From positions 1 to 64,000 of the forward strand of contig CANGHW010000006.1 of assembly GCA_947453695.1 (NCBI GenBank): 64,000 nucleotides of DNA, in the 5' to 3' direction. How positions within the stretch are numbered: the first letter of the stretch is position 1; every line of letters begins with the position of its first letter. Below, in pieces: positions 1 to 64,000 of the stretch. The position numbers and the translations under genes were made by a program. This DNA comes from Opitutia bacterium. GTDB lineage: Bacteria; Verrucomicrobiota; Verrucomicrobiia; Opitutales; Opitutaceae. The notes beneath the pieces were generated by a model. It ran no database searches, had not been told where the DNA came from, and saw only the letters and a list, made by a program, of their open reading frames with translations.

Positions 1-173
1 GGATGAACCTTCAGATCAGCCGCGATCTGTTTGTCGCTGCTTCCGCAGGAAGCTTGGCGAACGATCTTTGCTCTCAACACCACCTGCTGCGGCGTCGCTC
101 CAGCTCGAATCCAGCGTTCCAGTTGCTCAGTTTGCTCAGCCGCTAACTCCACGGATGCACTTCGTCGGGGCAT
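1..173 (-). mobile_element. IS630-family transposase, N-terminal part (cut by window edge)
   Basis: The minus strand is open from an ATG at 173 to the window edge (57 codons, starting MPRRSASVELAAEQ). Residues 11-57 read like the helix-turn-helix of IS630-type transposases: LERWIRAGATPQQVVLRAKIV followed by a SDKQIAADL recognition-helix segment. Just upstream of the start, around 196-232, lies AT-richer DNA (ataatggcacttatttgagg then gacactacacta) that is a plausible terminal inverted repeat next to a TA target site. The opposite end lies outside the window, so the repeat could not be matched. Whether the element is intact cannot be judged. Confidence 0.75.
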
Positions 174-457
174 CCTCCCTCCTGACTCCCTCTACCTATA
201 ATGGCACTTATTTGAGGGACACTACACTAGGATATAATCTTGGACGACGACGTTTTACACGCTGAGCGAGATGTCACATTTTTTGGTGGGATAGCCGAGC
301 GACCCGTCGCGCCGAAGCTAGGCCGAAATATTGAACGTTTGGGTGAGGAAAACCCCGAATGTCGGACCGGCCGACCGATTGTTAACCCAAACTCGAAAGA
401 AGCCCCGTAGTTGGCCTAATGCTTGCCCTTAAGTGCCGAGGATCCCACCGGTGAGCT
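174..457. other. Intergenic stretch between IS end and membrane protein gene
   Basis: The first ~60 bases are probably the terminal region of the IS630-like element. The remainder (about 240-457) contains no credible ORF, RNA gene or strong hairpin that I can see. It lies downstream of the minus-strand gene ending at 458. Confidence 0.4.
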
Positions 458-1351
458 TCAGGGTGTTCGATCGCGCTCGGCTCGCAGGAGTTTTTCAAGT
501 GTGGCGGGTGCAAGCGGTGGGTCGATAAAAGGGGCGAGTTGAGCAAGGCCGGGATTTAAGGGCAGTGCCGCCGGATTTGCGGCCGCGTAGGCCTGTTTGG
601 CGCGGCGCATGCGCGGGGCGAAGTCGTCGATCCACGCAGCGGGCCCGGGACTAAAGATCGTGCTGCCAGGGGAGACAATGAGACGCGAATCGTAGTCGGC
701 ATCGACGGCGGTGGCTTCGCGGATGATCCAGCCGCCACGAAGAATCCTCAGGCTACCATCGTGGGTGATTGTGTAGCGCGGGACGATGGAGGACTGGGCG
801 CGTTTGGTGAGATAGGGGGCGAGATCGAGGAGAGCGTCCGGCAGGGCGTTATTGTGGAACTCCATGAATTTTCGGAGTGCTACGGAGAGTTGATTAGCAA
901 AGCGCCGCTTGGCGGCGATGCGAAGGGCGGCGAGAGCTTTACGGCGCTGTTCGTCGGTCTCGAAGGCGGCGGTTCGGGCGACGGTGAACCAATCTTCGAC
1001 GGTGAGCAGGCTGCATTCGGGAATGTTGGCAGAGCGGTCAGCGGCAAGAAGCTTATGCAGTTGGGTGACACGAGCGAGCCACGCTCGGATTTCGGTGTCG
1101 CGAGGCCCAGCCTGCGTGGCTGGAAGCGGGGTGGTAAGCTGGGTAAGTTGCGTTTCGGCGAGTTGGACTTCGTGCGCGGTGGATTGGTGCTCGCTCCGCA
1201 CGTCTGTAAGCTGCTGGCTGAGGTCCGCAATGCGGGCGGCGAGAGATTGGAGCTGGATTTTTTGGGCGGCCAGAATGCTGGCCCCGTAGACGGTCGCGCC
1301 GACGAGGGAGGCGAGGAGCGCCGTGGCGAGGATGGTATTCGGGCGAAGCAT
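458..1351 (-). CDS. Membrane-anchored protein sharing the extracytoplasmic domain of the adjacent sigma factor
   Basis: A 297-residue protein read from the ATG at 1351. An ATG further upstream would overlap the sigma gene and adds no recognisable sequence. It has one N-terminal transmembrane segment (about residues 7-28), a coiled-coil-like stretch (about 30-75) rich in Gln, Leu and Ala, and a C-terminal domain. Residues about 87-215 align by eye with residues about 318-455 of the sigma factor encoded immediately upstream: both have an R-x-WLA start, an LLA-R run, IPE, a DW pair, and LPxxLxxLxPY. The gene starts 26 bases after the sigma stop, so the two are almost certainly one operon. A role as a partner or sensor for the sigma factor is inference; the family has no function known to me. 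Confidence 0.75.
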   Translation of the reverse strand: MLRPNTILATALLASLVGATVYGASILAAQKIQLQSLAARIADLSQQLTDVRSEHQSTAHEVQLAETQLTQLTTPLPATQAGPRDTEIRAWLARVTQLHKLLAADRSANIPECSLLTVEDWFTVARTAAFETDEQRRKALAALRIAAKRRFANQLSVALRKFMEFHNNALPDALLDLAPYLTKRAQSSIVPRYTITHDGSLRILRGGWIIREATAVDADYDSRLIVSPGSTIFSPGPAAWIDDFAPRMRRAKQAYAAANPAALPLNPGLAQLAPFIDPPLAPATLEKLLRAERDRTP

Positions 1352-1377
1352 GGGTAAAGGGCGGCGTTCGATTCGCG

Positions 1378-2817
1378 TCAAGGAGCCCTGGCAGGTTGGG
1401 GAATCACCCCATCGATTCCGATGAGCCAAATCAAGTCGCGCTCCCGATCCACGACAGAGTGGGTCTTGATAATGGCATTGAAGTTGTTGCGCCCAGGCAA
1501 AGCGGAGAGTGTGGCTGAGCTGAGAAGTTCGTAACGGTTGAGCAGTTCTGGCGTGATGGCTGGGACGAAATAGGGGAGCAATTGATCGAGTGATGCGGGT
1601 AACTTTTCGTTGCTAGCTTTGATGTAGGCTTTGAGCGCGGTATGAAGCTTCAGCGCCATAAGGTTTTCAGCCTTTTGGCGCAGGGACGAAGAGACGTTAC
1701 GAAAGCCGGCGTCGGTATCGAGCTCGGCCGCCGAGGTGGTGCTGAAGGCGAAACTAGACCAATCGTCCGGCGAAAGGAATTGGAGTTCCGGAATTGAGAG
1801 GTCGGGGCGCTGGGCGAGTAGTTGTTTGAAGTAGTCGAGGTTGGCGAGCCAAGAGCGAAGTCGTTTTTCGAGCGCGGGATCAGTGGCGGGAGGAGCGGCC
1901 ATGGCGCGGGTGGCGGCGAGGTTGGCGTCGATTTGGGATTCAACTGAGGCGAGGCGTCGGGAGGTGGCCGCGTGCTCGTGGCGGGCGCGGGCGAGATCGG
2001 CGGTGAGGGTGAAGGAGCGGTATTCGATTTGCGACAGTTCGTCGCGGTAGCTGGATACGTTTTGGGCCACGTAGAGGCCGGTGCCGGCGAGGACGACCAA
2101 GGCGGCGGTGAAGAGCGATTTTTGGAGCGTAGTCAAGACGACGGCCTCCGCGGTGTTCGTGAGCCCGATGGTAAGCGTGGTGGCGGCGAGCTTGTTGACC
2201 GCGCCGACGAGACAGGCGGGCGCGGTTAGAATCGCGTGGGCGCTCAGGTCGGTGGCGAGACCGGCGGCGGTGACGGTGAGGCCGCGACGGGTGAGGGCAG
2301 TGCGGAGTCGGTCGAGGGCGCGGCTCACGCGTTTCTGCGCAGCATCGTCGGAAAGACCGATCGTGGCTCCGATGTCGCGGAAGTTTTTGGATTCAAAGAA
2401 ACGCAGAATGATGACGGCGCGGTCAGCGGCGGGGAGAGCATCGACAGCTTCATCGAGGTGCAGGGCTATGGCAGACCAAGGAGAGGGCGAAGACAGGTGC
2501 ATTGCATCGGTGGCGGCGATTTGGGCGGCGGTGGTTTCGCGGGTGGCGCGGCGCGACTCGCGGCGGATAAGGTCCACGGCAGTGCGGCGCGTGACGGTGT
2601 GGAGCCAGGGAGCGAGAGGTTGCCCGCCTGGGAAGTCGCGCGCGCGGCGGGCGAGGTCCCGGAAAACGGACTGCGTAATATCGTCGGCGAGAGGCGGGAC
2701 TTGTCGGTGGGCAGCGGAGTAGACGAGGTTGAGGTGGCGGGCGACGATCTCTGCGAAGGCGTTCTCCGCGAACGGGCCTTGAGCGGCGTAGGCTTTAAGT
2801 AGGTCGTGATCGGTCAT
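1378..2817 (-). CDS. ECF-type RNA polymerase sigma factor with membrane-spanning C-terminal extension
   Basis: A 479-residue protein. Residues about 15-90 form sigma region 2 (FAEIVARHLNLVYSAAHRQV, then DDITQSVF and WLHTVTRRTAVD). Residues about 115-175 form region 4 with the helix-turn-helix (LPAADRAVIILRF, then FRDIGATIGLSDDAAQKRV). Ordinary ECF sigmas end near residue 180-190. This one continues through a hydrophobic segment at about 235-252, a coiled-coil-like part at about 255-300, and a domain at about 318-455 that recurs in the next gene. The predicted topology puts the sigma part in the cytoplasm and the C-terminal domain outside the inner membrane, which suggests self-regulation by an extracytoplasmic signal. 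No separate anti-sigma factor lies next to it. A short palindrome at 2850-2862 sits just upstream of the start. Confidence 0.88.
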   Translation of the reverse strand: MTDHDLLKAYAAQGPFAENAFAEIVARHLNLVYSAAHRQVPPLADDITQSVFRDLARRARDFPGGQPLAPWLHTVTRRTAVDLIRRESRRATRETTAAQIAATDAMHLSSPSPWSAIALHLDEAVDALPAADRAVIILRFFESKNFRDIGATIGLSDDAAQKRVSRALDRLRTALTRRGLTVTAAGLATDLSAHAILTAPACLVGAVNKLAATTLTIGLTNTAEAVVLTTLQKSLFTAALVVLAGTGLYVAQNVSSYRDELSQIEYRSFTLTADLARARHEHAATSRRLASVESQIDANLAATRAMAAPPATDPALEKRLRSWLANLDYFKQLLAQRPDLSIPELQFLSPDDWSSFAFSTTSAAELDTDAGFRNVSSSLRQKAENLMALKLHTALKAYIKASNEKLPASLDQLLPYFVPAITPELLNRYELLSSATLSALPGRNNFNAIIKTHSVVDRERDLIWLIGIDGVIPQPARAP

Positions 2818-2849
2818 GGCGATGGCGTCGTAGGGAACAACAGAAGGTT

Positions 2850-2862
2850 CGATAAGTTATCG
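2850..2862. promoter_or_regulatory. Near-perfect palindrome upstream of the extended sigma gene
   Basis: The sequence cgataagttatcg consists of two 6-base arms (CGATAA/TTATCG) around a single base. It lies 33 bases upstream of the sigma factor start at 2817 and is a candidate operator or promoter element. No consensus for this organism is known to me. Confidence 0.3.
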
Positions 2863-3558
2863 CTGCGGGCTCGGAAAATCCGACAGAGATAGTGCAAAAA
2901 TTTTTAATGTGAGGCAGAAAAGAACGACGAAATAGGACGCGCGGAGCCTTCAGTCTTCGACTGCGACATCTTTTCAACCGCACCCGCCAATGCTTATGTC
3001 CGGCGAACGATTTCGGTCGGACAGGGGATTGATAGAGTAGTTTACCGCCACTGAATCAGCTAACTTGGCTGTCCGTGGCGGAAGCTGCCAGTAGTGGGCC
3101 CAAGGCGGCAGGTGGAAATACCCGGTGGCGATGAGGGGCGCAGCGCCAGATCTGGGCACGTGTGCTAGCATATATCGCGGAAGGCAGTGACGGGGGAGCC
3201 TACGCAGTCGACGCGACCTACGTGCACGTGGACGCGCAGGTCACGCGCCCGCGGCGGTTAAGCGAGGCAATCCGTCGGCCAGTCCCGTGGCGTCCTAACG
3301 AGAAAAGTGCATCGAATGTTCGACGCACTCGGTTATGAAGTTCGTATCGTCATCACCTGCTGCGAGTATAACGATGTCACGCAGCGTCAGTCACTCTTCC
3401 CGACGGGCAAGGATGCCCAAGTATTGCGCGACTGCGGTTAGGAAGCCGATTGGCCGCAGGAGAGATTGCCCGCGGCCGGCCATCAACAGGTCATCCTTTG
3501 TTTTGGCTATCGCCTGAGTCTGTCTTTAGCTTATGTGAATTTCGGATGAGTCAGAGGG
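2863..3558. other. Spacer without a recognisable gene
   Basis: About 700 bases between the start of the extended sigma gene and the broken cytochrome fragment. Short open stretches exist, for example plus-strand codons from an ATG at 3316 reading MFDALGYEVRIVITCCEYND with a TAG after 41 codons. None matches a family I recognise. Next to three clear gene remnants, this looks like further decayed or inserted DNA. Confidence 0.4.
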
Positions 3559-3740
3559 CTACGGGACCTGGGTCGGGTGCAGAAGGTAGGCGATGAGGTC
3601 GCACACTTCCTCGGATTTTACGGCTTCGAGGAGGCCTTCGGTTATGATGGATTGCGGCGATTCCTCGATGGCGGCGAAGTCGGCGCGCTCAACCGTGAGC
3701 GTCGCCGTCATCATCCGGAGGGCGCGGTGCGGGCGATCTT
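3559..3740 (-). pseudogene. Duplicated 3' end of the PVC haem-protein gene
   Basis: Read on the minus strand, these codons give LTVERADFAAIEESPQSI, then TEGLLEAVKSEEV and DLIAYLLHPTQVP followed by TAG. This matches the last ~57 residues of the intact gene at 4338-7418 (LTVERADVVAIEESPQSI, EGLLEAVKPEEV, DLIAYLLHPTQVP). Only the tail is present, with a one-base shift near its 5' edge, so it is a non-functional partial copy. It is joined at about 3728-3740 to a broken sigma-factor gene. Confidence 0.8.
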
Positions 3741-3932
3741 GAAAAGAAACGCGCGGGCACAGCCAATTTGGCGGCTCGCCCGGGCGGTCCAGATGCGAAG
3801 GAGTGAATCCTGCACGACATCGTCGACGTCCCGCACGCCGGGAAACGCCCGCTGCACATAGGCGCGCAAGGCACCACGGTGAGGATTGAATTCCTCGGTG
3901 AACCAGCGGGCTTGGTCAGTGGGAGGCGGCAT
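3728..3932 (-). pseudogene. Truncated ECF sigma factor gene fused to the duplicated cytochrome tail
   Basis: From an ATG at 3932 the minus strand reads MPPPTDQARWFTEEFNPH, then LRAYVQRAFPGVRDVDDVVQ, DSLLRIWTA and AFLFKIART. This is the N-terminal third of an ECF sigma factor (region 2) of the same kind as the intact one at 31104-31646, which begins MPPPDPESARWFAEHVQPHE and has the same AFLF-ART region. It breaks off at KIART, where the DNA switches to the 3' tail of the cytochrome gene. The join falls within the shared bases aaga-cgcccgcac, which points to recombination at a short homology. Confidence 0.8.
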
Positions 3933-4033
3933 CACGACGGTGCTGGGAGGCAGCGCGAAAGCGGCGGGCCGTTCAAGAGTGGACTTCAGTAACGAGCGGA
4001 GTAGAGCAGAGAATCGCGAGGAAGGAGCGGGAT

Positions 4034-4291
4034 TCAGCGAGGCAGGCCGCCGACGGCGGATTCGGAGTCGATGAGTTGACCGCGGCCAGTGCGTGCTCCT
4101 TCGACGAGGCGGCGGTCGACGGCATGGGCGAACACCCACGTAGCGGTCCGGATGCAAAGGAGTGAGTCTTACACGAGATCGTCGATGTCGGACGGGGCCA
4201 CGAGTCCGTGGAGGTAGGCGCGGAGGGCGGGCTCGTGGGGCGCGAGCTCGGTGGCGAACCACTGGGCGGTATCGGATCGGGGTGAATCCAC
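4034..4291 (-). pseudogene. Second decayed ECF sigma factor gene
   Basis: From a GTG at 4291 (VDSPRSDTAQWFATELAPHE, then LRAYLHGLVAPSDIDDLV) the reading frame meets TAA at 4169-4171, then continues DSLLCIRTA and on to a TGA at 4034-4036. The pattern QWF-E---PHE-ALRAYL...DIDDLV-DSLL-I matches region 2 of the sigma remnant at 3728-3932 and of the intact sigma gene at 31104-31646. The stop replaces the Gln codon of VQDSLL. The DNA after RTA has lost similarity. It lies between the cytochrome gene and the other sigma remnant. Confidence 0.72.
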
Positions 4292-4337
4292 GGCGCGGAC
4301 GGTTGCGCAGGGCGGGGGTTCTTCTGTCCGGGCAACA

Positions 4338-7300
4338 TTACGGCAATGGGACTTGGGTCGGGTGCAGCAGGTAGGCGATGAGATCGCGCACCTCCTCAGG
4401 TTTCACGGCTTCGAGGAGGCCTTCGGGCATGATGGATTGCGGCGATTCCTCGATGGCGACAACGTCGGCGCGCTCGACCGTGAGCGTCTCGGTCATCGTG
4501 CGAAGGCCGAGGGTGCGGGCGGTCTTCGTCGCGATGAATCCGTTGAGGGTGCGGCCGTCCTTGAGTTTCACGACGCACATGCGGAAGTCGGCGGTGACGA
4601 CGGCGCTGGGGTCGGCGATGTTTTCGAGGAGGTAGTCGAGGTTGTCGCGGCCGGCGCCGGTGAGGTCGGGGCCGATGGTGCCGCCCTGGCCGTAGAGGGT
4701 GTGGCAGCCGGCGCAGAGGGAGGCGAAGACGGCGCGGCCGCGGGATTTGTTAGCGGCGGCGAGAGCGGCGGGCGTGAGGTCGGATTTGAGGCGCAGGATG
4801 AGCGCGGCTTTGTCGGCGGCAGGCTCGCGGAGTTCGCCCCAAGCTTGGGCGAGCGCGGTGTCGAGGCCGGCATCCTTGAACGTGCGGATCTGGCGCGCGT
4901 GAAACGGCGTGAGCTCGGTGCGGGCAATGCGGCCGGCGTTGAGCTCGGCGAGCAGGGCGCGGGCGAAGGCGGGGCGAGAAACGAGGGTCTCGAGGACGGC
5001 GGGACGCTCGGAGGCGTGGAAACTGGAGTAGGCACGGGCGATTTTTTCGCCGAGGGCGGGGTCGTCGAATTGGGCGAGGCCGCGCACGGCCACGCTGTTG
5101 AGGAAACGGACGCGCAGGACCTGTTCGCAAATTTGGCGGAGGTCGGGTGGGCGGTTTTCAATGAGGGTGCGGAGGGCGGCGCTGCGGGCGGCGACGTCAG
5201 CTTTCGGGTCGAGAGCGAGGGCCTTGACCTCGTCGAGCGCACGGCCGTCGCCGAAGAGGACGTTGAGGTCGCGGAGGCGGGCGATGACGGTTGCCTCGGT
5301 CGCACCGGCGAGGCTGGCGGCGAAGGCGTCCCAGGCGGCGGGTTTGGTCGCCCGTCGCCAACCGCGAAGGCCCTCGGTGAGACCGGCGAGGAGATCGGCG
5401 GCGAACGCGGGGGGCTTGGCGGCGGCCGCGGAAAGCAGGGCGTTGAGCGGAGCGGGGGATTTCTCAAGGTCCTCGGCCAGACGGCGAACGATGAGCTGGC
5501 GGGTGAGCGGAATCTCCGACTCGGTGACAACGGCGAGTAGGTCAGCCGGGCGCTCGGCGGCGACGGGAATTAGGCCATACCAGATCAGCGCGGGGAGGTT
5601 GTGATCATTAGCATCCTTGGCGTGGCGCACGAGGAAGGTGGCGAGGGCGGCGCGTTGCTCGACCGGGAGGCGTTGCAGAGCGGAGGCGAGGGCGAGGCGC
5701 ACGAGGCCGGAGGGGTCGCTGGCGGCAACGCGGCTAAACTCGGCGAGGACGGGAGCCGCAGGAGCGGGCGCCGTGGCAGCGCGGGCGGGTCGCTGGCTCA
5801 TGACGGTGTCGAGGGGCCACGTGTCGCTGAGCAGGCGGATCGCCCACGTGCGGACGTGTTCATCGGGGTCGCGGAGGCGGGCGAGGAGAAAGGCCTCGTC
5901 GGCCGCGCCGAGGGAATAGAGAGACCAGAGCGCGCGGAGACGTTGCACGGGATCGGAGTCGCGGGAGATGGCAAAATTCGTGCGGAGCTGGGCGGCAGTG
6001 GCACGGAGATCGGCATTGAGGCCGCGCGGGGGGGCGGCGCGGGCGGCGAGTTCGAGGCGGGCTTGGCGGACCCACCATTCGTTGGGATGCGATTGGAGGG
6101 CGAGGAGGTCGTCGAGGGAGGCGCGGGCGAGATCGCGGAACTTGGCGGGCGGCGGCGTGCCGTAAGTGATCTTGTAGATGCGGCCACTGAGGCGGTTCAC
6201 GCCCGTGCTGTTGTGGCACTCACCGGTGTCGGACCAGTCGAGGACGAACACGCCGCCGTCGGGACCGTAGCTGATTTCCTGACCGCGAAACCACGGATCG
6301 CCGGAGAGCAAGGCATCGGTGCCGTGGTGGGCGACGTAGCCGGAGCCGGAACGTTCGAGGATCTCCTCATTCGCGCGGCGGCCGTGGAAGTTAAGCGTGT
6401 AGAGGCGGCCGCGGTAGGGGGCGGGCCAGTTGTCGCCCTGGTAGATCATCATGCCGACGTGGGCATGGCCGCCGCCGAGGGCGTTCGCGGCGCCGTCGCG
6501 GGACTTGGTCCAATCTTGGGCGGTATCGAAATGCCAGTGGTCCGCGTGGAGGTCGATGAGGCGGTAGGTGTAGGGATTGGGATCGATGGTGTGGGGGCGG
6601 ACGTAGTGAGCGCCGGTGATGCCGTGCCAGAAGTGGCCGTTGACGGTGTTGATGAAGAAGAGTTCGCCGTGGCGGTCCCAATCGTGGCCCCACGGATTGG
6701 TGGTGCCGGAACTGAGGACCTCGACGACTTTGCGCTGCGGGTGATAGCGCCAGATCGTGCCGCGTAGAGGCACGCGGGCGGAGGCGGGAGTGCCAGGGGC
6801 GCCGAGTTCGCCAGGGGCGGAGGCGCCGCAGCGGCCGTAGAGCCAGCCGTCGGGACCGAAGCGGAGGCCGTTGGCGAAATTGTGGTAGTTGTCGGTGGGG
6901 ATGGTGAAGCCATCGAGCACGACCTCGGCGGGCCCGTCGGGCACGCCGTCGCCATCGCGATCGGGAATGAAGAGCAATTGCGGCGGGCACATGGCCCAGA
7001 CGCCGCCGTGGCCGACTTCAACGCTGGTGAGCCGCTGGAGGTCCTCGGAAAATACCTGACGCGAGCTGAAGTGGCCGTCGCCCTTGCGGTCCTCGAAAAG
7101 CACGATGCGATCGCGGTAGCGTAGATCGAATTTCAGCGTGCGCTCGGCGTAGGTGTAGTTTTCCGCGACCCAGAGCCGGCCGCGGGCGTCCCACGTCATT
7201 GCGATGGGATTCTGGATTTCGGGCTCGGCGGCGAAGACAGTGGCCTTGAAGCCGGGGGGCAGCTGAAGCTTGGCGAGCGCCTCCTCCGGGGTGAGGGCAG

Positions 7301-7418
7301 GACGCGTGAGGTGCGGCGCGCCGCCGGAATTGGCCGGGGCGGGAAACTCGGCGTGCGCGGACGACCAGAGGGCGAGCGCAAGGGCGGCACGGAGTAGAAG
7401 GCGGGGCGGAAAACGCAT
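4338..7418 (-). CDS. PVC-type haem-binding, membrane-bound dehydrogenase-like protein with HEAT repeats and C-terminal cytochrome c
   Basis: A 1026-residue exported protein (signal peptide MRFPPRLLLRAALALALWSS, cleavage after AHA). Residues about 45-450 form a PQQ-dehydrogenase/NHL-like beta-propeller of the Piru_Ver_Nterm type (LPPGFKATVFAAEPEIQNP, then RLWVAENYTY). Residues about 460-780 are alpha-helical HEAT-like repeats. A c-type cytochrome domain with CAGCH at about 902-906 ends the protein, carrying the IGPDLTGAG and EGLLEAVKPEEVRDLIAYLL motifs typical of planctomycete and verrucomicrobial CxxCH proteins. Members are abundant in PVC bacteria that degrade complex glycans and are presumed periplasmic oxidoreductases; the substrate is unknown. 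A partial copy of its last 57 codons lies downstream at 3559-3740. Confidence 0.88.
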   Translation of the reverse strand: MRFPPRLLLRAALALALWSSAHAEFPAPANSGGAPHLTRPALTPEEALAKLQLPPGFKATVFAAEPEIQNPIAMTWDARGRLWVAENYTYAERTLKFDLRYRDRIVLFEDRKGDGHFSSRQVFSEDLQRLTSVEVGHGGVWAMCPPQLLFIPDRDGDGVPDGPAEVVLDGFTIPTDNYHNFANGLRFGPDGWLYGRCGASAPGELGAPGTPASARVPLRGTIWRYHPQRKVVEVLSSGTTNPWGHDWDRHGELFFINTVNGHFWHGITGAHYVRPHTIDPNPYTYRLIDLHADHWHFDTAQDWTKSRDGAANALGGGHAHVGMMIYQGDNWPAPYRGRLYTLNFHGRRANEEILERSGSGYVAHHGTDALLSGDPWFRGQEISYGPDGGVFVLDWSDTGECHNSTGVNRLSGRIYKITYGTPPPAKFRDLARASLDDLLALQSHPNEWWVRQARLELAARAAPPRGLNADLRATAAQLRTNFAISRDSDPVQRLRALWSLYSLGAADEAFLLARLRDPDEHVRTWAIRLLSDTWPLDTVMSQRPARAATAPAPAAPVLAEFSRVAASDPSGLVRLALASALQRLPVEQRAALATFLVRHAKDANDHNLPALIWYGLIPVAAERPADLLAVVTESEIPLTRQLIVRRLAEDLEKSPAPLNALLSAAAAKPPAFAADLLAGLTEGLRGWRRATKPAAWDAFAASLAGATEATVIARLRDLNVLFGDGRALDEVKALALDPKADVAARSAALRTLIENRPPDLRQICEQVLRVRFLNSVAVRGLAQFDDPALGEKIARAYSSFHASERPAVLETLVSRPAFARALLAELNAGRIARTELTPFHARQIRTFKDAGLDTALAQAWGELREPAADKAALILRLKSDLTPAALAAANKSRGRAVFASLCAGCHTLYGQGGTIGPDLTGAGRDNLDYLLENIADPSAVVTADFRMCVVKLKDGRTLNGFIATKTARTLGLRTMTETLTVERADVVAIEESPQSIMPEGLLEAVKPEEVRDLIAYLLHPTQVPLP

Positions 7419-7525
7419 CGAAGAAAAATCAGGAGGACGACGGCAGGTTGGTCGGAGAAAGGATGACGTGCGACGGGGGCGGCTCCGTTAGAGGAAAATC
7501 GCGTTCGGGCGCGGGCGCAGATAAA

Positions 7526-10189
7526 TCAGAGCGCGACGAACAAATCCGGCAATCCCTCGGTGCTGGCCGGCACGTGTTCGAGCGTGACCCAGCGGTCGCG
7601 GTCAGGCTCGCCGATTTTCAAGCGGTAGGTGCCGGTGGCGAACACGGGCGGGCGCACGGTGGGGCTGCTCAAGCGGTAGGCGTAGACGAGTTCACCGGTT
7701 TTTTCCTCGAAGACCTGGAGGACGGGTTGTGTGGCGCCGTTGATGCGCAGCCTCGGCAGGTGGGCGACGGGGCGGCGAGCGTAGTTGTCCGCTTGAGCGA
7801 CGGTGAGGGGCCAGGTTTCCATTTGCGTGCCGGGCTTCGTCACGTCGGCGGAATAGGGCCAACACTCGAAGGTGATCGTGCGCGCGGATTTCTTGAAACG
7901 CACGAGGCCGAGGCCGGAGGTCTTGGCGTTGACGGATTCGAGCACGGGGCGCGGCGGCTCGTAGGGGCCGTTTTTGTAGGCGAGCACGGTCAGTGGATTG
8001 CCGAAGTGGTCGAGGAAATCGCCCGTGAGCGCGGTGTTGCCGGTGGTTTTGTTGCGGCCGGTTTTGGCCGGCTCCCACCAGCGCGGGTAGCCGACATTAA
8101 CGGCGGGGCCGGCGAAGGCCACCGGGCCGTCGCGGTGCGTGTCGAGGCCGTAGTGCACGACTGCAGGAAGGTGCTGGTCGCCGGCGAGGTGGACGGCGAA
8201 AGCCTTGCGCAGCTCACGCAGGGCGTTGCGCCGGGCGGTCTGCGGCCAGCCGCTCGCATCGTAGTCGGCCATCAGGATCTCGTGATTGCCGCCGTGCGTG
8301 GTCGCCATGGCGGTGAACACGGTCTGAGAAATCGCGGCCTTCATATCGGCGCCGCGCCAGTCGAGCACCCAGTCGCGGAGGAACTGCTCCTGTTTTCCGC
8401 CAAGCAGTTCGAGCCCTGGAAGATCGGCGGTCTTGGGATCGTAGTTGGGATTGATGACGTGATCACCGCGGTCGCCGGTGGGCGGGACCTTGCCCTCGGG
8501 TGCGGATTTGAACTGGCGGTCGGCGAGAACCGCGAAACTCACACGGCCGTAGGTGAGAGGGCCGTAGTAGTTGATCGTATCGCGCTTGGACGGGAGCGGA
8601 TCGTAGGGGTCGGGATGGTGCGCGGTCTGGGTGCGGTGGACGACATTCACCCACTCGGCGGGCAACTCGTAGCCGCCGGCTTCCTGCGTGGTCTTCTGAC
8701 CCTCGCCGCCCTCGCCCCAAAGGTTACCCTGATACACGTCGTGGTCGTCGGGGAGGGAAAGGCTGGGCCGGTCGCGCATGAGGTCGCGCCAAGTCCAGCC
8801 GTGGAAATACCATTTGCGCAGGTAATCGAGCACGGCGGGCGCGTGCGGCGCGCGCTGCGTGCCGAAGCCGCCGGTGCTTTCGTAGAACTGGTCGCCGACG
8901 AACGCGAGGAGGTCGGGGTCGAGCTTCGTCATGCTCTGCACGAGCGGGACGTTCGGGAAGATCGTGTGGATGTTGCACGAGACGTCGGCGACGGAAAGTT
9001 CGTCGCGCTCGACGGGGTCGTGGCGAATCGTGCCGGTCCAATAATGTTCGGTGCCGGCGCCGCCATCGCGGGCGCGCAGCGTGTAGGCGAGGCGATAGGG
9101 GGTGTCGCGTGTTGCGTCCCAACGCTCGACGCGGAACAGCGCGACGCGGGCATCGGGGTGGATTTTTTCTTCGCGGGCAGTTTTCCACGCGCCACCGACG
9201 GGCTCCTGAAACTGGAGTCGCACGGTGTCGGAGTCGGCCGTGCCGAGCGGGGGCATTTGCGCGGAGAGCTTCAGCACGCCGGCGTGGAGGGTGTATTGCG
9301 ACCAGAGGATGGGGCCGAACACGTGGGCATCGTTGCCGGAGAGCTTTGAGCCGGCGACGCGCCAGTCGCTGAACCAAAACTGGCCGGGGCCCGGGCCGGC
9401 GGAGGCATCGGCGGATTTCGCGGTGGCTTTGGCTTTTGCTTTGCCCTTGGCGTTGGCGCCGGCGCCCGCTCCGGCAGGTGCGCCGAAGGTGAAATTGCAC
9501 GCGAGGGCGAGGTTACCCACGAGCGTATCGCCAGCGAGGCCACTCATGGTAGCGGTCGCGAGCACGTGGCCGTCGGCGGAATCGGCCGCGGTGAGCGTGG
9601 CGGTGTAGCTCTCGCCAGCCGGGACTACGGCGAGGTGGAGTTCGAGCGACTCGCGCGCGAGGTCGAGGGCGACGGCATTGGGCGCGGTGGGGCGGCCAAG
9701 AAAAAGTTTTCCGTCGGCCGTGAAGCCCGCGGTAAAGCCGGCGTTCACCGGCGTGGGCCAAAGGTTGTTTCGGTAGTCGTGAAGATCCGGGTAGTCTTTG
9801 AGCGAACCGAGGATGCCCACGCGGAAACCCGCGGAGCCGGTGCCGGCGAGTGTGCCGCCACCGACGCGGCCAAGGCGCACCCGCAGATCGAGTGTGCCGG
9901 TGCGATTCGCGAGCTGACGCGTGAGGACGTGGACGTTGCGGTCGGCCGCAGCTTTCACGCACTCGATGCGTCCGCCGGCGACCCGCCAGTCCTGCAATGG
10001 ATTCGCCCAATACTCCGCACCGAGCCAAACGCGGTCGGGCGTGCGATCCCAGGCGCTGCGAAACGCCACTCCGGGCTCGCCGGCCGCGTGCAGGCGGGGA
10101 GATAGGCGTCCGGCGACCAACGTGGCAGCGGCGAGGGCGGCAGATTGCTGAAGGAAACGGCGGCGGTTGAGCGGGGTGCGGGAGGCCAT
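7526..10189 (-). CDS. PhoD-like metallophosphatase, Tat-exported
   Basis: 887 residues. The N-terminus NRRRFLQQSAALAAATLVAG is a twin-arginine signal. Residues about 45-290 form a beta-rich, concanavalin-like domain with a low-complexity Ala/Lys/Gly linker. The C-terminal half carries the PhoD metallophosphatase signatures: DLLAFVGDQFYES, LPDDHDVYQGN, and later GGNHEI and HLAGDQHL. These are the Asp, Asn and His metal ligands of the calcineurin-like fold. Such proteins hydrolyse phosphomonoesters or diesters in the periplasm; a sulfated or phosphorylated glycan is possible here but unproven. It lies between a cytochrome gene and a sulfatase gene on the same strand. Confidence 0.8.
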   Translation of the reverse strand: MASRTPLNRRRFLQQSAALAAATLVAGRLSPRLHAAGEPGVAFRSAWDRTPDRVWLGAEYWANPLQDWRVAGGRIECVKAAADRNVHVLTRQLANRTGTLDLRVRLGRVGGGTLAGTGSAGFRVGILGSLKDYPDLHDYRNNLWPTPVNAGFTAGFTADGKLFLGRPTAPNAVALDLARESLELHLAVVPAGESYTATLTAADSADGHVLATATMSGLAGDTLVGNLALACNFTFGAPAGAGAGANAKGKAKAKATAKSADASAGPGPGQFWFSDWRVAGSKLSGNDAHVFGPILWSQYTLHAGVLKLSAQMPPLGTADSDTVRLQFQEPVGGAWKTAREEKIHPDARVALFRVERWDATRDTPYRLAYTLRARDGGAGTEHYWTGTIRHDPVERDELSVADVSCNIHTIFPNVPLVQSMTKLDPDLLAFVGDQFYESTGGFGTQRAPHAPAVLDYLRKWYFHGWTWRDLMRDRPSLSLPDDHDVYQGNLWGEGGEGQKTTQEAGGYELPAEWVNVVHRTQTAHHPDPYDPLPSKRDTINYYGPLTYGRVSFAVLADRQFKSAPEGKVPPTGDRGDHVINPNYDPKTADLPGLELLGGKQEQFLRDWVLDWRGADMKAAISQTVFTAMATTHGGNHEILMADYDASGWPQTARRNALRELRKAFAVHLAGDQHLPAVVHYGLDTHRDGPVAFAGPAVNVGYPRWWEPAKTGRNKTTGNTALTGDFLDHFGNPLTVLAYKNGPYEPPRPVLESVNAKTSGLGLVRFKKSARTITFECWPYSADVTKPGTQMETWPLTVAQADNYARRPVAHLPRLRINGATQPVLQVFEEKTGELVYAYRLSSPTVRPPVFATGTYRLKIGEPDRDRWVTLEHVPASTEGLPDLFVAL

Positions 10190-10244
10190 GGCGACGGGGC
10201 GAAAACGAGAAAGGGGAAGAATGGAGACGGAGGAAATTGTCGGG

Positions 10245-11843
10245 CTAATCCGGAGTGGCGCCGCCGGCCTTCTTCTTGCCGGCTTTCTTCGCGCCGGGCG
10301 GCGGCTCGGGCGCAGGCGCGCCGGCGAGTTTCGCTTCCTGGGCCTGGAGCCAGGCCTCGTAGCTTTTCGTGCGCGGACCGGTGTAGCGGTAGGTATCGAA
10401 GATCGCGGCCTGGCCGAGCGCGCGCGGGTCCTGCTCTTCGGTGAGCAGTTTCATCATGCGCGTGCGCATCGTATCCAAGGTGGCGGCGTAGGCGAGATCG
10501 TGAGCGAGGTTGTTCACGCCCGCAGGGTCGCGGCGCAGGTCGTAGAGCTCGTCGGGGAGCCGTTTACCGAAGGAGAGATCGTAGAAATGACCGCCGAGGG
10601 CCTTGATGAATTCCTTGGTGGGGCCGGGGTCGCAGTTGCCGAAATCCGTCTCGGGGTTGCCGGCGGGCCAGCGGTCGGGATGGAAATTGTGCACGTAGAG
10701 GAAGTCTTTCGTCTGCAAAGCGCGCACGGGATAACCGAGGTCGTTGGGCCGGCCGATGTCGTGGCGCTCTTTGCCGACGAGCATTTCAGCACGGTTTTCG
10801 ATCCAACCAGATGCGGGCGAACGCAAAATGCCGGTGAGGCTGCGGCCAGTGACCTGTGGGTGCGGGGGAAGTCCGGCGAGTTCGAGGTAGGTCGGAGCAA
10901 AATCGCGGACGTTGATGAAATCCTCGACGACGCGACCAGGCTTGATCGCCTTGCCCCAGCGCATCGCGAGAGGCAGGCGGAAACCGTCCTCGTGGATCTG
11001 GCCCTTCACGTAGGGGAACGGCATGCCGTGGTCGGACGTGACGACGATGAGGGTGTTTTCGAGTTCGCCGCTCGCCTCGAGGGTCGCGAGTGCCTTGCCG
11101 ATGAACGCATCCGCCCACTCGACCTCGATCGCGTAGTCGGCGAGATCGCCGCGGACGACCGCCGTGTCGGGGAGATAGGGCGGCACGGTGACATCGCTGA
11201 GCTTCTTGCCGAGCCGCACGCCGGAGTTGAGTTCGTAGCCGCGGTGCGGCTCGTGAAAGCCCATCCAGAAACAGAACGGTTGGTTTTTCGGACGCTGCGC
11301 GAGGAAGGCCTCGAAGTTTTTGCCGTAATCAATGCGCCCGATGCCCGTCGCGATGGGGTCGATCTTCACGGCGTCGAAGCTCGGCCCGGCGGGATTGCGG
11401 GTGCGTTGCGCGAGCGTCTTGAAATCGCCCGGGCCCCAGCCCTTGCCGGTGAGGCCGACGGCGTAGCCGGCTTTCTCGAGGACATCGGGATAGGTCTCGA
11501 AGCCAGAGGGAAACATGCCGTTGTGCGAGACGGCCTCGCGAAGTTGCCAGGTGTTGCGCCCAGTGAGGATTGTGGCGCGGCACGGGCTGCACTTGGGATT
11601 CGACGTGAACGCATTCTTGAAGAGCACGCCTTCGCGCGCCACGCGGTCGAAGTGCGGCGTCTTCACCCACGTCGAGCCGTAGGCGCCGGCGTGCTGCCAA
11701 CCCCAGTCGTCGAAAATGATGAAGAGGATATTGGGGCGCGCCGAGTCGGCCGCACGGGTGAGCGAGACAGCCGCGAAACACACGAGCGCGGCGAGCCACA
11801 GGTTGACGCGTCGAAGGCGCGGGACGGAGGAAGCGAGGGGCAT
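10245..11843 (-). CDS. Sulfatase, formylglycine-dependent, heparan N-sulfatase (sulfamidase)-like
   Basis: 532 residues from the ATG at 11843, which gives a proper signal peptide (hydrophobic LWLAALVCFAAVSLTRA). The earlier start at 11864 only adds 7 residues. It has the metal-binding RPNILFIIFDDWGW, the active-site motif CSPCRATILTGR (Cys converted to formylglycine), TGKGWGPG, FCFWMGFHEPHRGYE and TSDHGMPFPYVKG. The C-terminal block (RALQTKDFLYVHNFHPDRWP, then ELYDLRRDP) resembles the sulfatase at 40287-41747, so the two are paralogues of the SGSH-like group. The C-terminus ends in a Lys/Ala/Gly-rich tail. Divergent from the ceramidase-like gene at 11975. Substrate specificity is inferred only from resemblance. 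Confidence 0.87.
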   Translation of the reverse strand: MPLASSVPRLRRVNLWLAALVCFAAVSLTRAADSARPNILFIIFDDWGWQHAGAYGSTWVKTPHFDRVAREGVLFKNAFTSNPKCSPCRATILTGRNTWQLREAVSHNGMFPSGFETYPDVLEKAGYAVGLTGKGWGPGDFKTLAQRTRNPAGPSFDAVKIDPIATGIGRIDYGKNFEAFLAQRPKNQPFCFWMGFHEPHRGYELNSGVRLGKKLSDVTVPPYLPDTAVVRGDLADYAIEVEWADAFIGKALATLEASGELENTLIVVTSDHGMPFPYVKGQIHEDGFRLPLAMRWGKAIKPGRVVEDFINVRDFAPTYLELAGLPPHPQVTGRSLTGILRSPASGWIENRAEMLVGKERHDIGRPNDLGYPVRALQTKDFLYVHNFHPDRWPAGNPETDFGNCDPGPTKEFIKALGGHFYDLSFGKRLPDELYDLRRDPAGVNNLAHDLAYAATLDTMRTRMMKLLTEEQDPRALGQAAIFDTYRYTGPRTKSYEAWLQAQEAKLAGAPAPEPPPGAKKAGKKKAGGATPD

Positions 11844-11974
11844 CGGGGAAGGGGTGACGGCCAACGCTGGGTCGCGGCTACCGCCACCGCAAAGGATTTT
11901 TCCCCCGCACGCACCGGCGGCTTGTGTCGGGCCCGACGACCGACGAAGAACACCCGCCTCCCCCGCCCCTCCCC
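11844..11974. promoter_or_regulatory. Divergent intergenic region between sulfatase and ceramidase-like genes
   Basis: 131 bases separate two genes read outwards, so both promoters must lie here unless one gene is read from further away. I see no clear -35/-10 pair or strong operator palindrome. The plus-side leader just before 11975 is very C-rich (cccgcctcccccgcccctcc) with no Shine-Dalgarno motif. Confidence 0.4.
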
Positions 11975-13381
11975 ATGAAACACTTCCGGTTTTTGTGTCT
12001 CGTTGCCGTCCTGTTGTGCTCGGGCGGCGCCGCTACGGCTCGCGCGGCTGATCTGCCGTGGCGTGTCGGCGTTGCCACGCGCACGCTCACGCCGCCCGGC
12101 CCGATCTGGCTCGCGGGCTACGCCAACCGCACCGCGCCTTCGAACGGAGTGGCGCTCGATCTCCACGGCAAGGCCCTCGCGCTCGACGACGGCGCGGGCG
12201 GGCGCTTGGTCATCGTGACCCTCGACCTCATCGGCGTGCCGGCGGCTTTGCGCGCGCACACCGAAAAGGCTGCGGCGGCAAAATTCGGGCTGAAGCCGCA
12301 CGAGCTTCTCCTCAACGCCTCGCACACCCACAGTGGTCCGCAGGTCTCGCCCGACCGCATGATGCTCGAACGCGCTTTCCGTCAAAACGCGAAACCGGCG
12401 GACCTCGCCGCCGTCGAGGCGTTCGAAACGTTTCTCCGCGAGGCGGTGCTCGACCTGATCGGCGAGAGCCTGCAGACCGCGGCTCCGGCGCGACTGGAGT
12501 TCGGCACTGCGCGGGCGGGTTTCGCGATGAACCGCCGTCGCCCCGAGGCTAATGGCACGATCACCAACAACCCTTATCCGGCCGGCCCGGTGGATCACGA
12601 GGTGCCGGTCCTCAAAATCACCGGCGTGGACGGCAAGCCTCGCGCGCTCCTCTTTGGCTACGCGTGCCATAACACCACGCTCGGCGGCAGCCAGATCAGC
12701 GGCGACTACGCCGGCCACGCGCAGAAATTTCTCGAGGCGAGCTATCCAGGCGCGACCGCGCTCTTCCTCATGGGCTGTGCCGGCGATCAGAACCCCTACC
12801 CCCGCGGCGCGATGGTCCCGGGACAATCGCCCGACGACCTCGCGAGCCAGCACGGCCGAGCCTTGGCCAACGCCGTCGTCACCGCGCTCGCCACGCGCTC
12901 GCGGACGCTCATGCCGCCCCTCCGCTCGGCCTACGGCCACGCGCAGCTCGACTACACACCACTGGATGGCACCGCACTGGCGCGCTACCGCACACCGGAG
13001 CACACACCGCCCGTGCTCGAGCGCGCGCGGGCGCTGCAAGATTCGCTCCGCCGCGGCGATCGCCCCGCTCCCCTCGCCTGCCCCGTGCAGGTCGTGCAAT
13101 TCGGCGGCGACCTCACGCTCGTTGCCCTCGGCGGAGAACCGGTGATCGACTACGCGCTGCGCCTGAAACGCGAACTCACCGGCCCGGCGGCAGTGTGGGT
13201 CGCGGGCTACTCCAATGACTACTTCGGCTACCTCGGGAGCAAGCGCGTGATCGCCGAGGGCGGCTACGAAGGCGGCGAGGCCAACACCCGCATTCTGAAC
13301 CACCCGGGGCCCTTCGCGCCGGACGCCGAAGACCGGGTCGTCGCCAAGGTGCATGAGCTACTGGCCGCCCGGCGCCGCTGA
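11975..13381 (+). CDS. Neutral/alkaline ceramidase-family hydrolase
   Basis: 468 residues from the ATG at 11975, which opens directly into a signal peptide (MKHFRFLCLVAVLLCSGGAA). Sequence features match the neutral/alkaline non-lysosomal ceramidase N-terminal domain: WRVGVATRTLTPPGPIWLAG, the metal-ligand motif NASHTHSGP at about residue 112, a second His in GYACHNTTLGG at about 230, and FLMGCAGDQNP. The C-terminal Ig-like domain of true ceramidases is missing. Shortened members are common in PVC bacteria and need not act on ceramide, so amidase activity on an N-acyl substrate is the safest reading. Its stop codon abuts that of the convergent gene. Confidence 0.82.
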   Translation: MKHFRFLCLVAVLLCSGGAATARAADLPWRVGVATRTLTPPGPIWLAGYANRTAPSNGVALDLHGKALALDDGAGGRLVIVTLDLIGVPAALRAHTEKAAAAKFGLKPHELLLNASHTHSGPQVSPDRMMLERAFRQNAKPADLAAVEAFETFLREAVLDLIGESLQTAAPARLEFGTARAGFAMNRRRPEANGTITNNPYPAGPVDHEVPVLKITGVDGKPRALLFGYACHNTTLGGSQISGDYAGHAQKFLEASYPGATALFLMGCAGDQNPYPRGAMVPGQSPDDLASQHGRALANAVVTALATRSRTLMPPLRSAYGHAQLDYTPLDGTALARYRTPEHTPPVLERARALQDSLRRGDRPAPLACPVQVVQFGGDLTLVALGGEPVIDYALRLKRELTGPAAVWVAGYSNDYFGYLGSKRVIAEGGYEGGEANTRILNHPGPFAPDAEDRVVAKVHELLAARRR

Positions 13382-14614
13382 TCAACGCTTCATCCGCAGA
13401 ATTTCTCCGGCCGAGAGCAAAAATGGCCCGAAGCCGTGCAGGTCGCCCTGCAACCGCGGACGTTTGAGGTAGTAGCTCACATCACCCACGTCGGTGGACC
13501 CACACACATCCACGATATCACCTTCGGCGGTTACTTTCTGTTTCAAAGCGCCCCAACCCAGTCGCGCTGTTTCGGCGAAGGAGCGGTCGAGCCAGCCTTC
13601 GTTCACCCCGCGGGCGAGGCCGTAGACAAACATGCCGGTGGACGAGGTCTCGATCCACGATGCGGGTTGATCGAGCAATTGATGCCAGCCGCCCGCCGGA
13701 TCTTGGGAGCGACGCAGGCCCTCGGCGTGAGCGACGAAGACCGCCAGCACCTTGGCCCGGGCGGGAAGAGAGACCGGCAACGCAGCGAGCAACTCGACTT
13801 CCGTGAGCATCATCCAGCCATTCGCCCGGCCCCAAAATTCGCCGAGCGGCGCCTGCGCCTTCACATCCCACGCGTGCCGATACCAGCCGCGCTCGACGTT
13901 GAAGAGCAGGCGGTGGGTGCCGAGGATTTGTTGCACAGCGTCATCAAGGTAACGGGCCTCGCCGGTCAGACGGTGCATCCGCACCAAGTAAGGCACGGTC
14001 ATGTAGGGATCATCGGCCATCAAGCGGCCGCGGGCCCGGTGCAAGGTGCCGTCAGGCAAGCGCGGCGATTTTCCAAGATACTCGGCGATCCGCGCGAGGT
14101 AGGGTTCGTAGCGCGGGTCTTTCGTTTCTGCGAAACGTTCGACGACCAGCGGCGCGAGTCCGGTGTGCCACAGATCGGTGAGCCGAAAATGAAAGCCAAT
14201 CGGCGATAGCGCGCCATCACCCACCGGGGCCGCCTTCATCCCGGCGGCTTGCTGACGCTGGAAGTAGTCGAGGTGCGCGTAGATGAACGCGAGATTCTGC
14301 TCTCCGTAGTTCCGATAGCCGGCCTCATCGAGCGCACCCGCCACGCGGCGCATGCCATCGGTGAGGAGCCACGTTTGGTAGAACCACGCGTTGAATTTGC
14401 TCTCGATACTGATCTCCGGTTTCAGCGGCAGCGCGGCGCTTTCCGTAAACGTCTGCCCCGTGGAACGGTCGATCAGCCGCCGCGTCGTCTGTCGCATCAC
14501 CTCATCCGCCACGCGCCGCAGAAGCATGGCGTCCTCGCCTGGAGGAGCTGCACCCGCGCCGGTCCCACAGGCCACCAGCAATAAAATCAGACCGCGAAAA
14601 GGAAAACGGATCAT
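13382..14614 (-). CDS. Unsaturated glycuronyl hydrolase, GH105/GH88-like
   Basis: 410 residues with a lipoprotein-like or Sec signal (FRGLILLLVACGTGAGA; the Cys at residue 16 could be a lipobox). It is an (alpha/alpha)6-barrel protein of the YteR type: FYQTWLLTDGMRRVAGALDE, MADDPYMTVPYLVRM with the likely catalytic Asp, WYRHAWD, and the hallmark EFWGRANGWMM. GH105/GH88 enzymes remove the 4,5-unsaturated uronic acid left by polysaccharide lyases from oligosaccharide ends. This is the only clear glycoside hydrolase in the window, so it links the sulfatases to uronate-containing glycans. Convergent with the ceramidase-like gene: the stops abut in the sequence tgatca. Confidence 0.88.
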   Translation of the reverse strand: MIRFPFRGLILLLVACGTGAGAAPPGEDAMLLRRVADEVMRQTTRRLIDRSTGQTFTESAALPLKPEISIESKFNAWFYQTWLLTDGMRRVAGALDEAGYRNYGEQNLAFIYAHLDYFQRQQAAGMKAAPVGDGALSPIGFHFRLTDLWHTGLAPLVVERFAETKDPRYEPYLARIAEYLGKSPRLPDGTLHRARGRLMADDPYMTVPYLVRMHRLTGEARYLDDAVQQILGTHRLLFNVERGWYRHAWDVKAQAPLGEFWGRANGWMMLTEVELLAALPVSLPARAKVLAVFVAHAEGLRRSQDPAGGWHQLLDQPASWIETSSTGMFVYGLARGVNEGWLDRSFAETARLGWGALKQKVTAEGDIVDVCGSTDVGDVSYYLKRPRLQGDLHGFGPFLLSAGEILRMKR

Positions 14615-14745
14615 CGAAAGGACGGGGGAAGAGGGAGGTTTCGGTCGAACATTACACCGAGTTCCGACACTATGCCGCGACCTCAGACGGAGTCCACTCG
14701 CGTCACACGCTCGGCCGAAACCGCGGGGAGCTTAAGTGAAAATTT

Positions 14746-15258
14746 ATGAATAGAGGTATTGGCGCACCAGACCGTAAAGGGCGTAAGACTGGTGCGTTCC
14801 AGCGCTTGCTTAACCTTTTCTGGGACCGGTATCCCCGCGCAAGTGATGGAGTGCACGTAACCCTCGCAACCGCCCGGAAGGATCAAATCGTCATCAGTTT
14901 GAACCAACTCGAAGCAGGCATTGGCCAAAAGCTTGAGCTAAAGGATTTGGGTTCGGAAACCGAGCCCGTGCAATTGATTCACCCCTCGATGTATGAGGCG
15001 ATCAAGAGTGCCGACATCATCATTGCCGATTTGAGCGGGCTGCGGCCCAACGTATTCGCCGAGGCCGGATTTGCCCTCCAGCACCTAAACAAAGGGCGGC
15101 TGGTCTTCCTTTTTCATCCTCATGCCAAATACCCAAAGGTTCCCTTCGATCTCGCGTCTTACACGCGGGTTGAAATCAGCGATGCCGGAGAAATACCCGG
15201 TAAGCTCGTGCCCGTGCTGAAGGGAATTCTCGAAAAGGCCGCGCGTGGGGAAATTTGA
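14746..15258 (+). CDS. Nucleoside 2-deoxyribosyltransferase/TIR-like fold protein
   Basis: 170 residues; an in-frame stop lies three codons upstream of the ATG, so the start is well bounded. Residues about 80-150 hold the pattern MYEAIKSADIIIADLSG, then RPNVFAEAGFALQHL and RLVFLFHP. This is typical of Rossmann-like nucleotide hydrolase or deoxyribosyltransferase folds (Asp-Leu-Ser and Asn-x-x-x-Glu-x-Gly), some of which act as immune NAD or nucleotide-cleaving effectors. No partner sensor or CBASS-like gene is adjacent. The gene is isolated between a GH105 gene and a DUF1501 gene, both on the other strand. Its function is not established. Confidence 0.6.
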   Translation: MNRGIGAPDRKGRKTGAFQRLLNLFWDRYPRASDGVHVTLATARKDQIVISLNQLEAGIGQKLELKDLGSETEPVQLIHPSMYEAIKSADIIIADLSGLRPNVFAEAGFALQHLNKGRLVFLFHPHAKYPKVPFDLASYTRVEISDAGEIPGKLVPVLKGILEKAARGEI

Positions 15259-15347
15259 TTACCCAACCAAATCATACGAAGCCCACGCCCCCGTTCGCTT
15301 GGCGGCGTGGATGGGTTCCGTTCCTATAAAGAGGTCGATCGCCGGAC

Positions 15348-15369
15348 GATCGGGTAGCGACGCCCGATC
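15348..15369. terminator. Hairpin between convergent genes
   Basis: gatcggg (15348-15354) and cccgatc (15363-15369) form a perfect 7-bp stem with an 8-base loop, between the plus gene ending at 15258 and the minus gene ending at 15368. The lower arm reaches into the minus-strand stop codon. There is no T-run on either side, so it may be a weak or factor-assisted terminator. Confidence 0.3.
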
Positions 15370-16810
15370 AGGCGATCAGCTCCGGGATCACCTGGCCGCC
15401 GAACTGGCTGAGCTGCTTGAAACGGCCGGCGTGGTAATAGGTGAGTTTGTTGTCATCGAGGCCGAGGAGCCGCAGGAGCGTGCAGTGCAGATCGCGGACG
15501 TGGTGAACCTTGTCGACCGCGGTCATCCCGGTCTCGTCGGTGGCGCCGATGGTATGACCGGCCCTCACGCTGCCGCCGGCGAGCCACATCGTCATCGCAT
15601 GGGGATTGTGGTCGCGGCCGTAGGCGGTGCCGCCGCGGACGCCGTTGTCGGGGGTTCGGCCAAATTCGCCGCACCACACGATGAGCGTGCTATCGAGGAG
15701 GCCGCGCTGCTTGAGGTCGGTGATGAGTGCGGCGATGGGCTGGTCGACACCGCGAACGAGGTTGCCGTGGGCGCGCTCGATGTAGTCGTGGCTGTCCCAG
15801 GAACCGTTGTAGAGCTGCACGAAACGCACGCCCTGCTCGACGAGTTTGCGGGCGAGGAGACATTTGCGACCGAAGGAATCGGTGGCGTCCTGACCGATAC
15901 CGTAGAGCGCCTTGGTTTTCTCGTCCTCCTTCGAGAGGTCGAGCGTCTCGGGCACCTGCATCTGCATGCGGAAGGCGAGCTCGTAGTTGTCCATGCGCGC
16001 GGCGAGCTCATCGAGGCCGGGGCGCTGCGCGGCGTGGGCGGAGTTGAGCTGTGCGATCAGATCGAGGTTTTTGCGCTGGCGCTCGGGCGTGACGCCGGCG
16101 GGGGGCGCGAGGTCGAGGATGGGCGAGCCCTTGGCGCGGAGTGGCGTGCCCTGAAAACTCGCCGGGAGGTAGCCGTTGCTCCAATTCGCCGCGCCGCCCT
16201 GTGGATAGGAGACCTCGGGCAAGACGATGAACCCGGGGAGGTCTTGGTTGAGCGAGCCGAGGCCGTAGTTGACCCAGGCGCCGAGACCGGGATCGCCGCC
16301 GAAGCGGTTGCCGCAGTTCATCTGATACATGGCGGTCGGGTGATTGACGCTGTCGACCTGGCAACCGCGGTAGAAGCAAAGGTCGTCGGCGACTTTGGCG
16401 AGATGCGACCAGTTGGTGGCCATGTCCGCGCCGCTCTGCCCCGCCTTGATGAACTCGAACGGGCTGCGGACGTAGTAGCGCTTGCCGCTCTCCATCGCGG
16501 ATTTTTCCTTTCCGGCCCGCGTGAATTCCTGGAGGTGCAGTTTCGCGAGCGTCGGCTTCGGATCGAACGTGTCGATGTGCGAGGGACCTCCCTCCATCAT
16601 GAGAAAAATACAGCGCTTGGCCTTGGCCGGGAGGTGGCCGGGCTTGGGCGCGAGGGGATTGGATTTTTCCGCGGCCCGCGCGGTGTCCGCAAGGAGGGCG
16701 GAGAACGCCACGCTGCCGAGACTGGCGCCGAGGCCGTAGAGGAACTCGCGACGGGTCGGGGCGTGCAGGGCGCGGGAACCGGCGCAGGGGAAGAACGGGC
16801 TAGTCGACAT
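15368..16810 (-). CDS. DUF1501 domain-containing protein, Tat-exported
   Basis: 480 residues from the ATG at 16810, giving MSTSPFFPCAGSRALHAPT followed by the twin-arginine motif RREFLYGLGASLGSVAFSA. The start overlaps the end of the PSD1 gene by 11 bases (ATGTCGACTAG), which argues for coupled translation. The alkaline-phosphatase-superfamily-like DUF1501 fold is shown by RCIFLMMEGGPSHIDTFDPKP, GAWVNYGLGS, LPGFIVLPE, FVQLYNGSWDSHD and LIVWCGEFGRTPDN. DUF1501 proteins are found almost only next to PSD1 cytochromes in PVC bacteria; their chemistry is unknown. Confidence 0.87.
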   Translation of the reverse strand: MSTSPFFPCAGSRALHAPTRREFLYGLGASLGSVAFSALLADTARAAEKSNPLAPKPGHLPAKAKRCIFLMMEGGPSHIDTFDPKPTLAKLHLQEFTRAGKEKSAMESGKRYYVRSPFEFIKAGQSGADMATNWSHLAKVADDLCFYRGCQVDSVNHPTAMYQMNCGNRFGGDPGLGAWVNYGLGSLNQDLPGFIVLPEVSYPQGGAANWSNGYLPASFQGTPLRAKGSPILDLAPPAGVTPERQRKNLDLIAQLNSAHAAQRPGLDELAARMDNYELAFRMQMQVPETLDLSKEDEKTKALYGIGQDATDSFGRKCLLARKLVEQGVRFVQLYNGSWDSHDYIERAHGNLVRGVDQPIAALITDLKQRGLLDSTLIVWCGEFGRTPDNGVRGGTAYGRDHNPHAMTMWLAGGSVRAGHTIGATDETGMTAVDKVHHVRDLHCTLLRLLGLDDNKLTYYHAGRFKQLSQFGGQVIPELIA

Positions 16811-19646
16811 ACGCGAATTCGTTGGAATTAAAGAGCGCGAGGCAGACATCGGCGAGGGCACGGGTGCGGAGCGGGACGTCGGCGGGAGCGAGATCGGACA
16901 CAAAGTCAGCGTTGGCGTGCAGGTTCTCCTGAAAGATAAATTTCTCGCCGGTGTTTTCCTCGACGGCTTCGCGGCGGATCTCGCGGGGCGGAGGGGGCAT
17001 AAGCGGAGCCTCCGTGGGCAGCAGGGCGGCGATGCTGCGCCAATGCGCGAGGCAGGCGTTAATCTCGGCGGCGCTCGGTGCGCGGGCATAGGTCAACGCG
17101 AAGCAGCGAGTGATCGCCTCGGCATCGGAGGACGATTCCTTCACGGCGCGGGCCGCGAGCGCGAGTGCGCGGGCGTGGCTCGTGGCGCCGTTGAACAAGC
17201 TGAAGACCTGCGGGGTAACCGTGGAGGCGTCGCGACGTTCGCAGGAGAAATCCGGGGTCGGCTGATTGAATACTTCCATCGCGGGATCGGGGAGGCCGCG
17301 GATTTTCAGCGCGTAGAGACTGCGACGGTGGCGTTGGGCTGGAAGCGGATTGGGAATCCAGGCGGAGGCGAAGGTGCCCATCACCTGGCGTGGCTGCAGG
17401 GCGGCTTCGAGATTCATCTCCGGGCGATTCGGGATACCACCGAGGGTCGGGTTGAGTTCGCCGGTGGCGGTGAGCATGGCGTCGCGCAGTTCCTCGGCGC
17501 TGAGACGGCGGGGCGAGAACACGGCGTAACTCGTGCCGGCGGGATCTTTATCGGCGAGGAGTTTGCGATCGGGATGGGAGGAACTGCGGCGGTAAGCCTT
17601 ACTGGTCAGGATGAGGCGATGGAGCGCTTTGAACGACCACCCTTGCTCGACAAAGGTGGCAGCGAGCCAGTCGAGGAGCTCGGGGTGCGTGGGCCGTTTG
17701 CCGGTGCTGCCGAAATTATTCGGGTTGCCGGCGAGCGGTTGGCCGAAGTGCCAAAGCCAGACGCGGTTCACGATGGCGCGGGTGGTGAGGGGATTGTCGG
17801 CGGAGGCGACCCACTCCGCGAACGCCCGGCGGCGGCCCTCGATGGCGTCAGGCACGGGCGCGGGCGGGGCGACGCCAAGCGCGCTGAGCACGCCGGGCGC
17901 GACTTTTTCGCCGAGGGCGAAAGGATCTCCGTAGGTGAGAATGCAGGTCTGCTCGAGTTCGCCCTCGGTCAGGCGATTCGCGGGCATGCGCAGCGGATTG
18001 AAGACGCCTTTCAGCTCAGGCGTGCGCCCATTGTAGACGGCGTGGGCAAAGGGTTCGTAGCGGTCGAACTCCCACTTAAGGCGTTCGAGGCCCTTGCGGG
18101 CGACGCGCTCGTTGCCGAAGTCCTCCGGGCTGAAGCCGACCAGCTTGGGAGGAAACTGGTCCTCGGGCACCTTCTGGCGCGTGAGGGCAGCGCGGGCGGC
18201 ATCGAAGACGCCGGCGAATTCGCGGCGTTGGTTGCCGCGCTCCTGGCTGCGCGCCTGTTCGACGGCGGTGCGCCACCGGGCGGAATCGAGGCCGCGCTCC
18301 TGAAACCATCTTTCGGCCGCGCCGAGCAGTTGGACATCAAGCCGGCGCAGGGTGGCGAGGTAGTCGGCCCGGCGCGGTTCGAGGTATTTCTTTTCCTCGA
18401 AACCGGCGGTGTTTTCGACCGGGAGAAAGGCGGCCGGGCGCTCAGCGAGCTGGGTCGTCGCAAACGTCGCCTGAATCGCGTAGTAGTCGCGGGTCGGCAC
18501 GGGATCGAATTTGTGGTCGTGGCAGCGGGCGCACTGCAGCGACTGGGCGAGGAAAGTCTCGCCGACGCTGTTGGTGACGTCGTCGAGGAAACGTTGGCGG
18601 GCGACCTTGGCTACTTCCATGCCGGTGAGTTCCCAGGGGCCCATACGGAGGAAGCCGGTGGCGACGATCAGCTCCGGATCGCCGGGATCGACCTCGTCAC
18701 CGGCCAGCTGCTCGCGCACGAAGCGGTCGTAGGGTTTGTCGGCGTTGAACGAGCGGACGACGTAATCGCGGTAACGCCAGGCGCTGCCGCGCTCGAAGTC
18801 GTTGGCGAAACCGCTGCTGTCGGCGTAGCGCACGACGTCGAGCCAGTGCTGCGCCTGGCGTTCGCCGTAGTGCGGGCTGGCGAGGAGGCGATCGACGACG
18901 ACGCGGGTCGCGGCGTCTGGGTCGCGGGCGTAGTCAGGGGCGAAAGCGGCGACCTCGGCGGGCGTGGGCGGGAGGCCGGTCAGATCAAACGTCAGCCGAC
19001 GGAGAAGCGTGCGGGCATCGGCCGCCGGCGCGGGCGGGAGGCCGGCGGGAAGACGGGCAGCGAGGAAGGCGTCGATCGGGTGCTCGCCGGGGCGGAGGAC
19101 GAGCGTCGGTTTTTTGACCGGCTGGTAGGCCCACAAGCCCGCGGGCTGGTAACGACGGTTGGTCCAGTCGGCGGAGAGGCCGCCGCTGGTTTTCACGACC
19201 AGGCCGTCTTCGGCAGACCATTGCTCGGCGTGCGCCGCGGCGATTTGTTTTTGTTGCGCAGCGTCGGGCCAGGGCGCGCCGGCGGAGATCCATTCTTTCA
19301 GCCAGCCCATCTGTTGAGCCGAGAGCTGGTCGGGCTCTTTGGGCGGCATCGGTTTCCAGTCCTGGCTGGCGCGGTGCACGGCGAGCCAAAGCGGACTCTC
19401 GTCTGGCTTTCCCGGCACGACTGCGGGACGGTTGCTATCGCCGCCGAGCATCAGCTCCGTGCGACTACGCAGATCGAGCCCGCCCTTGATCTTGGCCTCA
19501 TCATCGCCGTGGCAGGAGAGGCATTTCTCTTTCAACAGCGGCCAGACACGCCGCACGAAATGGACCTCAGGATCCGTCGACAATGCACCGAACAACGGAG
19601 CCGTGCCCAGGGCGGTCGCGCAGACGATCAGGGTAACGCGCAGCAT
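16800..19646 (-). CDS. PSD1 (DUF1549/DUF1553) cytochrome c protein
   Basis: 948 residues with a signal peptide (LRVTLIVCATALGTAPLFG). The N-terminal planctomycete cytochrome c domain carries CLSCH at residues 42-46. DUF1549 follows at about 195-390 (HPIDAFLAARL, LLRRLTFDLTGLPPTPAEVA, then CARCHDHKFDPVPTRDYY, a second CxxCH, at about 369). The C-terminal DUF1553 domain is at about 590-870 (NPLTTRAIVNRVWLWHFGQP, HPELLDWLAATF, LILTSKAYRRSS). It directly precedes its DUF1501 partner with an 11-base overlap. A periplasmic redox role in sugar catabolism is assumed for the family but not demonstrated. Confidence 0.9.
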   Translation of the reverse strand: MLRVTLIVCATALGTAPLFGALSTDPEVHFVRRVWPLLKEKCLSCHGDDEAKIKGGLDLRSRTELMLGGDSNRPAVVPGKPDESPLWLAVHRASQDWKPMPPKEPDQLSAQQMGWLKEWISAGAPWPDAAQQKQIAAAHAEQWSAEDGLVVKTSGGLSADWTNRRYQPAGLWAYQPVKKPTLVLRPGEHPIDAFLAARLPAGLPPAPAADARTLLRRLTFDLTGLPPTPAEVAAFAPDYARDPDAATRVVVDRLLASPHYGERQAQHWLDVVRYADSSGFANDFERGSAWRYRDYVVRSFNADKPYDRFVREQLAGDEVDPGDPELIVATGFLRMGPWELTGMEVAKVARQRFLDDVTNSVGETFLAQSLQCARCHDHKFDPVPTRDYYAIQATFATTQLAERPAAFLPVENTAGFEEKKYLEPRRADYLATLRRLDVQLLGAAERWFQERGLDSARWRTAVEQARSQERGNQRREFAGVFDAARAALTRQKVPEDQFPPKLVGFSPEDFGNERVARKGLERLKWEFDRYEPFAHAVYNGRTPELKGVFNPLRMPANRLTEGELEQTCILTYGDPFALGEKVAPGVLSALGVAPPAPVPDAIEGRRRAFAEWVASADNPLTTRAIVNRVWLWHFGQPLAGNPNNFGSTGKRPTHPELLDWLAATFVEQGWSFKALHRLILTSKAYRRSSSHPDRKLLADKDPAGTSYAVFSPRRLSAEELRDAMLTATGELNPTLGGIPNRPEMNLEAALQPRQVMGTFASAWIPNPLPAQRHRRSLYALKIRGLPDPAMEVFNQPTPDFSCERRDASTVTPQVFSLFNGATSHARALALAARAVKESSSDAEAITRCFALTYARAPSAAEINACLAHWRSIAALLPTEAPLMPPPPREIRREAVEENTGEKFIFQENLHANADFVSDLAPADVPLRTRALADVCLALFNSNEFAYVD

Positions 19647-19680
19647 GTGTTGAGCAGGAGGCCGGCAATTCCGGGAAATT

Positions 19681-22122
19681 TCAAGGCCCGCGGGGCGGCC
19701 GGAGAAACGCCAGGAGATCGGCGATCTCCCCGGCGGTGAAGTGATCCAAGAGGCCGGCGGGCATGAGCGAAATCTTGGACGCCGTCACGGACACGACGTC
19801 GGCCTCCTTGAGTCGCACACCTTGAGCGGGATCGAAGAGGTTTTCCGCGAGGACGAGACCTTGTTCAGTGTAATTGATAATGCGACCGGTGAGGCGGCGG
19901 CCGTCGCGGAGGACGAGCTCGGAGGTGCCGTATTGATCGCCGATCTCGCGGCTGGGGTCGACGATGGCTTCGATGAGGTCGCGGGGCGCCAGACGGCTGC
20001 CAGCCGCCGTGAGATCCGGCCCGACGGCGCCACCTTCACCGCTGCAAGTGTGACAGGCGAAGCAGCCGGCGGCGGCAAACACGCGCCGGCCTCGGGCTGG
20101 GTCTCGCAGTCCCGTAACAGTCGCGGTGCCGGCCACCAGCTCGTCCACCGTCCAAGCGCGCACGAACGATCGGTCGCTGGACTGGCCCGGTGCGACGGCT
20201 GGCGCCGGAGCCAACGAGGCCTCCAGGCCGGGACGTTCGGCGGCGGGCGCGCTGGCGACGAATTCTTTGCGCAGTTCCTTCAACAGCAGTGAAAAACTCG
20301 CGCCGCCGCGCCAACCGGCCGTCGTCCGGAGCCAGTCGAAATACCGCGCGCGCTGGGCCGGCGTCCACGCTCCACTGCGGGCGCGCAGCGTGCGCGCGAG
20401 ATCAAGCTGGGCTTCATGGGTCAGTGCGGTGGCGAGCGCGGCGAAGCCCCGCGCCAGCGCCTCCGGTGCGTCGAGAAAAACCAGCAACTCGAGCAGGCGA
20501 GCGTTGCGGACGGGGGCATTGTTCGGAAACAGCGGCGATACGAGCGCCGCCCACGTCACGCGCGTTTCGGCCGAAATCTCTCCGCCGCGAATCAGGGTCA
20601 AGGTCAGCACCCGCAGCGCTTCGTCGCGCAGGTCGGGAGCAAGTGCGGGCGTGAAATGCCGCTGCAACGCGCCCAGCAGGCCGACCTGGTGCCCGGCGGC
20701 GTCGACGCGAGCCAAGGCCAACAGGGCAGCGAGCGCCGGGCGCGGCGCGGGCTCGGCGAGGGCGCGCTGGGCCCAGGCGACGGGAGGCTGGGACTCGAGG
20801 GCCGTGCGTGCCGCCCGGCGCACCAGCGGATCGGTCGAAGCGAGCGCAGGCCAGGCGCGGCCAACGGCGTCGGTGGCCACGTGCCCATGAAACATTTCCA
20901 GAGCTGCGCGTCCTGCGACCTCCGGCGGTGGCGGGGGCAACGCCGGCGCGACCCGGGCGCCCGGTTCCCCGGACCAAGTCAGCCGGTAGAGCGCGGACTG
21001 GGTGCGGCGTCCGCCGGTGGCGACGTAGAGTGCGCCGTCGGCGGGATTCACGCACAGGGCGGTGACGGGCAACGGCACGCCGGTGACGATCTCTTCAGGT
21101 GTAGCGCGAAACGTCGCTCCGGCGGGTGCGAGATGCAGGGCCAAGATCCGCCCGTAACTCCAGTCCGCCACCCACAAGGCGGTGCGAAGGCGAGCGGGCA
21201 ACCGGGCCTCACGTGGAAACAACACGGCCGTGGGCGAGCCGAGCCCGAGCGGCAACACAGCCGGCCAACCGTCGGGCCCGTCTTCCGGGACCTTGGCAAT
21301 GCCGCCGCGCCAGCCAAAATCGGCGCCGCTCACGACATGCAGCACCCGCGTGGGACGATACCAAGGGAGGTTGATTTCGAACTCGGTATCGGAATCGAAC
21401 GTGAAGAGTTCGCCGCGGGGATCGACCGCAAGGGTGTAGGCATTGCGGAGACCACCCGCGATGCGTTCCCACGCGCGGCCCTCGAGGTCGGTGCGGGCCA
21501 CCCAGCCGCCGCCCAGCCGGCCTTTGGATTCGCTGCCGAGGACAGTGGGCACCGGCGGCAAGAGGGTGTCGTCGCGCCAGAGTGCCGGCACGCGGGATCG
21601 GACGAGCGGGGGCGGAGGGGTGGCATTGCCGGCGAGCACGTAGAGCGAACGCCCGTCGGGCGCGGGCACGACGGCGTGGGGGCCGTGCTCACCATCGCCT
21701 TCGAGCGCTTGGAGCAGTTCAACGCGGTCGAGGCGTCCGTCGCCGTCGGTATCGCGCAAGCGGTAGAGGCCGGTAGCGGAAACATTTTTCTGGGCCGCGA
21801 CGGCGTAGAGATCGCGCCCCACCCAAGTGAGGCCGTGCACTCCGCCAATCGGCAACGGCAAGGCGCGGGCCGTGACGGCCTCTCCAAGACGCGGCGGCAA
21901 CGTCACCTGATAGAGTGGTCCGTATTGGTCCGAAGCAAGCAGTCCACCCGCCCCATCCGGAGCCAACGCCACCCACGAGCCCTGGGACTCGCGCGGAACG
22001 GCATAAATTTTTTCGAGCGTGAAGCCGGGTGCGACCTTGAAGGCCGGCCCAGCGGGATCAGCGCCCATCGCCGAGGCCAAGGCCGCGACCCAACAGAGCG
22101 AAGTGATGATGCGAAGATTCAT
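19681..22122 (-). CDS. PVC-type c-type cytochrome with sorbosone-dehydrogenase-like beta-propeller
   Basis: 813 residues with a signal peptide (MNLRIITSLCWVAALASAMG). Residues about 30-400 form a PQQ/NHL-type propeller (VAPGFTLEKIYAVPRESQGS, DTDGDGRLDRVELLQALEGD, YTLAVDPRGELFTFDSDTEF). About 410-660 is helical, HEAT-like. The C-terminal cytochrome domain has CFACH at about residue 686, followed by GAVGPDLTAAGSRLAPRDL and ISLMPAGLLDHFTAGEIADL. It is the same architecture as the protein at 4338-7418 but clearly diverged. It lies 34 bases beyond the PSD1 start and downstream of the sulfatases on the same strand, so it fits an operon of periplasmic redox proteins. Confidence 0.86.
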   Translation of the reverse strand: MNLRIITSLCWVAALASAMGADPAGPAFKVAPGFTLEKIYAVPRESQGSWVALAPDGAGGLLASDQYGPLYQVTLPPRLGEAVTARALPLPIGGVHGLTWVGRDLYAVAAQKNVSATGLYRLRDTDGDGRLDRVELLQALEGDGEHGPHAVVPAPDGRSLYVLAGNATPPPPLVRSRVPALWRDDTLLPPVPTVLGSESKGRLGGGWVARTDLEGRAWERIAGGLRNAYTLAVDPRGELFTFDSDTEFEINLPWYRPTRVLHVVSGADFGWRGGIAKVPEDGPDGWPAVLPLGLGSPTAVLFPREARLPARLRTALWVADWSYGRILALHLAPAGATFRATPEEIVTGVPLPVTALCVNPADGALYVATGGRRTQSALYRLTWSGEPGARVAPALPPPPPEVAGRAALEMFHGHVATDAVGRAWPALASTDPLVRRAARTALESQPPVAWAQRALAEPAPRPALAALLALARVDAAGHQVGLLGALQRHFTPALAPDLRDEALRVLTLTLIRGGEISAETRVTWAALVSPLFPNNAPVRNARLLELLVFLDAPEALARGFAALATALTHEAQLDLARTLRARSGAWTPAQRARYFDWLRTTAGWRGGASFSLLLKELRKEFVASAPAAERPGLEASLAPAPAVAPGQSSDRSFVRAWTVDELVAGTATVTGLRDPARGRRVFAAAGCFACHTCSGEGGAVGPDLTAAGSRLAPRDLIEAIVDPSREIGDQYGTSELVLRDGRRLTGRIINYTEQGLVLAENLFDPAQGVRLKEADVVSVTASKISLMPAGLLDHFTAGEIADLLAFLRPPRGP

Positions 22123-22192
22123 CGGGCAAGAGGCTCAGAAGGGTTGGCGGCTGTGCACGTGATGGCGGGCCGTGGATCGAGGGCCCGGGCGA

Positions 22193-23620
22193 TCAACGCC
22201 ACCGCGGCTCGATTTGTTGGGCGTTCCATTTTTCCCAGAGGGCAGCGAGAGCAGCGACGCGATCAGGTGCGCGCACAGCGAGGTTTTCTTTCTCGGAAAT
22301 ATCGTGCGCTAAATCGTAAAGTTCCCAACTGCCACCGTTGTCGCGGATGATTTTCCAATCACCGGCGCGTAGCGCGTGTTTTTTGCCGACGCGCCAGTGC
22401 AGCGCCTCGTGCGGGGCGGTGGCCGTCTCGCCGACTATCAGAGGGAGGAGGTTGGCGCCGTCGAGCGTTTCGCCGACCGCGACGCCGGCGGCAGCCTGCG
22501 CGGTCGCCGTGAGATCGAAGGCCATCACGGGTTGCGCGAGCGTCCGGCCCGGCGGGATGCGGCCGGGCCAAGCGACGATCATCGGAACGCGGATGCCACC
22601 GTCGTAAAGCTGGCCCTTCTCGCCGCGCAGCGGAGCATTGGACGAGGTGAGTTCGCGGGTGGGGCCGCCGTTGTCGCTGAGGAAGACGATGAGGGTGTTT
22701 TCCGCGAGGCCCTGCTCGCGGAGCTGCGCGACGAGGCGACCAACGCTGTCGTCGAGGTGCGCGAGCATCGCGGCGAAAATGCGCCGATGCAGGTCGGGGA
22801 GGTGAGCAAATTTCGCGAGATAGGCATCGGCCCCCTGCATCGGGCTGTGGACCGCGTTGTAGGCGAGGTAGAGAAACCACGGCTGAGCGCGGTGGCGCGC
22901 GATAAAGCTGCCGGCCTCGCGCGTGAAGGCATCCGTGAGATTCGCGCGCTCGTCGACCGGCTGGCTATTGCGCAGGATGGGGTTGTCGGCGTCGTAGTCG
23001 GGCTCGTGGTTATTGAGGTGCGTGCTCCAAACGATGCGGCCATCGGGCGAGGTCCAGCGGCCCTTGCCGCCGTCGGGCAGCGCGCGCCGGCGCAGCCACG
23101 ACACGACACCCTCCCAAGGTAGCGGCACGTAGGTGTGGCCCTCGTGGAGGAAGCCGAAAAACTCGTCGAAGCCACGACGCTGCGGGTGAAATTCCGCTGT
23201 GCCACCGAGGTGCCACTTACCGACAAGGGCGGTCGCGTAGCCGGAATCACGGAGACGATCGGTGACAGTTTTCTCAGCCACGGGGAGACCGATGCCGGGC
23301 GCGGCGTTCTTCGCACCGATGGGATTGAACTCAAAACCAAAACGCGTCTGGTAGCGCCCCGTGAGCAGGGCCGCGCGCGACGCGGCGCAGAACGGCGCCG
23401 TCACATAGCCATGGGTGAAACGCACGCCGCCCGCCGCGAGAGCATCGAGGTGCGGCGTGGGAATGTCGCGTCCGCCGTAGCTGCCCAGTTCACCATAGCC
23501 GAGATCGTCGGCGACAATGAAGAGAACATTGGGCCGGCGGGCCACAACCGGCTCGGCGGAGGACCCGAAGGAACATCCAATGATAAGAGCGAAACAAGCG
23601 AGCCAGGTGCGAGCGATCAT
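22193..23620 (-). CDS. Sulfatase, arylsulfatase type (CAASR)
   Basis: 475 residues from the ATG at 23620, with signal peptide MIARTWLACFALIIGCSFGS. Motifs: RPNVLFIVADDLGYGELGSY (metal ligands), CAASRAALLTGRYQTRFGFE (Cys to formylglycine; Ala in place of the common Pro, as in some S1 families), VGKWHLGG and FLSDNGGPTRELTSSNAPLR. The C-terminus ends QQIEPRWR. Second of two adjacent sulfatase genes that follow the third at 25118; 22 bases separate it from the upstream gene. Resembles GalNAc-4-sulfatase or arylsulfatase B-like enzymes in the long FGFEFNPIG insert; specificity not assigned. Confidence 0.88.
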   Translation of the reverse strand: MIARTWLACFALIIGCSFGSSAEPVVARRPNVLFIVADDLGYGELGSYGGRDIPTPHLDALAAGGVRFTHGYVTAPFCAASRAALLTGRYQTRFGFEFNPIGAKNAAPGIGLPVAEKTVTDRLRDSGYATALVGKWHLGGTAEFHPQRRGFDEFFGFLHEGHTYVPLPWEGVVSWLRRRALPDGGKGRWTSPDGRIVWSTHLNNHEPDYDADNPILRNSQPVDERANLTDAFTREAGSFIARHRAQPWFLYLAYNAVHSPMQGADAYLAKFAHLPDLHRRIFAAMLAHLDDSVGRLVAQLREQGLAENTLIVFLSDNGGPTRELTSSNAPLRGEKGQLYDGGIRVPMIVAWPGRIPPGRTLAQPVMAFDLTATAQAAAGVAVGETLDGANLLPLIVGETATAPHEALHWRVGKKHALRAGDWKIIRDNGGSWELYDLAHDISEKENLAVRAPDRVAALAALWEKWNAQQIEPRWR

Positions 23621-23642
23621 GCGACGAGGGGTAAGGTGGGGC

Positions 23643-25121
23643 TCACGATTTCGGCCGCTGTGAAGTTTCCTGCAATGCCCGGGTGGGATCGTAGCGCGGA
23701 TTTTCCACCGGAAGTTCGGCCGGCACGGATTTGAGCCAGGACCGGAGTTGATCGCGCATGCGGGCCGTCCGGACGGGTTCCGTCCGGGCGAGGTCGTGGC
23801 GCTCACCCACGTCGTCGCGGAGATTGAACAATTCCACGCGGCCGACCGGGCGATAGGTGTCGGTCTCATCAAAGTAGTCGCCAAACGACTCGATGAGTTT
23901 CCAGTCGCCCTCGCGGATCACTGCGCTGGGTGTCGCAGCCCAACGCAGATCGTAGAGCGGCAAGTGCCAGTAGAGCGCCCGGACCGGGAGAGCGCCGCCG
24001 CGGAGAAGCGGTAGCAAATTCGCTCCGTCGACCGCGTAGCCGGCCGGCGGCGCGGAGTCGGCCGCGGCCAACAGGGTGGGCAACCAATCGACGACATGGA
24101 CGGGCGTCGCCTCGACCGAGCCCGGCCGAATCTGGCCGGGCCAGCGCACGAGGCAGGGCACACGGATGCCGCCCTCGTATGCGCTGCCTTTGCCTTCGCG
24201 CAGCGGAGCGTTGTCGAACTGCAGCTCGGCCACGCGGAGCGTGGTGATACGGCCCGCACCTTCACCCTTGAAGTCTTTGGCATCGAACAAGCGATTCACG
24301 CCGCCGTTGTCGCTGAGGAAGACGACGAGCGTGTTTTCGCGGAGCTTGAGTTCGTCGAGCTTCGCAAGGAGGCGGCCGACGGAGTGGTCGAGGTGCTCGA
24401 TCGCGGCGCGATAGGTGGCGTTGCCGAGGCCGACGACGGGGGCGCCCTGCGCGAGGTATTTGGCTACGAGCGATTCCGGAGCGCTGACTTTTCCGTGGAT
24501 GGTGTGATGCGCGAGGTAGAAAAACCACGGCTCCGTGCGGTGCGCCTCGATGAACTGCATCGCCTGCGCGGTGAGGTAATCGACTTGTTTGTCGCCTTCG
24601 TTGGGACTGCCGGGACCGCGCGGTGCGACAAAATTGAAACCATAGGCGGCGCCGGCGGCCGGTTTGAGGCCGTTGTAATCGCCATCAGCCCCGGTGGTGA
24701 GATGCCACTTGCCGGCGGTGCCGGTGACGTAGCCTGCGCTTCGCAGGCCCTTGGGCAGATTGTAGGCCTCCCGCGGGAACTGTTCGCGAAACGCCGGTTC
24801 CGTCATTCGAGCCCACGGCGAGCCATACCAAGGGATGACGTGCCACATGCCGTTGCGCGCGGTATGCTGGCCGCTGAGCAAAGCAGCCCGCGTCGGCGTG
24901 CATTGCGGCATCACATAGGCGTCGGTAAAGCGCATGCCTTCCGCCGCGAGACGATCGAGGTGCGGCGTGGCCACGAGCTTATTGCCGTAGGAGGAGAGCG
25001 TGGCGTAGCCCTGATCGTCGGTGAGGATGAAGAGGATATTGGGTCGCGGCAGGCCGGCCGCACTCACGGCCCCAGCCAGGGCGCAAACGGCGGACAACAG
25101 GGCGATGCGGAGAAGTTTCAT
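23643..25121 (-). CDS. Sulfatase, arylsulfatase type (CTPTR)
   Basis: 492 residues, signal peptide MKLLRIALLSAVCALAGAVS. Motifs: RPNILFILTDDQGYATLSSY, CTPTRAALLSGQHTARNGMW around the formylglycine Cys, AGKWHLTTG, FYLAHHTIHGK and FLSDNGGVNRLFDA, then GKGSAYEGGIRVPCLVRWPG. The start ATG overlaps the stop of the upstream sulfatase gene in ATGA (25118-25121), which implies coupled translation. Likely periplasmic exo- or endo-sulfatase; substrate unknown. Confidence 0.9.
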   Translation of the reverse strand: MKLLRIALLSAVCALAGAVSAAGLPRPNILFILTDDQGYATLSSYGNKLVATPHLDRLAAEGMRFTDAYVMPQCTPTRAALLSGQHTARNGMWHVIPWYGSPWARMTEPAFREQFPREAYNLPKGLRSAGYVTGTAGKWHLTTGADGDYNGLKPAAGAAYGFNFVAPRGPGSPNEGDKQVDYLTAQAMQFIEAHRTEPWFFYLAHHTIHGKVSAPESLVAKYLAQGAPVVGLGNATYRAAIEHLDHSVGRLLAKLDELKLRENTLVVFLSDNGGVNRLFDAKDFKGEGAGRITTLRVAELQFDNAPLREGKGSAYEGGIRVPCLVRWPGQIRPGSVEATPVHVVDWLPTLLAAADSAPPAGYAVDGANLLPLLRGGALPVRALYWHLPLYDLRWAATPSAVIREGDWKLIESFGDYFDETDTYRPVGRVELFNLRDDVGERHDLARTEPVRTARMRDQLRSWLKSVPAELPVENPRYDPTRALQETSQRPKS

Positions 25122-26539
25122 GGAGGCGGCGCCGGGGTCGGGTCGCGGAGCAGTCGGGCCAGACTAGCGATCTCAGCACGAAGGGAAGAATCTTTCGCCA
25201 AATTGCGCTGCTCTCCGGGATCGGCGGCGTGATCGTAGAGCTCCGTGCCCGCGCGGCCTTCGTCCCACTCGGTGTAGCGCCAGCGCTCGGTGCGCACGGA
25301 GCGGCCCATCTTGTTGCCCGGGCGCTGCACCTGCGTAAATGCGGGACGGCTCCAGGCAGCTGAAGGGTTCTCCAGCAAAGGCCGCAGGCTCACACCCGCG
25401 AGACCGGCCGGCGTCAGCACGCCGCAGAGATCGGCGAGCGTCGGAAAGAGATCGACGAACTCGACGATGCGCGACGTGGCGCGGCCGTTGCCTTGGGCGC
25501 CAGGCAGGACGATCACGAGCGGGGCGCGGGCACTCTCTTCGAAGAGGGTGCCTTTGTGCCAGAGGCCGTGTTCGCCGAGGTGCCAGCCGTGGTCGCCGAT
25601 CATCACGATGATCGTATCCGAAGCGTGGCCGGTGCGCTCGAGGGCGACTAGGAGCCGCCCGAGTTGGGCATCCATGAACGTGGTGCTCGCGTAGTAGGCC
25701 TGGAGCATCTTGAGCATGTCCTCGGGGACGCCGTAGTTGGCCTTGGGATTGGTAAACGCGAGAGCGGGAACGCCCTCACGCGAGCCCGGATCAGGTAGCC
25801 GAAGCGAGTCGAGGGGATAGAGGTCAAAATACTTCTTCGGCGCGATCCATGCGGCGTGTGGACGTCGAAAACCGACGGCGAGGAAGAACGGTTGGTCGCG
25901 TTTTACTTCGAGGAGCGCAATGGCGTCGCGCACCGCCTGGCCGTCGTCCTGATCGTCGTCGTCACCCTCGGCCATGAGGCGGTAGTTGAGCACGTCGTTG
26001 GGCTGGGGCCCGCCGGCGAGGTGAAGGCGATCGCCCTTGGCACCGAGTTCGGTGGGCTTGGTGTTGACGCGAAAATCCCACGAGCGGGCGTCGTCGAGTT
26101 TCCACGTGCCCGGTTTGTCGTCGGGTCGGCGTGGATCCCATTGGCTGACGTGAAAGATTTTCGAGATCGACGCGGTGAAGTAACCGCTCTCCCGCAATCG
26201 CTGCGGCAGCGTCACCGCCTCGGGCAGCGTGGAGCGGAGCGCGGTGTCATTGCCGTAGATGCGGGTGGTGTCGGGGCGCAGGCCGGAGAGGAAGGAATTC
26301 CGCGACGGGTTGCAGACGGGGTATTGGACATAGGCGCGATCAAAGCGCACTCCACGCGCCGCCAACGCGTCGAAGTGCGGCGTCTGCACGACCTTGTCGC
26401 CATAGGCGCCGACGTGCGTGCAAAGATCGTCTGCGACGATGAAGAGGACGTTGGGGCGGCGGGGTGCGGCCACGAGGGCGCTGAGGAAGATCGGAGCGAG
26501 GAGCGCGACGAAAGCGAGGGACCGATAATGGCGTTGCAT
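25118..26539 (-). CDS. Sulfatase, iduronate-2-sulfatase-like (CNPSR)
   Basis: 473 residues from the ATG at 26539; the open frame extends 37 codons further up but lacks sense as a leader, while the chosen start gives signal peptide MQRHYRSLAFVALLAPIFLS. Motifs: RPNVLFIVADDLCTHVGAYG, CNPSRNSFLSGLRPDTTRIY, FHVSQW, FLAVGFRRPHAAWIAPKKYF, and GDHGWHLGEHGLWHKGTLFE. The PSR-SFL-G-RPDTTR and LGEHG-W-K patterns are those of iduronate-2-sulfatases as I remember them (S1_7-like). This is resemblance, not proof of substrate. First of three tandem sulfatases downstream of the TonB receptor gene (41 bases between). Confidence 0.9.
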   Translation of the reverse strand: MQRHYRSLAFVALLAPIFLSALVAAPRRPNVLFIVADDLCTHVGAYGDKVVQTPHFDALAARGVRFDRAYVQYPVCNPSRNSFLSGLRPDTTRIYGNDTALRSTLPEAVTLPQRLRESGYFTASISKIFHVSQWDPRRPDDKPGTWKLDDARSWDFRVNTKPTELGAKGDRLHLAGGPQPNDVLNYRLMAEGDDDDQDDGQAVRDAIALLEVKRDQPFFLAVGFRRPHAAWIAPKKYFDLYPLDSLRLPDPGSREGVPALAFTNPKANYGVPEDMLKMLQAYYASTTFMDAQLGRLLVALERTGHASDTIIVMIGDHGWHLGEHGLWHKGTLFEESARAPLVIVLPGAQGNGRATSRIVEFVDLFPTLADLCGVLTPAGLAGVSLRPLLENPSAAWSRPAFTQVQRPGNKMGRSVRTERWRYTEWDEGRAGTELYDHAADPGEQRNLAKDSSLRAEIASLARLLRDPTPAPPP

Positions 26540-26579
26540 GAAGTGGTGTGCGGAGGCTCGCCGCGCCCGCGCGTGCCGG

Positions 26580-29500
26580 CTAGAACTCGAGCGTGGCAGT
26601 GAGGGCGTAGGTGCGGGGCTCGGGGAGCTGAACCGTGTAGGCCACGCCACTGATCAGCGGCAGGGTATTGGTCGCGAGATTGGGCGGCTGGCCGCCAGCG
26701 AGCGCCTGAGGAGTGAGATCGTTCAGTAGATTTTGGACATTCAACTGGAGCTTCAGGTTAAGTTTGCTCGAGAGGCGCGTGCGGTAAGTCACCAGCGCGT
26801 TGAGCGACGTGTAGACGGGCGTGAAGGCCGGCTGGCCGTCAGTGTAAACGCGATAGGCGAGGAGCGAGGGGCCGCGATACTGCAAGCCGGCACCGACGCC
26901 CCAGCCCTTCAGGAAGGTGTCGTTGGCGAACGTGTAGTTGGCGAAGGCGTTGCCAGCCCATTCGCGATCGCGAATGGGGCGCTGGCCGTCGGACGCCAGA
27001 TCGGCGACAAGCTGCGCATCGATCTGCGCGAGCACTCCGCCAACCGTCGCAGCGGTGCCTGTGAAGGACGCCTGGTTGATCGGAGCTGTGGAGTTTTGCG
27101 CCCACTGCGCGCGATTGGCGGCGACATAGGCGCGGACATAGGGAAACAGGTTCGAGTTGATCGCCTTCGTCTGAGAAACGTTCGCCGTGAGCCGAAGTTG
27201 GCGCGTTGGGTTCGCCGTGATTTCCATTTCGAGGCCCTTACTTTTGAAATCACGCACGTCGCGCTGCACGATGTCAGTCGTGCCGCCCACCACGACCGGG
27301 GCGCCGCTGGTGGCGCGGCTGGCAGTGAAAATTGCATCCGCGATGCCGTTGATGTAGGTGGGATACACCCCGTTGAACGCGACACCCTGATTGGTGTCGT
27401 CAGTCTGGAAAAGTCCGATGCGCGCACTGACCCGACCGCCGAACAAATCGAGTTTGAGCCCGCCATCCTCGCCGCGGCCCTTGCGATTACCGACGGAAAT
27501 CTGGTTGTTCCGCACGCCGAAGACCTCGCTCGTGGCGTTGCCGACGAAATTGCTAGCCTGATTGTAGTAGAACGAAAGGAGACCGGGCCAGGCATGAAAC
27601 ACGACGCCACGCGTGAACGTGTCGCCTTTCGTTTTGCCGTCAGGACTCAGGACGGAGATGCCCGAAGGACGGGAGTCGCGCACAAATCCAAACACATCGC
27701 CGGTGATGGGATCGGCGGTCTGGGTGCTGCCGTAGGACTGGGACGTGTCGCGGCGCCAGCCGAATAACGCGACGATGCGATCATGCCAAAAATAGCTCTG
27801 GCTGGCAAACATGTGGGTGAGCTGTGCGGTCTTCGACCAAGTCCAGGCGACATTGCGCAGCTCCGATTGGACGGCGAAAGCGTTGTTACCACGGATCGTC
27901 TGGTTGGGGACGTTGAACTGATCCATGTCGAGGAAGCCACGGTCCGCACGGTTACTGCTGAAAGGATCGATATAGCTGCCCTCGACGACGTGATTTTGAG
28001 CGATGAAGAAGTTCGAAGTCGGTCCGCCCGCGCGCAGCGGGGAGACGTTGACGCGGCGCTGGGTGCGGCTGTCGCCGTCGCGGTATTGGTCGGCGTAAAG
28101 ATAACCGAGTTGGTGGCGGCCGAGCCAACGGCCGAGCTTTTCGTTAGCCGGGAGAACCTTGGCGAAATCGAGTTTGTAGCCGACGGTGGCGCGCCCTTCG
28201 GCGCGATACGACTGACGGAAGACGTGGCTATTGTTGCCGGTCGAGCCCAGGGCAGAGAGAAACATTTTTCCGAAATTCGGATTTGGCACCGTGCCGGTAA
28301 GCGCACCGGCCGCGTTATATTGCGGGAGGTAGGCATTGGCGTCGTAACGAATGCCGATCTGGCCGAAGTTCACGTAGCCGATCTGGGTGGCCTTTTCGTA
28401 TTCGGTGGAGCCGGCGATTTCGACGACGAGGTTGTCGCCGATCTGCTGCTCGAGGTAGATGCCTCCGATATCCGCGCGGGAGTTGATGCGCGGGCCGGGG
28501 CCGGCGAAGTTCGAGTTACGCGGGGCGAGGTTCCAATCGAGGACGAAGTTCGCGGTGTTGAGGCCAGTGACCGTGGCGGGGCCGTTTGACGTGCGAAAAC
28601 CCTGGGCGGCGGTGTTCCAAAACACCTGCCCGGCGAGCGGACCGCTGTTGAGCACCAGCATATTGGTCGTGGCACTCGTGCCCGCGGCGGCGGTGCCCCA
28701 CGTGGTGGCGGACCCGGAGGCAGGGCTGCCGGCATTTCGCCAGACGGAGTAGAGATCGACCGGGGCAAACGGCCGGGCGCGATTCTGATCGCGGTTAATT
28801 TTCTCCGCTTCGATGCGCAGCTGGGTCTTGGCGAACGGCCGCCAGGTGCCAGCGACGGCGAGACCCTTTTTCTTCTCAAATTCGAATTCCCGATAACCCT
28901 TCGTATCTTCCCACAGCAGGTTGGCCCGGAAGGCGAGCCGCGGGTTGATGCTCTCGTTGAAATCGAGCGTGACGCGATGGTCGTCGAAGCTGCCGATGCG
29001 GGTGGTCACCTCCTTGAAATCGCGGCCGATGCGCGCGAACTTGGTCGACGAATTGATGATGCCCGCAGGTGAACCGAGGCCGAAGAGGATGGAGTTCGGG
29101 CCGCGGGAGAAATCGAGCCGCTCGGTGTTGTAGAAATCGACGTTTTGTCCGGTCGCGAAATAGTTGCGGGCCCGGCCACCGCCGCCGATGCCGCGGGTCT
29201 TGTAGGAAACGGCGTTGGCGCCGACGCGACCGTTACCGGTGGGATCGATATCGGTCTGGGTGTTGAGACCGTATTCAAGCGCTTGGTTGAGGTCGACCAT
29301 GCCGATGTCGTTGAGAAACTCCTTCGTCATCACCGAAATTGGCGAGGCGATGTCCTGCAGAGGAGTATTGAAACGGCTGCCCGCGAGACTGCTCGATGCG
29401 GCGTAGCCGTTGTCCTTGTCGGTGCGGACCTCAAAGGGCGAGAGTGCAACCGCGGTGTCGGTGCCTGCAGTGACGGGGGCGGTTTGGGCGGCCGCCGGAC

Positions 29501-29963
29501 CGGCCGAGAGCAGCGCGAGGGCGGTGGAGAGCAAACCGGTGGAGGTTTTCTTGGTGGGGTTCATGTCGGAAGGAGTTGTAGGGGCACGTGAGGAAGCAGT
29601 CGCCGAAGAGGAGACCCGGCTGACGGTCAGGGTGCCGCTGCGCTCATCACGGGAGAGGGCGAGGCCGGTTTGACGGACGAGAAGTTCGAGCGCCTCGCGC
29701 GGAACGTAAGCTCCGCGGACCGCGGGGGTGCGGACGCCGCGAACCGTGGCGGCCAGGAAGAATATCTCCACCCCACCCTGCTGAGCCGCGAGTTTTAGGG
29801 TCTCCGTCGCCTCTCCCGGGGGCACATCGAACTGGCGAGGCTCGTCGGGTGCGATGGCGGCGTGCACGGAAAGTCGGACGGCAACGGCAACCACGAGCAA
29901 CCGCAGCGCGAGATGGGCGCGGATTAGAAACGGGGGTAGGCAGGGTAACGACAAACGAAACAT
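26580..29963 (-). CDS. TonB-dependent receptor with N-terminal STN signalling domain
   Basis: 1127 residues from the ATG at 29963 (signal peptide about 10-36). Residues about 44-115 form an STN (secretin/TonB N-terminal) domain (FDVPPGEATETLKLAAQQGG, then VPREALELLVRQTGLALSRD). A low-complexity linker follows. At residue 134 comes MNPTKKTSTGLLSTALALLS ending GPAAAQ, which itself looks like a complete signal peptide. Then the plug (SPFEVRTDKDNGYAASSSLA, YKTRGIGGGGRARNYF) and a large outer-membrane barrel ending in RTYALTATLEF, a C-terminal Phe. STN receptors signal through FecR to an ECF sigma, and both genes lie immediately upstream. Its substrate is presumably the sulfated glycan degraded by the following genes. 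No SusD partner is present. Confidence 0.92.
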   Translation of the reverse strand: MFRLSLPCLPPFLIRAHLALRLLVVAVAVRLSVHAAIAPDEPRQFDVPPGEATETLKLAAQQGGVEIFFLAATVRGVRTPAVRGAYVPREALELLVRQTGLALSRDERSGTLTVSRVSSSATASSRAPTTPSDMNPTKKTSTGLLSTALALLSAGPAAAQTAPVTAGTDTAVALSPFEVRTDKDNGYAASSSLAGSRFNTPLQDIASPISVMTKEFLNDIGMVDLNQALEYGLNTQTDIDPTGNGRVGANAVSYKTRGIGGGGRARNYFATGQNVDFYNTERLDFSRGPNSILFGLGSPAGIINSSTKFARIGRDFKEVTTRIGSFDDHRVTLDFNESINPRLAFRANLLWEDTKGYREFEFEKKKGLAVAGTWRPFAKTQLRIEAEKINRDQNRARPFAPVDLYSVWRNAGSPASGSATTWGTAAAGTSATTNMLVLNSGPLAGQVFWNTAAQGFRTSNGPATVTGLNTANFVLDWNLAPRNSNFAGPGPRINSRADIGGIYLEQQIGDNLVVEIAGSTEYEKATQIGYVNFGQIGIRYDANAYLPQYNAAGALTGTVPNPNFGKMFLSALGSTGNNSHVFRQSYRAEGRATVGYKLDFAKVLPANEKLGRWLGRHQLGYLYADQYRDGDSRTQRRVNVSPLRAGGPTSNFFIAQNHVVEGSYIDPFSSNRADRGFLDMDQFNVPNQTIRGNNAFAVQSELRNVAWTWSKTAQLTHMFASQSYFWHDRIVALFGWRRDTSQSYGSTQTADPITGDVFGFVRDSRPSGISVLSPDGKTKGDTFTRGVVFHAWPGLLSFYYNQASNFVGNATSEVFGVRNNQISVGNRKGRGEDGGLKLDLFGGRVSARIGLFQTDDTNQGVAFNGVYPTYINGIADAIFTASRATSGAPVVVGGTTDIVQRDVRDFKSKGLEMEITANPTRQLRLTANVSQTKAINSNLFPYVRAYVAANRAQWAQNSTAPINQASFTGTAATVGGVLAQIDAQLVADLASDGQRPIRDREWAGNAFANYTFANDTFLKGWGVGAGLQYRGPSLLAYRVYTDGQPAFTPVYTSLNALVTYRTRLSSKLNLKLQLNVQNLLNDLTPQALAGGQPPNLATNTLPLISGVAYTVQLPEPRTYALTATLEF

Positions 29964-30078
29964 TACGGAATCGGAAGGGGGTCTGCTTCCAAGACGGTTG
30001 AGACGACCAAAGACCCCAAGCGATCGTAGGAAATTTTCGGGACCATCCCGACAGAGCCGCGGGCGATGGCCGCCGGGA

Positions 30079-31107
30079 CTACCTGACGGGGAGCAAGACG
30101 ATCTCGTAGTCGCCACGGTGTTCGGCGCGCAATCCAACGGCACGAGTCACGAGGCCGACAAACCCATCAAGGTTGTCGGATCGGATGGAGGCCACAATCG
30201 GCACGCGCGCACTGGCCGGATCGGCCAATACGATTTGGATCCGATTTCGGCGATTCAGCTCGTCAATGGCCTGGGCGAGGGGGACAGAGGAAAAATCGAG
30301 GAGTTGCGGCTGCCAGGCCAGCAAGCGCGCCAATGCCGCCGCCGTCGTGCGGGTCACCTGCGGCGCAGCATCGGCGGCGACCGGCACGCGGGCGCTTTCC
30401 CCGGCCGCGACGAGTGGAGGAGGCAGGCTCGGCGGGACGGACGAGGCACTCACAGTCGGCGCGGGCGGTGAGACCTGCACCTTGCCCTCGGTGACCAGCA
30501 CTTCAACGGCGGGACCATCGTGCCGAACGTTGAACGCGGTGCCCACCGCGCGAACGGCGACGCCGCGCGCCAGCACGACAAAGGGGCGGGCGGGGTTTTT
30601 CTCGACGATGAAGTGCGCCTCGCCCCGGCGCAGCGTGACGCGGCGTTCACCGGCGGTATAGTTGACCTCAATCTCGGCGCCACGGTTCAACTCAGCGATC
30701 GAGCCATCGTCGAGCACCCGGCGCTCGTAGCCACCGGTCTCAGCGCGAGCTACGGTCGGAGTCCCAGCGGGAGCACGGAGCCACCAAGCCGAGCCCATCA
30801 AGGCGAGTCCGGCCGCCAGAGAGACAAGCACGACGGGGCGCAGCCAACGGGGGCGAGCGGTCGGTTTGGCCAGAACATCGGGATTGGGCTCGGTGCCGTG
30901 CTCGGGTCGCCAATCGGCGATGGCATCGAGGCGATTCCAACCCTCGCGGTGCCGCGAGAACCACGCGCCGTGACGCGGGTCGGCGGCGAGCCATTGAAAA
31001 AACTCGTCCTGCTCCGCGGCGGTGAGACCGCGGTCGTGCTTCGTGAGCCACGCGGCCGCCTCGCGCCGGGCCTGCTGTTCGCCAGAGTCGGAAGACGGCG
31101 GATTCAT
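30079..31107 (-). CDS. FecR-family anti-sigma factor
   Basis: 342 residues. The cytoplasmic N-terminus has the FecR DUF4880-like helices (AAAWLTKHDRGLTAAEQDEF, FFQWLAADPRHGAWFSRH). A single transmembrane segment at about 90-108 (PVVLVSLAAGLALMGSAWWL) leads to the periplasmic FecR domain (VLDDGSIAELNRGAEIEVNY, GERRVTLRRGEAHFIV, AVRAVGTAFNVRH). Residues about 265-340 resemble an STN-like domain (LDFSSVPLAQAIDELNRRNR), as seen in verrucomicrobial FecR proteins. Its ATG overlaps the sigma stop by 4 bases (ATGA, 31104-31107). Expected to bind the sigma factor encoded upstream and the STN domain of the receptor encoded downstream. Confidence 0.93.
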   Translation of the reverse strand: MNPPSSDSGEQQARREAAAWLTKHDRGLTAAEQDEFFQWLAADPRHGAWFSRHREGWNRLDAIADWRPEHGTEPNPDVLAKPTARPRWLRPVVLVSLAAGLALMGSAWWLRAPAGTPTVARAETGGYERRVLDDGSIAELNRGAEIEVNYTAGERRVTLRRGEAHFIVEKNPARPFVVLARGVAVRAVGTAFNVRHDGPAVEVLVTEGKVQVSPPAPTVSASSVPPSLPPPLVAAGESARVPVAADAAPQVTRTTAAALARLLAWQPQLLDFSSVPLAQAIDELNRRNRIQIVLADPASARVPIVASIRSDNLDGFVGLVTRAVGLRAEHRGDYEIVLLPVR

Positions 31108-31646
31108 CGCAGGGAGCCGGGGCCGTCACCGTGGGCAGCGAAGAAATCGGTGCACTTTTCGATGCCGATGGTGATCTGGTTGGAGACCGTGCTCTCGGAC
31201 AGGCCGAGGCGCTCCGCGATCTCGCGCTGCGAGAGCCCGTAGAGCTTGCGCAGCGTGAGGATTTGGCGGCACCGGGCGGGCAGTGACTGGATGGCTTCGG
31301 TCAAAAGGGCGAGTTCCTGATTGCGCGCGACGGTCTCAGACACACCGGCGCACTCATCCAAGACGTGCAGCTTGTCGATTTCCCCCAAAGAATCGGTGCG
31401 AGAAATTTCGTGGCGCCGCAGCCGGTCGAGGGCGAGGTTGCGCGCCGTGGCGAAGAGGAACGCCTTGGGCGAGGAAAGTTTGCCGCCTTCGCGGGCACGC
31501 AGCACGCGCACGTAGGCCTCCTGCACGAGGTCGTCGATATCGAGCTGGTTGGCGAAACGCCGCTTGAGCCACGCGCGCAGCATCGGCTCATGCGGTTGCA
31601 CGTGTTCGGCAAACCAGCGGGCGGATTCGGGGTCGGGCGGGGGCAT
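31104..31646 (-). CDS. ECF sigma factor, FecI-like
   Basis: 180 residues from the ATG at 31646, the usual ECF length; a longer open frame to 31880 is unlikely because that part reads as Arg/Gly-rich nonsense. Region 2: MLRAWLKRRFANQLDIDDLV, QEAYVRVLRA, then PKAFLFATARNLALDRLRRH. Region 4: LPARCRQILTLRKLYGLSQR, EIAERLGLSESTVSNQITIG. Together with FecR (4-base overlap) and the STN-TonB receptor it forms a classical cell-surface signalling triad. The two sigma remnants at 3728-3932 and 4034-4291 are relatives of this gene. Confidence 0.95.
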   Translation of the reverse strand: MPPPDPESARWFAEHVQPHEPMLRAWLKRRFANQLDIDDLVQEAYVRVLRAREGGKLSSPKAFLFATARNLALDRLRRHEISRTDSLGEIDKLHVLDECAGVSETVARNQELALLTEAIQSLPARCRQILTLRKLYGLSQREIAERLGLSESTVSNQITIGIEKCTDFFAAHGDGPGSLR

Positions 31647-31704
31647 GGGGGCGTCGGCGGACACTGCATCGAATCCCAGCTCCGGACTGTCGAGCGCATT
31701 CTGA

Positions 31705-31727
31705 AAACGCGTCCGGCCGGCGCGTTT
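31705..31727 (-). terminator. Hairpin after the FAD oxidoreductase gene
   Basis: aaacgcg (31705-31711) and cgcgttt (31721-31727) form a 7-bp GC-rich stem with a GC-rich 9-base loop. Read on the minus strand it lies 15 bases past the stop of the gene at 31742-33082 and is followed by a short T-run (cgcgttttc). This would separate that gene from the sigma/FecR operon. Confidence 0.45.
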
Positions 31728-31741
31728 CCGATGACCGATGG

Positions 31742-33082
31742 CTACGCCACCTTCGGCACGATGGCGCCGTGGTTGGCTAACTCGCGGCGGATGTCCGCCA
31801 CGGGCACCCGCAGCGGCGTCACGCCACTTCGGGCGGCGAGCGCGGCGGTGACACCCGCGGCTTGGCCCATCGCCATGCACGAGGCCTGCACGCGTAACGC
31901 GGAGTTGGCCAGTTGGTCGCTGCTGAGACAGCGGCCAGCTACGAGGAGATTTTTACTGGCTTTCGGGATGAGGGCGCGGACCGGGATCGTGGGGACGACA
32001 CCCTCGGTGAGGTGCTTCGGCGTCACGCCACCTTCGTAGTGCAAATCGATCGGATAAAACGAATGGGCCACCGCATCGGCGAACACGCGGCCGGATGTGT
32101 AGTCCTCGTGCGTGATCTGGGTCTCACCGATGATGCGGAACGTCTCGCGAATGCCGGTCTCGGTTTGCAGGCGCTCGATGTTCATCAACGCGAAGGCGGG
32201 CTCCTCTTTCAGAAAACGCACGACGCGCAGGAGCGACTGCCGGCCGAGAATATTAGTCGCGCTGTGCGTCTCGGAGGTGGAGGAATCGGCGCCGGGGATG
32301 TGATTGCCACTTTCGCCGCCCTTGCCGAGGAAGCCCGCGATGCTGCCGTTGATATCGGTCGGCTTCAGCGCGCCGGACTTGCGGGCAGCCACGAGCTTCG
32401 CCTGGAGCGCGTTCATATCGATCGTCGCCAGATCGAAGCCGCCGAGGCGGTAGATGAGCGTGCCGGGTTGGCGGGTTTTCTCGCGTAGGCGCTCAATGCC
32501 CGCGAGGCCCACGACCGAGGCGTTGCCCGTGCAATCGATCAGCTGCTTCGTGACGACCTCGACGCTCGTGCCCTTGCCCGCGAGTCGCACGCGCCAGCCG
32601 TCCGCGGTCGAAGTGACGGAGAGCGGGGACTCGTAATAGCGGAGCTGCACGCCGGCCTTCACGCAGGCTTCTTCCGCGAGCGCGGCATAGAGATTGCCGC
32701 AAAGGCGAACCTGATGCCGCCAGTGCTGGCGACCCGTGGGCTTCGTAAAATCGGGGAGGTCGCCGCTATTTAACTTCACGGCCTCGACGACGAGTTCCCA
32801 GCCGATGCCGGCGATGACTTGTTTGCCCCAAGCATGAAACAGCCCGGGAAAATCCACGCCGCCTGTGGTGGTAGTGCCGCCAAGCTGACTGCCGGACTCG
32901 ACGAGGATCGTGCGCACACCGAGCCGTCCGGCCTGGATGGCCGCGATGGTGCCGGCCGTCCCGCCACCGATCACGAGCACATCGGTCGAAACGCTACGCA
33001 GCGGAGGCGGCGGCTCGGCAGCGACGATGACGCTGGAGGCGGAGGCGGCACCGAGGGTGGAGAGGAACGCGCGGCGTTTCAT
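31742..33082 (-). CDS. FAD-dependent oxidoreductase, Tat-like signal
   Basis: 446 residues from the ATG at 33082; the N-terminus MKRRAFLSTLGAASASSVIV has a twin-arginine-like motif. The FAD-binding Rossmann motif is DVLVIGGGTAGTIAAIQAGR followed by ESGSQLGGTTTTGG. Further marks are QLIDCTGNASVVGLAG and, near the C-terminus, NLLVAGRCLSSDQLANSALR, all typical of PF12831-type FAD-dependent oxidoreductases often found in glycan loci. Likely periplasmic sugar oxidation or elimination chemistry, but no substrate is known. It precedes the sigma gene on the same strand and is probably closed by the hairpin at 31705-31727. Confidence 0.85.
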   Translation of the reverse strand: MKRRAFLSTLGAASASSVIVAAEPPPPLRSVSTDVLVIGGGTAGTIAAIQAGRLGVRTILVESGSQLGGTTTTGGVDFPGLFHAWGKQVIAGIGWELVVEAVKLNSGDLPDFTKPTGRQHWRHQVRLCGNLYAALAEEACVKAGVQLRYYESPLSVTSTADGWRVRLAGKGTSVEVVTKQLIDCTGNASVVGLAGIERLREKTRQPGTLIYRLGGFDLATIDMNALQAKLVAARKSGALKPTDINGSIAGFLGKGGESGNHIPGADSSTSETHSATNILGRQSLLRVVRFLKEEPAFALMNIERLQTETGIRETFRIIGETQITHEDYTSGRVFADAVAHSFYPIDLHYEGGVTPKHLTEGVVPTIPVRALIPKASKNLLVAGRCLSSDQLANSALRVQASCMAMGQAAGVTAALAARSGVTPLRVPVADIRRELANHGAIVPKVA

Positions 33083-33317
33083 GGCAGGTATTTTTGGAAT
33101 GAGAGGGCGCGTCGCGACCAACCGCGATGCATCACGACCGTGCGAGGCGAGCAGCACGACAGTGCTCGCTCCCCGACAAGTCCATCCCCGTCTGCTGCGC
33201 GTCGCAGGTCTAACGCACGAGTGTGAACGCAGCACGAATCCAATCGCAGCACGTGGTGTGGGCGCCGGCTATAGAGAGACGTTCGATCCCGATACCCGAC
33301 TCGCCGGCGCGTTTTTC
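33083..33317. other. Upstream region of the FAD oxidoreductase gene
   Basis: About 235 bases with no credible ORF. It should contain the promoter of the minus-strand oxidoreductase gene. I see no clear promoter consensus. Confidence 0.35.
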
Positions 33318-33510
33318 CTAGCGGGCGGCGAGTGGCGCAACGGTGACTTTGGCGAGGTCGGCGGAATGGTTGAGCCAGCCCTTCGGAGTGTCGGCCCTCA
33401 ATCTGCGTGTCGAGGAGGCGACAGTGGGGTTGAGCACAAGGCAGTGGAGGCCGCCGAGCGAGGCCCACTATCGCAAGGCGGCGCTGTCGGAGTGGAGACG
33501 GGGTTGGGGA
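33318..33510 (-). pseudogene. 3' remnant of an unidentified gene
   Basis: On the minus strand one frame reads WASLGGLHCLVLNPTVASST, then RADTPKGWLNHSADLAKVTV and APLAAR followed by TAG at 33318-33320. A TAG at 33468-33470 interrupts the frame further upstream (SDSAALR before it). The residue pattern looks protein-like, whereas the other frames are Arg/Pro-rich. It is consistent with the decayed end of a coding gene whose family I do not recognise. Confidence 0.35.
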
Positions 33511-33536
33511 TGAGGTGATTTACCGGGGAAAAGAAA

Positions 33537-33697
33537 CGCCGGTTCTTTCAGGCTGGTTGACCAATTCGGTGGCCAAGCCCTAGCCGTCAGCATTCGTCGC
33601 CTGTGACCTCCACAAGGGGAGCGGGACTACTGGGTTGTGACGGCAGAGGCATGTATGAGGATAGTATGCCTTGATTAATTTCCTGAAAGAACCGGCG
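33537..33697. repeat. 161-bp element bounded by 16-bp perfect inverted repeats
   Basis: cgccggttctttcagg at 33537-33552 is repeated exactly in inverse orientation at 33682-33697. Between them are 129 bases with no ORF and a shorter inner pair, gccgtca and tgacggc. The DNA is less GC-rich than the genes around it. It could be a miniature transposable element or an RNA-level fold; no target-site duplication is obvious at the ends. Confidence 0.6.
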
Positions 33698-33777
33698 GAC
33701 TACTGGAGCTTAACCTAACGCTTCTTACTCTGACACTTTCATACTACGGAGCGAAGGTCCGGGAGCTTGAATAGATT

Positions 33778-33818
33778 CGAGGCGTGACGCGCAAAATTTA
33801 TGCACCAGTCACGCCTCG
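33778..33818. repeat. 11-bp inverted repeat, possible terminator of the ThuA operon
   Basis: cgaggcgtgac (33778-33788) and gtcacgcctcg (33808-33818) form a perfect 11-bp stem with a 19-base loop, itself partly self-complementary (gcaaaatttatgc). It lies 52 bases beyond the stop of the ThuA gene on the minus strand. No T-run follows on the minus strand, so rho-independent termination is uncertain. Confidence 0.5.
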
Positions 33819-33869
33819 CATGTCCTCGGGGATCGCGACATCGACCGCGCGAATCCCTTCAGATCTGAC

Positions 33870-34733
33870 TTACTTTCCGGCGGGGCCGTAGCCGGCGACC
33901 GGGCGGCCGTCGTCACCGAGCTTGCCGGCGGCCCAGAGGACGCCGCGGGCGACGAGATCCAGGTAGCGAGGGTCGTCGACGGTGGCGTTGTTGTGGCCGA
34001 TGGTCGTGCTGAAGACCCGCGCTTGTTTCGGGCCGTAAAGATTGGTCCAGACGACGACGGACTCATTCTCGGTCGTGACGCCTTTCTTGTCGGTGACCTT
34101 CTGCTTGCCAGTAGCGAGCGATTGGTGGCCGGCGAAATTTTTCGGCGGCTGCACGTTGTTATAGAGCTCCTCGTTGATGGTGGTCCAATTCTCGAGGCCC
34201 TTGGTGATCGGACTGCCGGAGGCAGTAAACGTGATCGCGATGGGCTGCTGCGGGCCATGGCGGCTCGACTGGAGGCCAAGAAAGTCGAACCACTGCGCGC
34301 CTTCCGAGCCGGGCGTGAGGGGACGGCTGAATTCCTTCGTGACGCGGTAGCTGTGCATCGCGCAGTGAAGCGCCACGCCTGGGAGGCCGGCGAGGTGCGG
34401 GGCGAGGACGTTTTTCACCATCTCGGGATCGGCGATGTCGGCGGCGCATTCGTCGTGGATGACGAGGTCGTAGCCCTTGGCGTAATCGGCGTTCGTGTGT
34501 GCCGCGAGGGCTGGGCGCGTGGTCTTGTCGGGCGTGTGCATGTGCTCGACGACGACGTTGGCGCGGGCCGCCAGGCCTTTTTGCAGGAGGTCTTTTTGCG
34601 CGACGTAGTCGTGGCAGCAGCCGCCAGTGAGGAGTAAAATGCGCAGCGGCTTGGGGGCGGCGGCGGCGAACGTGAATGCCGGCAACGCGAGCGCGGCGGC
34701 AAAGACGAGAGTGCGGAGGGATGGGGTGACCAT
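33870..34733 (-). CDS. ThuA-domain protein (trehalose-utilisation-like)
   Basis: 287 residues with signal peptide (LRTLVFAAALALPAFTFAAA). The glutamine-amidotransferase-like ThuA fold is shown by PLRILLLTGGCCHDYVAQKD, YDLVIHDECAADI, GLPGVALHCAMHSYR, and VWTNLYGPKQARVFSTTIGH near the end. ThuA proteins act in oxidoreductive conversion of 3-keto sugars or disaccharides in several bacteria; the precise role here is not known. Last gene of the minus-strand run of sulfatase, aldo-keto reductase and ThuA. Confidence 0.87.
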   Translation of the reverse strand: MVTPSLRTLVFAAALALPAFTFAAAAPKPLRILLLTGGCCHDYVAQKDLLQKGLAARANVVVEHMHTPDKTTRPALAAHTNADYAKGYDLVIHDECAADIADPEMVKNVLAPHLAGLPGVALHCAMHSYRVTKEFSRPLTPGSEGAQWFDFLGLQSSRHGPQQPIAITFTASGSPITKGLENWTTINEELYNNVQPPKNFAGHQSLATGKQKVTDKKGVTTENESVVVWTNLYGPKQARVFSTTIGHNNATVDDPRYLDLVARGVLWAAGKLGDDGRPVAGYGPAGK

Positions 34734-34778
34734 GGTAGGGAGGGGAGTTCGGACGAGGGTGAAACGATGCAGTGAAAC

Positions 34779-35780
34779 TTAGTCGAAGATCGGGAAAAAC
34801 GTGTTGAACGCGACCTCGCCGAAGTGGCCAGGGTCATTGAAGCGGCGACGGCGGTCGAGGGCGTCGATCGCCGACATCTCGGCGGCGGTGAGGGCGAAAT
34901 CGAAGAGCGCGAGGTTTTCGGCGAGGCGCGCGGGGGTCTGGGTTTTCGGGATGACGGCGCAACCGCGCTGCACGCCCCAGCGGAGTGTGATCTGCGCAGG
35001 CGTCCGGCGATGCGCGGCAGCAATCGCGGTGACGACCGGGTCGTGGAGCACGTTCTCATCGGGCCGCGCCATGCCGATGGATTCGTAGGAGGGCGAGCCG
35101 AGCGGGGAAAACGCGGTGACGGCGATCTTCTCCTGTGCGCAATAGCGCAGCATGCGGGGCTGCGTGAGATACGGGTGCAGCTCGATTTGGTGAACGGTCG
35201 GGCGGATGGCTGCGTAGCTGAGCACGTCGCGCAGCGCAGAGATGTTGAGATTGCACACGCCGATGTGTTTCACGAGGCCGGCGCGGTGAAGGTCCTCCAT
35301 CGCAGCCCACGTTTCGGCATAAGGGACGGAGATGGGCTTCATCGCGGGCGCGGCTGCCTTCGGGTCGTGGAACCACTCGGGCGGGTAGCGGACGTCGAAG
35401 GGCACGTAAGCCAGCGCGATCGGAAAATGGATCAGGTAGAGATCGAGGTAGTCGAGGCGCAGGTCGCGCAAGGACCGCTCGCAGGCGGCGCGCACGTGCT
35501 TCGGCTCGTGGTAGGTGTTCCAAAGCTTGGAGGTAACCCAGAGGTCCTCGCGGCGGCAGAGGCCGGCGCCCAACGCGGCGGAAATTCCGGCGCCGACTTC
35601 GGCTTCGTTGCCGTAGTCGCACGCGCAGTCGAGGTGACGGTAGCCGGCGCGGATCGCGTCCTGCACGAGAACGGGTGCAGCAGGCTTGGGCATTTTCCAG
35701 AAGCCGAGGCCGACCGAGGGAAACAGGCCGCCATCGGCGAGCGGAATCGCGGGGGCGGACGCGGGAAGAGTCGTGGACAT
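34779..35780 (-). CDS. Aldo/keto reductase
   Basis: 333 residues from the ATG at 35780. A GTG at 35804, overlapping the sulfatase stop as GTGA, would add 8 residues and cannot be excluded. The TIM-barrel AKR signatures are clear: catalytic Asp and Tyr in YRHLDCACDYGNEAEVG, Lys in WVTSKLWNTYHE, His in DLYLIHFP, then IGVCNLNISALRDVLSYA and the NADP-binding AVIPKTQTPARLAEN. It has no signal peptide, so it is cytoplasmic. Probably reduces a sugar aldehyde or ketone released from the glycan. Confidence 0.92.
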   Translation of the reverse strand: MSTTLPASAPAIPLADGGLFPSVGLGFWKMPKPAAPVLVQDAIRAGYRHLDCACDYGNEAEVGAGISAALGAGLCRREDLWVTSKLWNTYHEPKHVRAACERSLRDLRLDYLDLYLIHFPIALAYVPFDVRYPPEWFHDPKAAAPAMKPISVPYAETWAAMEDLHRAGLVKHIGVCNLNISALRDVLSYAAIRPTVHQIELHPYLTQPRMLRYCAQEKIAVTAFSPLGSPSYESIGMARPDENVLHDPVVTAIAAAHRRTPAQITLRWGVQRGCAVIPKTQTPARLAENLALFDFALTAAEMSAIDALDRRRRFNDPGHFGEVAFNTFFPIFD

Positions 35781-35800
35781 CGGGGCCAACGAAGGCGGGC

Positions 35801-37429
35801 TCACTTGAACTCGTCAAACCCCGCGAGCTGCGGCCAGCGCGGCGCGGGGGTATTTTCCTGCGGCGCGCCCGGCGTGCTGCGCCCGCTCAGGACCTGCTCG
35901 CGCAGGAGGCGGCCGAGGCGGCGCACAACGTCGGGGTGCCGGGCGACGAGGTTGTTTTTCTCGGCGGGGTCGGCCGCGAGATCGTAGAGCTGGAGCCGCG
36001 GCAGGCCAGCGGTGCTGTCGCGGCCGGGCCGCGGCGCACTCCAGCCGCCGGAGTCGGGGCAGAGTTCGAGCTTCCATTCGCCTTCGCGGATGGCGAAGGA
36101 GCCGTTGATCGAATGGCTCACCAGAGAGGTGCGGGGCGCTGCGCCGGGCCGGCCGTCGAGCAGGGGCAGGAAACTCACGCTGTCTTCGGCGGCGGTGTCG
36201 GGGAGTTTCTGGCCGAGGAGGTCGGCGCAGGTCGCCATGAAATCGCCGAGGCACACCACGGCGTCGGTGGAGCGGCCAGGCTGCACGCGCGCGGGCCAGC
36301 GCACAATGAGCGGGATGCGGTGGCCACCGTCAAAGATGTCGGCCTTGTAGCCACGTCGGGCCGCACTGGGATCGTGGCCGAGCGCGGCGAGCGCGGGGAA
36401 GTCGGCCTGCGGGGAGCAACCATTGTCGCTGGTAAAAATCACGAGGGTATTGTCCGCCACACCCGCGCGGTCGAGGGCGGCGAGGAGTTCGCCGACGGCA
36501 GCATCGGTCTGCATGACGAAATCCGCGTAGTCGTTGAGGCCGCTTTTGCCCTGCCACTCCTTGGTCGGCGCGATGGGCGTGTGCGGCGAGTTGAGCGGCA
36601 GGTAAAGAAAGAAGGGCTGCCCGGCGCGGGCGGCGGCGGCGCGGCGGCCGATGTAGTCGATGGCGCGCTGCGTGAAGGCCGGCAGCACGTCGACGGTGTC
36701 GAAGCCCGGCGCGATCGGCCCGGTGCGGACCTGACCGCCCTCGGGGTGTGCATTCTTCATCGGAAAGACGCCGACGCGGTCGGGTTGCGCCGCGACGCGG
36801 TCATTCACGAGGAACGCGTAGGGCGGCATGTCGAGCGAGGCGCTGATGCCGAAGAATTCATCGAAGCCGAGGGTCGTGGGCCCGCGGCCGAAGGGTTTCG
36901 TGAAATCGATACCGGCGCCCGGATCGTCCTCCGCGGCAGCGGCCTTGGTCTTAGCGGTCGATTTCTTCTTGGGCACGGAGGCGCCGAGGTCGTTGCGCCC
37001 GCCCTGCGCCCACTCCAAGCCGAGGTGCCACTTGCCGATGGCCGCGGTGTGGTAGCCCTGCTGCCGCAGAAACTCCGCGACCGTCAGCCGGCCAGGCTCG
37101 ATTAAGGGCGGACTGAAACCGCCGAGCACGCCCTGCTTCAGCGTGGAGCGCCAGTTGTAGCGGCCGGTGAGGATATTGTAACGCGTCGGCGTGCAGACCG
37201 CGGACGCCGAGTGCGCCTCGGTAAACTTCAGGCCCGCACCCGCCAGCCGGTCGAGGTGCGGCGTAGCGATTTTTCCCTGCGGATTGAAACAGCGCACGTC
37301 GCCCGCGCCGAGGTCGTCGGCGAGGATGAAGACGATGTTGGGGCGCGAAGACGCGGGCACCGCCGCGACTCCGACGCAGGCGAGCACGACAGCTAGACTG
37401 AACATCCGGGCGATGCGGGGAAACGACAT
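35801..37429 (-). CDS. Sulfatase, arylsulfatase type (CTPTR)
   Basis: 542 residues from the ATG at 37429, with signal peptide (FSLAVVLACVGVAAVPASS). Motifs: RPNIVFILADDLGAGDVRCF, CTPTRYNILTGRYNWRSTLK, AIGKWHLGLEW, YLPLNSPHTPIAPTKEWQGK, FTSDNGCSPQADFPAL, GHRIPLIVRWP. It carries a Lys/Ala/Thr-rich insert near residue 170 (VPKKKSTAKTKAAA). It begins the minus-strand run toward the aldo-keto reductase and ThuA genes and diverges from the sulfatase at 37553. Confidence 0.9.
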   Translation of the reverse strand: MSFPRIARMFSLAVVLACVGVAAVPASSRPNIVFILADDLGAGDVRCFNPQGKIATPHLDRLAGAGLKFTEAHSASAVCTPTRYNILTGRYNWRSTLKQGVLGGFSPPLIEPGRLTVAEFLRQQGYHTAAIGKWHLGLEWAQGGRNDLGASVPKKKSTAKTKAAAAEDDPGAGIDFTKPFGRGPTTLGFDEFFGISASLDMPPYAFLVNDRVAAQPDRVGVFPMKNAHPEGGQVRTGPIAPGFDTVDVLPAFTQRAIDYIGRRAAAARAGQPFFLYLPLNSPHTPIAPTKEWQGKSGLNDYADFVMQTDAAVGELLAALDRAGVADNTLVIFTSDNGCSPQADFPALAALGHDPSAARRGYKADIFDGGHRIPLIVRWPARVQPGRSTDAVVCLGDFMATCADLLGQKLPDTAAEDSVSFLPLLDGRPGAAPRTSLVSHSINGSFAIREGEWKLELCPDSGGWSAPRPGRDSTAGLPRLQLYDLAADPAEKNNLVARHPDVVRRLGRLLREQVLSGRSTPGAPQENTPAPRWPQLAGFDEFK

Positions 37430-37552
37430 GGGGCAGTGGGGGTGACGGCCCGGAACGCTGAGTCCCGGCCGCTCGGTGCGCAATGCCGCCGCACGGAGAA
37501 TTTGCTTTTGTCGCACCGCCCAAAGCGGTTCCCTCCGCCAGCCCCTCCCCCA
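37430..37552. promoter_or_regulatory. Divergent promoter region between two sulfatase operons
   Basis: 123 bases lie between two outward-reading sulfatase genes. An imperfect inverted repeat (cggcccgga / tcccggccg, one mismatch) is present around 37447-37472 and is a candidate shared operator. No clear sigma-70 consensus was seen. Confidence 0.4.
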
Positions 37553-39028
37553 ATGCTGTTACCTCACCGTCGCCTCCCTTCGCTCGTCGCCGCCCTCACG
37601 CTCGTTTTCTCCGCAGCGTTCCTCGCTCCCCGCGCCAACGCCGCGGCCCGCCCACCCAACATCGTGTTCTTCCTGATCGACGACTGGGGATGGACCGACG
37701 CCGCGAGCTTCGGGAGCAAACTCTACGAGACACCCAACATCGACCGCCTCGTCACGCAGGGAATGAAGTTCACCGACGCCTACTCGGCGTGCACCGTGTG
37801 CTCTCCGACCCGCGCATCGACCATGACCGGAAAATATCCTGCACGGCTCCACATCACCGACTGGATCGCCGGCCACAACCGCCCCTACGCCAAACTCAAG
37901 ATTCCCGCGTGGACGCTCCAGCTGCCCCTCGAAGAAACGACCATCGCCGAGGCCCTCAAGGCCCGCGGCTACACCACCGCGCTCTTCGGCAAGTGGCACC
38001 TCGGCGGCGAGGCCTACTACCCCGAGCACCAGGGCTTCGACGTCAACGTCGGCGGCTGCGACCGTGGCCAGCCCGGCGCGTATTTTCCACCCTACGGCAT
38101 TGTGAACATCAAGGACGAGCGTCCCGGCGAGTTTCTCAGCGATCGCCTCACGCGCGACGCGATCAGCTTCATGGAAACGAACAAGGACCGGCCGTTCTTC
38201 GTCTATTTCCCGCACTACGCCGTCCACACCCCGCTCGCCGGCAAACCCGAGGTGATCGAAAAGTATAAAAAGAAACTCGCCGCCGGCACCTACACGCAGA
38301 CCAACCCCATCTACGCCGCCCTCGTCGAGAGCATCGACGACAGCGTCGGTGCCGTGATGCAGCGCCTCGCCGAGCTGAAGCTCGACGACAACACGATCAT
38401 CATCCTGACCGGCGACAACGGCGGCCTCAGCGGCACCGTCAACGCCGCCGGCTGGCGCCCCGGCCCGACCCGCAACGACCCGCTCCGCCTCGGCAAGGGC
38501 TCCGCCTACGAGGGCGGCGTGCGCGTTCCGCTCGTCGTGAAATGGCCTGGCGTGACCCGGCCCGGCAGCGTCTCCGCCGTGCCCGTCACGAGCGTCGACT
38601 ACTTCCCCACCCTGCTCGAAGCCGCCACCGGCGCGCCCGCCAAGGGGCTCGACGGTGAGTCGATCGTCGCCGCGCTCAAAGGCGCGCCTGCCCTCTCCCG
38701 CGACGCGATCTACTGGCACTATCCGCACTACCACCCCGGCAGCGCCACGCCCTACAGCGCGGTGCGCGAAGGCGATTGGAAGCTTATCCATTTCTTCGAG
38801 GACGACCACGTCGAGCTCTACAACCTAAAGAACGATCTCGGCGAAAAAACCGACCTCGCCGCCACTCAGGCTCCCAAAGCCGCCGCGCTCCGCGCGAAAC
38901 TCGACGCATGGCGCACCTCCGTCGGCGCCCAGTTGCCCACGAAAAATCCCGCCTACGACCCCGCCCGCGAGTGGGAGGGCGAAGGTCCCGCCGGCGGCAA
39001 GAAGGGCGGCAAGGCCAAGAAGTCGTGA
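37553..39028 (+). CDS. Sulfatase, arylsulfatase A type (CSPTR)
   Basis: 491 residues from the ATG at 37553 (signal peptide LPSLVAALTLVFSAAFLAPR, cleavage after ANA). Motifs: PPNIVFFLIDDWGWTDAASF, CSPTRASTMTGKYPARLHIT, FGKWHLGGEAYYP, YFPHYAVHTPLAG, ILTGDNGGLSG, then GKGSAYEGGVRVPLVVKWPG. The C-terminal tail is rich in Gly and Lys. Its stop overlaps the start of the acetyltransferase gene as GTGA (39025-39028), so it is the first gene of a translationally coupled trio. Resembles S1_16-type exo-sulfatases; specificity unproven. Confidence 0.9.
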   Translation: MLLPHRRLPSLVAALTLVFSAAFLAPRANAAARPPNIVFFLIDDWGWTDAASFGSKLYETPNIDRLVTQGMKFTDAYSACTVCSPTRASTMTGKYPARLHITDWIAGHNRPYAKLKIPAWTLQLPLEETTIAEALKARGYTTALFGKWHLGGEAYYPEHQGFDVNVGGCDRGQPGAYFPPYGIVNIKDERPGEFLSDRLTRDAISFMETNKDRPFFVYFPHYAVHTPLAGKPEVIEKYKKKLAAGTYTQTNPIYAALVESIDDSVGAVMQRLAELKLDDNTIIILTGDNGGLSGTVNAAGWRPGPTRNDPLRLGKGSAYEGGVRVPLVVKWPGVTRPGSVSAVPVTSVDYFPTLLEAATGAPAKGLDGESIVAALKGAPALSRDAIYWHYPHYHPGSATPYSAVREGDWKLIHFFEDDHVELYNLKNDLGEKTDLAATQAPKAAALRAKLDAWRTSVGAQLPTKNPAYDPAREWEGEGPAGGKKGGKAKKS

Positions 39029-40290
39029 GCACGAGTCCCTCCGCTTCCTCGCCCGGTGCCAGCGCCGCCGCGGGCCCCGCCACCGGAGTCGCGACCGCAG
39101 TGCGCACACGCCTCGCGTCCATCGACGCGCTGCGCGGCTTCGACATGCTCTGGATCATCGGCGGTGAGCAGGTCGCCAAGGCTCTCGAGCCACTCGGCGG
39201 CGGCCCGATTGTCGCTGCCTTCGTCAACCAGCTCACGCACGTCACCTGGGCGGGTTTCCATTTTTTCGACGTCATTTTCCCGCTTTTCCTGTTTCTCGTC
39301 GGCGTCTCGATCGTGCTCTCGCTGGACCGCACCATCGCCACCGCAGGACGCGGCGGCGCCCTCGACCGCATTGCCCGCCGGAGCGCGCTGCTGTTTGTCG
39401 TAGGCATCTTCTACTACGGCGGCATCACTCGCGCCTGGCCCGATATTCAGGTGTCCGGCGTGCTGCCGCGCATCGCGTTCTGCTACTTCGCCGCCGCGAC
39501 CCTCTACGTGCTCCTCCCGCGCAAGGGCCTCGTGATCGCCGCCGCCGGCTGCGTGATCGGTTACGGCGCACTGCTGGCCTACGTGCCGTTCCCCGACGTC
39601 AATCTCGCCCACGGCAACATCGGCAAACGCGGCTCGCAGACCGCCGCCGAATCACCCGCCAAGCTTCTCGCTAATGTCACGACCACAGTCAGCGGAGTCT
39701 ATGAAGAGGGCCGCAACCTCACCCACTACGTCGACTTCCGCTGGCTGCCCGGTCGGAAGCGCAACCTCTACTACACCAACGAGGGCCTGCTCAGCACCAT
39801 CCCGTCCGTCGCGACCACGCTCTTCGGCGTGATGGCTGGCTGGCTGCTCACCAGCACGACGCTCACCGGCAGACAGAAAGTCGCCCGGCTCCTCGGCGCC
39901 GGCGCCGCCGGCATCGCCCTCGGCCTCCTGTGGAGTCTGCAGGTGCCAATCATCAAACGCATCTGGACCCCGTCGTTCTGCCTCATCGCCGCCGGGTGCT
40001 CCGCCTGGCTGCTCGCCGTCTTCTACCTGCTCATAGATGTGTGGCAGTGGCAGCGCTGGTGCGTGCCCTTCCTCTGGGTCGGCACCAATGCACTCACCGT
40101 TTACCTCGCGGAAAACCTGATCGACTTCGGCGCAATCGCCGCGCGCCTCGGCGGCGGCGATCTCACCAACTTCCTCGACGCCCACATCGCCCGCGGCACC
40201 GGCGGCCTCCTCGTCGCCCTACTCGCCCTCGCGTTGCCCGTGCTGCTCATGCGTTTCCTCTACGAGCGAAAAATCTTCCTCCGCCTATGA
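39025..40290 (+). CDS. HGSNAT-like transmembrane N-acetyltransferase
   Basis: 421 residues from a GTG at 39025 that overlaps the sulfatase stop. About ten transmembrane helices. It matches the heparan-alpha-glucosaminide N-acetyltransferase family (DUF5009/COG4299): TRLASIDALRGFDMLWIIGG, the loop THVTWAGFHFFDVIFPLFLF, VSGVLPRIAFCYFAAATLYV, YYTNEGLLSTIPSVATTLFG, and a C-terminal FLYERKIFLRL. As I recall the human enzyme, the corresponding parts are KHASWNGLTVADLVFPWF with the active-site His, DPEGILGTINSI, and a final RKKIFWKI, so the likely catalytic His is kept. HGSNAT carries acetyl from cytoplasmic acetyl-CoA across a membrane to terminal glucosamine. The next gene overlaps by 4 bases. Confidence 0.85.
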   Translation: MSTSPSASSPGASAAAGPATGVATAVRTRLASIDALRGFDMLWIIGGEQVAKALEPLGGGPIVAAFVNQLTHVTWAGFHFFDVIFPLFLFLVGVSIVLSLDRTIATAGRGGALDRIARRSALLFVVGIFYYGGITRAWPDIQVSGVLPRIAFCYFAAATLYVLLPRKGLVIAAAGCVIGYGALLAYVPFPDVNLAHGNIGKRGSQTAAESPAKLLANVTTTVSGVYEEGRNLTHYVDFRWLPGRKRNLYYTNEGLLSTIPSVATTLFGVMAGWLLTSTTLTGRQKVARLLGAGAAGIALGLLWSLQVPIIKRIWTPSFCLIAAGCSAWLLAVFYLLIDVWQWQRWCVPFLWVGTNALTVYLAENLIDFGAIAARLGGGDLTNFLDAHIARGTGGLLVALLALALPVLLMRFLYERKIFLRL

Positions 40291-41747
40291 ACCTGCGCCG
40301 CCTCGCCCTCGCTGTTTTCTGCCCGCTGCTCGGCGCGCTCGGCCTGCATGCCGCCGCGGCGCCCACCCCAGCCCCGGCCCGCCCGAACATCCTCCTCATC
40401 CTCGCCGACAACTGGCGCTACCCCAATGCCGGCGCCCTCGGCGATTCGATGGCGCGCACGCCCGCCTTCGACCGCGTCGCGCGCGAGGGCGTGGTGTTCA
40501 CCCACACCTTCAACCCCGTGCCGTCGTGCTCTCCCACGCGCTCGTGCCTGCTCACCGGCAAGATCGCCCACCAGCTCGGCGAGCGGGCGAGTCTCTGGAG
40601 CGCGTTTCCCCGCGACACCCCCATCGTCACGCAACTCCTGCGTGAGGCCGGCTACACGATCGGCTACAGCGGCAAACCCTGGGCTCCCGGCAACACCGAG
40701 GTTTCCGGCTGGAAGGAAAATCCCGTCGGCCCGAAGTTCGCCGGCTTCGCCGACTTCCACGCCAAGCGCCCCGCCGGCGCACCGTTTTTCTTCTGGCTCG
40801 GCAACACCGACACCGCGACCAAGGGCGGCCGCATCCCTTACCTTGCCGACGCCCAGGCCAAGCTCGACGCCACCCAACTCGTCATCCCGCCCGAGCTGCC
40901 CGACTGCCCCGAAGTCCGTCGGGACCTGCTCAACTACTACGGCGGCGTGATGAAACTCGACAACGAAGCCGCCCGCGCTCTCGCCACCCTCGAAGCGGCC
41001 GGCCAACTCGACGACACCGTCGTCATCTACACCAGCGACAACGGCTGGCAGATGCCTCGCGGCCTCGCCAATTGCTACGACGCCGGCTCACGCGTCCCGC
41101 TCGCCATCCGCTGGGGCAAAAATCTCACCGCCGGCCGCCGCGTCGAGGCCTTCATCAACGTCGCAGACCTCGGCCCCACGTTCCTCGAACTCGCCGGCCT
41201 GCGCCCACCCGCCGAGATGACCATGCGCAGCTTCAAGAATCTCCTCCTCGGCCAGCCCGACGCCACGCCCCGCGACGCCGTGTTTATGGAACGCGAGCGT
41301 CACGCCGACGTCCGCAGGGACCACCTCAGCTACCCCGTCCGCGGCATCCGCACGAAGGAGTTTCTCTACCTCCGTAACCTCCGCCCCGACCGCTGGCCCG
41401 CCGGCGACCCCGACGTGAATTTTCTCCACGGCCGCCCCTACGGCGACGTCGACACCACTCTCGTGAAAGACGTCCTCCTCGCCCACCAGCAGGACCCCGC
41501 GTTCGCGAAATTCACCGCCCTCATCTTCGGCAAACGCCCCGCCGAGGAACTCTACGATCTAGCGAAAGACCCGCACCAGCTCACCAACGTCGCCACCCAA
41601 CCCGCCTACGCCGCCGCCCTCGCGCAACTCCGCACGCGCGTCGAGACCTGGATGCGTGACACCGGCGACCCACGTGTCGACCAGAGCTACGACGGCTGGG
41701 ACAAGTTTCCTTACTACGGCAAGGCCCCCGGCAAGACCCCCGAGTAG
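40287..41747 (+). CDS. Sulfatase, heparan N-sulfatase (sulfamidase)-like (CSPTR)
   Basis: 486 residues from the ATG at 40287, which forms ATGA with the acetyltransferase stop. Signal peptide RLALAVFCPLLGALGLHAAA. Motifs: RPNILLILADNWRYPNAGAL (Asn replaces the second Asp of the usual DD pair), CSPTRSCLLTGKIAHQLGER, SGKPWAPGNTEVSGW, FFFWLGNTDTAT, YTSDNGWQMPRGLANCYDAG, and RTKEFLYLRNLRPDRWPAGD. These features group it with the gene at 10245-11843 in the SGSH-like sulfatases. Coupling to an HGSNAT-like gene supports action on N-sulfated or related glucosamine. Confidence 0.87.
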   Translation: MNLRRLALAVFCPLLGALGLHAAAAPTPAPARPNILLILADNWRYPNAGALGDSMARTPAFDRVAREGVVFTHTFNPVPSCSPTRSCLLTGKIAHQLGERASLWSAFPRDTPIVTQLLREAGYTIGYSGKPWAPGNTEVSGWKENPVGPKFAGFADFHAKRPAGAPFFFWLGNTDTATKGGRIPYLADAQAKLDATQLVIPPELPDCPEVRRDLLNYYGGVMKLDNEAARALATLEAAGQLDDTVVIYTSDNGWQMPRGLANCYDAGSRVPLAIRWGKNLTAGRRVEAFINVADLGPTFLELAGLRPPAEMTMRSFKNLLLGQPDATPRDAVFMERERHADVRRDHLSYPVRGIRTKEFLYLRNLRPDRWPAGDPDVNFLHGRPYGDVDTTLVKDVLLAHQQDPAFAKFTALIFGKRPAEELYDLAKDPHQLTNVATQPAYAAALAQLRTRVETWMRDTGDPRVDQSYDGWDKFPYYGKAPGKTPE

Positions 41748-41757
41748 CGCGACGCGC

Positions 41758-42696
41758 CTACCGCACGGGCGGCACCACCAGATGTTTGGACGGCTTCGGC
41801 GGCGCCGAGAACGGTCCCTGTGCCGCGCGAAAATCCCGCGGGGCCAGTCCCACGTGCCGGCGAAATAATTTCGAGAAGTGATAGGGATCGGCGAGCCCCA
41901 CCGCCTTGCCCACCTCGGCGATCGGGAGCGTCGTGCTTAACAACAGCTCCCGCGCCTCGCGCAGCTGCCGGGCGATCACGTGGTGCTTTGCCGAGACGCC
42001 CATGTGCCGGCGAAACAGCTTGAGCACATGGGAGCGACTGCGGCCGATCAGCGTCGCCATCTCCTCGATCCGCGGCCCGAGGTGGAACCCCCGCTCTACA
42101 TGCACCAGCAGCCGCTCCAGTTCCTCCGGCCTACGCGCCGCCGGCGCGCGCGCCCCTGCCGCCAGTCGCGTGAGTTCCCGCACTACGAGCAGGCCCAACG
42201 CCCGCGCCTCCTCTTCGTCGCGCGGCGAATGCAAATACCACCGCACCGCGTAATCGATCAACCGGCCCAGCGGATCGTCCGCCTCCGTCCGCAGTCGCAC
42301 CACCCCACCCAGCCCCGACCACGCCACATCGCGGCGGTCCGGCGAGTCGGTCTCGGGCTCGTCCCGCTCGTGCGGCACGTTGGCCACCCAGCGCGCGCCC
42401 GGCCGATACCACGGCACCAGATGCACGTGCGCCGTGAACATTGGCTCCGCCGCCGACGGGACATAGGCGATCTCCCGACCCCACGGGAGCACATAGAGAT
42501 CGTGGGCCTCCAGCGGATAAGTGCGGCCGTCGACCGTGAACTTGCCCCGTCCGCTTTTGCACCAAAAAAGCCCCCGGCTCTGCACACACCGGTTTACGAA
42601 CTCCTGCTGGGCTGAAAATTGGAAAAACCCAGCACGGCAGACTGCCGGGGCCTCCGCTTCCGCCGTGGCGGCCCGGGTTATTCGGGAAGTGCGCAT
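41758..42696 (-). CDS. AraC-family transcriptional regulator
   Basis: 312 residues from the ATG at 42696; an in-frame ATG at 42732 would add 12 residues. The N-terminal cupin-like sensing domain has RGLFWCKSGRGKFTVDGRTY and LPWGREIAYVPS. The C-terminal AraC DNA-binding domain (about 215-300) shows MATLIGRSRSHVLKLFRRHM, then LREARELLLSTTLPIAEVGK and DPYHFSKLFRRHVGLAPRDF. It is transcribed away from the TonB receptor at 42773 with 76 bases between and probably controls that long plus-strand run. Its 3' end is 10 bases from the convergent sulfatase gene. Confidence 0.92.
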   Translation of the reverse strand: MRTSRITRAATAEAEAPAVCRAGFFQFSAQQEFVNRCVQSRGLFWCKSGRGKFTVDGRTYPLEAHDLYVLPWGREIAYVPSAAEPMFTAHVHLVPWYRPGARWVANVPHERDEPETDSPDRRDVAWSGLGGVVRLRTEADDPLGRLIDYAVRWYLHSPRDEEEARALGLLVVRELTRLAAGARAPAARRPEELERLLVHVERGFHLGPRIEEMATLIGRSRSHVLKLFRRHMGVSAKHHVIARQLREARELLLSTTLPIAEVGKAVGLADPYHFSKLFRRHVGLAPRDFRAAQGPFSAPPKPSKHLVVPPVR

Positions 42697-42772
42697 GGCT
42701 GCAAAAGAACAAATCAATCCCCACTTGTCCATTTCCGCCCGCCCACCCCGGGTGTTATCGTGGAGGCACCCC
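42697..42772. promoter_or_regulatory. Divergent region between AraC regulator and TonB receptor
   Basis: 76 bases. A good ribosome-binding site GGAGG at 42762-42766, 6 bases before the ATG at 42773, fixes the start of the receptor gene. It is unusually clear in this window, where most genes I checked lack one. The operator of the AraC protein is expected here but no repeat pair stood out. Confidence 0.5.
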
Positions 42773-45730
42773 ATGAACTCTCCCAACCCGACCATGCCCC
42801 GCCTGCTCGCACTCACCGCCGCCTGCCTGGCCGTCGCCGCCCCCGCCGGCTTCGGCCAAAGTGCCCCTGGGACCGTCACTCCGCCCGCCAAAGCCCCCGC
42901 CGAGGCGGCCGCCCCCGCGAAAGAAGTCGTCACGCTCACCGCCTTTGAAGTCACAGCTGACGCTTCCGATACCTACCAGGCGATGAACACCAATTCCATC
43001 ACTGGCACGAATGTTTCACTCGGCAAAACCGCCCTCGATGCCAAGGTGTTTAACCGACAGCTCATGGACGAGCTGGCCGTGGTCGACATGACCCAGATGC
43101 TCTCGCAGCTCGGCGGTCTCGGCTCCGCCATTATCGCTGGCGGCAACGAGGAAGTTCGCGGCGACCTGGACGGGGATCGGCAGGACCCGAAGAGCATGAC
43201 CATGCGCGGGCTCACCATTAACAACCCGCGCCGCGATGGTTTCCTCCGGGCCGATACGGCGCTAATGGACTCCTTCGACGTCGAGCGAGTCGACGCGCTC
43301 GGCGGCTCCAACTCGCTGCTCTTCGGTTCTGGCGATGCCGGCGGCGTGGTCACCACCAACTCCAAACGCGCCCCCGTGAACCGCCCGATGCGGGGCAGTC
43401 TCACCGCCGGCGGTGACTCCGAAGGCAGCCGCCGCTACACGTTCGATGCCGGCGTCGGCTTCAAGTATGGGGGCTTCCGTGTCAACGCGGTCAAAGGCGA
43501 CACGAAATATTTTCGCCCCAACAACCGCCAGTTAAACGAAGGGCTGCAGCTCGCGGCGACGATTCGGCCCTGGCAACGCCTCGAGATCCGGGGCGAGTGG
43601 CGCCACTTAGTCCGCGACACCGCCTATCCCAACTCAGGCATTGTGCGCGCGCCGCTCACCCAGTTGCTGCCCACCGGCGAGCGGCTGGACAACCAGAGCA
43701 CGCGCTACATTGCGGCTTTTCCGAACGCGCTCGCGTTGACCGACGGCCTCATCGATCTCACGAAGGCCGACACTCTCTTCGGCCCCTACCAGGCTTTTAA
43801 CTTTAAGAACGTCAGCAAATCGGTCGTCGCCGAAGCGAAACTGGCCGAGGGTCTCGGCCTGCAAGTGCGCTACGGCCACGACGCGCGTGTCAACAATGCG
43901 CTGACCCCGACGAATAACACGATTTTCGCCCCGGGTGCCGCCGGCAACCTCTACGTGGATCCGGCCACCGGGCAGGTCGGCACGAAGTGGGCGTTCAACT
44001 TCCCCTTCCCGGTCTTAAATCCCTTTCATACCGGAGCTCGCGGCTACCGCGCTGCACTGGCCTACCAAAAAAATCTCGGCCGGTGGGGCTCCCACCAAGC
44101 CAGCGCGTTTTTCCAGGACATGCAGTCTTGGACGAATCAGGATCAGTGGAGATTCTATGAGGCCGACGCGTCCGGTAAGGTGCTCATCGATCCGGCCAAG
44201 ATCAGCTTGGCCGACTCCGGTCGCACCATCATTCCGGCGGTCTGGGTCCCGGTCAATCCCACCCAGATCGTGGGTGGTCAAAAATGGCCCTTCTCCTCGC
44301 TGGTCCATCCCAACGGCAAGACCTACGTCTCGCAGCCACAGATCTTCGCGAACGCCGTCCCTCCCACCGCTGGCAACCCTCTCGGCCTCTCCGGCCCGAT
44401 CAACGCGGCGACCGGTCAGAGCACCAACACCGGCTATTCCCACGAGGACGTCAATGAGCGCAGCCATGGCTTCAGCCTGTTCAGTGAATGGTGGAAGGGG
44501 CGCATCGACACCATGGTCGGCTACCGATCCGAGGAGGCGGACGGCCTCCGCACCAACATTGGCCTGAAGCGCGGTCCCATCAGCTACGACAGCCTGACGA
44601 CCGGCGCCGTGGTCGACACCCCGCTGAAAGGCGTGCGCGTCTCGTTCAACTATGCCACCAACGCCAAGCTCAACTTCGACACCACCCGCGATATCTACAA
44701 CCAACCGCTTCCACCTGGCAAAGGCGTGAGCAAAGACATTGGCCTGAAGTTCGGTTTGTGGCAGGACCGCGTCTCGGGAAATTTCAATTACTACCAGTCC
44801 GAGGCCCGCAATTTCACCGCCACCATCGGTAACCGCGACGATGTCGATCCGAACGGCATCAACGGTCGCAACGGCGGCAACGCCTACACCTACAGTAAGA
44901 CGTCCGACGGCTACAACCTCACGCTCTCCGCGCGTCCGACTAAAGGCTGGGAAATCCGCATCAACTTCGCCACCGCCAATGGCAGCGAGCGAACCAACGT
45001 CGACCTTCCGCAATTCTACAACGACCAGTTCAACACCACCACCGTCAACGGCCAGACCGTCGTCGGCGTCCGCGCCACCGCAGGCGGAGCCGTCACGCCC
45101 CTGCTCGTGCCGTCCGATCCAAGCAACCCGGCCTCGGCCCGGATTCCGCTCTCCATCGCCATGATGAAGGATCCGACCAGCCCCTACGCCGCGCAACTCG
45201 ACATCGAGTCGGGCCAGATCCTCAACGCCCAACTGCTCGGCCTCCTCACGCCAGGCGTTGGCACCGGCGTGACCGGAGTGCCGCTCGCCCAGCACCAACT
45301 CGGTTTCGTCTCGCCCTCCGGCGGCACCCTGATCGTCCGCCGCGCTGGCGAGAAAACCTTTGGCTACGCCGAGCGGAGCTACAGCCTAATCAACCGCTAC
45401 CAATTTGACCAAGGGATGCTCCGCGGGCTCGTCGTCGGCCTCAGCAGCAGCCTGAAGGATAATCAGCGCGGCTACATGTATACCGACGCCGCCGACGCGG
45501 GAAAACGGAAGATGTATTATTTTCCCGACCGCCTCCTGCACGATCTGTTTGCCGTCTACCGGTTCAAGCCGATGGGCAAAATTCGCACGTCACTTCAGAT
45601 CAACGTGACCAACCTGATGGACGCGAATGAAGTCGTCTATCTCGTCCGTGCGACCAACGGCACACTCCGCTACGCGCAATGGCTCAACAACCCGCGCAAG
45701 CTGGGCGTCACCACCACCGTAAATTTCTAA
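42773..45730 (+). CDS. TonB-dependent receptor
   Basis: 985 residues; start set by the GGAGG site just upstream and by the signal peptide (MPRLLALTAACLAVAAPAGF, ending FGQ). After an Ala/Pro-rich linker comes TLTAFEVTADASDTYQAMNT and a plug domain (QLMDELAVVDMTQMLSQLGG, KSMTMRGLTINNPRRDGFLR, VDALGGSNSLLFGSGDAGGV). The rest is a 22-strand-type barrel ending RKLGVTTTVNF with a C-terminal Phe. No STN and no carboxypeptidase-like domain, and no SusD next to it. It belongs to the verrucomicrobial group of stand-alone glycan receptors and heads the AraC-linked operon of sulfatase, flavoprotein and second receptor. Confidence 0.92.
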   Translation: MNSPNPTMPRLLALTAACLAVAAPAGFGQSAPGTVTPPAKAPAEAAAPAKEVVTLTAFEVTADASDTYQAMNTNSITGTNVSLGKTALDAKVFNRQLMDELAVVDMTQMLSQLGGLGSAIIAGGNEEVRGDLDGDRQDPKSMTMRGLTINNPRRDGFLRADTALMDSFDVERVDALGGSNSLLFGSGDAGGVVTTNSKRAPVNRPMRGSLTAGGDSEGSRRYTFDAGVGFKYGGFRVNAVKGDTKYFRPNNRQLNEGLQLAATIRPWQRLEIRGEWRHLVRDTAYPNSGIVRAPLTQLLPTGERLDNQSTRYIAAFPNALALTDGLIDLTKADTLFGPYQAFNFKNVSKSVVAEAKLAEGLGLQVRYGHDARVNNALTPTNNTIFAPGAAGNLYVDPATGQVGTKWAFNFPFPVLNPFHTGARGYRAALAYQKNLGRWGSHQASAFFQDMQSWTNQDQWRFYEADASGKVLIDPAKISLADSGRTIIPAVWVPVNPTQIVGGQKWPFSSLVHPNGKTYVSQPQIFANAVPPTAGNPLGLSGPINAATGQSTNTGYSHEDVNERSHGFSLFSEWWKGRIDTMVGYRSEEADGLRTNIGLKRGPISYDSLTTGAVVDTPLKGVRVSFNYATNAKLNFDTTRDIYNQPLPPGKGVSKDIGLKFGLWQDRVSGNFNYYQSEARNFTATIGNRDDVDPNGINGRNGGNAYTYSKTSDGYNLTLSARPTKGWEIRINFATANGSERTNVDLPQFYNDQFNTTTVNGQTVVGVRATAGGAVTPLLVPSDPSNPASARIPLSIAMMKDPTSPYAAQLDIESGQILNAQLLGLLTPGVGTGVTGVPLAQHQLGFVSPSGGTLIVRRAGEKTFGYAERSYSLINRYQFDQGMLRGLVVGLSSSLKDNQRGYMYTDAADAGKRKMYYFPDRLLHDLFAVYRFKPMGKIRTSLQINVTNLMDANEVVYLVRATNGTLRYAQWLNNPRKLGVTTTVNF

Positions 45731-45748
45731 CCACCCGTCCGCGCCGTC

Positions 45749-47065
45749 ATGTGCCGGGCCGCCCGCCTCCTCCTCGCCGCGTTGCTCCTCCTCGGCCCGG
45801 CGTCCGTCCGCGCCGCCACCGCGCCGCCGCCCAACCTAGTCCTGATCATGGCCGACGACCTCGGCTACGGTTCGCTCGGGTGCTACGGCAGCCCGACTAT
45901 CAAGACCCCGCACATCGACCAACTCGCTGCCGGCGGCGTGCGTTTCACCGATTTCCACAGCAGCGGCACCGTGTGCTCGCCCACGCGCGCCGCACTCCTC
46001 ACCGGCCGCTACCCGCAGCGCTGCACCTGGGTCCCCGACGAGCAGCTCTCTCCCGTCTTCCGCGCGCAGCGCGCCGCCAATCCCGCCCAACGCTGGGCTT
46101 GGGGCATCTCGCCGCAGGAAGTCACTCTACCCGCCGTCCTGCGTCCAGCCGGCTACCGCACCGCCCTCATCGGCAAGTGGCACCTCGGCTACGATTTCGC
46201 CTTCCACCCGCTGAACTACGGCTTCGATGAATTTCGCGGCTTCGTCGGCGGCAATGTCGACTACCACACCCACGTCGCCGGCTACGGCGAAAAACAACTC
46301 GACTGGTGGAACGGCAAAAAAATCGCGAACGAGGAGGGCTACACCACCGAGCTGCTCACCCGCCATGCCGTCGACTTCATCGCACGAAACCGCGCCGCAC
46401 CGTTCTTCCTCTATCTGGCCCACGCCGCCCCCCACGATCCCTGGCAGGGCCGCGATCCGGCGCAGAAAAAATCCCCCGCCGAGATCTACCGCGAAATGAT
46501 CGAGGGCCTCGACACCTCCGTCGGCGCCGTCGCCGCCGCACTCCACGCCCACGGCCTCGAACGTTCTACGCTGCTCATCTTCTGCTCCGACAATGGCGGC
46601 GCCGCCCCGCGCGGCTTCCCTGCCAACGCCCCGCTGGCCGGCCGCAAGGGCGGCATGGAGGAGGGCGGCCACCGCGTGCCGTTCATCGCCTCGTGGCCCG
46701 GCGTCATCGCCCCCGGCACGACGAGCGACGCCACCGTGCTCACCATGGACTTCTTCCCGACGTTCGCCGCCCTCGCCCGCGCTCAGCTCCCCGCCGGCCA
46801 CCCAATCGACGGCACCGATATTCTCCCTGTCCTCCAAAGGCGCGCGCGCCCAACCGAGCGCACCCTCCATTGGCTCTTCGGCGACGCTTGGGCTGTGCGG
46901 CAGGGCCCGTGGAAACTCAGCGGCGAGGGCACCGAGCCCCGCGCGCTCATCAATCTCGACCTCGACCGCACCGAAAAGAACAACCTTCTCCGCGCCCAAC
47001 CTGAGCGCGTCGCCGCCCTCACCGCGCTTCACACCGCTTGGATCGACTCCGTCGGCCGCCGCTAA
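45749..47065 (+). CDS. Sulfatase, arylsulfatase type (CSPTR)
   Basis: 438 residues, signal peptide (MCRAARLLLAALLLLGPASV). Motifs: PPNLVLIMADDLGYGSLGCY, CSPTRAALLTGRYPQRCTWV, IGKWHLGYDFAF, LYLAHAAPHDPWQGR, FCSDNGGAAPRGFPANAPLA, GHRVPFIASWPG. The C-terminus is short, ending DSVGRR. Starts 18 bases after the TonB receptor stop. Reminiscent of N-acetylgalactosamine-6-sulfatase-like and other S1 exo-sulfatases in the VPDEQLSP insert; specificity unproven. Confidence 0.92.
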   Translation: MCRAARLLLAALLLLGPASVRAATAPPPNLVLIMADDLGYGSLGCYGSPTIKTPHIDQLAAGGVRFTDFHSSGTVCSPTRAALLTGRYPQRCTWVPDEQLSPVFRAQRAANPAQRWAWGISPQEVTLPAVLRPAGYRTALIGKWHLGYDFAFHPLNYGFDEFRGFVGGNVDYHTHVAGYGEKQLDWWNGKKIANEEGYTTELLTRHAVDFIARNRAAPFFLYLAHAAPHDPWQGRDPAQKKSPAEIYREMIEGLDTSVGAVAAALHAHGLERSTLLIFCSDNGGAAPRGFPANAPLAGRKGGMEEGGHRVPFIASWPGVIAPGTTSDATVLTMDFFPTFAALARAQLPAGHPIDGTDILPVLQRRARPTERTLHWLFGDAWAVRQGPWKLSGEGTEPRALINLDLDRTEKNNLLRAQPERVAALTALHTAWIDSVGRR

Positions 47066-47081
47066 CCCCACCTGCCCACCC

Positions 47082-48698
47082 ATGAAATCTCGCTGGCTGT
47101 CCTCCTTGCTGCTCCTCGCCCTCCTGGTCACGGCCACGCGCGCGGCCGCGGCCGACCCCGCCCCGCCCGCCGTCTACGACCTCGTCATCTACGGCGACTC
47201 CTCAGGCGCAGTCACCGCCGCCATCGCGGCACAGCGCGAGGGCCGCTCCGTGATCCTCGTCAATCCCACCGGCTTCCCCGGCGGCATGAGCGCGAGTGGG
47301 CTCGGCGCCAGCGATTTTCTCGGCAAGCGCAACACGTTTGGCGGCATCGCCTCGGAGTTCTACGATGCCATCGCCGCCGCCTACGGCGAAAAATACATCC
47401 GCAGCTTCGAGCCCCATGTAGGTCTCCGCGTGTTTGAGAAAATGCTCACCGACGCCGGCGTCACTGTCGTCTACCGCGACCCACTCGACCGCACGCCAGG
47501 CCGAGGCGTCACGATGAGTGGCCAACGCATCACCGCGATTACCACGCTCAGCGGCAAAACCTACCGCGGCCGGATGTTTATCGACGCATCCTACGTCGGC
47601 GATCTCCTCGCCGCCGCCGGCGTCACCTACACGGTCGGCCGCGAAGCCGAAAGCAAGTATGGCGAAACGATCGCCGGCGTCCGCCGCGGCGACACCCAGC
47701 CGCGCGTGCACTACACGCAGCGCGACAAGGACCACTTCATCAAGGATGTGGATCCCTACGTGCGGCCGGGCGATCCCACGAGCGGCCTCCTCCCGTATGT
47801 GTTCCGGATTGAGGGCCTCACCAACGGCCAGGGTGACCGCAAGATTCAGGCCTACAATTACCGCGTCTGCCTCACCACCGACGCCGCCCTCCGCATTCCC
47901 CTCGAAAAACCCGCCGGCTACCGCGAGATCGACCACGAGTTGCTCCTCCGCAATTTCGAAGCCGGCGACGACCGCCTCCCCGCCCTCATCGAGCCGCTCG
48001 CCGGCCCCGGCTCAAAGGTCGACTGGAACAACATGCACGCCGTCGGCTCCGATCTCCCCGGCGCGAACTGGGATTACCCCGAGGCCAGCTACGAGCGGCG
48101 CCGCGAAATCGAGCACGAGCACGAGATCTACATCCGCGGTTTTCTCTGGACGCTCGCCCATAGTCCGCGCGTGCCCGAGGCGATTCGCCGCAAGGTCTCC
48201 GCCTACGGATTATCCAAAGACGAATTCACCGACAACGGCGGCTGGCCCTGGATGATCTACATCCGCGAGGCCCGCCGCATGGTCTCCGACTACGTGATGA
48301 CCCAGCACGACTGTGAAGGGAAACGCTCCGCCCCGGACCCCGTGGGCCTCGGCTCCTTCGGTATGGATTCCCACGTCGTGCAGCACTTCGTCACCGAGCG
48401 GGGCTTCGCCATCAGTGACGGTGTGATCTGGCGCGTCCCGCCCAAACCCTACGGGATTTCCTATCGCTCAATCATCCCCCGCAAAGGCGAGTGTGAAAAT
48501 CTCCTCTCGCCGATTTGTGTCTCCGCCTCACACGTCGCGCACGGCTCGATCCGCATGGAGCCGGTCTTCATGGCGCTCGCCCACAGTGCCGCCATCGCCG
48601 CCGGAGCGGCGCTCGACAAAAATACGAGTGTGCAAGACGTCGCGTATCCGCTCCTGCGCGAGCGCTTGCTCGCCGGAAAACAGGTCCTGTCACCGTAA
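47082..48698 (+). CDS. FAD-dependent oxidoreductase (PF12831-like), exported
   Basis: 538 residues from the ATG at 47082 (signal peptide WLSSLLLLALLVTATRAAAA). FAD motif: YDLVIYGDSSGAVTAAIAAQ (GDSSG rather than GGGxG), then GFPGGMSASGLGASDFLGKR. Further marks: YRGRMFIDASYVGDLLAAAG, REARRMVSDYVMTQHDC and NLLSPICVSASHVAHGSIRM, standard for the family, which includes proteins often labelled xanthan-lyase-like. Only 16 bases after the sulfatase stop, so it is part of the AraC-linked operon. Likely a periplasmic sugar oxidase or dehydrogenase; substrate unknown. Confidence 0.88.
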   Translation: MKSRWLSSLLLLALLVTATRAAAADPAPPAVYDLVIYGDSSGAVTAAIAAQREGRSVILVNPTGFPGGMSASGLGASDFLGKRNTFGGIASEFYDAIAAAYGEKYIRSFEPHVGLRVFEKMLTDAGVTVVYRDPLDRTPGRGVTMSGQRITAITTLSGKTYRGRMFIDASYVGDLLAAAGVTYTVGREAESKYGETIAGVRRGDTQPRVHYTQRDKDHFIKDVDPYVRPGDPTSGLLPYVFRIEGLTNGQGDRKIQAYNYRVCLTTDAALRIPLEKPAGYREIDHELLLRNFEAGDDRLPALIEPLAGPGSKVDWNNMHAVGSDLPGANWDYPEASYERRREIEHEHEIYIRGFLWTLAHSPRVPEAIRRKVSAYGLSKDEFTDNGGWPWMIYIREARRMVSDYVMTQHDCEGKRSAPDPVGLGSFGMDSHVVQHFVTERGFAISDGVIWRVPPKPYGISYRSIIPRKGECENLLSPICVSASHVAHGSIRMEPVFMALAHSAAIAAGAALDKNTSVQDVAYPLLRERLLAGKQVLSP

Positions 48699-48774
48699 GA
48701 GCCACCAACCCTTTCCTTATTCCGAAAACGCCCGACTGCGGCCCGTAACCGCTAAAGTAAATTTCGCCACTTTC

Positions 48775-51700
48775 ATGACCCAATCCCTACTCCCTGCCGT
48801 CGCTCGCCTCACGCGACTCGCGTTTACCGCCCTCGCCTGCCTCGTCTCCAGTCTCTCCATCTCCGCCCAGAGCGTCGGCACCGGCTCGATCACCGGCCGG
48901 GTCTACAATCCAGCGACCAAGCAATTCGTCCGCGACGCAGAGATCAGTGTCGAAGGCACGACGATCCTGAACGCCTCGGAAGACGGTGGTTACTACAGCC
49001 TCCGGCAAGTCCCTGCCGGTCCGGTCAACATTTCCGTCACCTACACGGGATATCCCAAGACCACCCATGCGGTCTCCGTCGTCGCCGGCGAAACGGTCGA
49101 GCGCAACTTTGAACTGACTCCACTCGCCGCCCCGGCTCAGGCTCGCGATGGAGTGGTGTCCCTCGGAGCCTTCGTCGTGTCCTCGGGAGCCGAGGGTCAG
49201 GCCAAGCAGATCATGAATCAGCGCAATTCAATGAGCCTAGGCACCTCGGTTTCCTCCGACCTCTTCGGCGATGTCACCGAGGGCAACGTCGGCGAGTTCA
49301 TGAAATATCTCCCGGGCGTCGAAATGGAGACCGTGGAGGCCGATACCCGCGGGCCGCGCCTCGGCGGCATGAACCCGGAGTATGCCGGGGTCTCGGTCGA
49401 TGGCATGAAGTCCGCCAGTGCGGACGGTTTCGGCGTCTATGGCGCCACCACCAACGGGGCGACCGGCGCCGCGACCCGCAGCTTCAGCTTCGAGCAGGTT
49501 TCCATCAACAGCATCGAATCGATCGAAATTTCCCGAGTCACTCCGGCCGACCTCGATGGCGATGCGATCTCGGGAACGATCAACATGAAGATGAAACGCG
49601 CCTTTGACACCAAGGGTCGGCGGGCCACCTGGGCCGTGAGCGGCGGATTCAACTCGGAGGAGTTTACCCTGAAGCGCACACCCGGTCCCGATGACAGCCA
49701 TGGCCGCAAGGTCAGGCCGACGGCCAGCTTCAATTACTCGGAGAGTTTCCTGGGCGGGCGGCTGGGCATCCTCCTCGGACTAAGCGAATCCAACCTCTAC
49801 AATGAACAGCAGCGCGTGCAAAATGCCTACGGCGCCGGCACCGGCACCTCCGCTGGACAGCAGGTCGTGACGTCCGTGATCTTCAAGGACGGCCCCAAGT
49901 GGACCGAACGCCAGACCGCCGCCCTGACGGTCGACTTCAAGGCCACGTCCAAGCTGATCCTCTCGCTGAATCTCGGTTATAACGGCTATGAGATGTTCGC
50001 TTACAACCGCCTCAGCACCCTGACCACTGGCGCCAATCAACTCGCCGGCGCCGACTTGCTCAACATCCGGACCGCGGTCGGTGCCGCCAACATGAACAAC
50101 GGCAATGGCAACATCAACAAACGCACCATGGGCTATACGATCACCCCGAAATTCGAATATAAATGGCGCAGCTTCACCTTCGACGGTGCCTACTCAGCCT
50201 CCGTTTCGCGCAACACCTACGGCGCCCTCCGCAATGGCATGGCCGGCAATGCCCAAGTCAACGCCCTCGGCAGCCTGACCGTCGTAGCCACCCGCCCAAG
50301 CGTCAGCTCCAGCGCTTGGCAGGTCGTGCAAACGGGGGGACAGGACTGGACCAACCTCGCCGCCTACACCTTTCCGCGCCTCACCGACGACATCCGCTAC
50401 GTTTACAACGAGGTCACCAACACTGCGCTCAACGGGAAGTGGAACGCCCCGTTCCGCTGGCCCACCTTCTTCAAGTTCGGGGCCAAACACCAGGAGCGCA
50501 TCACCAACGCCGACAACAGAGGCACACTTTACAATTACAACTACGTCGGACCCGGCGGTGGCACCACCGGCAGCTACGCCGCTTTCCCCACCCCCTTCGT
50601 CTTTTCCCCCGACGGCCTGGGCGTCACGTTTCGCTCGCTCAACGGCGGCGGGGGCCCGGCCTATGCCAACCGCGACGCCGTCGGTCAGCTGTATAAGTCC
50701 AATCCCGAATACTTCACCAGCACGACGACACCCGACAACTATTACACGGCCGCTTTCGCCCAGCGGAAGCGTTTCACCGAACTGATTCCCTCCGCCTACG
50801 TGCTCGGTAATACCCGCGTCGGTCCGTGGCAGTTTCAAGCGGGCCTGCGCTGGGAGCAGACGCAAACGATCTCGGATGAATTCGATCCGCTCCCTGTCTC
50901 ACAAGTCGCTGCAGCCGGTTTCCCGGTCAATCGGACCACAGGCCGCGCGACCACCGTCCCGGGCTTGGACTACCAGTATCGCAGCAAGCCCAAGGTCAAA
51001 CGCGAGGGCCAATACGACAACTACTTCCCGAGCGTAACCGCCAAGTATCGGTTCGCCGAAAATTTTATCGCCGACGTCGGCTACGGGAAGGCGATCAACC
51101 GCCCCAACGTGCTCGACCTCAGTGGGCTCATGTCGATCAACGAGACCGCGCAACTCATCACAATCTCCAATCCGAACCTCAAGCCCGAGACCTCGGATCG
51201 GCTCGCGGGCAGCATCGCCTACTATCTGTCCAGCACCGGCAGCGTGCGGGCCACGTTCACTGAGACGAAGATCGAAAACCTCAAGACATTGACGGAGTTT
51301 ACGCCCGCGGAGTATGGCCTAACCGATCCCACCTTCGCAGGTTACACCGTCATCACCAACACGCAGGGCTCGGGCTCACGCCGCTTCCGCAGCATGGAAC
51401 TCGAATACCGGCAACTCCTACCGTTTGTGCCCACCGCGCTCGGCAGCGCGACGGCTTTTAGCTCCTATACGCGCACTTACGCCAGTGAGCGGCGCGTCGG
51501 CCTCACGCCCCATGTGATCACCGGAGGTATCGACTACCGTTTCAAACGACTCTCGCTTGGCCTTAAGACGCGCTGGGAATCGAAGGCTCCGTGGAGCAAC
51601 GCCACGCGTTTCCGCCCTGAAGTTATCAAATACGACGGCAACGTTGATCTGCGGATCAGCCGTAAGTTAACGCTCTTTGTGCAGGCTAGGAATATCTTCA

Positions 51701-51795
51701 ACCGCGCCTACGTTGTCACCGAGGGCAACGGCAACCTGTTCGTGGCCGAAAACTACGGCGGCAACTGGGTCATCGGTATGCGCGGCGAGTTTTGA
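48775..51795 (+). CDS. TonB-dependent receptor with carboxypeptidase-regulatory-like domain
   Basis: 1006 residues from the ATG at 48775 (signal peptide LTRLAFTALACLVSSLSISA). Residues about 35-115 form a CarboxypepD_reg-like beta-sandwich (TGSITGRVYNPATKQFVRDA, GGYYSLRQVPAGPVNISVTY). The plug follows (GNVGEFMKYLPGVEMETVEA, GGMNPEYAGVSVDGMKSASA) and a barrel ends GNWVIGMRGEF. This is the SusC-like or TonB-Xanth-Caul-like layout, without a SusD partner. The gene follows the flavoprotein by 76 bases. Confidence 0.93.
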   Translation: MTQSLLPAVARLTRLAFTALACLVSSLSISAQSVGTGSITGRVYNPATKQFVRDAEISVEGTTILNASEDGGYYSLRQVPAGPVNISVTYTGYPKTTHAVSVVAGETVERNFELTPLAAPAQARDGVVSLGAFVVSSGAEGQAKQIMNQRNSMSLGTSVSSDLFGDVTEGNVGEFMKYLPGVEMETVEADTRGPRLGGMNPEYAGVSVDGMKSASADGFGVYGATTNGATGAATRSFSFEQVSINSIESIEISRVTPADLDGDAISGTINMKMKRAFDTKGRRATWAVSGGFNSEEFTLKRTPGPDDSHGRKVRPTASFNYSESFLGGRLGILLGLSESNLYNEQQRVQNAYGAGTGTSAGQQVVTSVIFKDGPKWTERQTAALTVDFKATSKLILSLNLGYNGYEMFAYNRLSTLTTGANQLAGADLLNIRTAVGAANMNNGNGNINKRTMGYTITPKFEYKWRSFTFDGAYSASVSRNTYGALRNGMAGNAQVNALGSLTVVATRPSVSSSAWQVVQTGGQDWTNLAAYTFPRLTDDIRYVYNEVTNTALNGKWNAPFRWPTFFKFGAKHQERITNADNRGTLYNYNYVGPGGGTTGSYAAFPTPFVFSPDGLGVTFRSLNGGGGPAYANRDAVGQLYKSNPEYFTSTTTPDNYYTAAFAQRKRFTELIPSAYVLGNTRVGPWQFQAGLRWEQTQTISDEFDPLPVSQVAAAGFPVNRTTGRATTVPGLDYQYRSKPKVKREGQYDNYFPSVTAKYRFAENFIADVGYGKAINRPNVLDLSGLMSINETAQLITISNPNLKPETSDRLAGSIAYYLSSTGSVRATFTETKIENLKTLTEFTPAEYGLTDPTFAGYTVITNTQGSGSRRFRSMELEYRQLLPFVPTALGSATAFSSYTRTYASERRVGLTPHVITGGIDYRFKRLSLGLKTRWESKAPWSNATRFRPEVIKYDGNVDLRISRKLTLFVQARNIFNRAYVVTEGNGNLFVAENYGGNWVIGMRGEF

Positions 51796-51886
51796 GCTCC
51801 GCGGTCGTGGACCAAAAGGCAAACTTCGACGAGTCGCTTTTGCTCCACGCTCGCTGCCAAGCCGTTTCTTTCCCTTCATCTTTTCC

Positions 51887-54628
51887 ATGCCCAACCTGCG
51901 CAGCGCCGCGTGGCGGTTGATCCTCGCCCTAAGTCCCCTCTGCTTAGCGTCCTTCGCCTCCGCGCAGGACGCCGGACTGCCGCCGGGCGAGCCACTGCTG
52001 CCGGAGTCCGCGCTGCCCGATTACGAGAAAACGATCGACCACGCCGGCCTCATTCGCGGTTGGAACAAGGCCTCCGTCGCACGCGGCGAAAAAATCTACC
52101 AGCTCGTCTGCCACGCCTGCCACGGGGACCTCAACCTCCCTGGCTCCATCCCCAACGCGCTGCATTTCGCCGAGGGGAAATTCTCCCACGGGGCCGATCC
52201 GCACACTCTGTATCAGACGCTCACGCGCGGCTGGCGGCTCATGGCTCCGCAGGTGCAACTCGTGCCGCGCGAGAAATACGACGTGATCCACTACGTTCGC
52301 GAAACGTTCCTCCGCGAAAAAAACCCATCCCAGTTCGTCCCGGTCACCGACGCCTATCTCGCCACTCTGCCTCAGGGCACCTCCACCGGCCCCGCCCCGG
52401 TGAAACGCGAACCGTGGCGCGAGATGGACTACGGCCCGTTCCTCATCGGCACGTTCGAACTCGCCGATGCGGCCCGCCGTGAAGCCGCGACCAAACTTCC
52501 GGGCAACGCGCTCGACACCATCGCTCCCGGCTCAAACCTCGCCTACAAAGGCGTCGCCGTCCGTCTCGACGCCGGCCCGGGCGGAATCTCCGCCGGAAAC
52601 GCCTGGCTCGTTTTCGAACACGACACGCTCCGGGTCGCCGGCGCATGGACCGGCTCGGGCTTCATCGATTGGGAAGGCATCAACTTCAACAGCCGCCATG
52701 TCGTTCATCCGCGCACGATCGGCGACCTCCAGTTTGAAACCGCCGACGGCCCCGGCTGGGCCAACCCCGCCACCGGCACATTCGACGATCCGCGATTCGT
52801 CGGCCCCGACGGACGCCGCTTCGGCCCGCTCCCGCGCGCGCGGCAACACTACCGCGGCCTCTACCGCTCTGGTGACCGCGTTGTCATCGCCTACACGGTC
52901 GGCGATGCCGCGATCCGCGAAAGCCACGACCTCGAGTCGTCCGATGAACAACCCGTCTTCGTCCGCACCCTCGACATCGGAAAATCCTCCCGCGATCTCC
53001 TCGTGCGCGTGGCCAATACCGGCACCGCCGTCCACGTGTCCGGCTCGGCCGCCGTCACCTTGGGCGGCGACGACCGCTTCGTCACCGTCCGCATTCCTGC
53101 GACCGCGACTCCCGTCCGGCTCGCCGTGCGCCTCGCCGCCCCCGGCACCACCGGTCTCGCCGCCCTCGCCACGGCCGCCGGACCGCCGCGCGACCTCGCA
53201 CCCTTCACCCACGGCGGCCCCGCCCGTTGGTCCGAGTCCCTCGAAACGCCCGTGGTCGCCAGCCCCACCCAAGGCGCCCTCGCTTGGGAGCGTTTTACCC
53301 TGCCCCAGACAAACCCGTGGCAGGCCCGCGTGCGCCCCAGCGGCCTCGACTTCTCTCCTGATGGACGCGCCGCGTTTGTCTGCACCTGGGACGGCGATGT
53401 CTGGCGCGTCGACGGTCTCGCCACCCCCTCCGGTCCGGTCACCTGGCGCCGCCTCGCCTCCGGTCTCTTCCAACCGCTCGGCCTCAAGCTCCGCGGCTCC
53501 GACCTCTTCGTGACCTGCCGCGATCAACTCGTCCGTCTCCACGACCTCGATGGCGACGGCGAGATCGACTTCTACGAAAATGTGAATAGCGACCATCAGG
53601 TCACCGACCACTTCCACGAGTTCGCCATGGGCCTGCAGACCGACGAGGCCGGCAATTTCTACTACGCGAAAAGCGCCCGCCACGCCCGCACCGCCCTCGT
53701 GTCCCAGCACGGCACCTTGCTAAAAATCTCCGCCGACGGCGCCCGCACTGAAATCCTCGCCAACGGCTTCCGCGCCGCCAACGGCGTCTGCCTCAACCCC
53801 GACGGCTCCTTCTTCGTCACCGACCAGGAAGGCCATTGGATGCCCATGAACCGCATCAACCGCGTCACCCCCGGCAAATTCTTCGGCAACATGTGGAGCT
53901 ACGGCGCCCCGGCCGATTCCGCCGACTCCGCCATGGCCCCGCCGCTCCTCTGGGTCGACAAAGCCACCGACCGCTCCCCCGCCGAGCTGCTCTGGATCCA
54001 CCACCCCCGCTGGGGCGCCCTCGACGGCGCGCTGCTCAACCTCTCCTACGGCCAGGGCCGCCTCGAAATCGTCTTCGCCGACGGCACCGGCGATTCCGCC
54101 CAAGGCGCCCTCTGCCGTCTCCCCGTTCCTGATTTTCCCACCGGCATCATGCGCGGCCGCGTGCACCCGGCCGACGGCCAACTCTACCTCTGCGGCCTCT
54201 CTGCCTGGGCCACTTCACAGACCGAACAAGAAGGAGGCTTCTACCGCCTGCGCCCCACCGGCCGTCCCGCCGTTCTCCCGACCGCCTGGCACATCATCCC
54301 GGTCGGCATCGAACTCACCTTCAGCGAACCGCTCGCCGCCTCCGCCGCACTCGCCGACGTCTCCCGCTACACGGTCAAAGCCTGGGAACTCAAACGCTCC
54401 GCCAACTACGGCAGCCCGCGCGTCAACGAGCACACCCTCGCTCTCGCCCGCGTCGAGCGCCTCGCCGATCCGCGCCGCCTGCGCCTCACGCTCCCCGGCC
54501 TCGCTCCCGCCACGATCATCGAAATCACCTGCCGCCTGCCCGACGCTACCGGCGCCGACGTTACCCGTGTCATTTCCGGCACCATTCTCCACGTGCCGCC
54601 CGCCGGAAAACCTGCTCCCGTCCCCTGA
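51887..54628 (+). CDS. DUF6797-type PVC cytochrome c/beta-propeller protein
   Basis: 913 residues from the ATG at 51887 (signal peptide AAWRLILALSPLCLASFASA). An N-terminal cytochrome c has CHACH in YQLVCHACHGDLNLPG, residues about 75-79. Residues about 165-480 form the DUF6797-like part (REMDYGPFLIGTFELADA, SNLAYKGVAVRLDAGPGGIS). A PQQ/NHL-like propeller then spans about 480-830 (PSGLDFSPDGRAAFVCTWDG, DLDGDGEIDFYENVNSDHQV, GFRAANGVCLNPDGSFFVTD). The C-terminal Ig-like part ends in a Pro-rich tail. Likely a secreted or periplasmic oxidoreductase; no activity is established. Confidence 0.85.
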   Translation: MPNLRSAAWRLILALSPLCLASFASAQDAGLPPGEPLLPESALPDYEKTIDHAGLIRGWNKASVARGEKIYQLVCHACHGDLNLPGSIPNALHFAEGKFSHGADPHTLYQTLTRGWRLMAPQVQLVPREKYDVIHYVRETFLREKNPSQFVPVTDAYLATLPQGTSTGPAPVKREPWREMDYGPFLIGTFELADAARREAATKLPGNALDTIAPGSNLAYKGVAVRLDAGPGGISAGNAWLVFEHDTLRVAGAWTGSGFIDWEGINFNSRHVVHPRTIGDLQFETADGPGWANPATGTFDDPRFVGPDGRRFGPLPRARQHYRGLYRSGDRVVIAYTVGDAAIRESHDLESSDEQPVFVRTLDIGKSSRDLLVRVANTGTAVHVSGSAAVTLGGDDRFVTVRIPATATPVRLAVRLAAPGTTGLAALATAAGPPRDLAPFTHGGPARWSESLETPVVASPTQGALAWERFTLPQTNPWQARVRPSGLDFSPDGRAAFVCTWDGDVWRVDGLATPSGPVTWRRLASGLFQPLGLKLRGSDLFVTCRDQLVRLHDLDGDGEIDFYENVNSDHQVTDHFHEFAMGLQTDEAGNFYYAKSARHARTALVSQHGTLLKISADGARTEILANGFRAANGVCLNPDGSFFVTDQEGHWMPMNRINRVTPGKFFGNMWSYGAPADSADSAMAPPLLWVDKATDRSPAELLWIHHPRWGALDGALLNLSYGQGRLEIVFADGTGDSAQGALCRLPVPDFPTGIMRGRVHPADGQLYLCGLSAWATSQTEQEGGFYRLRPTGRPAVLPTAWHIIPVGIELTFSEPLAASAALADVSRYTVKAWELKRSANYGSPRVNEHTLALARVERLADPRRLRLTLPGLAPATIIEITCRLPDATGADVTRVISGTILHVPPAGKPAPVP

Positions 54629-54666
54629 CGTCGCCCGCACCTCGCCCGCTGCGCCTTTTTCGTTCC

Positions 54667-56145
54667 ATGCCCGCCGCGCCCAACATTCTCTTCGTCATGA
54701 CCGACCAGCAGCGGTTCGACACCATTGCTGCTCTCGGCGCTGCCCACGTCCGCACCCCGAACCTCGACCGGCTCGTCCGCCGCGGCGTCGCCTGCACCAA
54801 CGCCTACACATCGTGCCCCGTCTGCGTGCCCGCCCGCTACTCGCTCATGACCGGCTGCGAGCCTTCGAAAACCAGTTGGCTCAGCAACTGGGCCCCCGGC
54901 GACCGAGTCAGCGAGCGTTGCGGCCCCTACCTCGCCGCCACCCTCGCGGAACGCGGCTACCGCACTTGGGGCCTCGGCAAGTTTCACACCGAACCCCGCC
55001 ACGAGCCGCTCGGCTTCCACACCCACGAATACAGCGAGGAGCTCTGGCCCACCGAAGCGGACTTCCTCGGCGACGACTACGTGCGCTGGCTTCGCGCCCG
55101 CGCCCCCGCCCACACCCATCTCGAACAGGTCCACGGCGAACGCAGCGACATGTATTACGTGCCCCAAGTCCGCCCCGTGTCCGCCGACCTCAGCGTCGAG
55201 GTCTGGCTCACCGGCCGCGCCTGCGAGGAACTCGCCCGACCCGAACCGCGGCCGTATTTCGGCTTCGTCTCCTTCGTCACCCCCCACCCGCCCATCGCCC
55301 CGCCGGTTCCTTACAATCGGATGTTCGACCCCGATGCCATGCCTGCCCCAGTCCTCGGTGATCCCGCGATTGACGCGGCCGACGACTACCTCGGCTGGAT
55401 GAACCACGCCGTCTGGGCCGAAGACATCTCGCCCCTCCAGGCGCGCCAGCTGCGCGCCCGCTACTTCGGGGCCATCGCATTTATCGACGACTGCATCGGC
55501 CGCCTCCTCGCCGCCGTCGACGCCCGCCCCGACGCTGCCAACACCCTCATCTGTTTCTACTCCGACCACGGCGACCACCTCGGCGATCACCGAGCCTGGC
55601 AAAAGGAGAGCTTCTTCGAAGCCGCCTGCCGCGTGCCGCTCCTTGTCAGCTGGCCCGGCCACCTCCCCGCCGGCACGCGCCACGCCGGCCTCGTCGCCCT
55701 CACCGACCTCTTCGGCCTCGCCACCTCCGCCAGCGGCACTCCCGAACTCCGCGACGGCCATGACCTCCTCGGCACCCTCCGCGGCACCGCCGCCCCGCGC
55801 CCGGAGCTCCACGGCCTCTACGGCACCCCGGGCACCCGGCACTTCAAGTGCATGGTCCGTCGCGATGACTGGAAATACATCTGGCTCGCCAACGGCGGCC
55901 GGGAACTCCTCTTCCATCTCGGCGACGACCCCGGCGAAACCCGTAACCGTCTCGGCGAGGCCCCCGCGGTCGCCACCGAACTCCGCACCGCCGCCACCCG
56001 CGTCCTCGCCGCGCGCCCGTTCACCCAGCCCGCCGTCGAGCACGGCACGCTCAAGGCCCTGCCGTTCGAGCCTTTCCCTCGCACCCGCATCAAGCAGTTC
56101 GCGCGTGGCGTCACCGACTTCGGCCAGGGCCCCGTCGGTGCATGA
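54667..56145 (+). CDS. Sulfatase without signal peptide (cytoplasmic), CVPAR type
   Basis: 492 residues. The protein starts MPAAPNILFVMTDQQRFDTI, so the metal-ligand motif lies at the very N-terminus and no Sec or Tat signal or upstream in-frame leader exists. Active site: CVPARYSLMTGCEPSKTSWL. Other marks: GLGKFHTEPRHE, FVSFVTPHPPIAPPVPYNRM, and FYSDHGDHLGDHRAWQKESF (choline-sulfatase- or phosphonate-hydrolase-like pattern). All other eight sulfatases in the window are exported. The start of the transporter gene overlaps its stop (ATGA, 56142-56145), so it likely acts on an imported substrate. Confidence 0.9.
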   Translation: MPAAPNILFVMTDQQRFDTIAALGAAHVRTPNLDRLVRRGVACTNAYTSCPVCVPARYSLMTGCEPSKTSWLSNWAPGDRVSERCGPYLAATLAERGYRTWGLGKFHTEPRHEPLGFHTHEYSEELWPTEADFLGDDYVRWLRARAPAHTHLEQVHGERSDMYYVPQVRPVSADLSVEVWLTGRACEELARPEPRPYFGFVSFVTPHPPIAPPVPYNRMFDPDAMPAPVLGDPAIDAADDYLGWMNHAVWAEDISPLQARQLRARYFGAIAFIDDCIGRLLAAVDARPDAANTLICFYSDHGDHLGDHRAWQKESFFEAACRVPLLVSWPGHLPAGTRHAGLVALTDLFGLATSASGTPELRDGHDLLGTLRGTAAPRPELHGLYGTPGTRHFKCMVRRDDWKYIWLANGGRELLFHLGDDPGETRNRLGEAPAVATELRTAATRVLAARPFTQPAVEHGTLKALPFEPFPRTRIKQFARGVTDFGQGPVGA

Positions 56146-57542
56146 GCCCGCCGCCCGCCTCGCCGCCAGCCGCGGAACGCATCCCACCCAGCACCCGCGC
56201 CGCCTACGGCGCATCGGCGTTCGCTGAGAATCTCGCGATCAACTCCGTCAACCAGCTCGCAAACCCCGTCTTCAACCTCACCCTCGGCGTCAGCCCGGTG
56301 CTCGTCGGCGCCGCCATCGCTCTGCCGCGGCTTTGGGACGCGGTGATGGATCCGTGGATCGGCCACACGAGCGACCACTGCCAGTCGCGCTGGGGCCGAC
56401 GCCGCCCCTTCATTGTGATCGGCGCCCTACTCACCGGCCTCTGTGCCGCGGGCCTCTGGTTTTTCCCGGCCGGCCGCTCCCCGCTATTCTACTTCGTCTG
56501 GCTCGCCGCCGGCTCGTTCCTCCTCTCGACCGCCTACTCGATCTTTGTCGTGCCCTATGGTGCCCTCGGGCTCGAGCTCACGCGCGACTACCACGAGCGC
56601 ACGCGCCTCATGGGCGCCAAGTCCATGCTCCACAAACTCTCGGGCGTGGTGAATCAGTGGCTCCTCAAACTCGTCCAACTCGCCGGCGCCGGCGGCCTCG
56701 TCGCTGGCAGCCGTTTCTGCGGGGTGATCATCGGCGGCCTCGTTGCCACACTGGGCACACTCACCGTCTGGCGCGTGCCCGAACGCCCGCCTCCCGCCAC
56801 GGCGCCCCGCGCCCGGCTTTCCCTCTGGCAGAGCTGGCGCGAAACCGTCCGCCACCGTGACTTCGTGCGCCTAGCCTCCGCCCAGTGCCTGATCTACGCC
56901 AGCTACCTCGTCATCGATAACACCGGGTTCTATCTGAACGTATTCTACGTCAACGGCGGCGACCTGGCCAAAGGCGCCCTGCTGAAGGGCATCGCCGGCA
57001 CCTGTTTCCAGCTCGGCGGCTTGCTGGCGGTGCCCGGCATCGTCCGCCTCTCGCAGCAGATCGGGAAGAAATCCACTTTTCTCCTCTGCACGGGATCGCT
57101 CGTGATCGGCGGTCTCGCGAAATGGTTCTGCTACGTCCCCGACGCCGGCTGGTTGCTCGTCATCCCCTCGCTGCTCCTCGCCCCGGGCCTCGTCGCGGTG
57201 ATGGTGCTCGTGCCCTCGATGACGGCCGACATCTGCGACCTCGACGAAGCCGTCACGGGCGAGCGTCGCGAGGGCATGTTCAACGCGGTGCTCGGCTGGA
57301 TGCTCAAACTGGCCCTCTCCGGCTCAATCTTTCTCGCCGGCGTCGCGCTCTCGCTCACCGGCTGGCAGACCGAGCTGAAGGTCGCGCAAACCCCGGAGAC
57401 ATTTCTCGCGATGCGGATCATCTTCAGCGCCGGCACCGTCGTTCTGGCCCTGGGCGCCGCCGCCCTGATTGCCGGCTATAATGTCACCGAGGCGTCCGTC
57501 GCCGCATCACGACTCACCGTCACCCCGAAGAGATCGTCCTAG
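56142..57542 (+). CDS. GPH-family sugar:cation symporter (MelB-like MFS)
   Basis: 466 residues with about 12 transmembrane helices. The loop after helix 2 reads RLWDAVMDPWIGHTSDHCQS followed by RWGRRRPF, the hallmark of the glycoside-pentoside-hexuronide family. Later come VPYGALGLELTRDYHERTRL and MTADICDLDEAVTGERREGM, also typical. The 4-base overlap with the cytoplasmic sulfatase gene suggests it imports a sulfated mono- or disaccharide in the same metabolic step. Confidence 0.92.
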   Translation: MSPPPASPPAAERIPPSTRAAYGASAFAENLAINSVNQLANPVFNLTLGVSPVLVGAAIALPRLWDAVMDPWIGHTSDHCQSRWGRRRPFIVIGALLTGLCAAGLWFFPAGRSPLFYFVWLAAGSFLLSTAYSIFVVPYGALGLELTRDYHERTRLMGAKSMLHKLSGVVNQWLLKLVQLAGAGGLVAGSRFCGVIIGGLVATLGTLTVWRVPERPPPATAPRARLSLWQSWRETVRHRDFVRLASAQCLIYASYLVIDNTGFYLNVFYVNGGDLAKGALLKGIAGTCFQLGGLLAVPGIVRLSQQIGKKSTFLLCTGSLVIGGLAKWFCYVPDAGWLLVIPSLLLAPGLVAVMVLVPSMTADICDLDEAVTGERREGMFNAVLGWMLKLALSGSIFLAGVALSLTGWQTELKVAQTPETFLAMRIIFSAGTVVLALGAAALIAGYNVTEASVAASRLTVTPKRSS

Positions 57543-57658
57543 GAGTTCCTTTCGACCGCTCTTTTCCGACCGAGGGCACGCACTCTGCGCCGCCGGCATT
57601 CAACGTCCGCCACGTTTTTGCTTTCTCCGCGTCTTGTGGAACGGTTCTCTCTCCACCG
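57543..57658. other. Spacer before the second PSD1 gene
   Basis: 116 bases with no obvious terminator hairpin or promoter consensus. It could hold the promoter of the PSD1/DUF1501/cupin run. Confidence 0.3.
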
Positions 57659-60097
<2,439 letters not shown>

Positions 60098-60101
60098 TCC
60101 C

Positions 60102-61586
60102 ATGCCGCCCCTCCCGCCTTTCGATCCCGCGCAGCATTTTTCTCCGGACCAAGTCACGCGCCGGCACTTCCTCAGCCGCTGCACCATGGGACTCGGCGGC
60201 ATCGCGCTCGCCTCGCTCTTTGGGCGGCACGAACTCTACGGCGCCGAGGGTGAACTCGTTTCCTCGGGCGCGTTGCCCAACCCCATGGCGCCGCGCCCGC
60301 CGATGTTCGCGCCCAAGGCCAAGAACGTCATCTTTCTATTCATGGCCGGCGGCCCGAGCCAACTCGAGCTGTTCGACTACAAGCCGCGCTTGATCGAGCT
60401 CAACGGCCAACCCGTCCCGCAGTCGCTGATCGAGGGCAAGCGGTTCGCGTTCATGGACACGAGCCACGGCACCAAACTCCTCGGCACGCGTCGCGAGTTT
60501 AAGCAGCACGGCAAGAGCGGTGCGTGGGTGTCGGACTTGTTCCCCTACACCGCGGGCATCGTCGACGACATCACGATCGTGAAGTCCTGCGCCGCCGAGC
60601 TCTTCAACCACGCGCCGGCGAAACTCTTCATGAACACCGGCTCGGGCCAGTTCGGCCGGCCGAGCATGGGCTCGTGGGTCACCTACGGCCTCGGCAGCGA
60701 GTCGCAGGACCTACCCGGCTTCGTCGTCCTCCAGTCAGGCCCACGCGGTCCCCGTGGCGGTGGCGTGAATTGGGGCAGCGGCTTTCTCCCGACGACCTTT
60801 CAGGGTGTGCCACTGCGGGGCAGTGGCGACCCGATCCTCAATCTCACCAATCCCGCGGGCGTCACTGCCGGCCGCCAGCGGCAGGCCCTCGACGCGATCC
60901 GCGACCTCAACGTCGCCCGCGCCGTCGAGACCGGCGACCCCGAGATCACCACGCGCATCGCCTCCTACGAGATGGCCAGCCGCATGCAGGCCAGCGCGCC
61001 CGAGCTCATCGACCTCAGCCAGGAAACCGAAGCCACGCTGAAGCTTTACGGGATCGAAAAGGAAACGCCGTCGTTCGCGCGCAACTGCCTCCTCGCCCGC
61101 CGCCTCGTCGAACGCGGCACGCGGTTCGTGCAGCTCTATCACACGAATTGGGACAGCCACGGCGGACCTGGCGAAAACCTCCAGAGCGACTTCGAGAAAC
61201 GCTGCCACGAGGTCGACCAAGGCCAGGCCGCGCTCGTGCAGGACCTCAAGCAGCGCGGTCTCCTCAAGGATACTCTCGTCATCTGGGGCGGTGAATTCGG
61301 CCGCACCCCGATGGGCGAAAACCGCGACACGACTGGCCGCAACCACCATATCGACGCATTTACGATGTGGTTCGCCGGCGGCGGCACCAAGCCCGGCATC
61401 ACCGTCGGCGAGACTGACGAACTCGGCTTCAACTCCGTCGCCGACCGCGCCCACGTGCACGACATCCACGCGACGATGCTGCACCTCCTCGGCATCGACC
61501 ACACGAAGCTCACGTTCCGTTTCCAAGGCCGCGACTTCCGCCTGACCGACGTCCACGGCAAACTGTTGAAACAACTCCTCGCCTAG
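60102..61586 (+). CDS. DUF1501 domain-containing protein, Tat-exported
   Basis: 494 residues. Twin-arginine signal VTRRHFLSRCTMGLGGIALA. Family marks: NVIFLFMAGGPSQLELFDYK, PSMGSWVTYGLGSESQDLPG, FVQLYHTNWDSHGGPGENLQ, LVIWGGEFGRTPMG, then FTMWFAGGGTKPGITVGETD and HVHDIHATMLHLLGIDHTKL. Immediately downstream of its PSD1 partner (4-base gap), so the pair is expected to be co-expressed and exported by different routes (Sec and Tat). Confidence 0.93.
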   Translation: MPPLPPFDPAQHFSPDQVTRRHFLSRCTMGLGGIALASLFGRHELYGAEGELVSSGALPNPMAPRPPMFAPKAKNVIFLFMAGGPSQLELFDYKPRLIELNGQPVPQSLIEGKRFAFMDTSHGTKLLGTRREFKQHGKSGAWVSDLFPYTAGIVDDITIVKSCAAELFNHAPAKLFMNTGSGQFGRPSMGSWVTYGLGSESQDLPGFVVLQSGPRGPRGGGVNWGSGFLPTTFQGVPLRGSGDPILNLTNPAGVTAGRQRQALDAIRDLNVARAVETGDPEITTRIASYEMASRMQASAPELIDLSQETEATLKLYGIEKETPSFARNCLLARRLVERGTRFVQLYHTNWDSHGGPGENLQSDFEKRCHEVDQGQAALVQDLKQRGLLKDTLVIWGGEFGRTPMGENRDTTGRNHHIDAFTMWFAGGGTKPGITVGETDELGFNSVADRAHVHDIHATMLHLLGIDHTKLTFRFQGRDFRLTDVHGKLLKQLLA

Positions 61587-61617
61587 TTCGTCACCGTCCG
61601 TTCCGCCCTTCCGCCCC

Positions 61618-62010
61618 ATGAGCACTCCCGCCTCGCCGCTCGCCGCCGCTCCCGCCGCGGCCAAGAAGAACTTCATGATCAGCCAGCTCGACGAAGTGCC
61701 GCCGGTGCGGTGTCCGTGCGGGTGGGCGAGCCGGAGTTTTGCGACGCCCGACAACCCCGTCGCCACCGTGCACGTGGTCGACATCCAGCTCGATGCGCGC
61801 ACGCACTATCACAAGAAGATGACCGAAATTTACACGGTGCTCGAGGTGCAGGGCGAAGGCTTCATCGAGCTCGACGGCGAGCGTTTCCCGGTCAAGCCGC
61901 TCACCTCGATTTTTATCAAACCCGGCTGCCGCCACCGCGCCATCGGCCGCATGAAAATCCTCAACGTCCCCATCCCCGCCTTCGATCCGCACGACGAGTG
62001 GTTTGATTGA
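61618..62010 (+). CDS. Cupin-domain protein
   Basis: 130 residues, no signal peptide. The cupin fold is clear: ARTHYHKKMTEIYTVLEVQG (first metal-binding motif with two His and a Glu), GFIELDGERFPVKPLTSIFI, KPGCRHRAIGRMKI with the second-motif His. An N-terminal Cys pair (RCPCGWASRSF) precedes the cupin. Such small cupins are often sugar isomerases, epimerases or sensors of sugar acids; no substrate can be read from the sequence. It follows the DUF1501 gene by 31 bases and sits between two convergent PSD1/DUF1501 pairs. Confidence 0.88.
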   Translation: MSTPASPLAAAPAAAKKNFMISQLDEVPPVRCPCGWASRSFATPDNPVATVHVVDIQLDARTHYHKKMTEIYTVLEVQGEGFIELDGERFPVKPLTSIFIKPGCRHRAIGRMKILNVPIPAFDPHDEWFD

Positions 62011-62093
62011 GTTTTCCTAACTGCGGGAAGGGGGATCGAAAGGCCTCGCGGGATATCGGGTAGCGTTTCCCTGCCGCACGCACCTCGCGCAGA
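62011..62093. other. Convergent spacer
   Basis: 83 bases between the stop of the cupin gene and the stop of the minus-strand DUF1501 gene. No strong terminator hairpin was seen; gggaa and ttccc arms are present but far apart. Confidence 0.3.
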
Positions 62094-63545
62094 CTACGCC
62101 ATGATATCCTTGACCACCTCGCCTGCGATGCCGGTCAGGCGCACGTCGAGGCCCTGGAACTTCGTGTTGAGGCGCTGATGATCCACACCCATCAGCGCTA
62201 GCATCGTCGCATGCAGGTCGTGCACGCTCACCGGGTTTTCCATCGCCCGGTAGCCGAGTTCGTCCGTCGCGCCGTAAACCGTGCCGGCCTTCACGCCGCC
62301 GCCGGCCATGAACACACTGAATCCCAAGATATGATGGTCGCGCCCGCTGCCCTGCCCCATCGGCGTGCGGCCAAACTCGCCACCCCAGAGAATGAGCGTG
62401 TCGTCGAGCATGCCGCGTTGCTTGAGGTCCTTGATGAGCGCGGCCGTCGCCTGATCGACGTCCTTCGCGCCGGACTTCATGCCGGGCTCCAGATCGCCGT
62501 GGTGATCCCATGCGCGGTGGTAGAGCTGGATCATGCGCACGCCGCGCTCAGCGAGGCGGCGCGCCAGAAGGCAATTCGAGGCGAAGCTGCCGTCGCCCGG
62601 CTCCTTGATGCCGTAGAGGTCGAGCATGGCCTGCGGCTCGTTTTTGAAATCAGTGAGCTCCGGCACACTGCTCTGCATCTTGAACGCCAACTCGTATTGC
62701 GCGATGCGCGTGGCGATCTCCGGATCGAGCGTTTCCTCGGCGAGGAGGCCGTTCATGCGGCGCACCTCCTCGATCACCTGGCGCTGCGTGCTCTGGCATA
62801 CGCCCTCGGGATTGCCGACGTAGTGCACCGCGTCGCCGCGCGATTGAAATTGAATGCCCTGAAACCGGCTGGGCAGCACACCGCTCGACCACTGCCGCGC
62901 GGAGATCGGCTGCAGACCGAATTTTCCCTGCGAGTTGAGCACGATAAAGCCCGGCAGGTCCTGCGTCTCCGCGCCGAGACCATAGAGCAGCCACGAGCCC
63001 ATGCTCGGCCGGCCCTTGATGATCGAGCCGGTGTTCATGAACGCGTGCGCGGTGTCGTGGTTGATCTGCTCCGTGTGCATCGAGCGCACGACACAAAGAT
63101 CGTCGGCCACGCCCGCGATATGCGGAAAGAGATCGCTGATCTCGATGCCAGCTTTGCCGTGCTTGTGAAACTCCGTGAACGACCCACGCGCCTTGAGCAC
63201 GGCATTCTGCAGCTGCGCGAGCTGCTGGCCTTTCGTAAACGACTCCGGAAACGGTTGGCCGTCGAGCGCCTTGAGTTTCGGTTTCCAGTCGAAGGTCTCG
63301 TGCTGCGAGGGACCACCCGCCATGCAGAGGAAAATCACGCGCTTCGCCTTCACGGGAAAATGCGCCTGCTTCAGCGCCCCATTCCAGCCCGGCGGTAGCT
63401 TCGGGGCGGCACCGCCCGCGGTAGCCGCAGCGAGCTTGCTCTGCAGGAGGGCGAGCGCGATGCCGCCGAGACCGTAGGCGCTCTGGGTGAGAAACGTGCG
63501 GCGGTTGACGCTCAACGCGTGGCCGGTGGGATCAAAAGTGGGCAT
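62094..63545 (-). CDS. DUF1501 domain-containing protein, Tat-exported
   Basis: 483 residues from the ATG at 63545, which puts the twin-arginine motif near the N-terminus (NRRTFLTQSAYGLGGIALAL). Marks: RVIFLCMAGGPSQHETFDWK, NTGSIIKGRPSMGSWLLYGL, MIQLYHRAWDHHGDLEPGMK, LILWGGEFGRTPMGQGSGRD, SVHDLHATMLALMGVDHQRL. Starts two bases after the stop of the PSD1 gene that leaves the window. Confidence 0.93.
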   Translation of the reverse strand: MPTFDPTGHALSVNRRTFLTQSAYGLGGIALALLQSKLAAATAGGAAPKLPPGWNGALKQAHFPVKAKRVIFLCMAGGPSQHETFDWKPKLKALDGQPFPESFTKGQQLAQLQNAVLKARGSFTEFHKHGKAGIEISDLFPHIAGVADDLCVVRSMHTEQINHDTAHAFMNTGSIIKGRPSMGSWLLYGLGAETQDLPGFIVLNSQGKFGLQPISARQWSSGVLPSRFQGIQFQSRGDAVHYVGNPEGVCQSTQRQVIEEVRRMNGLLAEETLDPEIATRIAQYELAFKMQSSVPELTDFKNEPQAMLDLYGIKEPGDGSFASNCLLARRLAERGVRMIQLYHRAWDHHGDLEPGMKSGAKDVDQATAALIKDLKQRGMLDDTLILWGGEFGRTPMGQGSGRDHHILGFSVFMAGGGVKAGTVYGATDELGYRAMENPVSVHDLHATMLALMGVDHQRLNTKFQGLDVRLTGIAGEVVKDIMA

Positions 63546-63547
63546 GG

Positions 63548-64000
63548 TCAGTAGCGGGTGATGACTTCCTGGGAATTGAGCAGCACGCGTGCGAGGGTCG
63601 TCCACGCGGCGAGTTCGATGGCGTCGCCCGGAGGCGGTGGGGAAATGCCGACCCGGAGCAACTTGTCCGCGTCGGCGGGCGCCGCGCGGTAGGTCTCGCG
63701 CTGCGTTTTCAAAAACGCCGTGAGCGAGGCGACCTCCGCCGGCTTCGGCGCGCGGGCGAGCGCGAGCGCAAACGCCGTGCGCAGGCGTGCCGCATCGTCC
63801 GCGCCACCGGCCGTCACGATGCGCACGGCGAGGTGCCGCGCGGCTTCCACGAACGTCGGATCATTCAGGAGCGTAAGCGCCTGCTGCGGGGTGTTGCTCA
63901 CCACTCGTGCCGCCGCGCATTCGTCGCGCGCGGGTGCATCGAAATTCGCGAGCATCGGATGGAGAAACGTCCGCTGCCAGTGCGTGTAGACGCCGCGACG
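63548..64000 (-). CDS. PSD1 protein, DUF1553 C-terminal part (cut by window edge)
   Basis: The frame is open for 150 codons plus stop to the window edge (RRGVYTHWQRTFLHPMLANF, then SNTPQQALTLLNDPTFVEAA and VLLNSQEVITRY). It matches the end of the DUF1553 domain of the PSD1 protein at 57659 (SNTPLQALTLLNDQQFFEFA; VLLNLDETITRE). The N-terminal cytochrome part lies outside the window. Partner of the DUF1501 gene at 62094. Confidence 0.9.
   Translation of the reverse strand, partial: RRGVYTHWQRTFLHPMLANFDAPARDECAAARVVSNTPQQALTLLNDPTFVEAARHLAVRIVTAGGADDAARLRTAFALALARAPKPAEVASLTAFLKTQRETYRAAPADADKLLRVGISPPPPGDAIELAAWTTLARVLLNSQEVITRY

Follow-up and report, generated by a model that had tools for sequence, protein, structure and literature searches.

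Most ECF sigma factors are controlled by a separate anti-sigma factor. The idea of a membrane sigma made as a single chain is already known from IutY and from the groups ECF48, ECF52, and ECF53. IutY of Pseudomonas putida (ECF243) is a fused sigma/anti-sigma protein (PMC5411451, PMC8999054) whose cleavage depends on Prc and RseP, which both cut it (PMC5411451), and among the fused cases in the review it is the only one that has been experimentally worked out. ECF52 (SCO4117), ECF48, and ECF53 occur in Actinobacteria, and SCO4117 shows signs of positive autoregulation (PMC5826349, PMC8999054). In planctomycetes, some ECFs have been found in the Triton- or SDS-soluble fraction (PMC8999054, PMC8567305).

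In an Opitutia bacterium of the family Opitutaceae (Verrucomicrobiota), we analyzed a 64,000-nucleotide stretch, hereafter the window (contig CANGHW010000006.1, positions 1 to 64,000), which encodes a 479-residue sigma factor (P0001) followed by a partner protein (P0002). P0001 resembles IutY in combining a sigma factor, a membrane crossing, and a putative periplasmic part in one chain. However, the outer part of IutY is a cell-surface-signalling anti-sigma domain that works with an outer-membrane siderophore receptor, whereas P0001 has an unrelated outer domain, an adjoining sigma-less copy, and no FecR match; Pfam scans of P0001 and of 31 relatives gave no FecR hit. With ECF52, ECF48, and ECF53, P0001 shares a C-terminal extension with a transmembrane helix and an outer domain, but those groups have a zinc-finger anti-sigma domain, and no zinc-finger family was found between the sigma part and the membrane in Pfam scans of P0001 and the 31 relatives. 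ECF52 additionally has a proline-rich part and a carbohydrate-binding domain, neither of which was found in P0001. ECF57 and other planctomycete WD40 ECFs belong to the same superphylum as P0001 and also have long C-terminal extensions (PMC8999054, PMC8567305). Unlike them, P0001 lacks WD40 repeats, and family scans of P0001, the 31 relatives, and the relatives with other outer domains detected no WD40 family. Judged by these scans for zinc-finger, FecR, and WD40 features, the P0001 type appears to be set apart from the known fused sigmas, and it may already have an ECF group number.

Table 1 Features of the sigma gene and its partner gene in the window.
Feature	Position	Strand	Basis
ECF sigma, linker, membrane anchor, coiled coil, and outer domain (P0001, 479 aa)	1378..2817	-	ORF with ATG start
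Sigma regions 2 and 4, residues 1-180	2278..2817	-	Pfam; structure comparison with ECF sigmas; -35 element covaries
Charge-poor linker, about residues 181-232, P200 and L203 invariant	2122..2277	-	Family alignment/profile
Predicted transmembrane anchor, about residues 230-252	2062..2130	-	AlphaFold model; hydropathy; family profile
Predicted coiled coil, about residues 253-304	1906..2061	-	Single helix 232-304; period 3.5
Outer "DW" domain, residues 314-479	1381..1878	-	Alignment of relatives; AlphaFold model
Predicted own promoter: -35 TGTCGGATT, 14-nt spacer, -10 CGATAA	2857..2885	-	Conserved before relatives
Partner P0002, 297 aa: sigma-less, with signal anchor, coiled coil, and DW domain	458..1351	-	ORF; sequence comparison; AlphaFold model

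The N-terminal part of P0001 has the ECF layout, in which regions 2 and 4 are present and the region 3 domain between them is absent. Pfam identified Sigma70_r2 at residues 25-90 (E 1.1e-9) and Sigma70_r4 at residues 125-172 (E 2.6e-8; region 4 as a whole spans 121-172), and the NCBIfam model TIGR02937 scored 70.7 bits against a cut-off of 42.9. In an AlphaFold model built from a 31-sequence alignment (mean pLDDT 84), sigma2 and sigma4 resembled ECF sigmas of solved structure such as 4lup (Z 13.3, 90 residues aligned) and 3hug (Z 11.2, 71 residues). Beyond this part, searches of residues 180-479 against Pfam and NCBIfam returned no family above its own cut-off. The family scans and the model confirmed the proposal in the preliminary description that an ECF sigma ends near residue 180 of a much longer protein, and the model also contained the coiled coil and the folded outer domain proposed there, in the form of a continuous helix at residues 232-304 that runs from the anchor into the coil (hydropathy period peaking at 3.5) and a helical and beta domain at residues 314-475.

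The segment that connects the sigma part to this helix is poor in charge and moderately hydrophobic. In the 31 relatives, residues 181-229 carried only 1-7% charge, and the family profile gave residues 195-213 a hydropathy of 1.3, compared to 1.43 for the anchor. The linker of P0001 contains one Cys and one His, and residues 198-238 of the model mostly had pLDDT values below 50. The best-scoring 19-mer without charge in P0001 was at residues 234-252 (Kyte-Doolittle 1.58) and the hydropathy peak of the family profile was at 230-248, close to the transmembrane segment that had been proposed at about 235-252. Since P0001 is rich in alanine and the hydropathy of its anchor did not exceed that of column shuffles (236 of 2000 reached it), the case for an anchor is built on three other points: nearly all relatives have a candidate transmembrane segment near this place, the helix is continuous, and P0002 has a homologous anchor. 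Two other measures were set aside: a transmembrane scan on the octanol scale was non-discriminating, as it found a segment in 1465 of 1550 shuffled proteins as well, and a positive-inside count of K+R gave no evidence for N-in because the fused proteins show no bias.

P0002 starts 26 nt past the end of the sigma gene and shares 28% identity with P0001 over residues 235-476 (E 2e-20). Its AlphaFold model (mean pLDDT 90) placed the anchor and the coil in a single helix at residues 4-72. Proteins of this stand-alone type have a single N-terminal signal anchor ahead of which acidic residues are avoided, and the hydropathy of the family's anchor was strong, with none of 2000 shuffles reaching it. 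As the preliminary description had stated for the adjacent genes, the nearby genes that were checked contained neither a FecR nor a zinc anti-sigma family. Its further suggestion that a separate anti-sigma factor would not be needed gives only part of the picture: P0002, which it overlooked, is a second, co-encoded membrane protein with the same outer half and probably takes part. Past P0002 the sequence is incomplete, as the contig begins within what looks, on the minus strand of window positions 1-180, like the start of a transposase-type helix-turn-helix gene (MPRRSASVELAAEQTEQLERW...).

The motifs of the DW domain are, in order, IPEL..LS..DW, an ALR/ALK helix, LP..L.PY, and RYE, followed by beta strands. 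No family was assigned to it in Pfam or NCBIfam for P0001, its relatives, or the stand-alone copies, and a sequence-profile search of the PDB yielded no match. An NCBIfam match to FtsL in 2 of 33 stand-alone copies was read as a coiled-coil match. Residues 136-240 of the P0002 model aligned with the pilins 4noa, 4tsm, 6i2o, and 6t8s (Z 4.3-4.5 over 82-85 residues, 2.7-3.1 A; best Foldseek E 1.5), which is a hint only that the domain is possibly pilin-like; a prepilin-peptidase site (G/A-[FMLI]...E) was absent from the P0002 N-terminus, MLRPNTILATALLASLVGATVYG, when read directly. Other proteins bear different domains on the same sigma-linker-anchor unit. Out of 76 other relatives, ten had TonB_C, and single relatives had AhpC-TSA/redoxin, SLBB, CarboxypepD_reg, Big_1, or DUF3738. 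TonB_C, AhpC-TSA/redoxin, SLBB, CarboxypepD_reg, and DUF3738 are domain types mostly located outside the cytoplasm. Together with the signal-anchored stand-alone copy, these exported-type domains argue for a C-terminus of P0001 outside the cytoplasm and, along with the anchor, coil, and folded domain, support the earlier picture of a sigma that spans the membrane and carries a domain on its outer side.

Two further anchored sigmas were seen in the same genome (L002 208-1386 and L001 4228-5763), one with an SLBB outer domain and the other extended by a different coiled coil. The promoter element of each is TGTKCGGTT, with up to one mismatch. In the window, positions 3559-4291 contain remnants of at least one, and probably two, other ECF sigma genes. 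An ORF at 3711-4262 on the minus strand matched Sigma70_r2 (E 1.2e-5), similar text occurs at 4169-4291, and 3559-3714 repeats the end of a 1026-aa gene, so that the region looks like a decayed tandem duplication.

The predicted promoter lies 39 nt ahead of the P0001 start codon, and no chance match to its pattern was expected in the window. In most relatives the -35 element begins 43-47 nt upstream of the start codon, compared to 68 nt at P0001. A canonical GAAC-type ECF promoter upstream of P0001 was rejected, as its score was below those of shuffles. The recognition helix of P0001 includes Q161 and K162, positions that correspond, by alignment with the E. coli sigmaE sequence, to R171 and S172 of that protein. 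Among sigmas with QK at these positions, 66 of 74 had TGTCGGATT upstream and only two had the other element, while 43 of 54 RM-type sigmas had TGTKCGGTT upstream and none had TGTCGGATT; TGTGCGGTT is the predicted counterpart of TGTCGGATT for an R-M helix in place of Q161-K162. Random stretches contained the two elements at 1.7% and 1.3%. The association between helix type and element was strong (Fisher p 8e-29, a value that ignores kinship), and on a tree built with the helix masked, the helix type changed at least four times and the element at least seven times on starred branches, as exemplified by L152_4755 (RM) and L170_2084 (QK). Both elements were mostly absent from sigmas with RK, SR, KK, and other helix types. 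Direct recognition of its own promoter by the sigma, a usual though not universal trait of ECF sigmas, is supported because the -35 element covaries with the recognition-helix residues, and on these sequence comparisons P0001 very probably drives its own operon.

Close matches to the promoter were nearly absent elsewhere. In the assembly of the same genome (6.4 Mb, 93% complete), no other site with zero or one mismatch was found with spacers of 13 and 14 nt. When the spacer was allowed to vary, a second exact-pattern site (C80:15930) was judged to be due to chance, having an 11-nt spacer, GGGATAA, and no plausible gene start. Across 16 genomes the strict pattern had 15 sites, and 11 of these were located at fused sigma genes that had been mapped. 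Of the remaining four, one (G490, L238) directly precedes an ORF that runs antisense to what appears to be a sigma gene, and the others looked unrelated. The pattern is strict and would miss weaker targets, so that the own operon being the only target refers to close consensus sites and not to the regulon.

P0001 belongs to a family that occurs in many Verrucomicrobiota. A profile search with the C-terminal domain, of the kind suggested in the preliminary description, detected it in 36 of the 252 family genomes. Among 51 distinct fused genes from Opitutaceae and other Verrucomicrobiota, 22 had a stand-alone copy directly downstream on the same strand. Since the remaining 29 had no detected DW-type partner, although a few of those had another anchored partner, a partner seems not always needed. 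Several fused/partner pairs overlapped by 4 nt, although such overlaps depend on the start codon chosen (our ORFs run from the first possible start). Outside the family, the anchored partner of some fused sigmas was of a different type, and some sigmas with another outer domain were paired with a stand-alone DW protein (both among L152, L169, L175, and L211).

On a tree of DW domains, fused and stand-alone copies did not form two single clades, and some fused/stand-alone pairs were sisters. The stand-alone label changed at least five times, as forced by starred branches, which implies several separate origins of the pairing. Receptor halves thus underwent repeated duplication, or conversion within loci. 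The P0001/P0002 pair falls within an older set, where the fused domains (ten) and the partner domains (six to eight) group apart. A tblastn search of plasmids gave no match. At L104 (2364-9667) and L120 (2956-4894, G484), several stand-alone DW membrane proteins were clustered with no sigma gene detected alongside. At seven other loci (L083, L084, L086, L093, L102, L140, and L148), the fused/partner genes share a conserved neighbourhood: a convergent MsrA-like gene with the motif GCFWCTEAAY and an apparent signal peptide comes immediately after them and is itself followed at some loci by an EttA-like ABC-F gene.

Sequence comparison establishes the domain order, conservation of the paired gene and of the promoter, and the way in which the promoter covaries with the recognition helix. 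By analogy with IutY, it is plausible that P0001 is held until a signal frees it. On balance, we favor P0001 as a one-piece receptor-sigma that is held at the membrane, freed by proteolysis, and feeds back on its own two-gene operon. The charge-poor linker and one transmembrane helix would tether the sigma domain to the cytoplasmic membrane on its inner side, and the coiled coil would carry the outer domain into the periplasm. P0002 probably forms a mixed oligomer with P0001. The tethered sigma would be inactive, although no anti-sigma domain to explain this was found in P0001. A signal on the outer domains, for which the structure model offers no ligand, would trigger site-1 and then site-2 (RseP-type) cleavage, and the freed sigma would join RNA polymerase and switch on the promoter of the two-gene unit in a positive feedback. 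The genome encodes an RseP-type M50 peptidase (488-aa frame) and S41 peptidases, but because M50 occurred in 14 of 14 control genomes and S41 in 10 of 14, their presence lends little weight to the proposal.

The sigma could instead act without cleavage, like ToxR or CadC, staying at the membrane, receiving the signal via the coiled coil, and recruiting RNA polymerase to the promoter there. The continuous helix from anchor to coil in both P0001 and P0002 could pass on a conformational signal, and a dedicated own promoter suits a regulator with few targets; however, the characterized fused case IutY is cleaved. A sigma factor must also enter the core enzyme and then leaves or loosens after initiation, and we regard a permanently tethered activator as unlikely. 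The membrane topology could differ as well. The nearly charge-free linker of ~50 residues could also enter the membrane, and with two crossings the DW domain would be inside; linker and predicted anchor would then be a membrane hairpin or peripheral patch, and the C-terminal domain would make cytoplasmic protein contacts, a mode of action that has been suggested for ECF57 with its WD40 extensions. The hydropathy of the linker, which is near that of the anchor, and the K+R counts, which alone do not favor N-in, are in line with such a hairpin. In contrast, the single signal anchor of the stand-alone copy, with its avoidance of acidic residues, places the same domain outside there, and TonB_C, redoxin, and SLBB occupy the same place in relatives, making a cytoplasmic DW domain distinctly improbable.

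The role of P0002 could also be mainly that of a brake, i.e., a decoy lacking the sigma part that would damp the feedback by pairing with the fused receptor, rather than that of a co-receptor. As part of the same predicted operon it would be produced along with the sigma, and partners were gained repeatedly by duplication. However, many fused genes manage without a partner and the sequence holds nothing that separates a brake from a co-receptor; we give little credence to the brake.

Verrucomicrobiota may, as we tentatively propose, have phylum-wide one-piece receptor-sigmas in which one sigma-linker-anchor unit bears interchangeable outer domains and a two-residue helix code selects between two -35 sequences. 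In the type described here, the receptor would be split with a co-encoded sigma-less copy, and this type may be a closed switch with its own operon as the only strong target. Given the sigma-less copy beside it and the scarcity of further consensus sites, one may ask what role a sigma factor would have with no strong target besides its own operon. These proteins form a large natural set of fused sigmas with one chassis, an identifiable promoter, and many swapped outer domains, by which signalling from the membrane to a promoter within one chain would be directly testable with a simple reporter.
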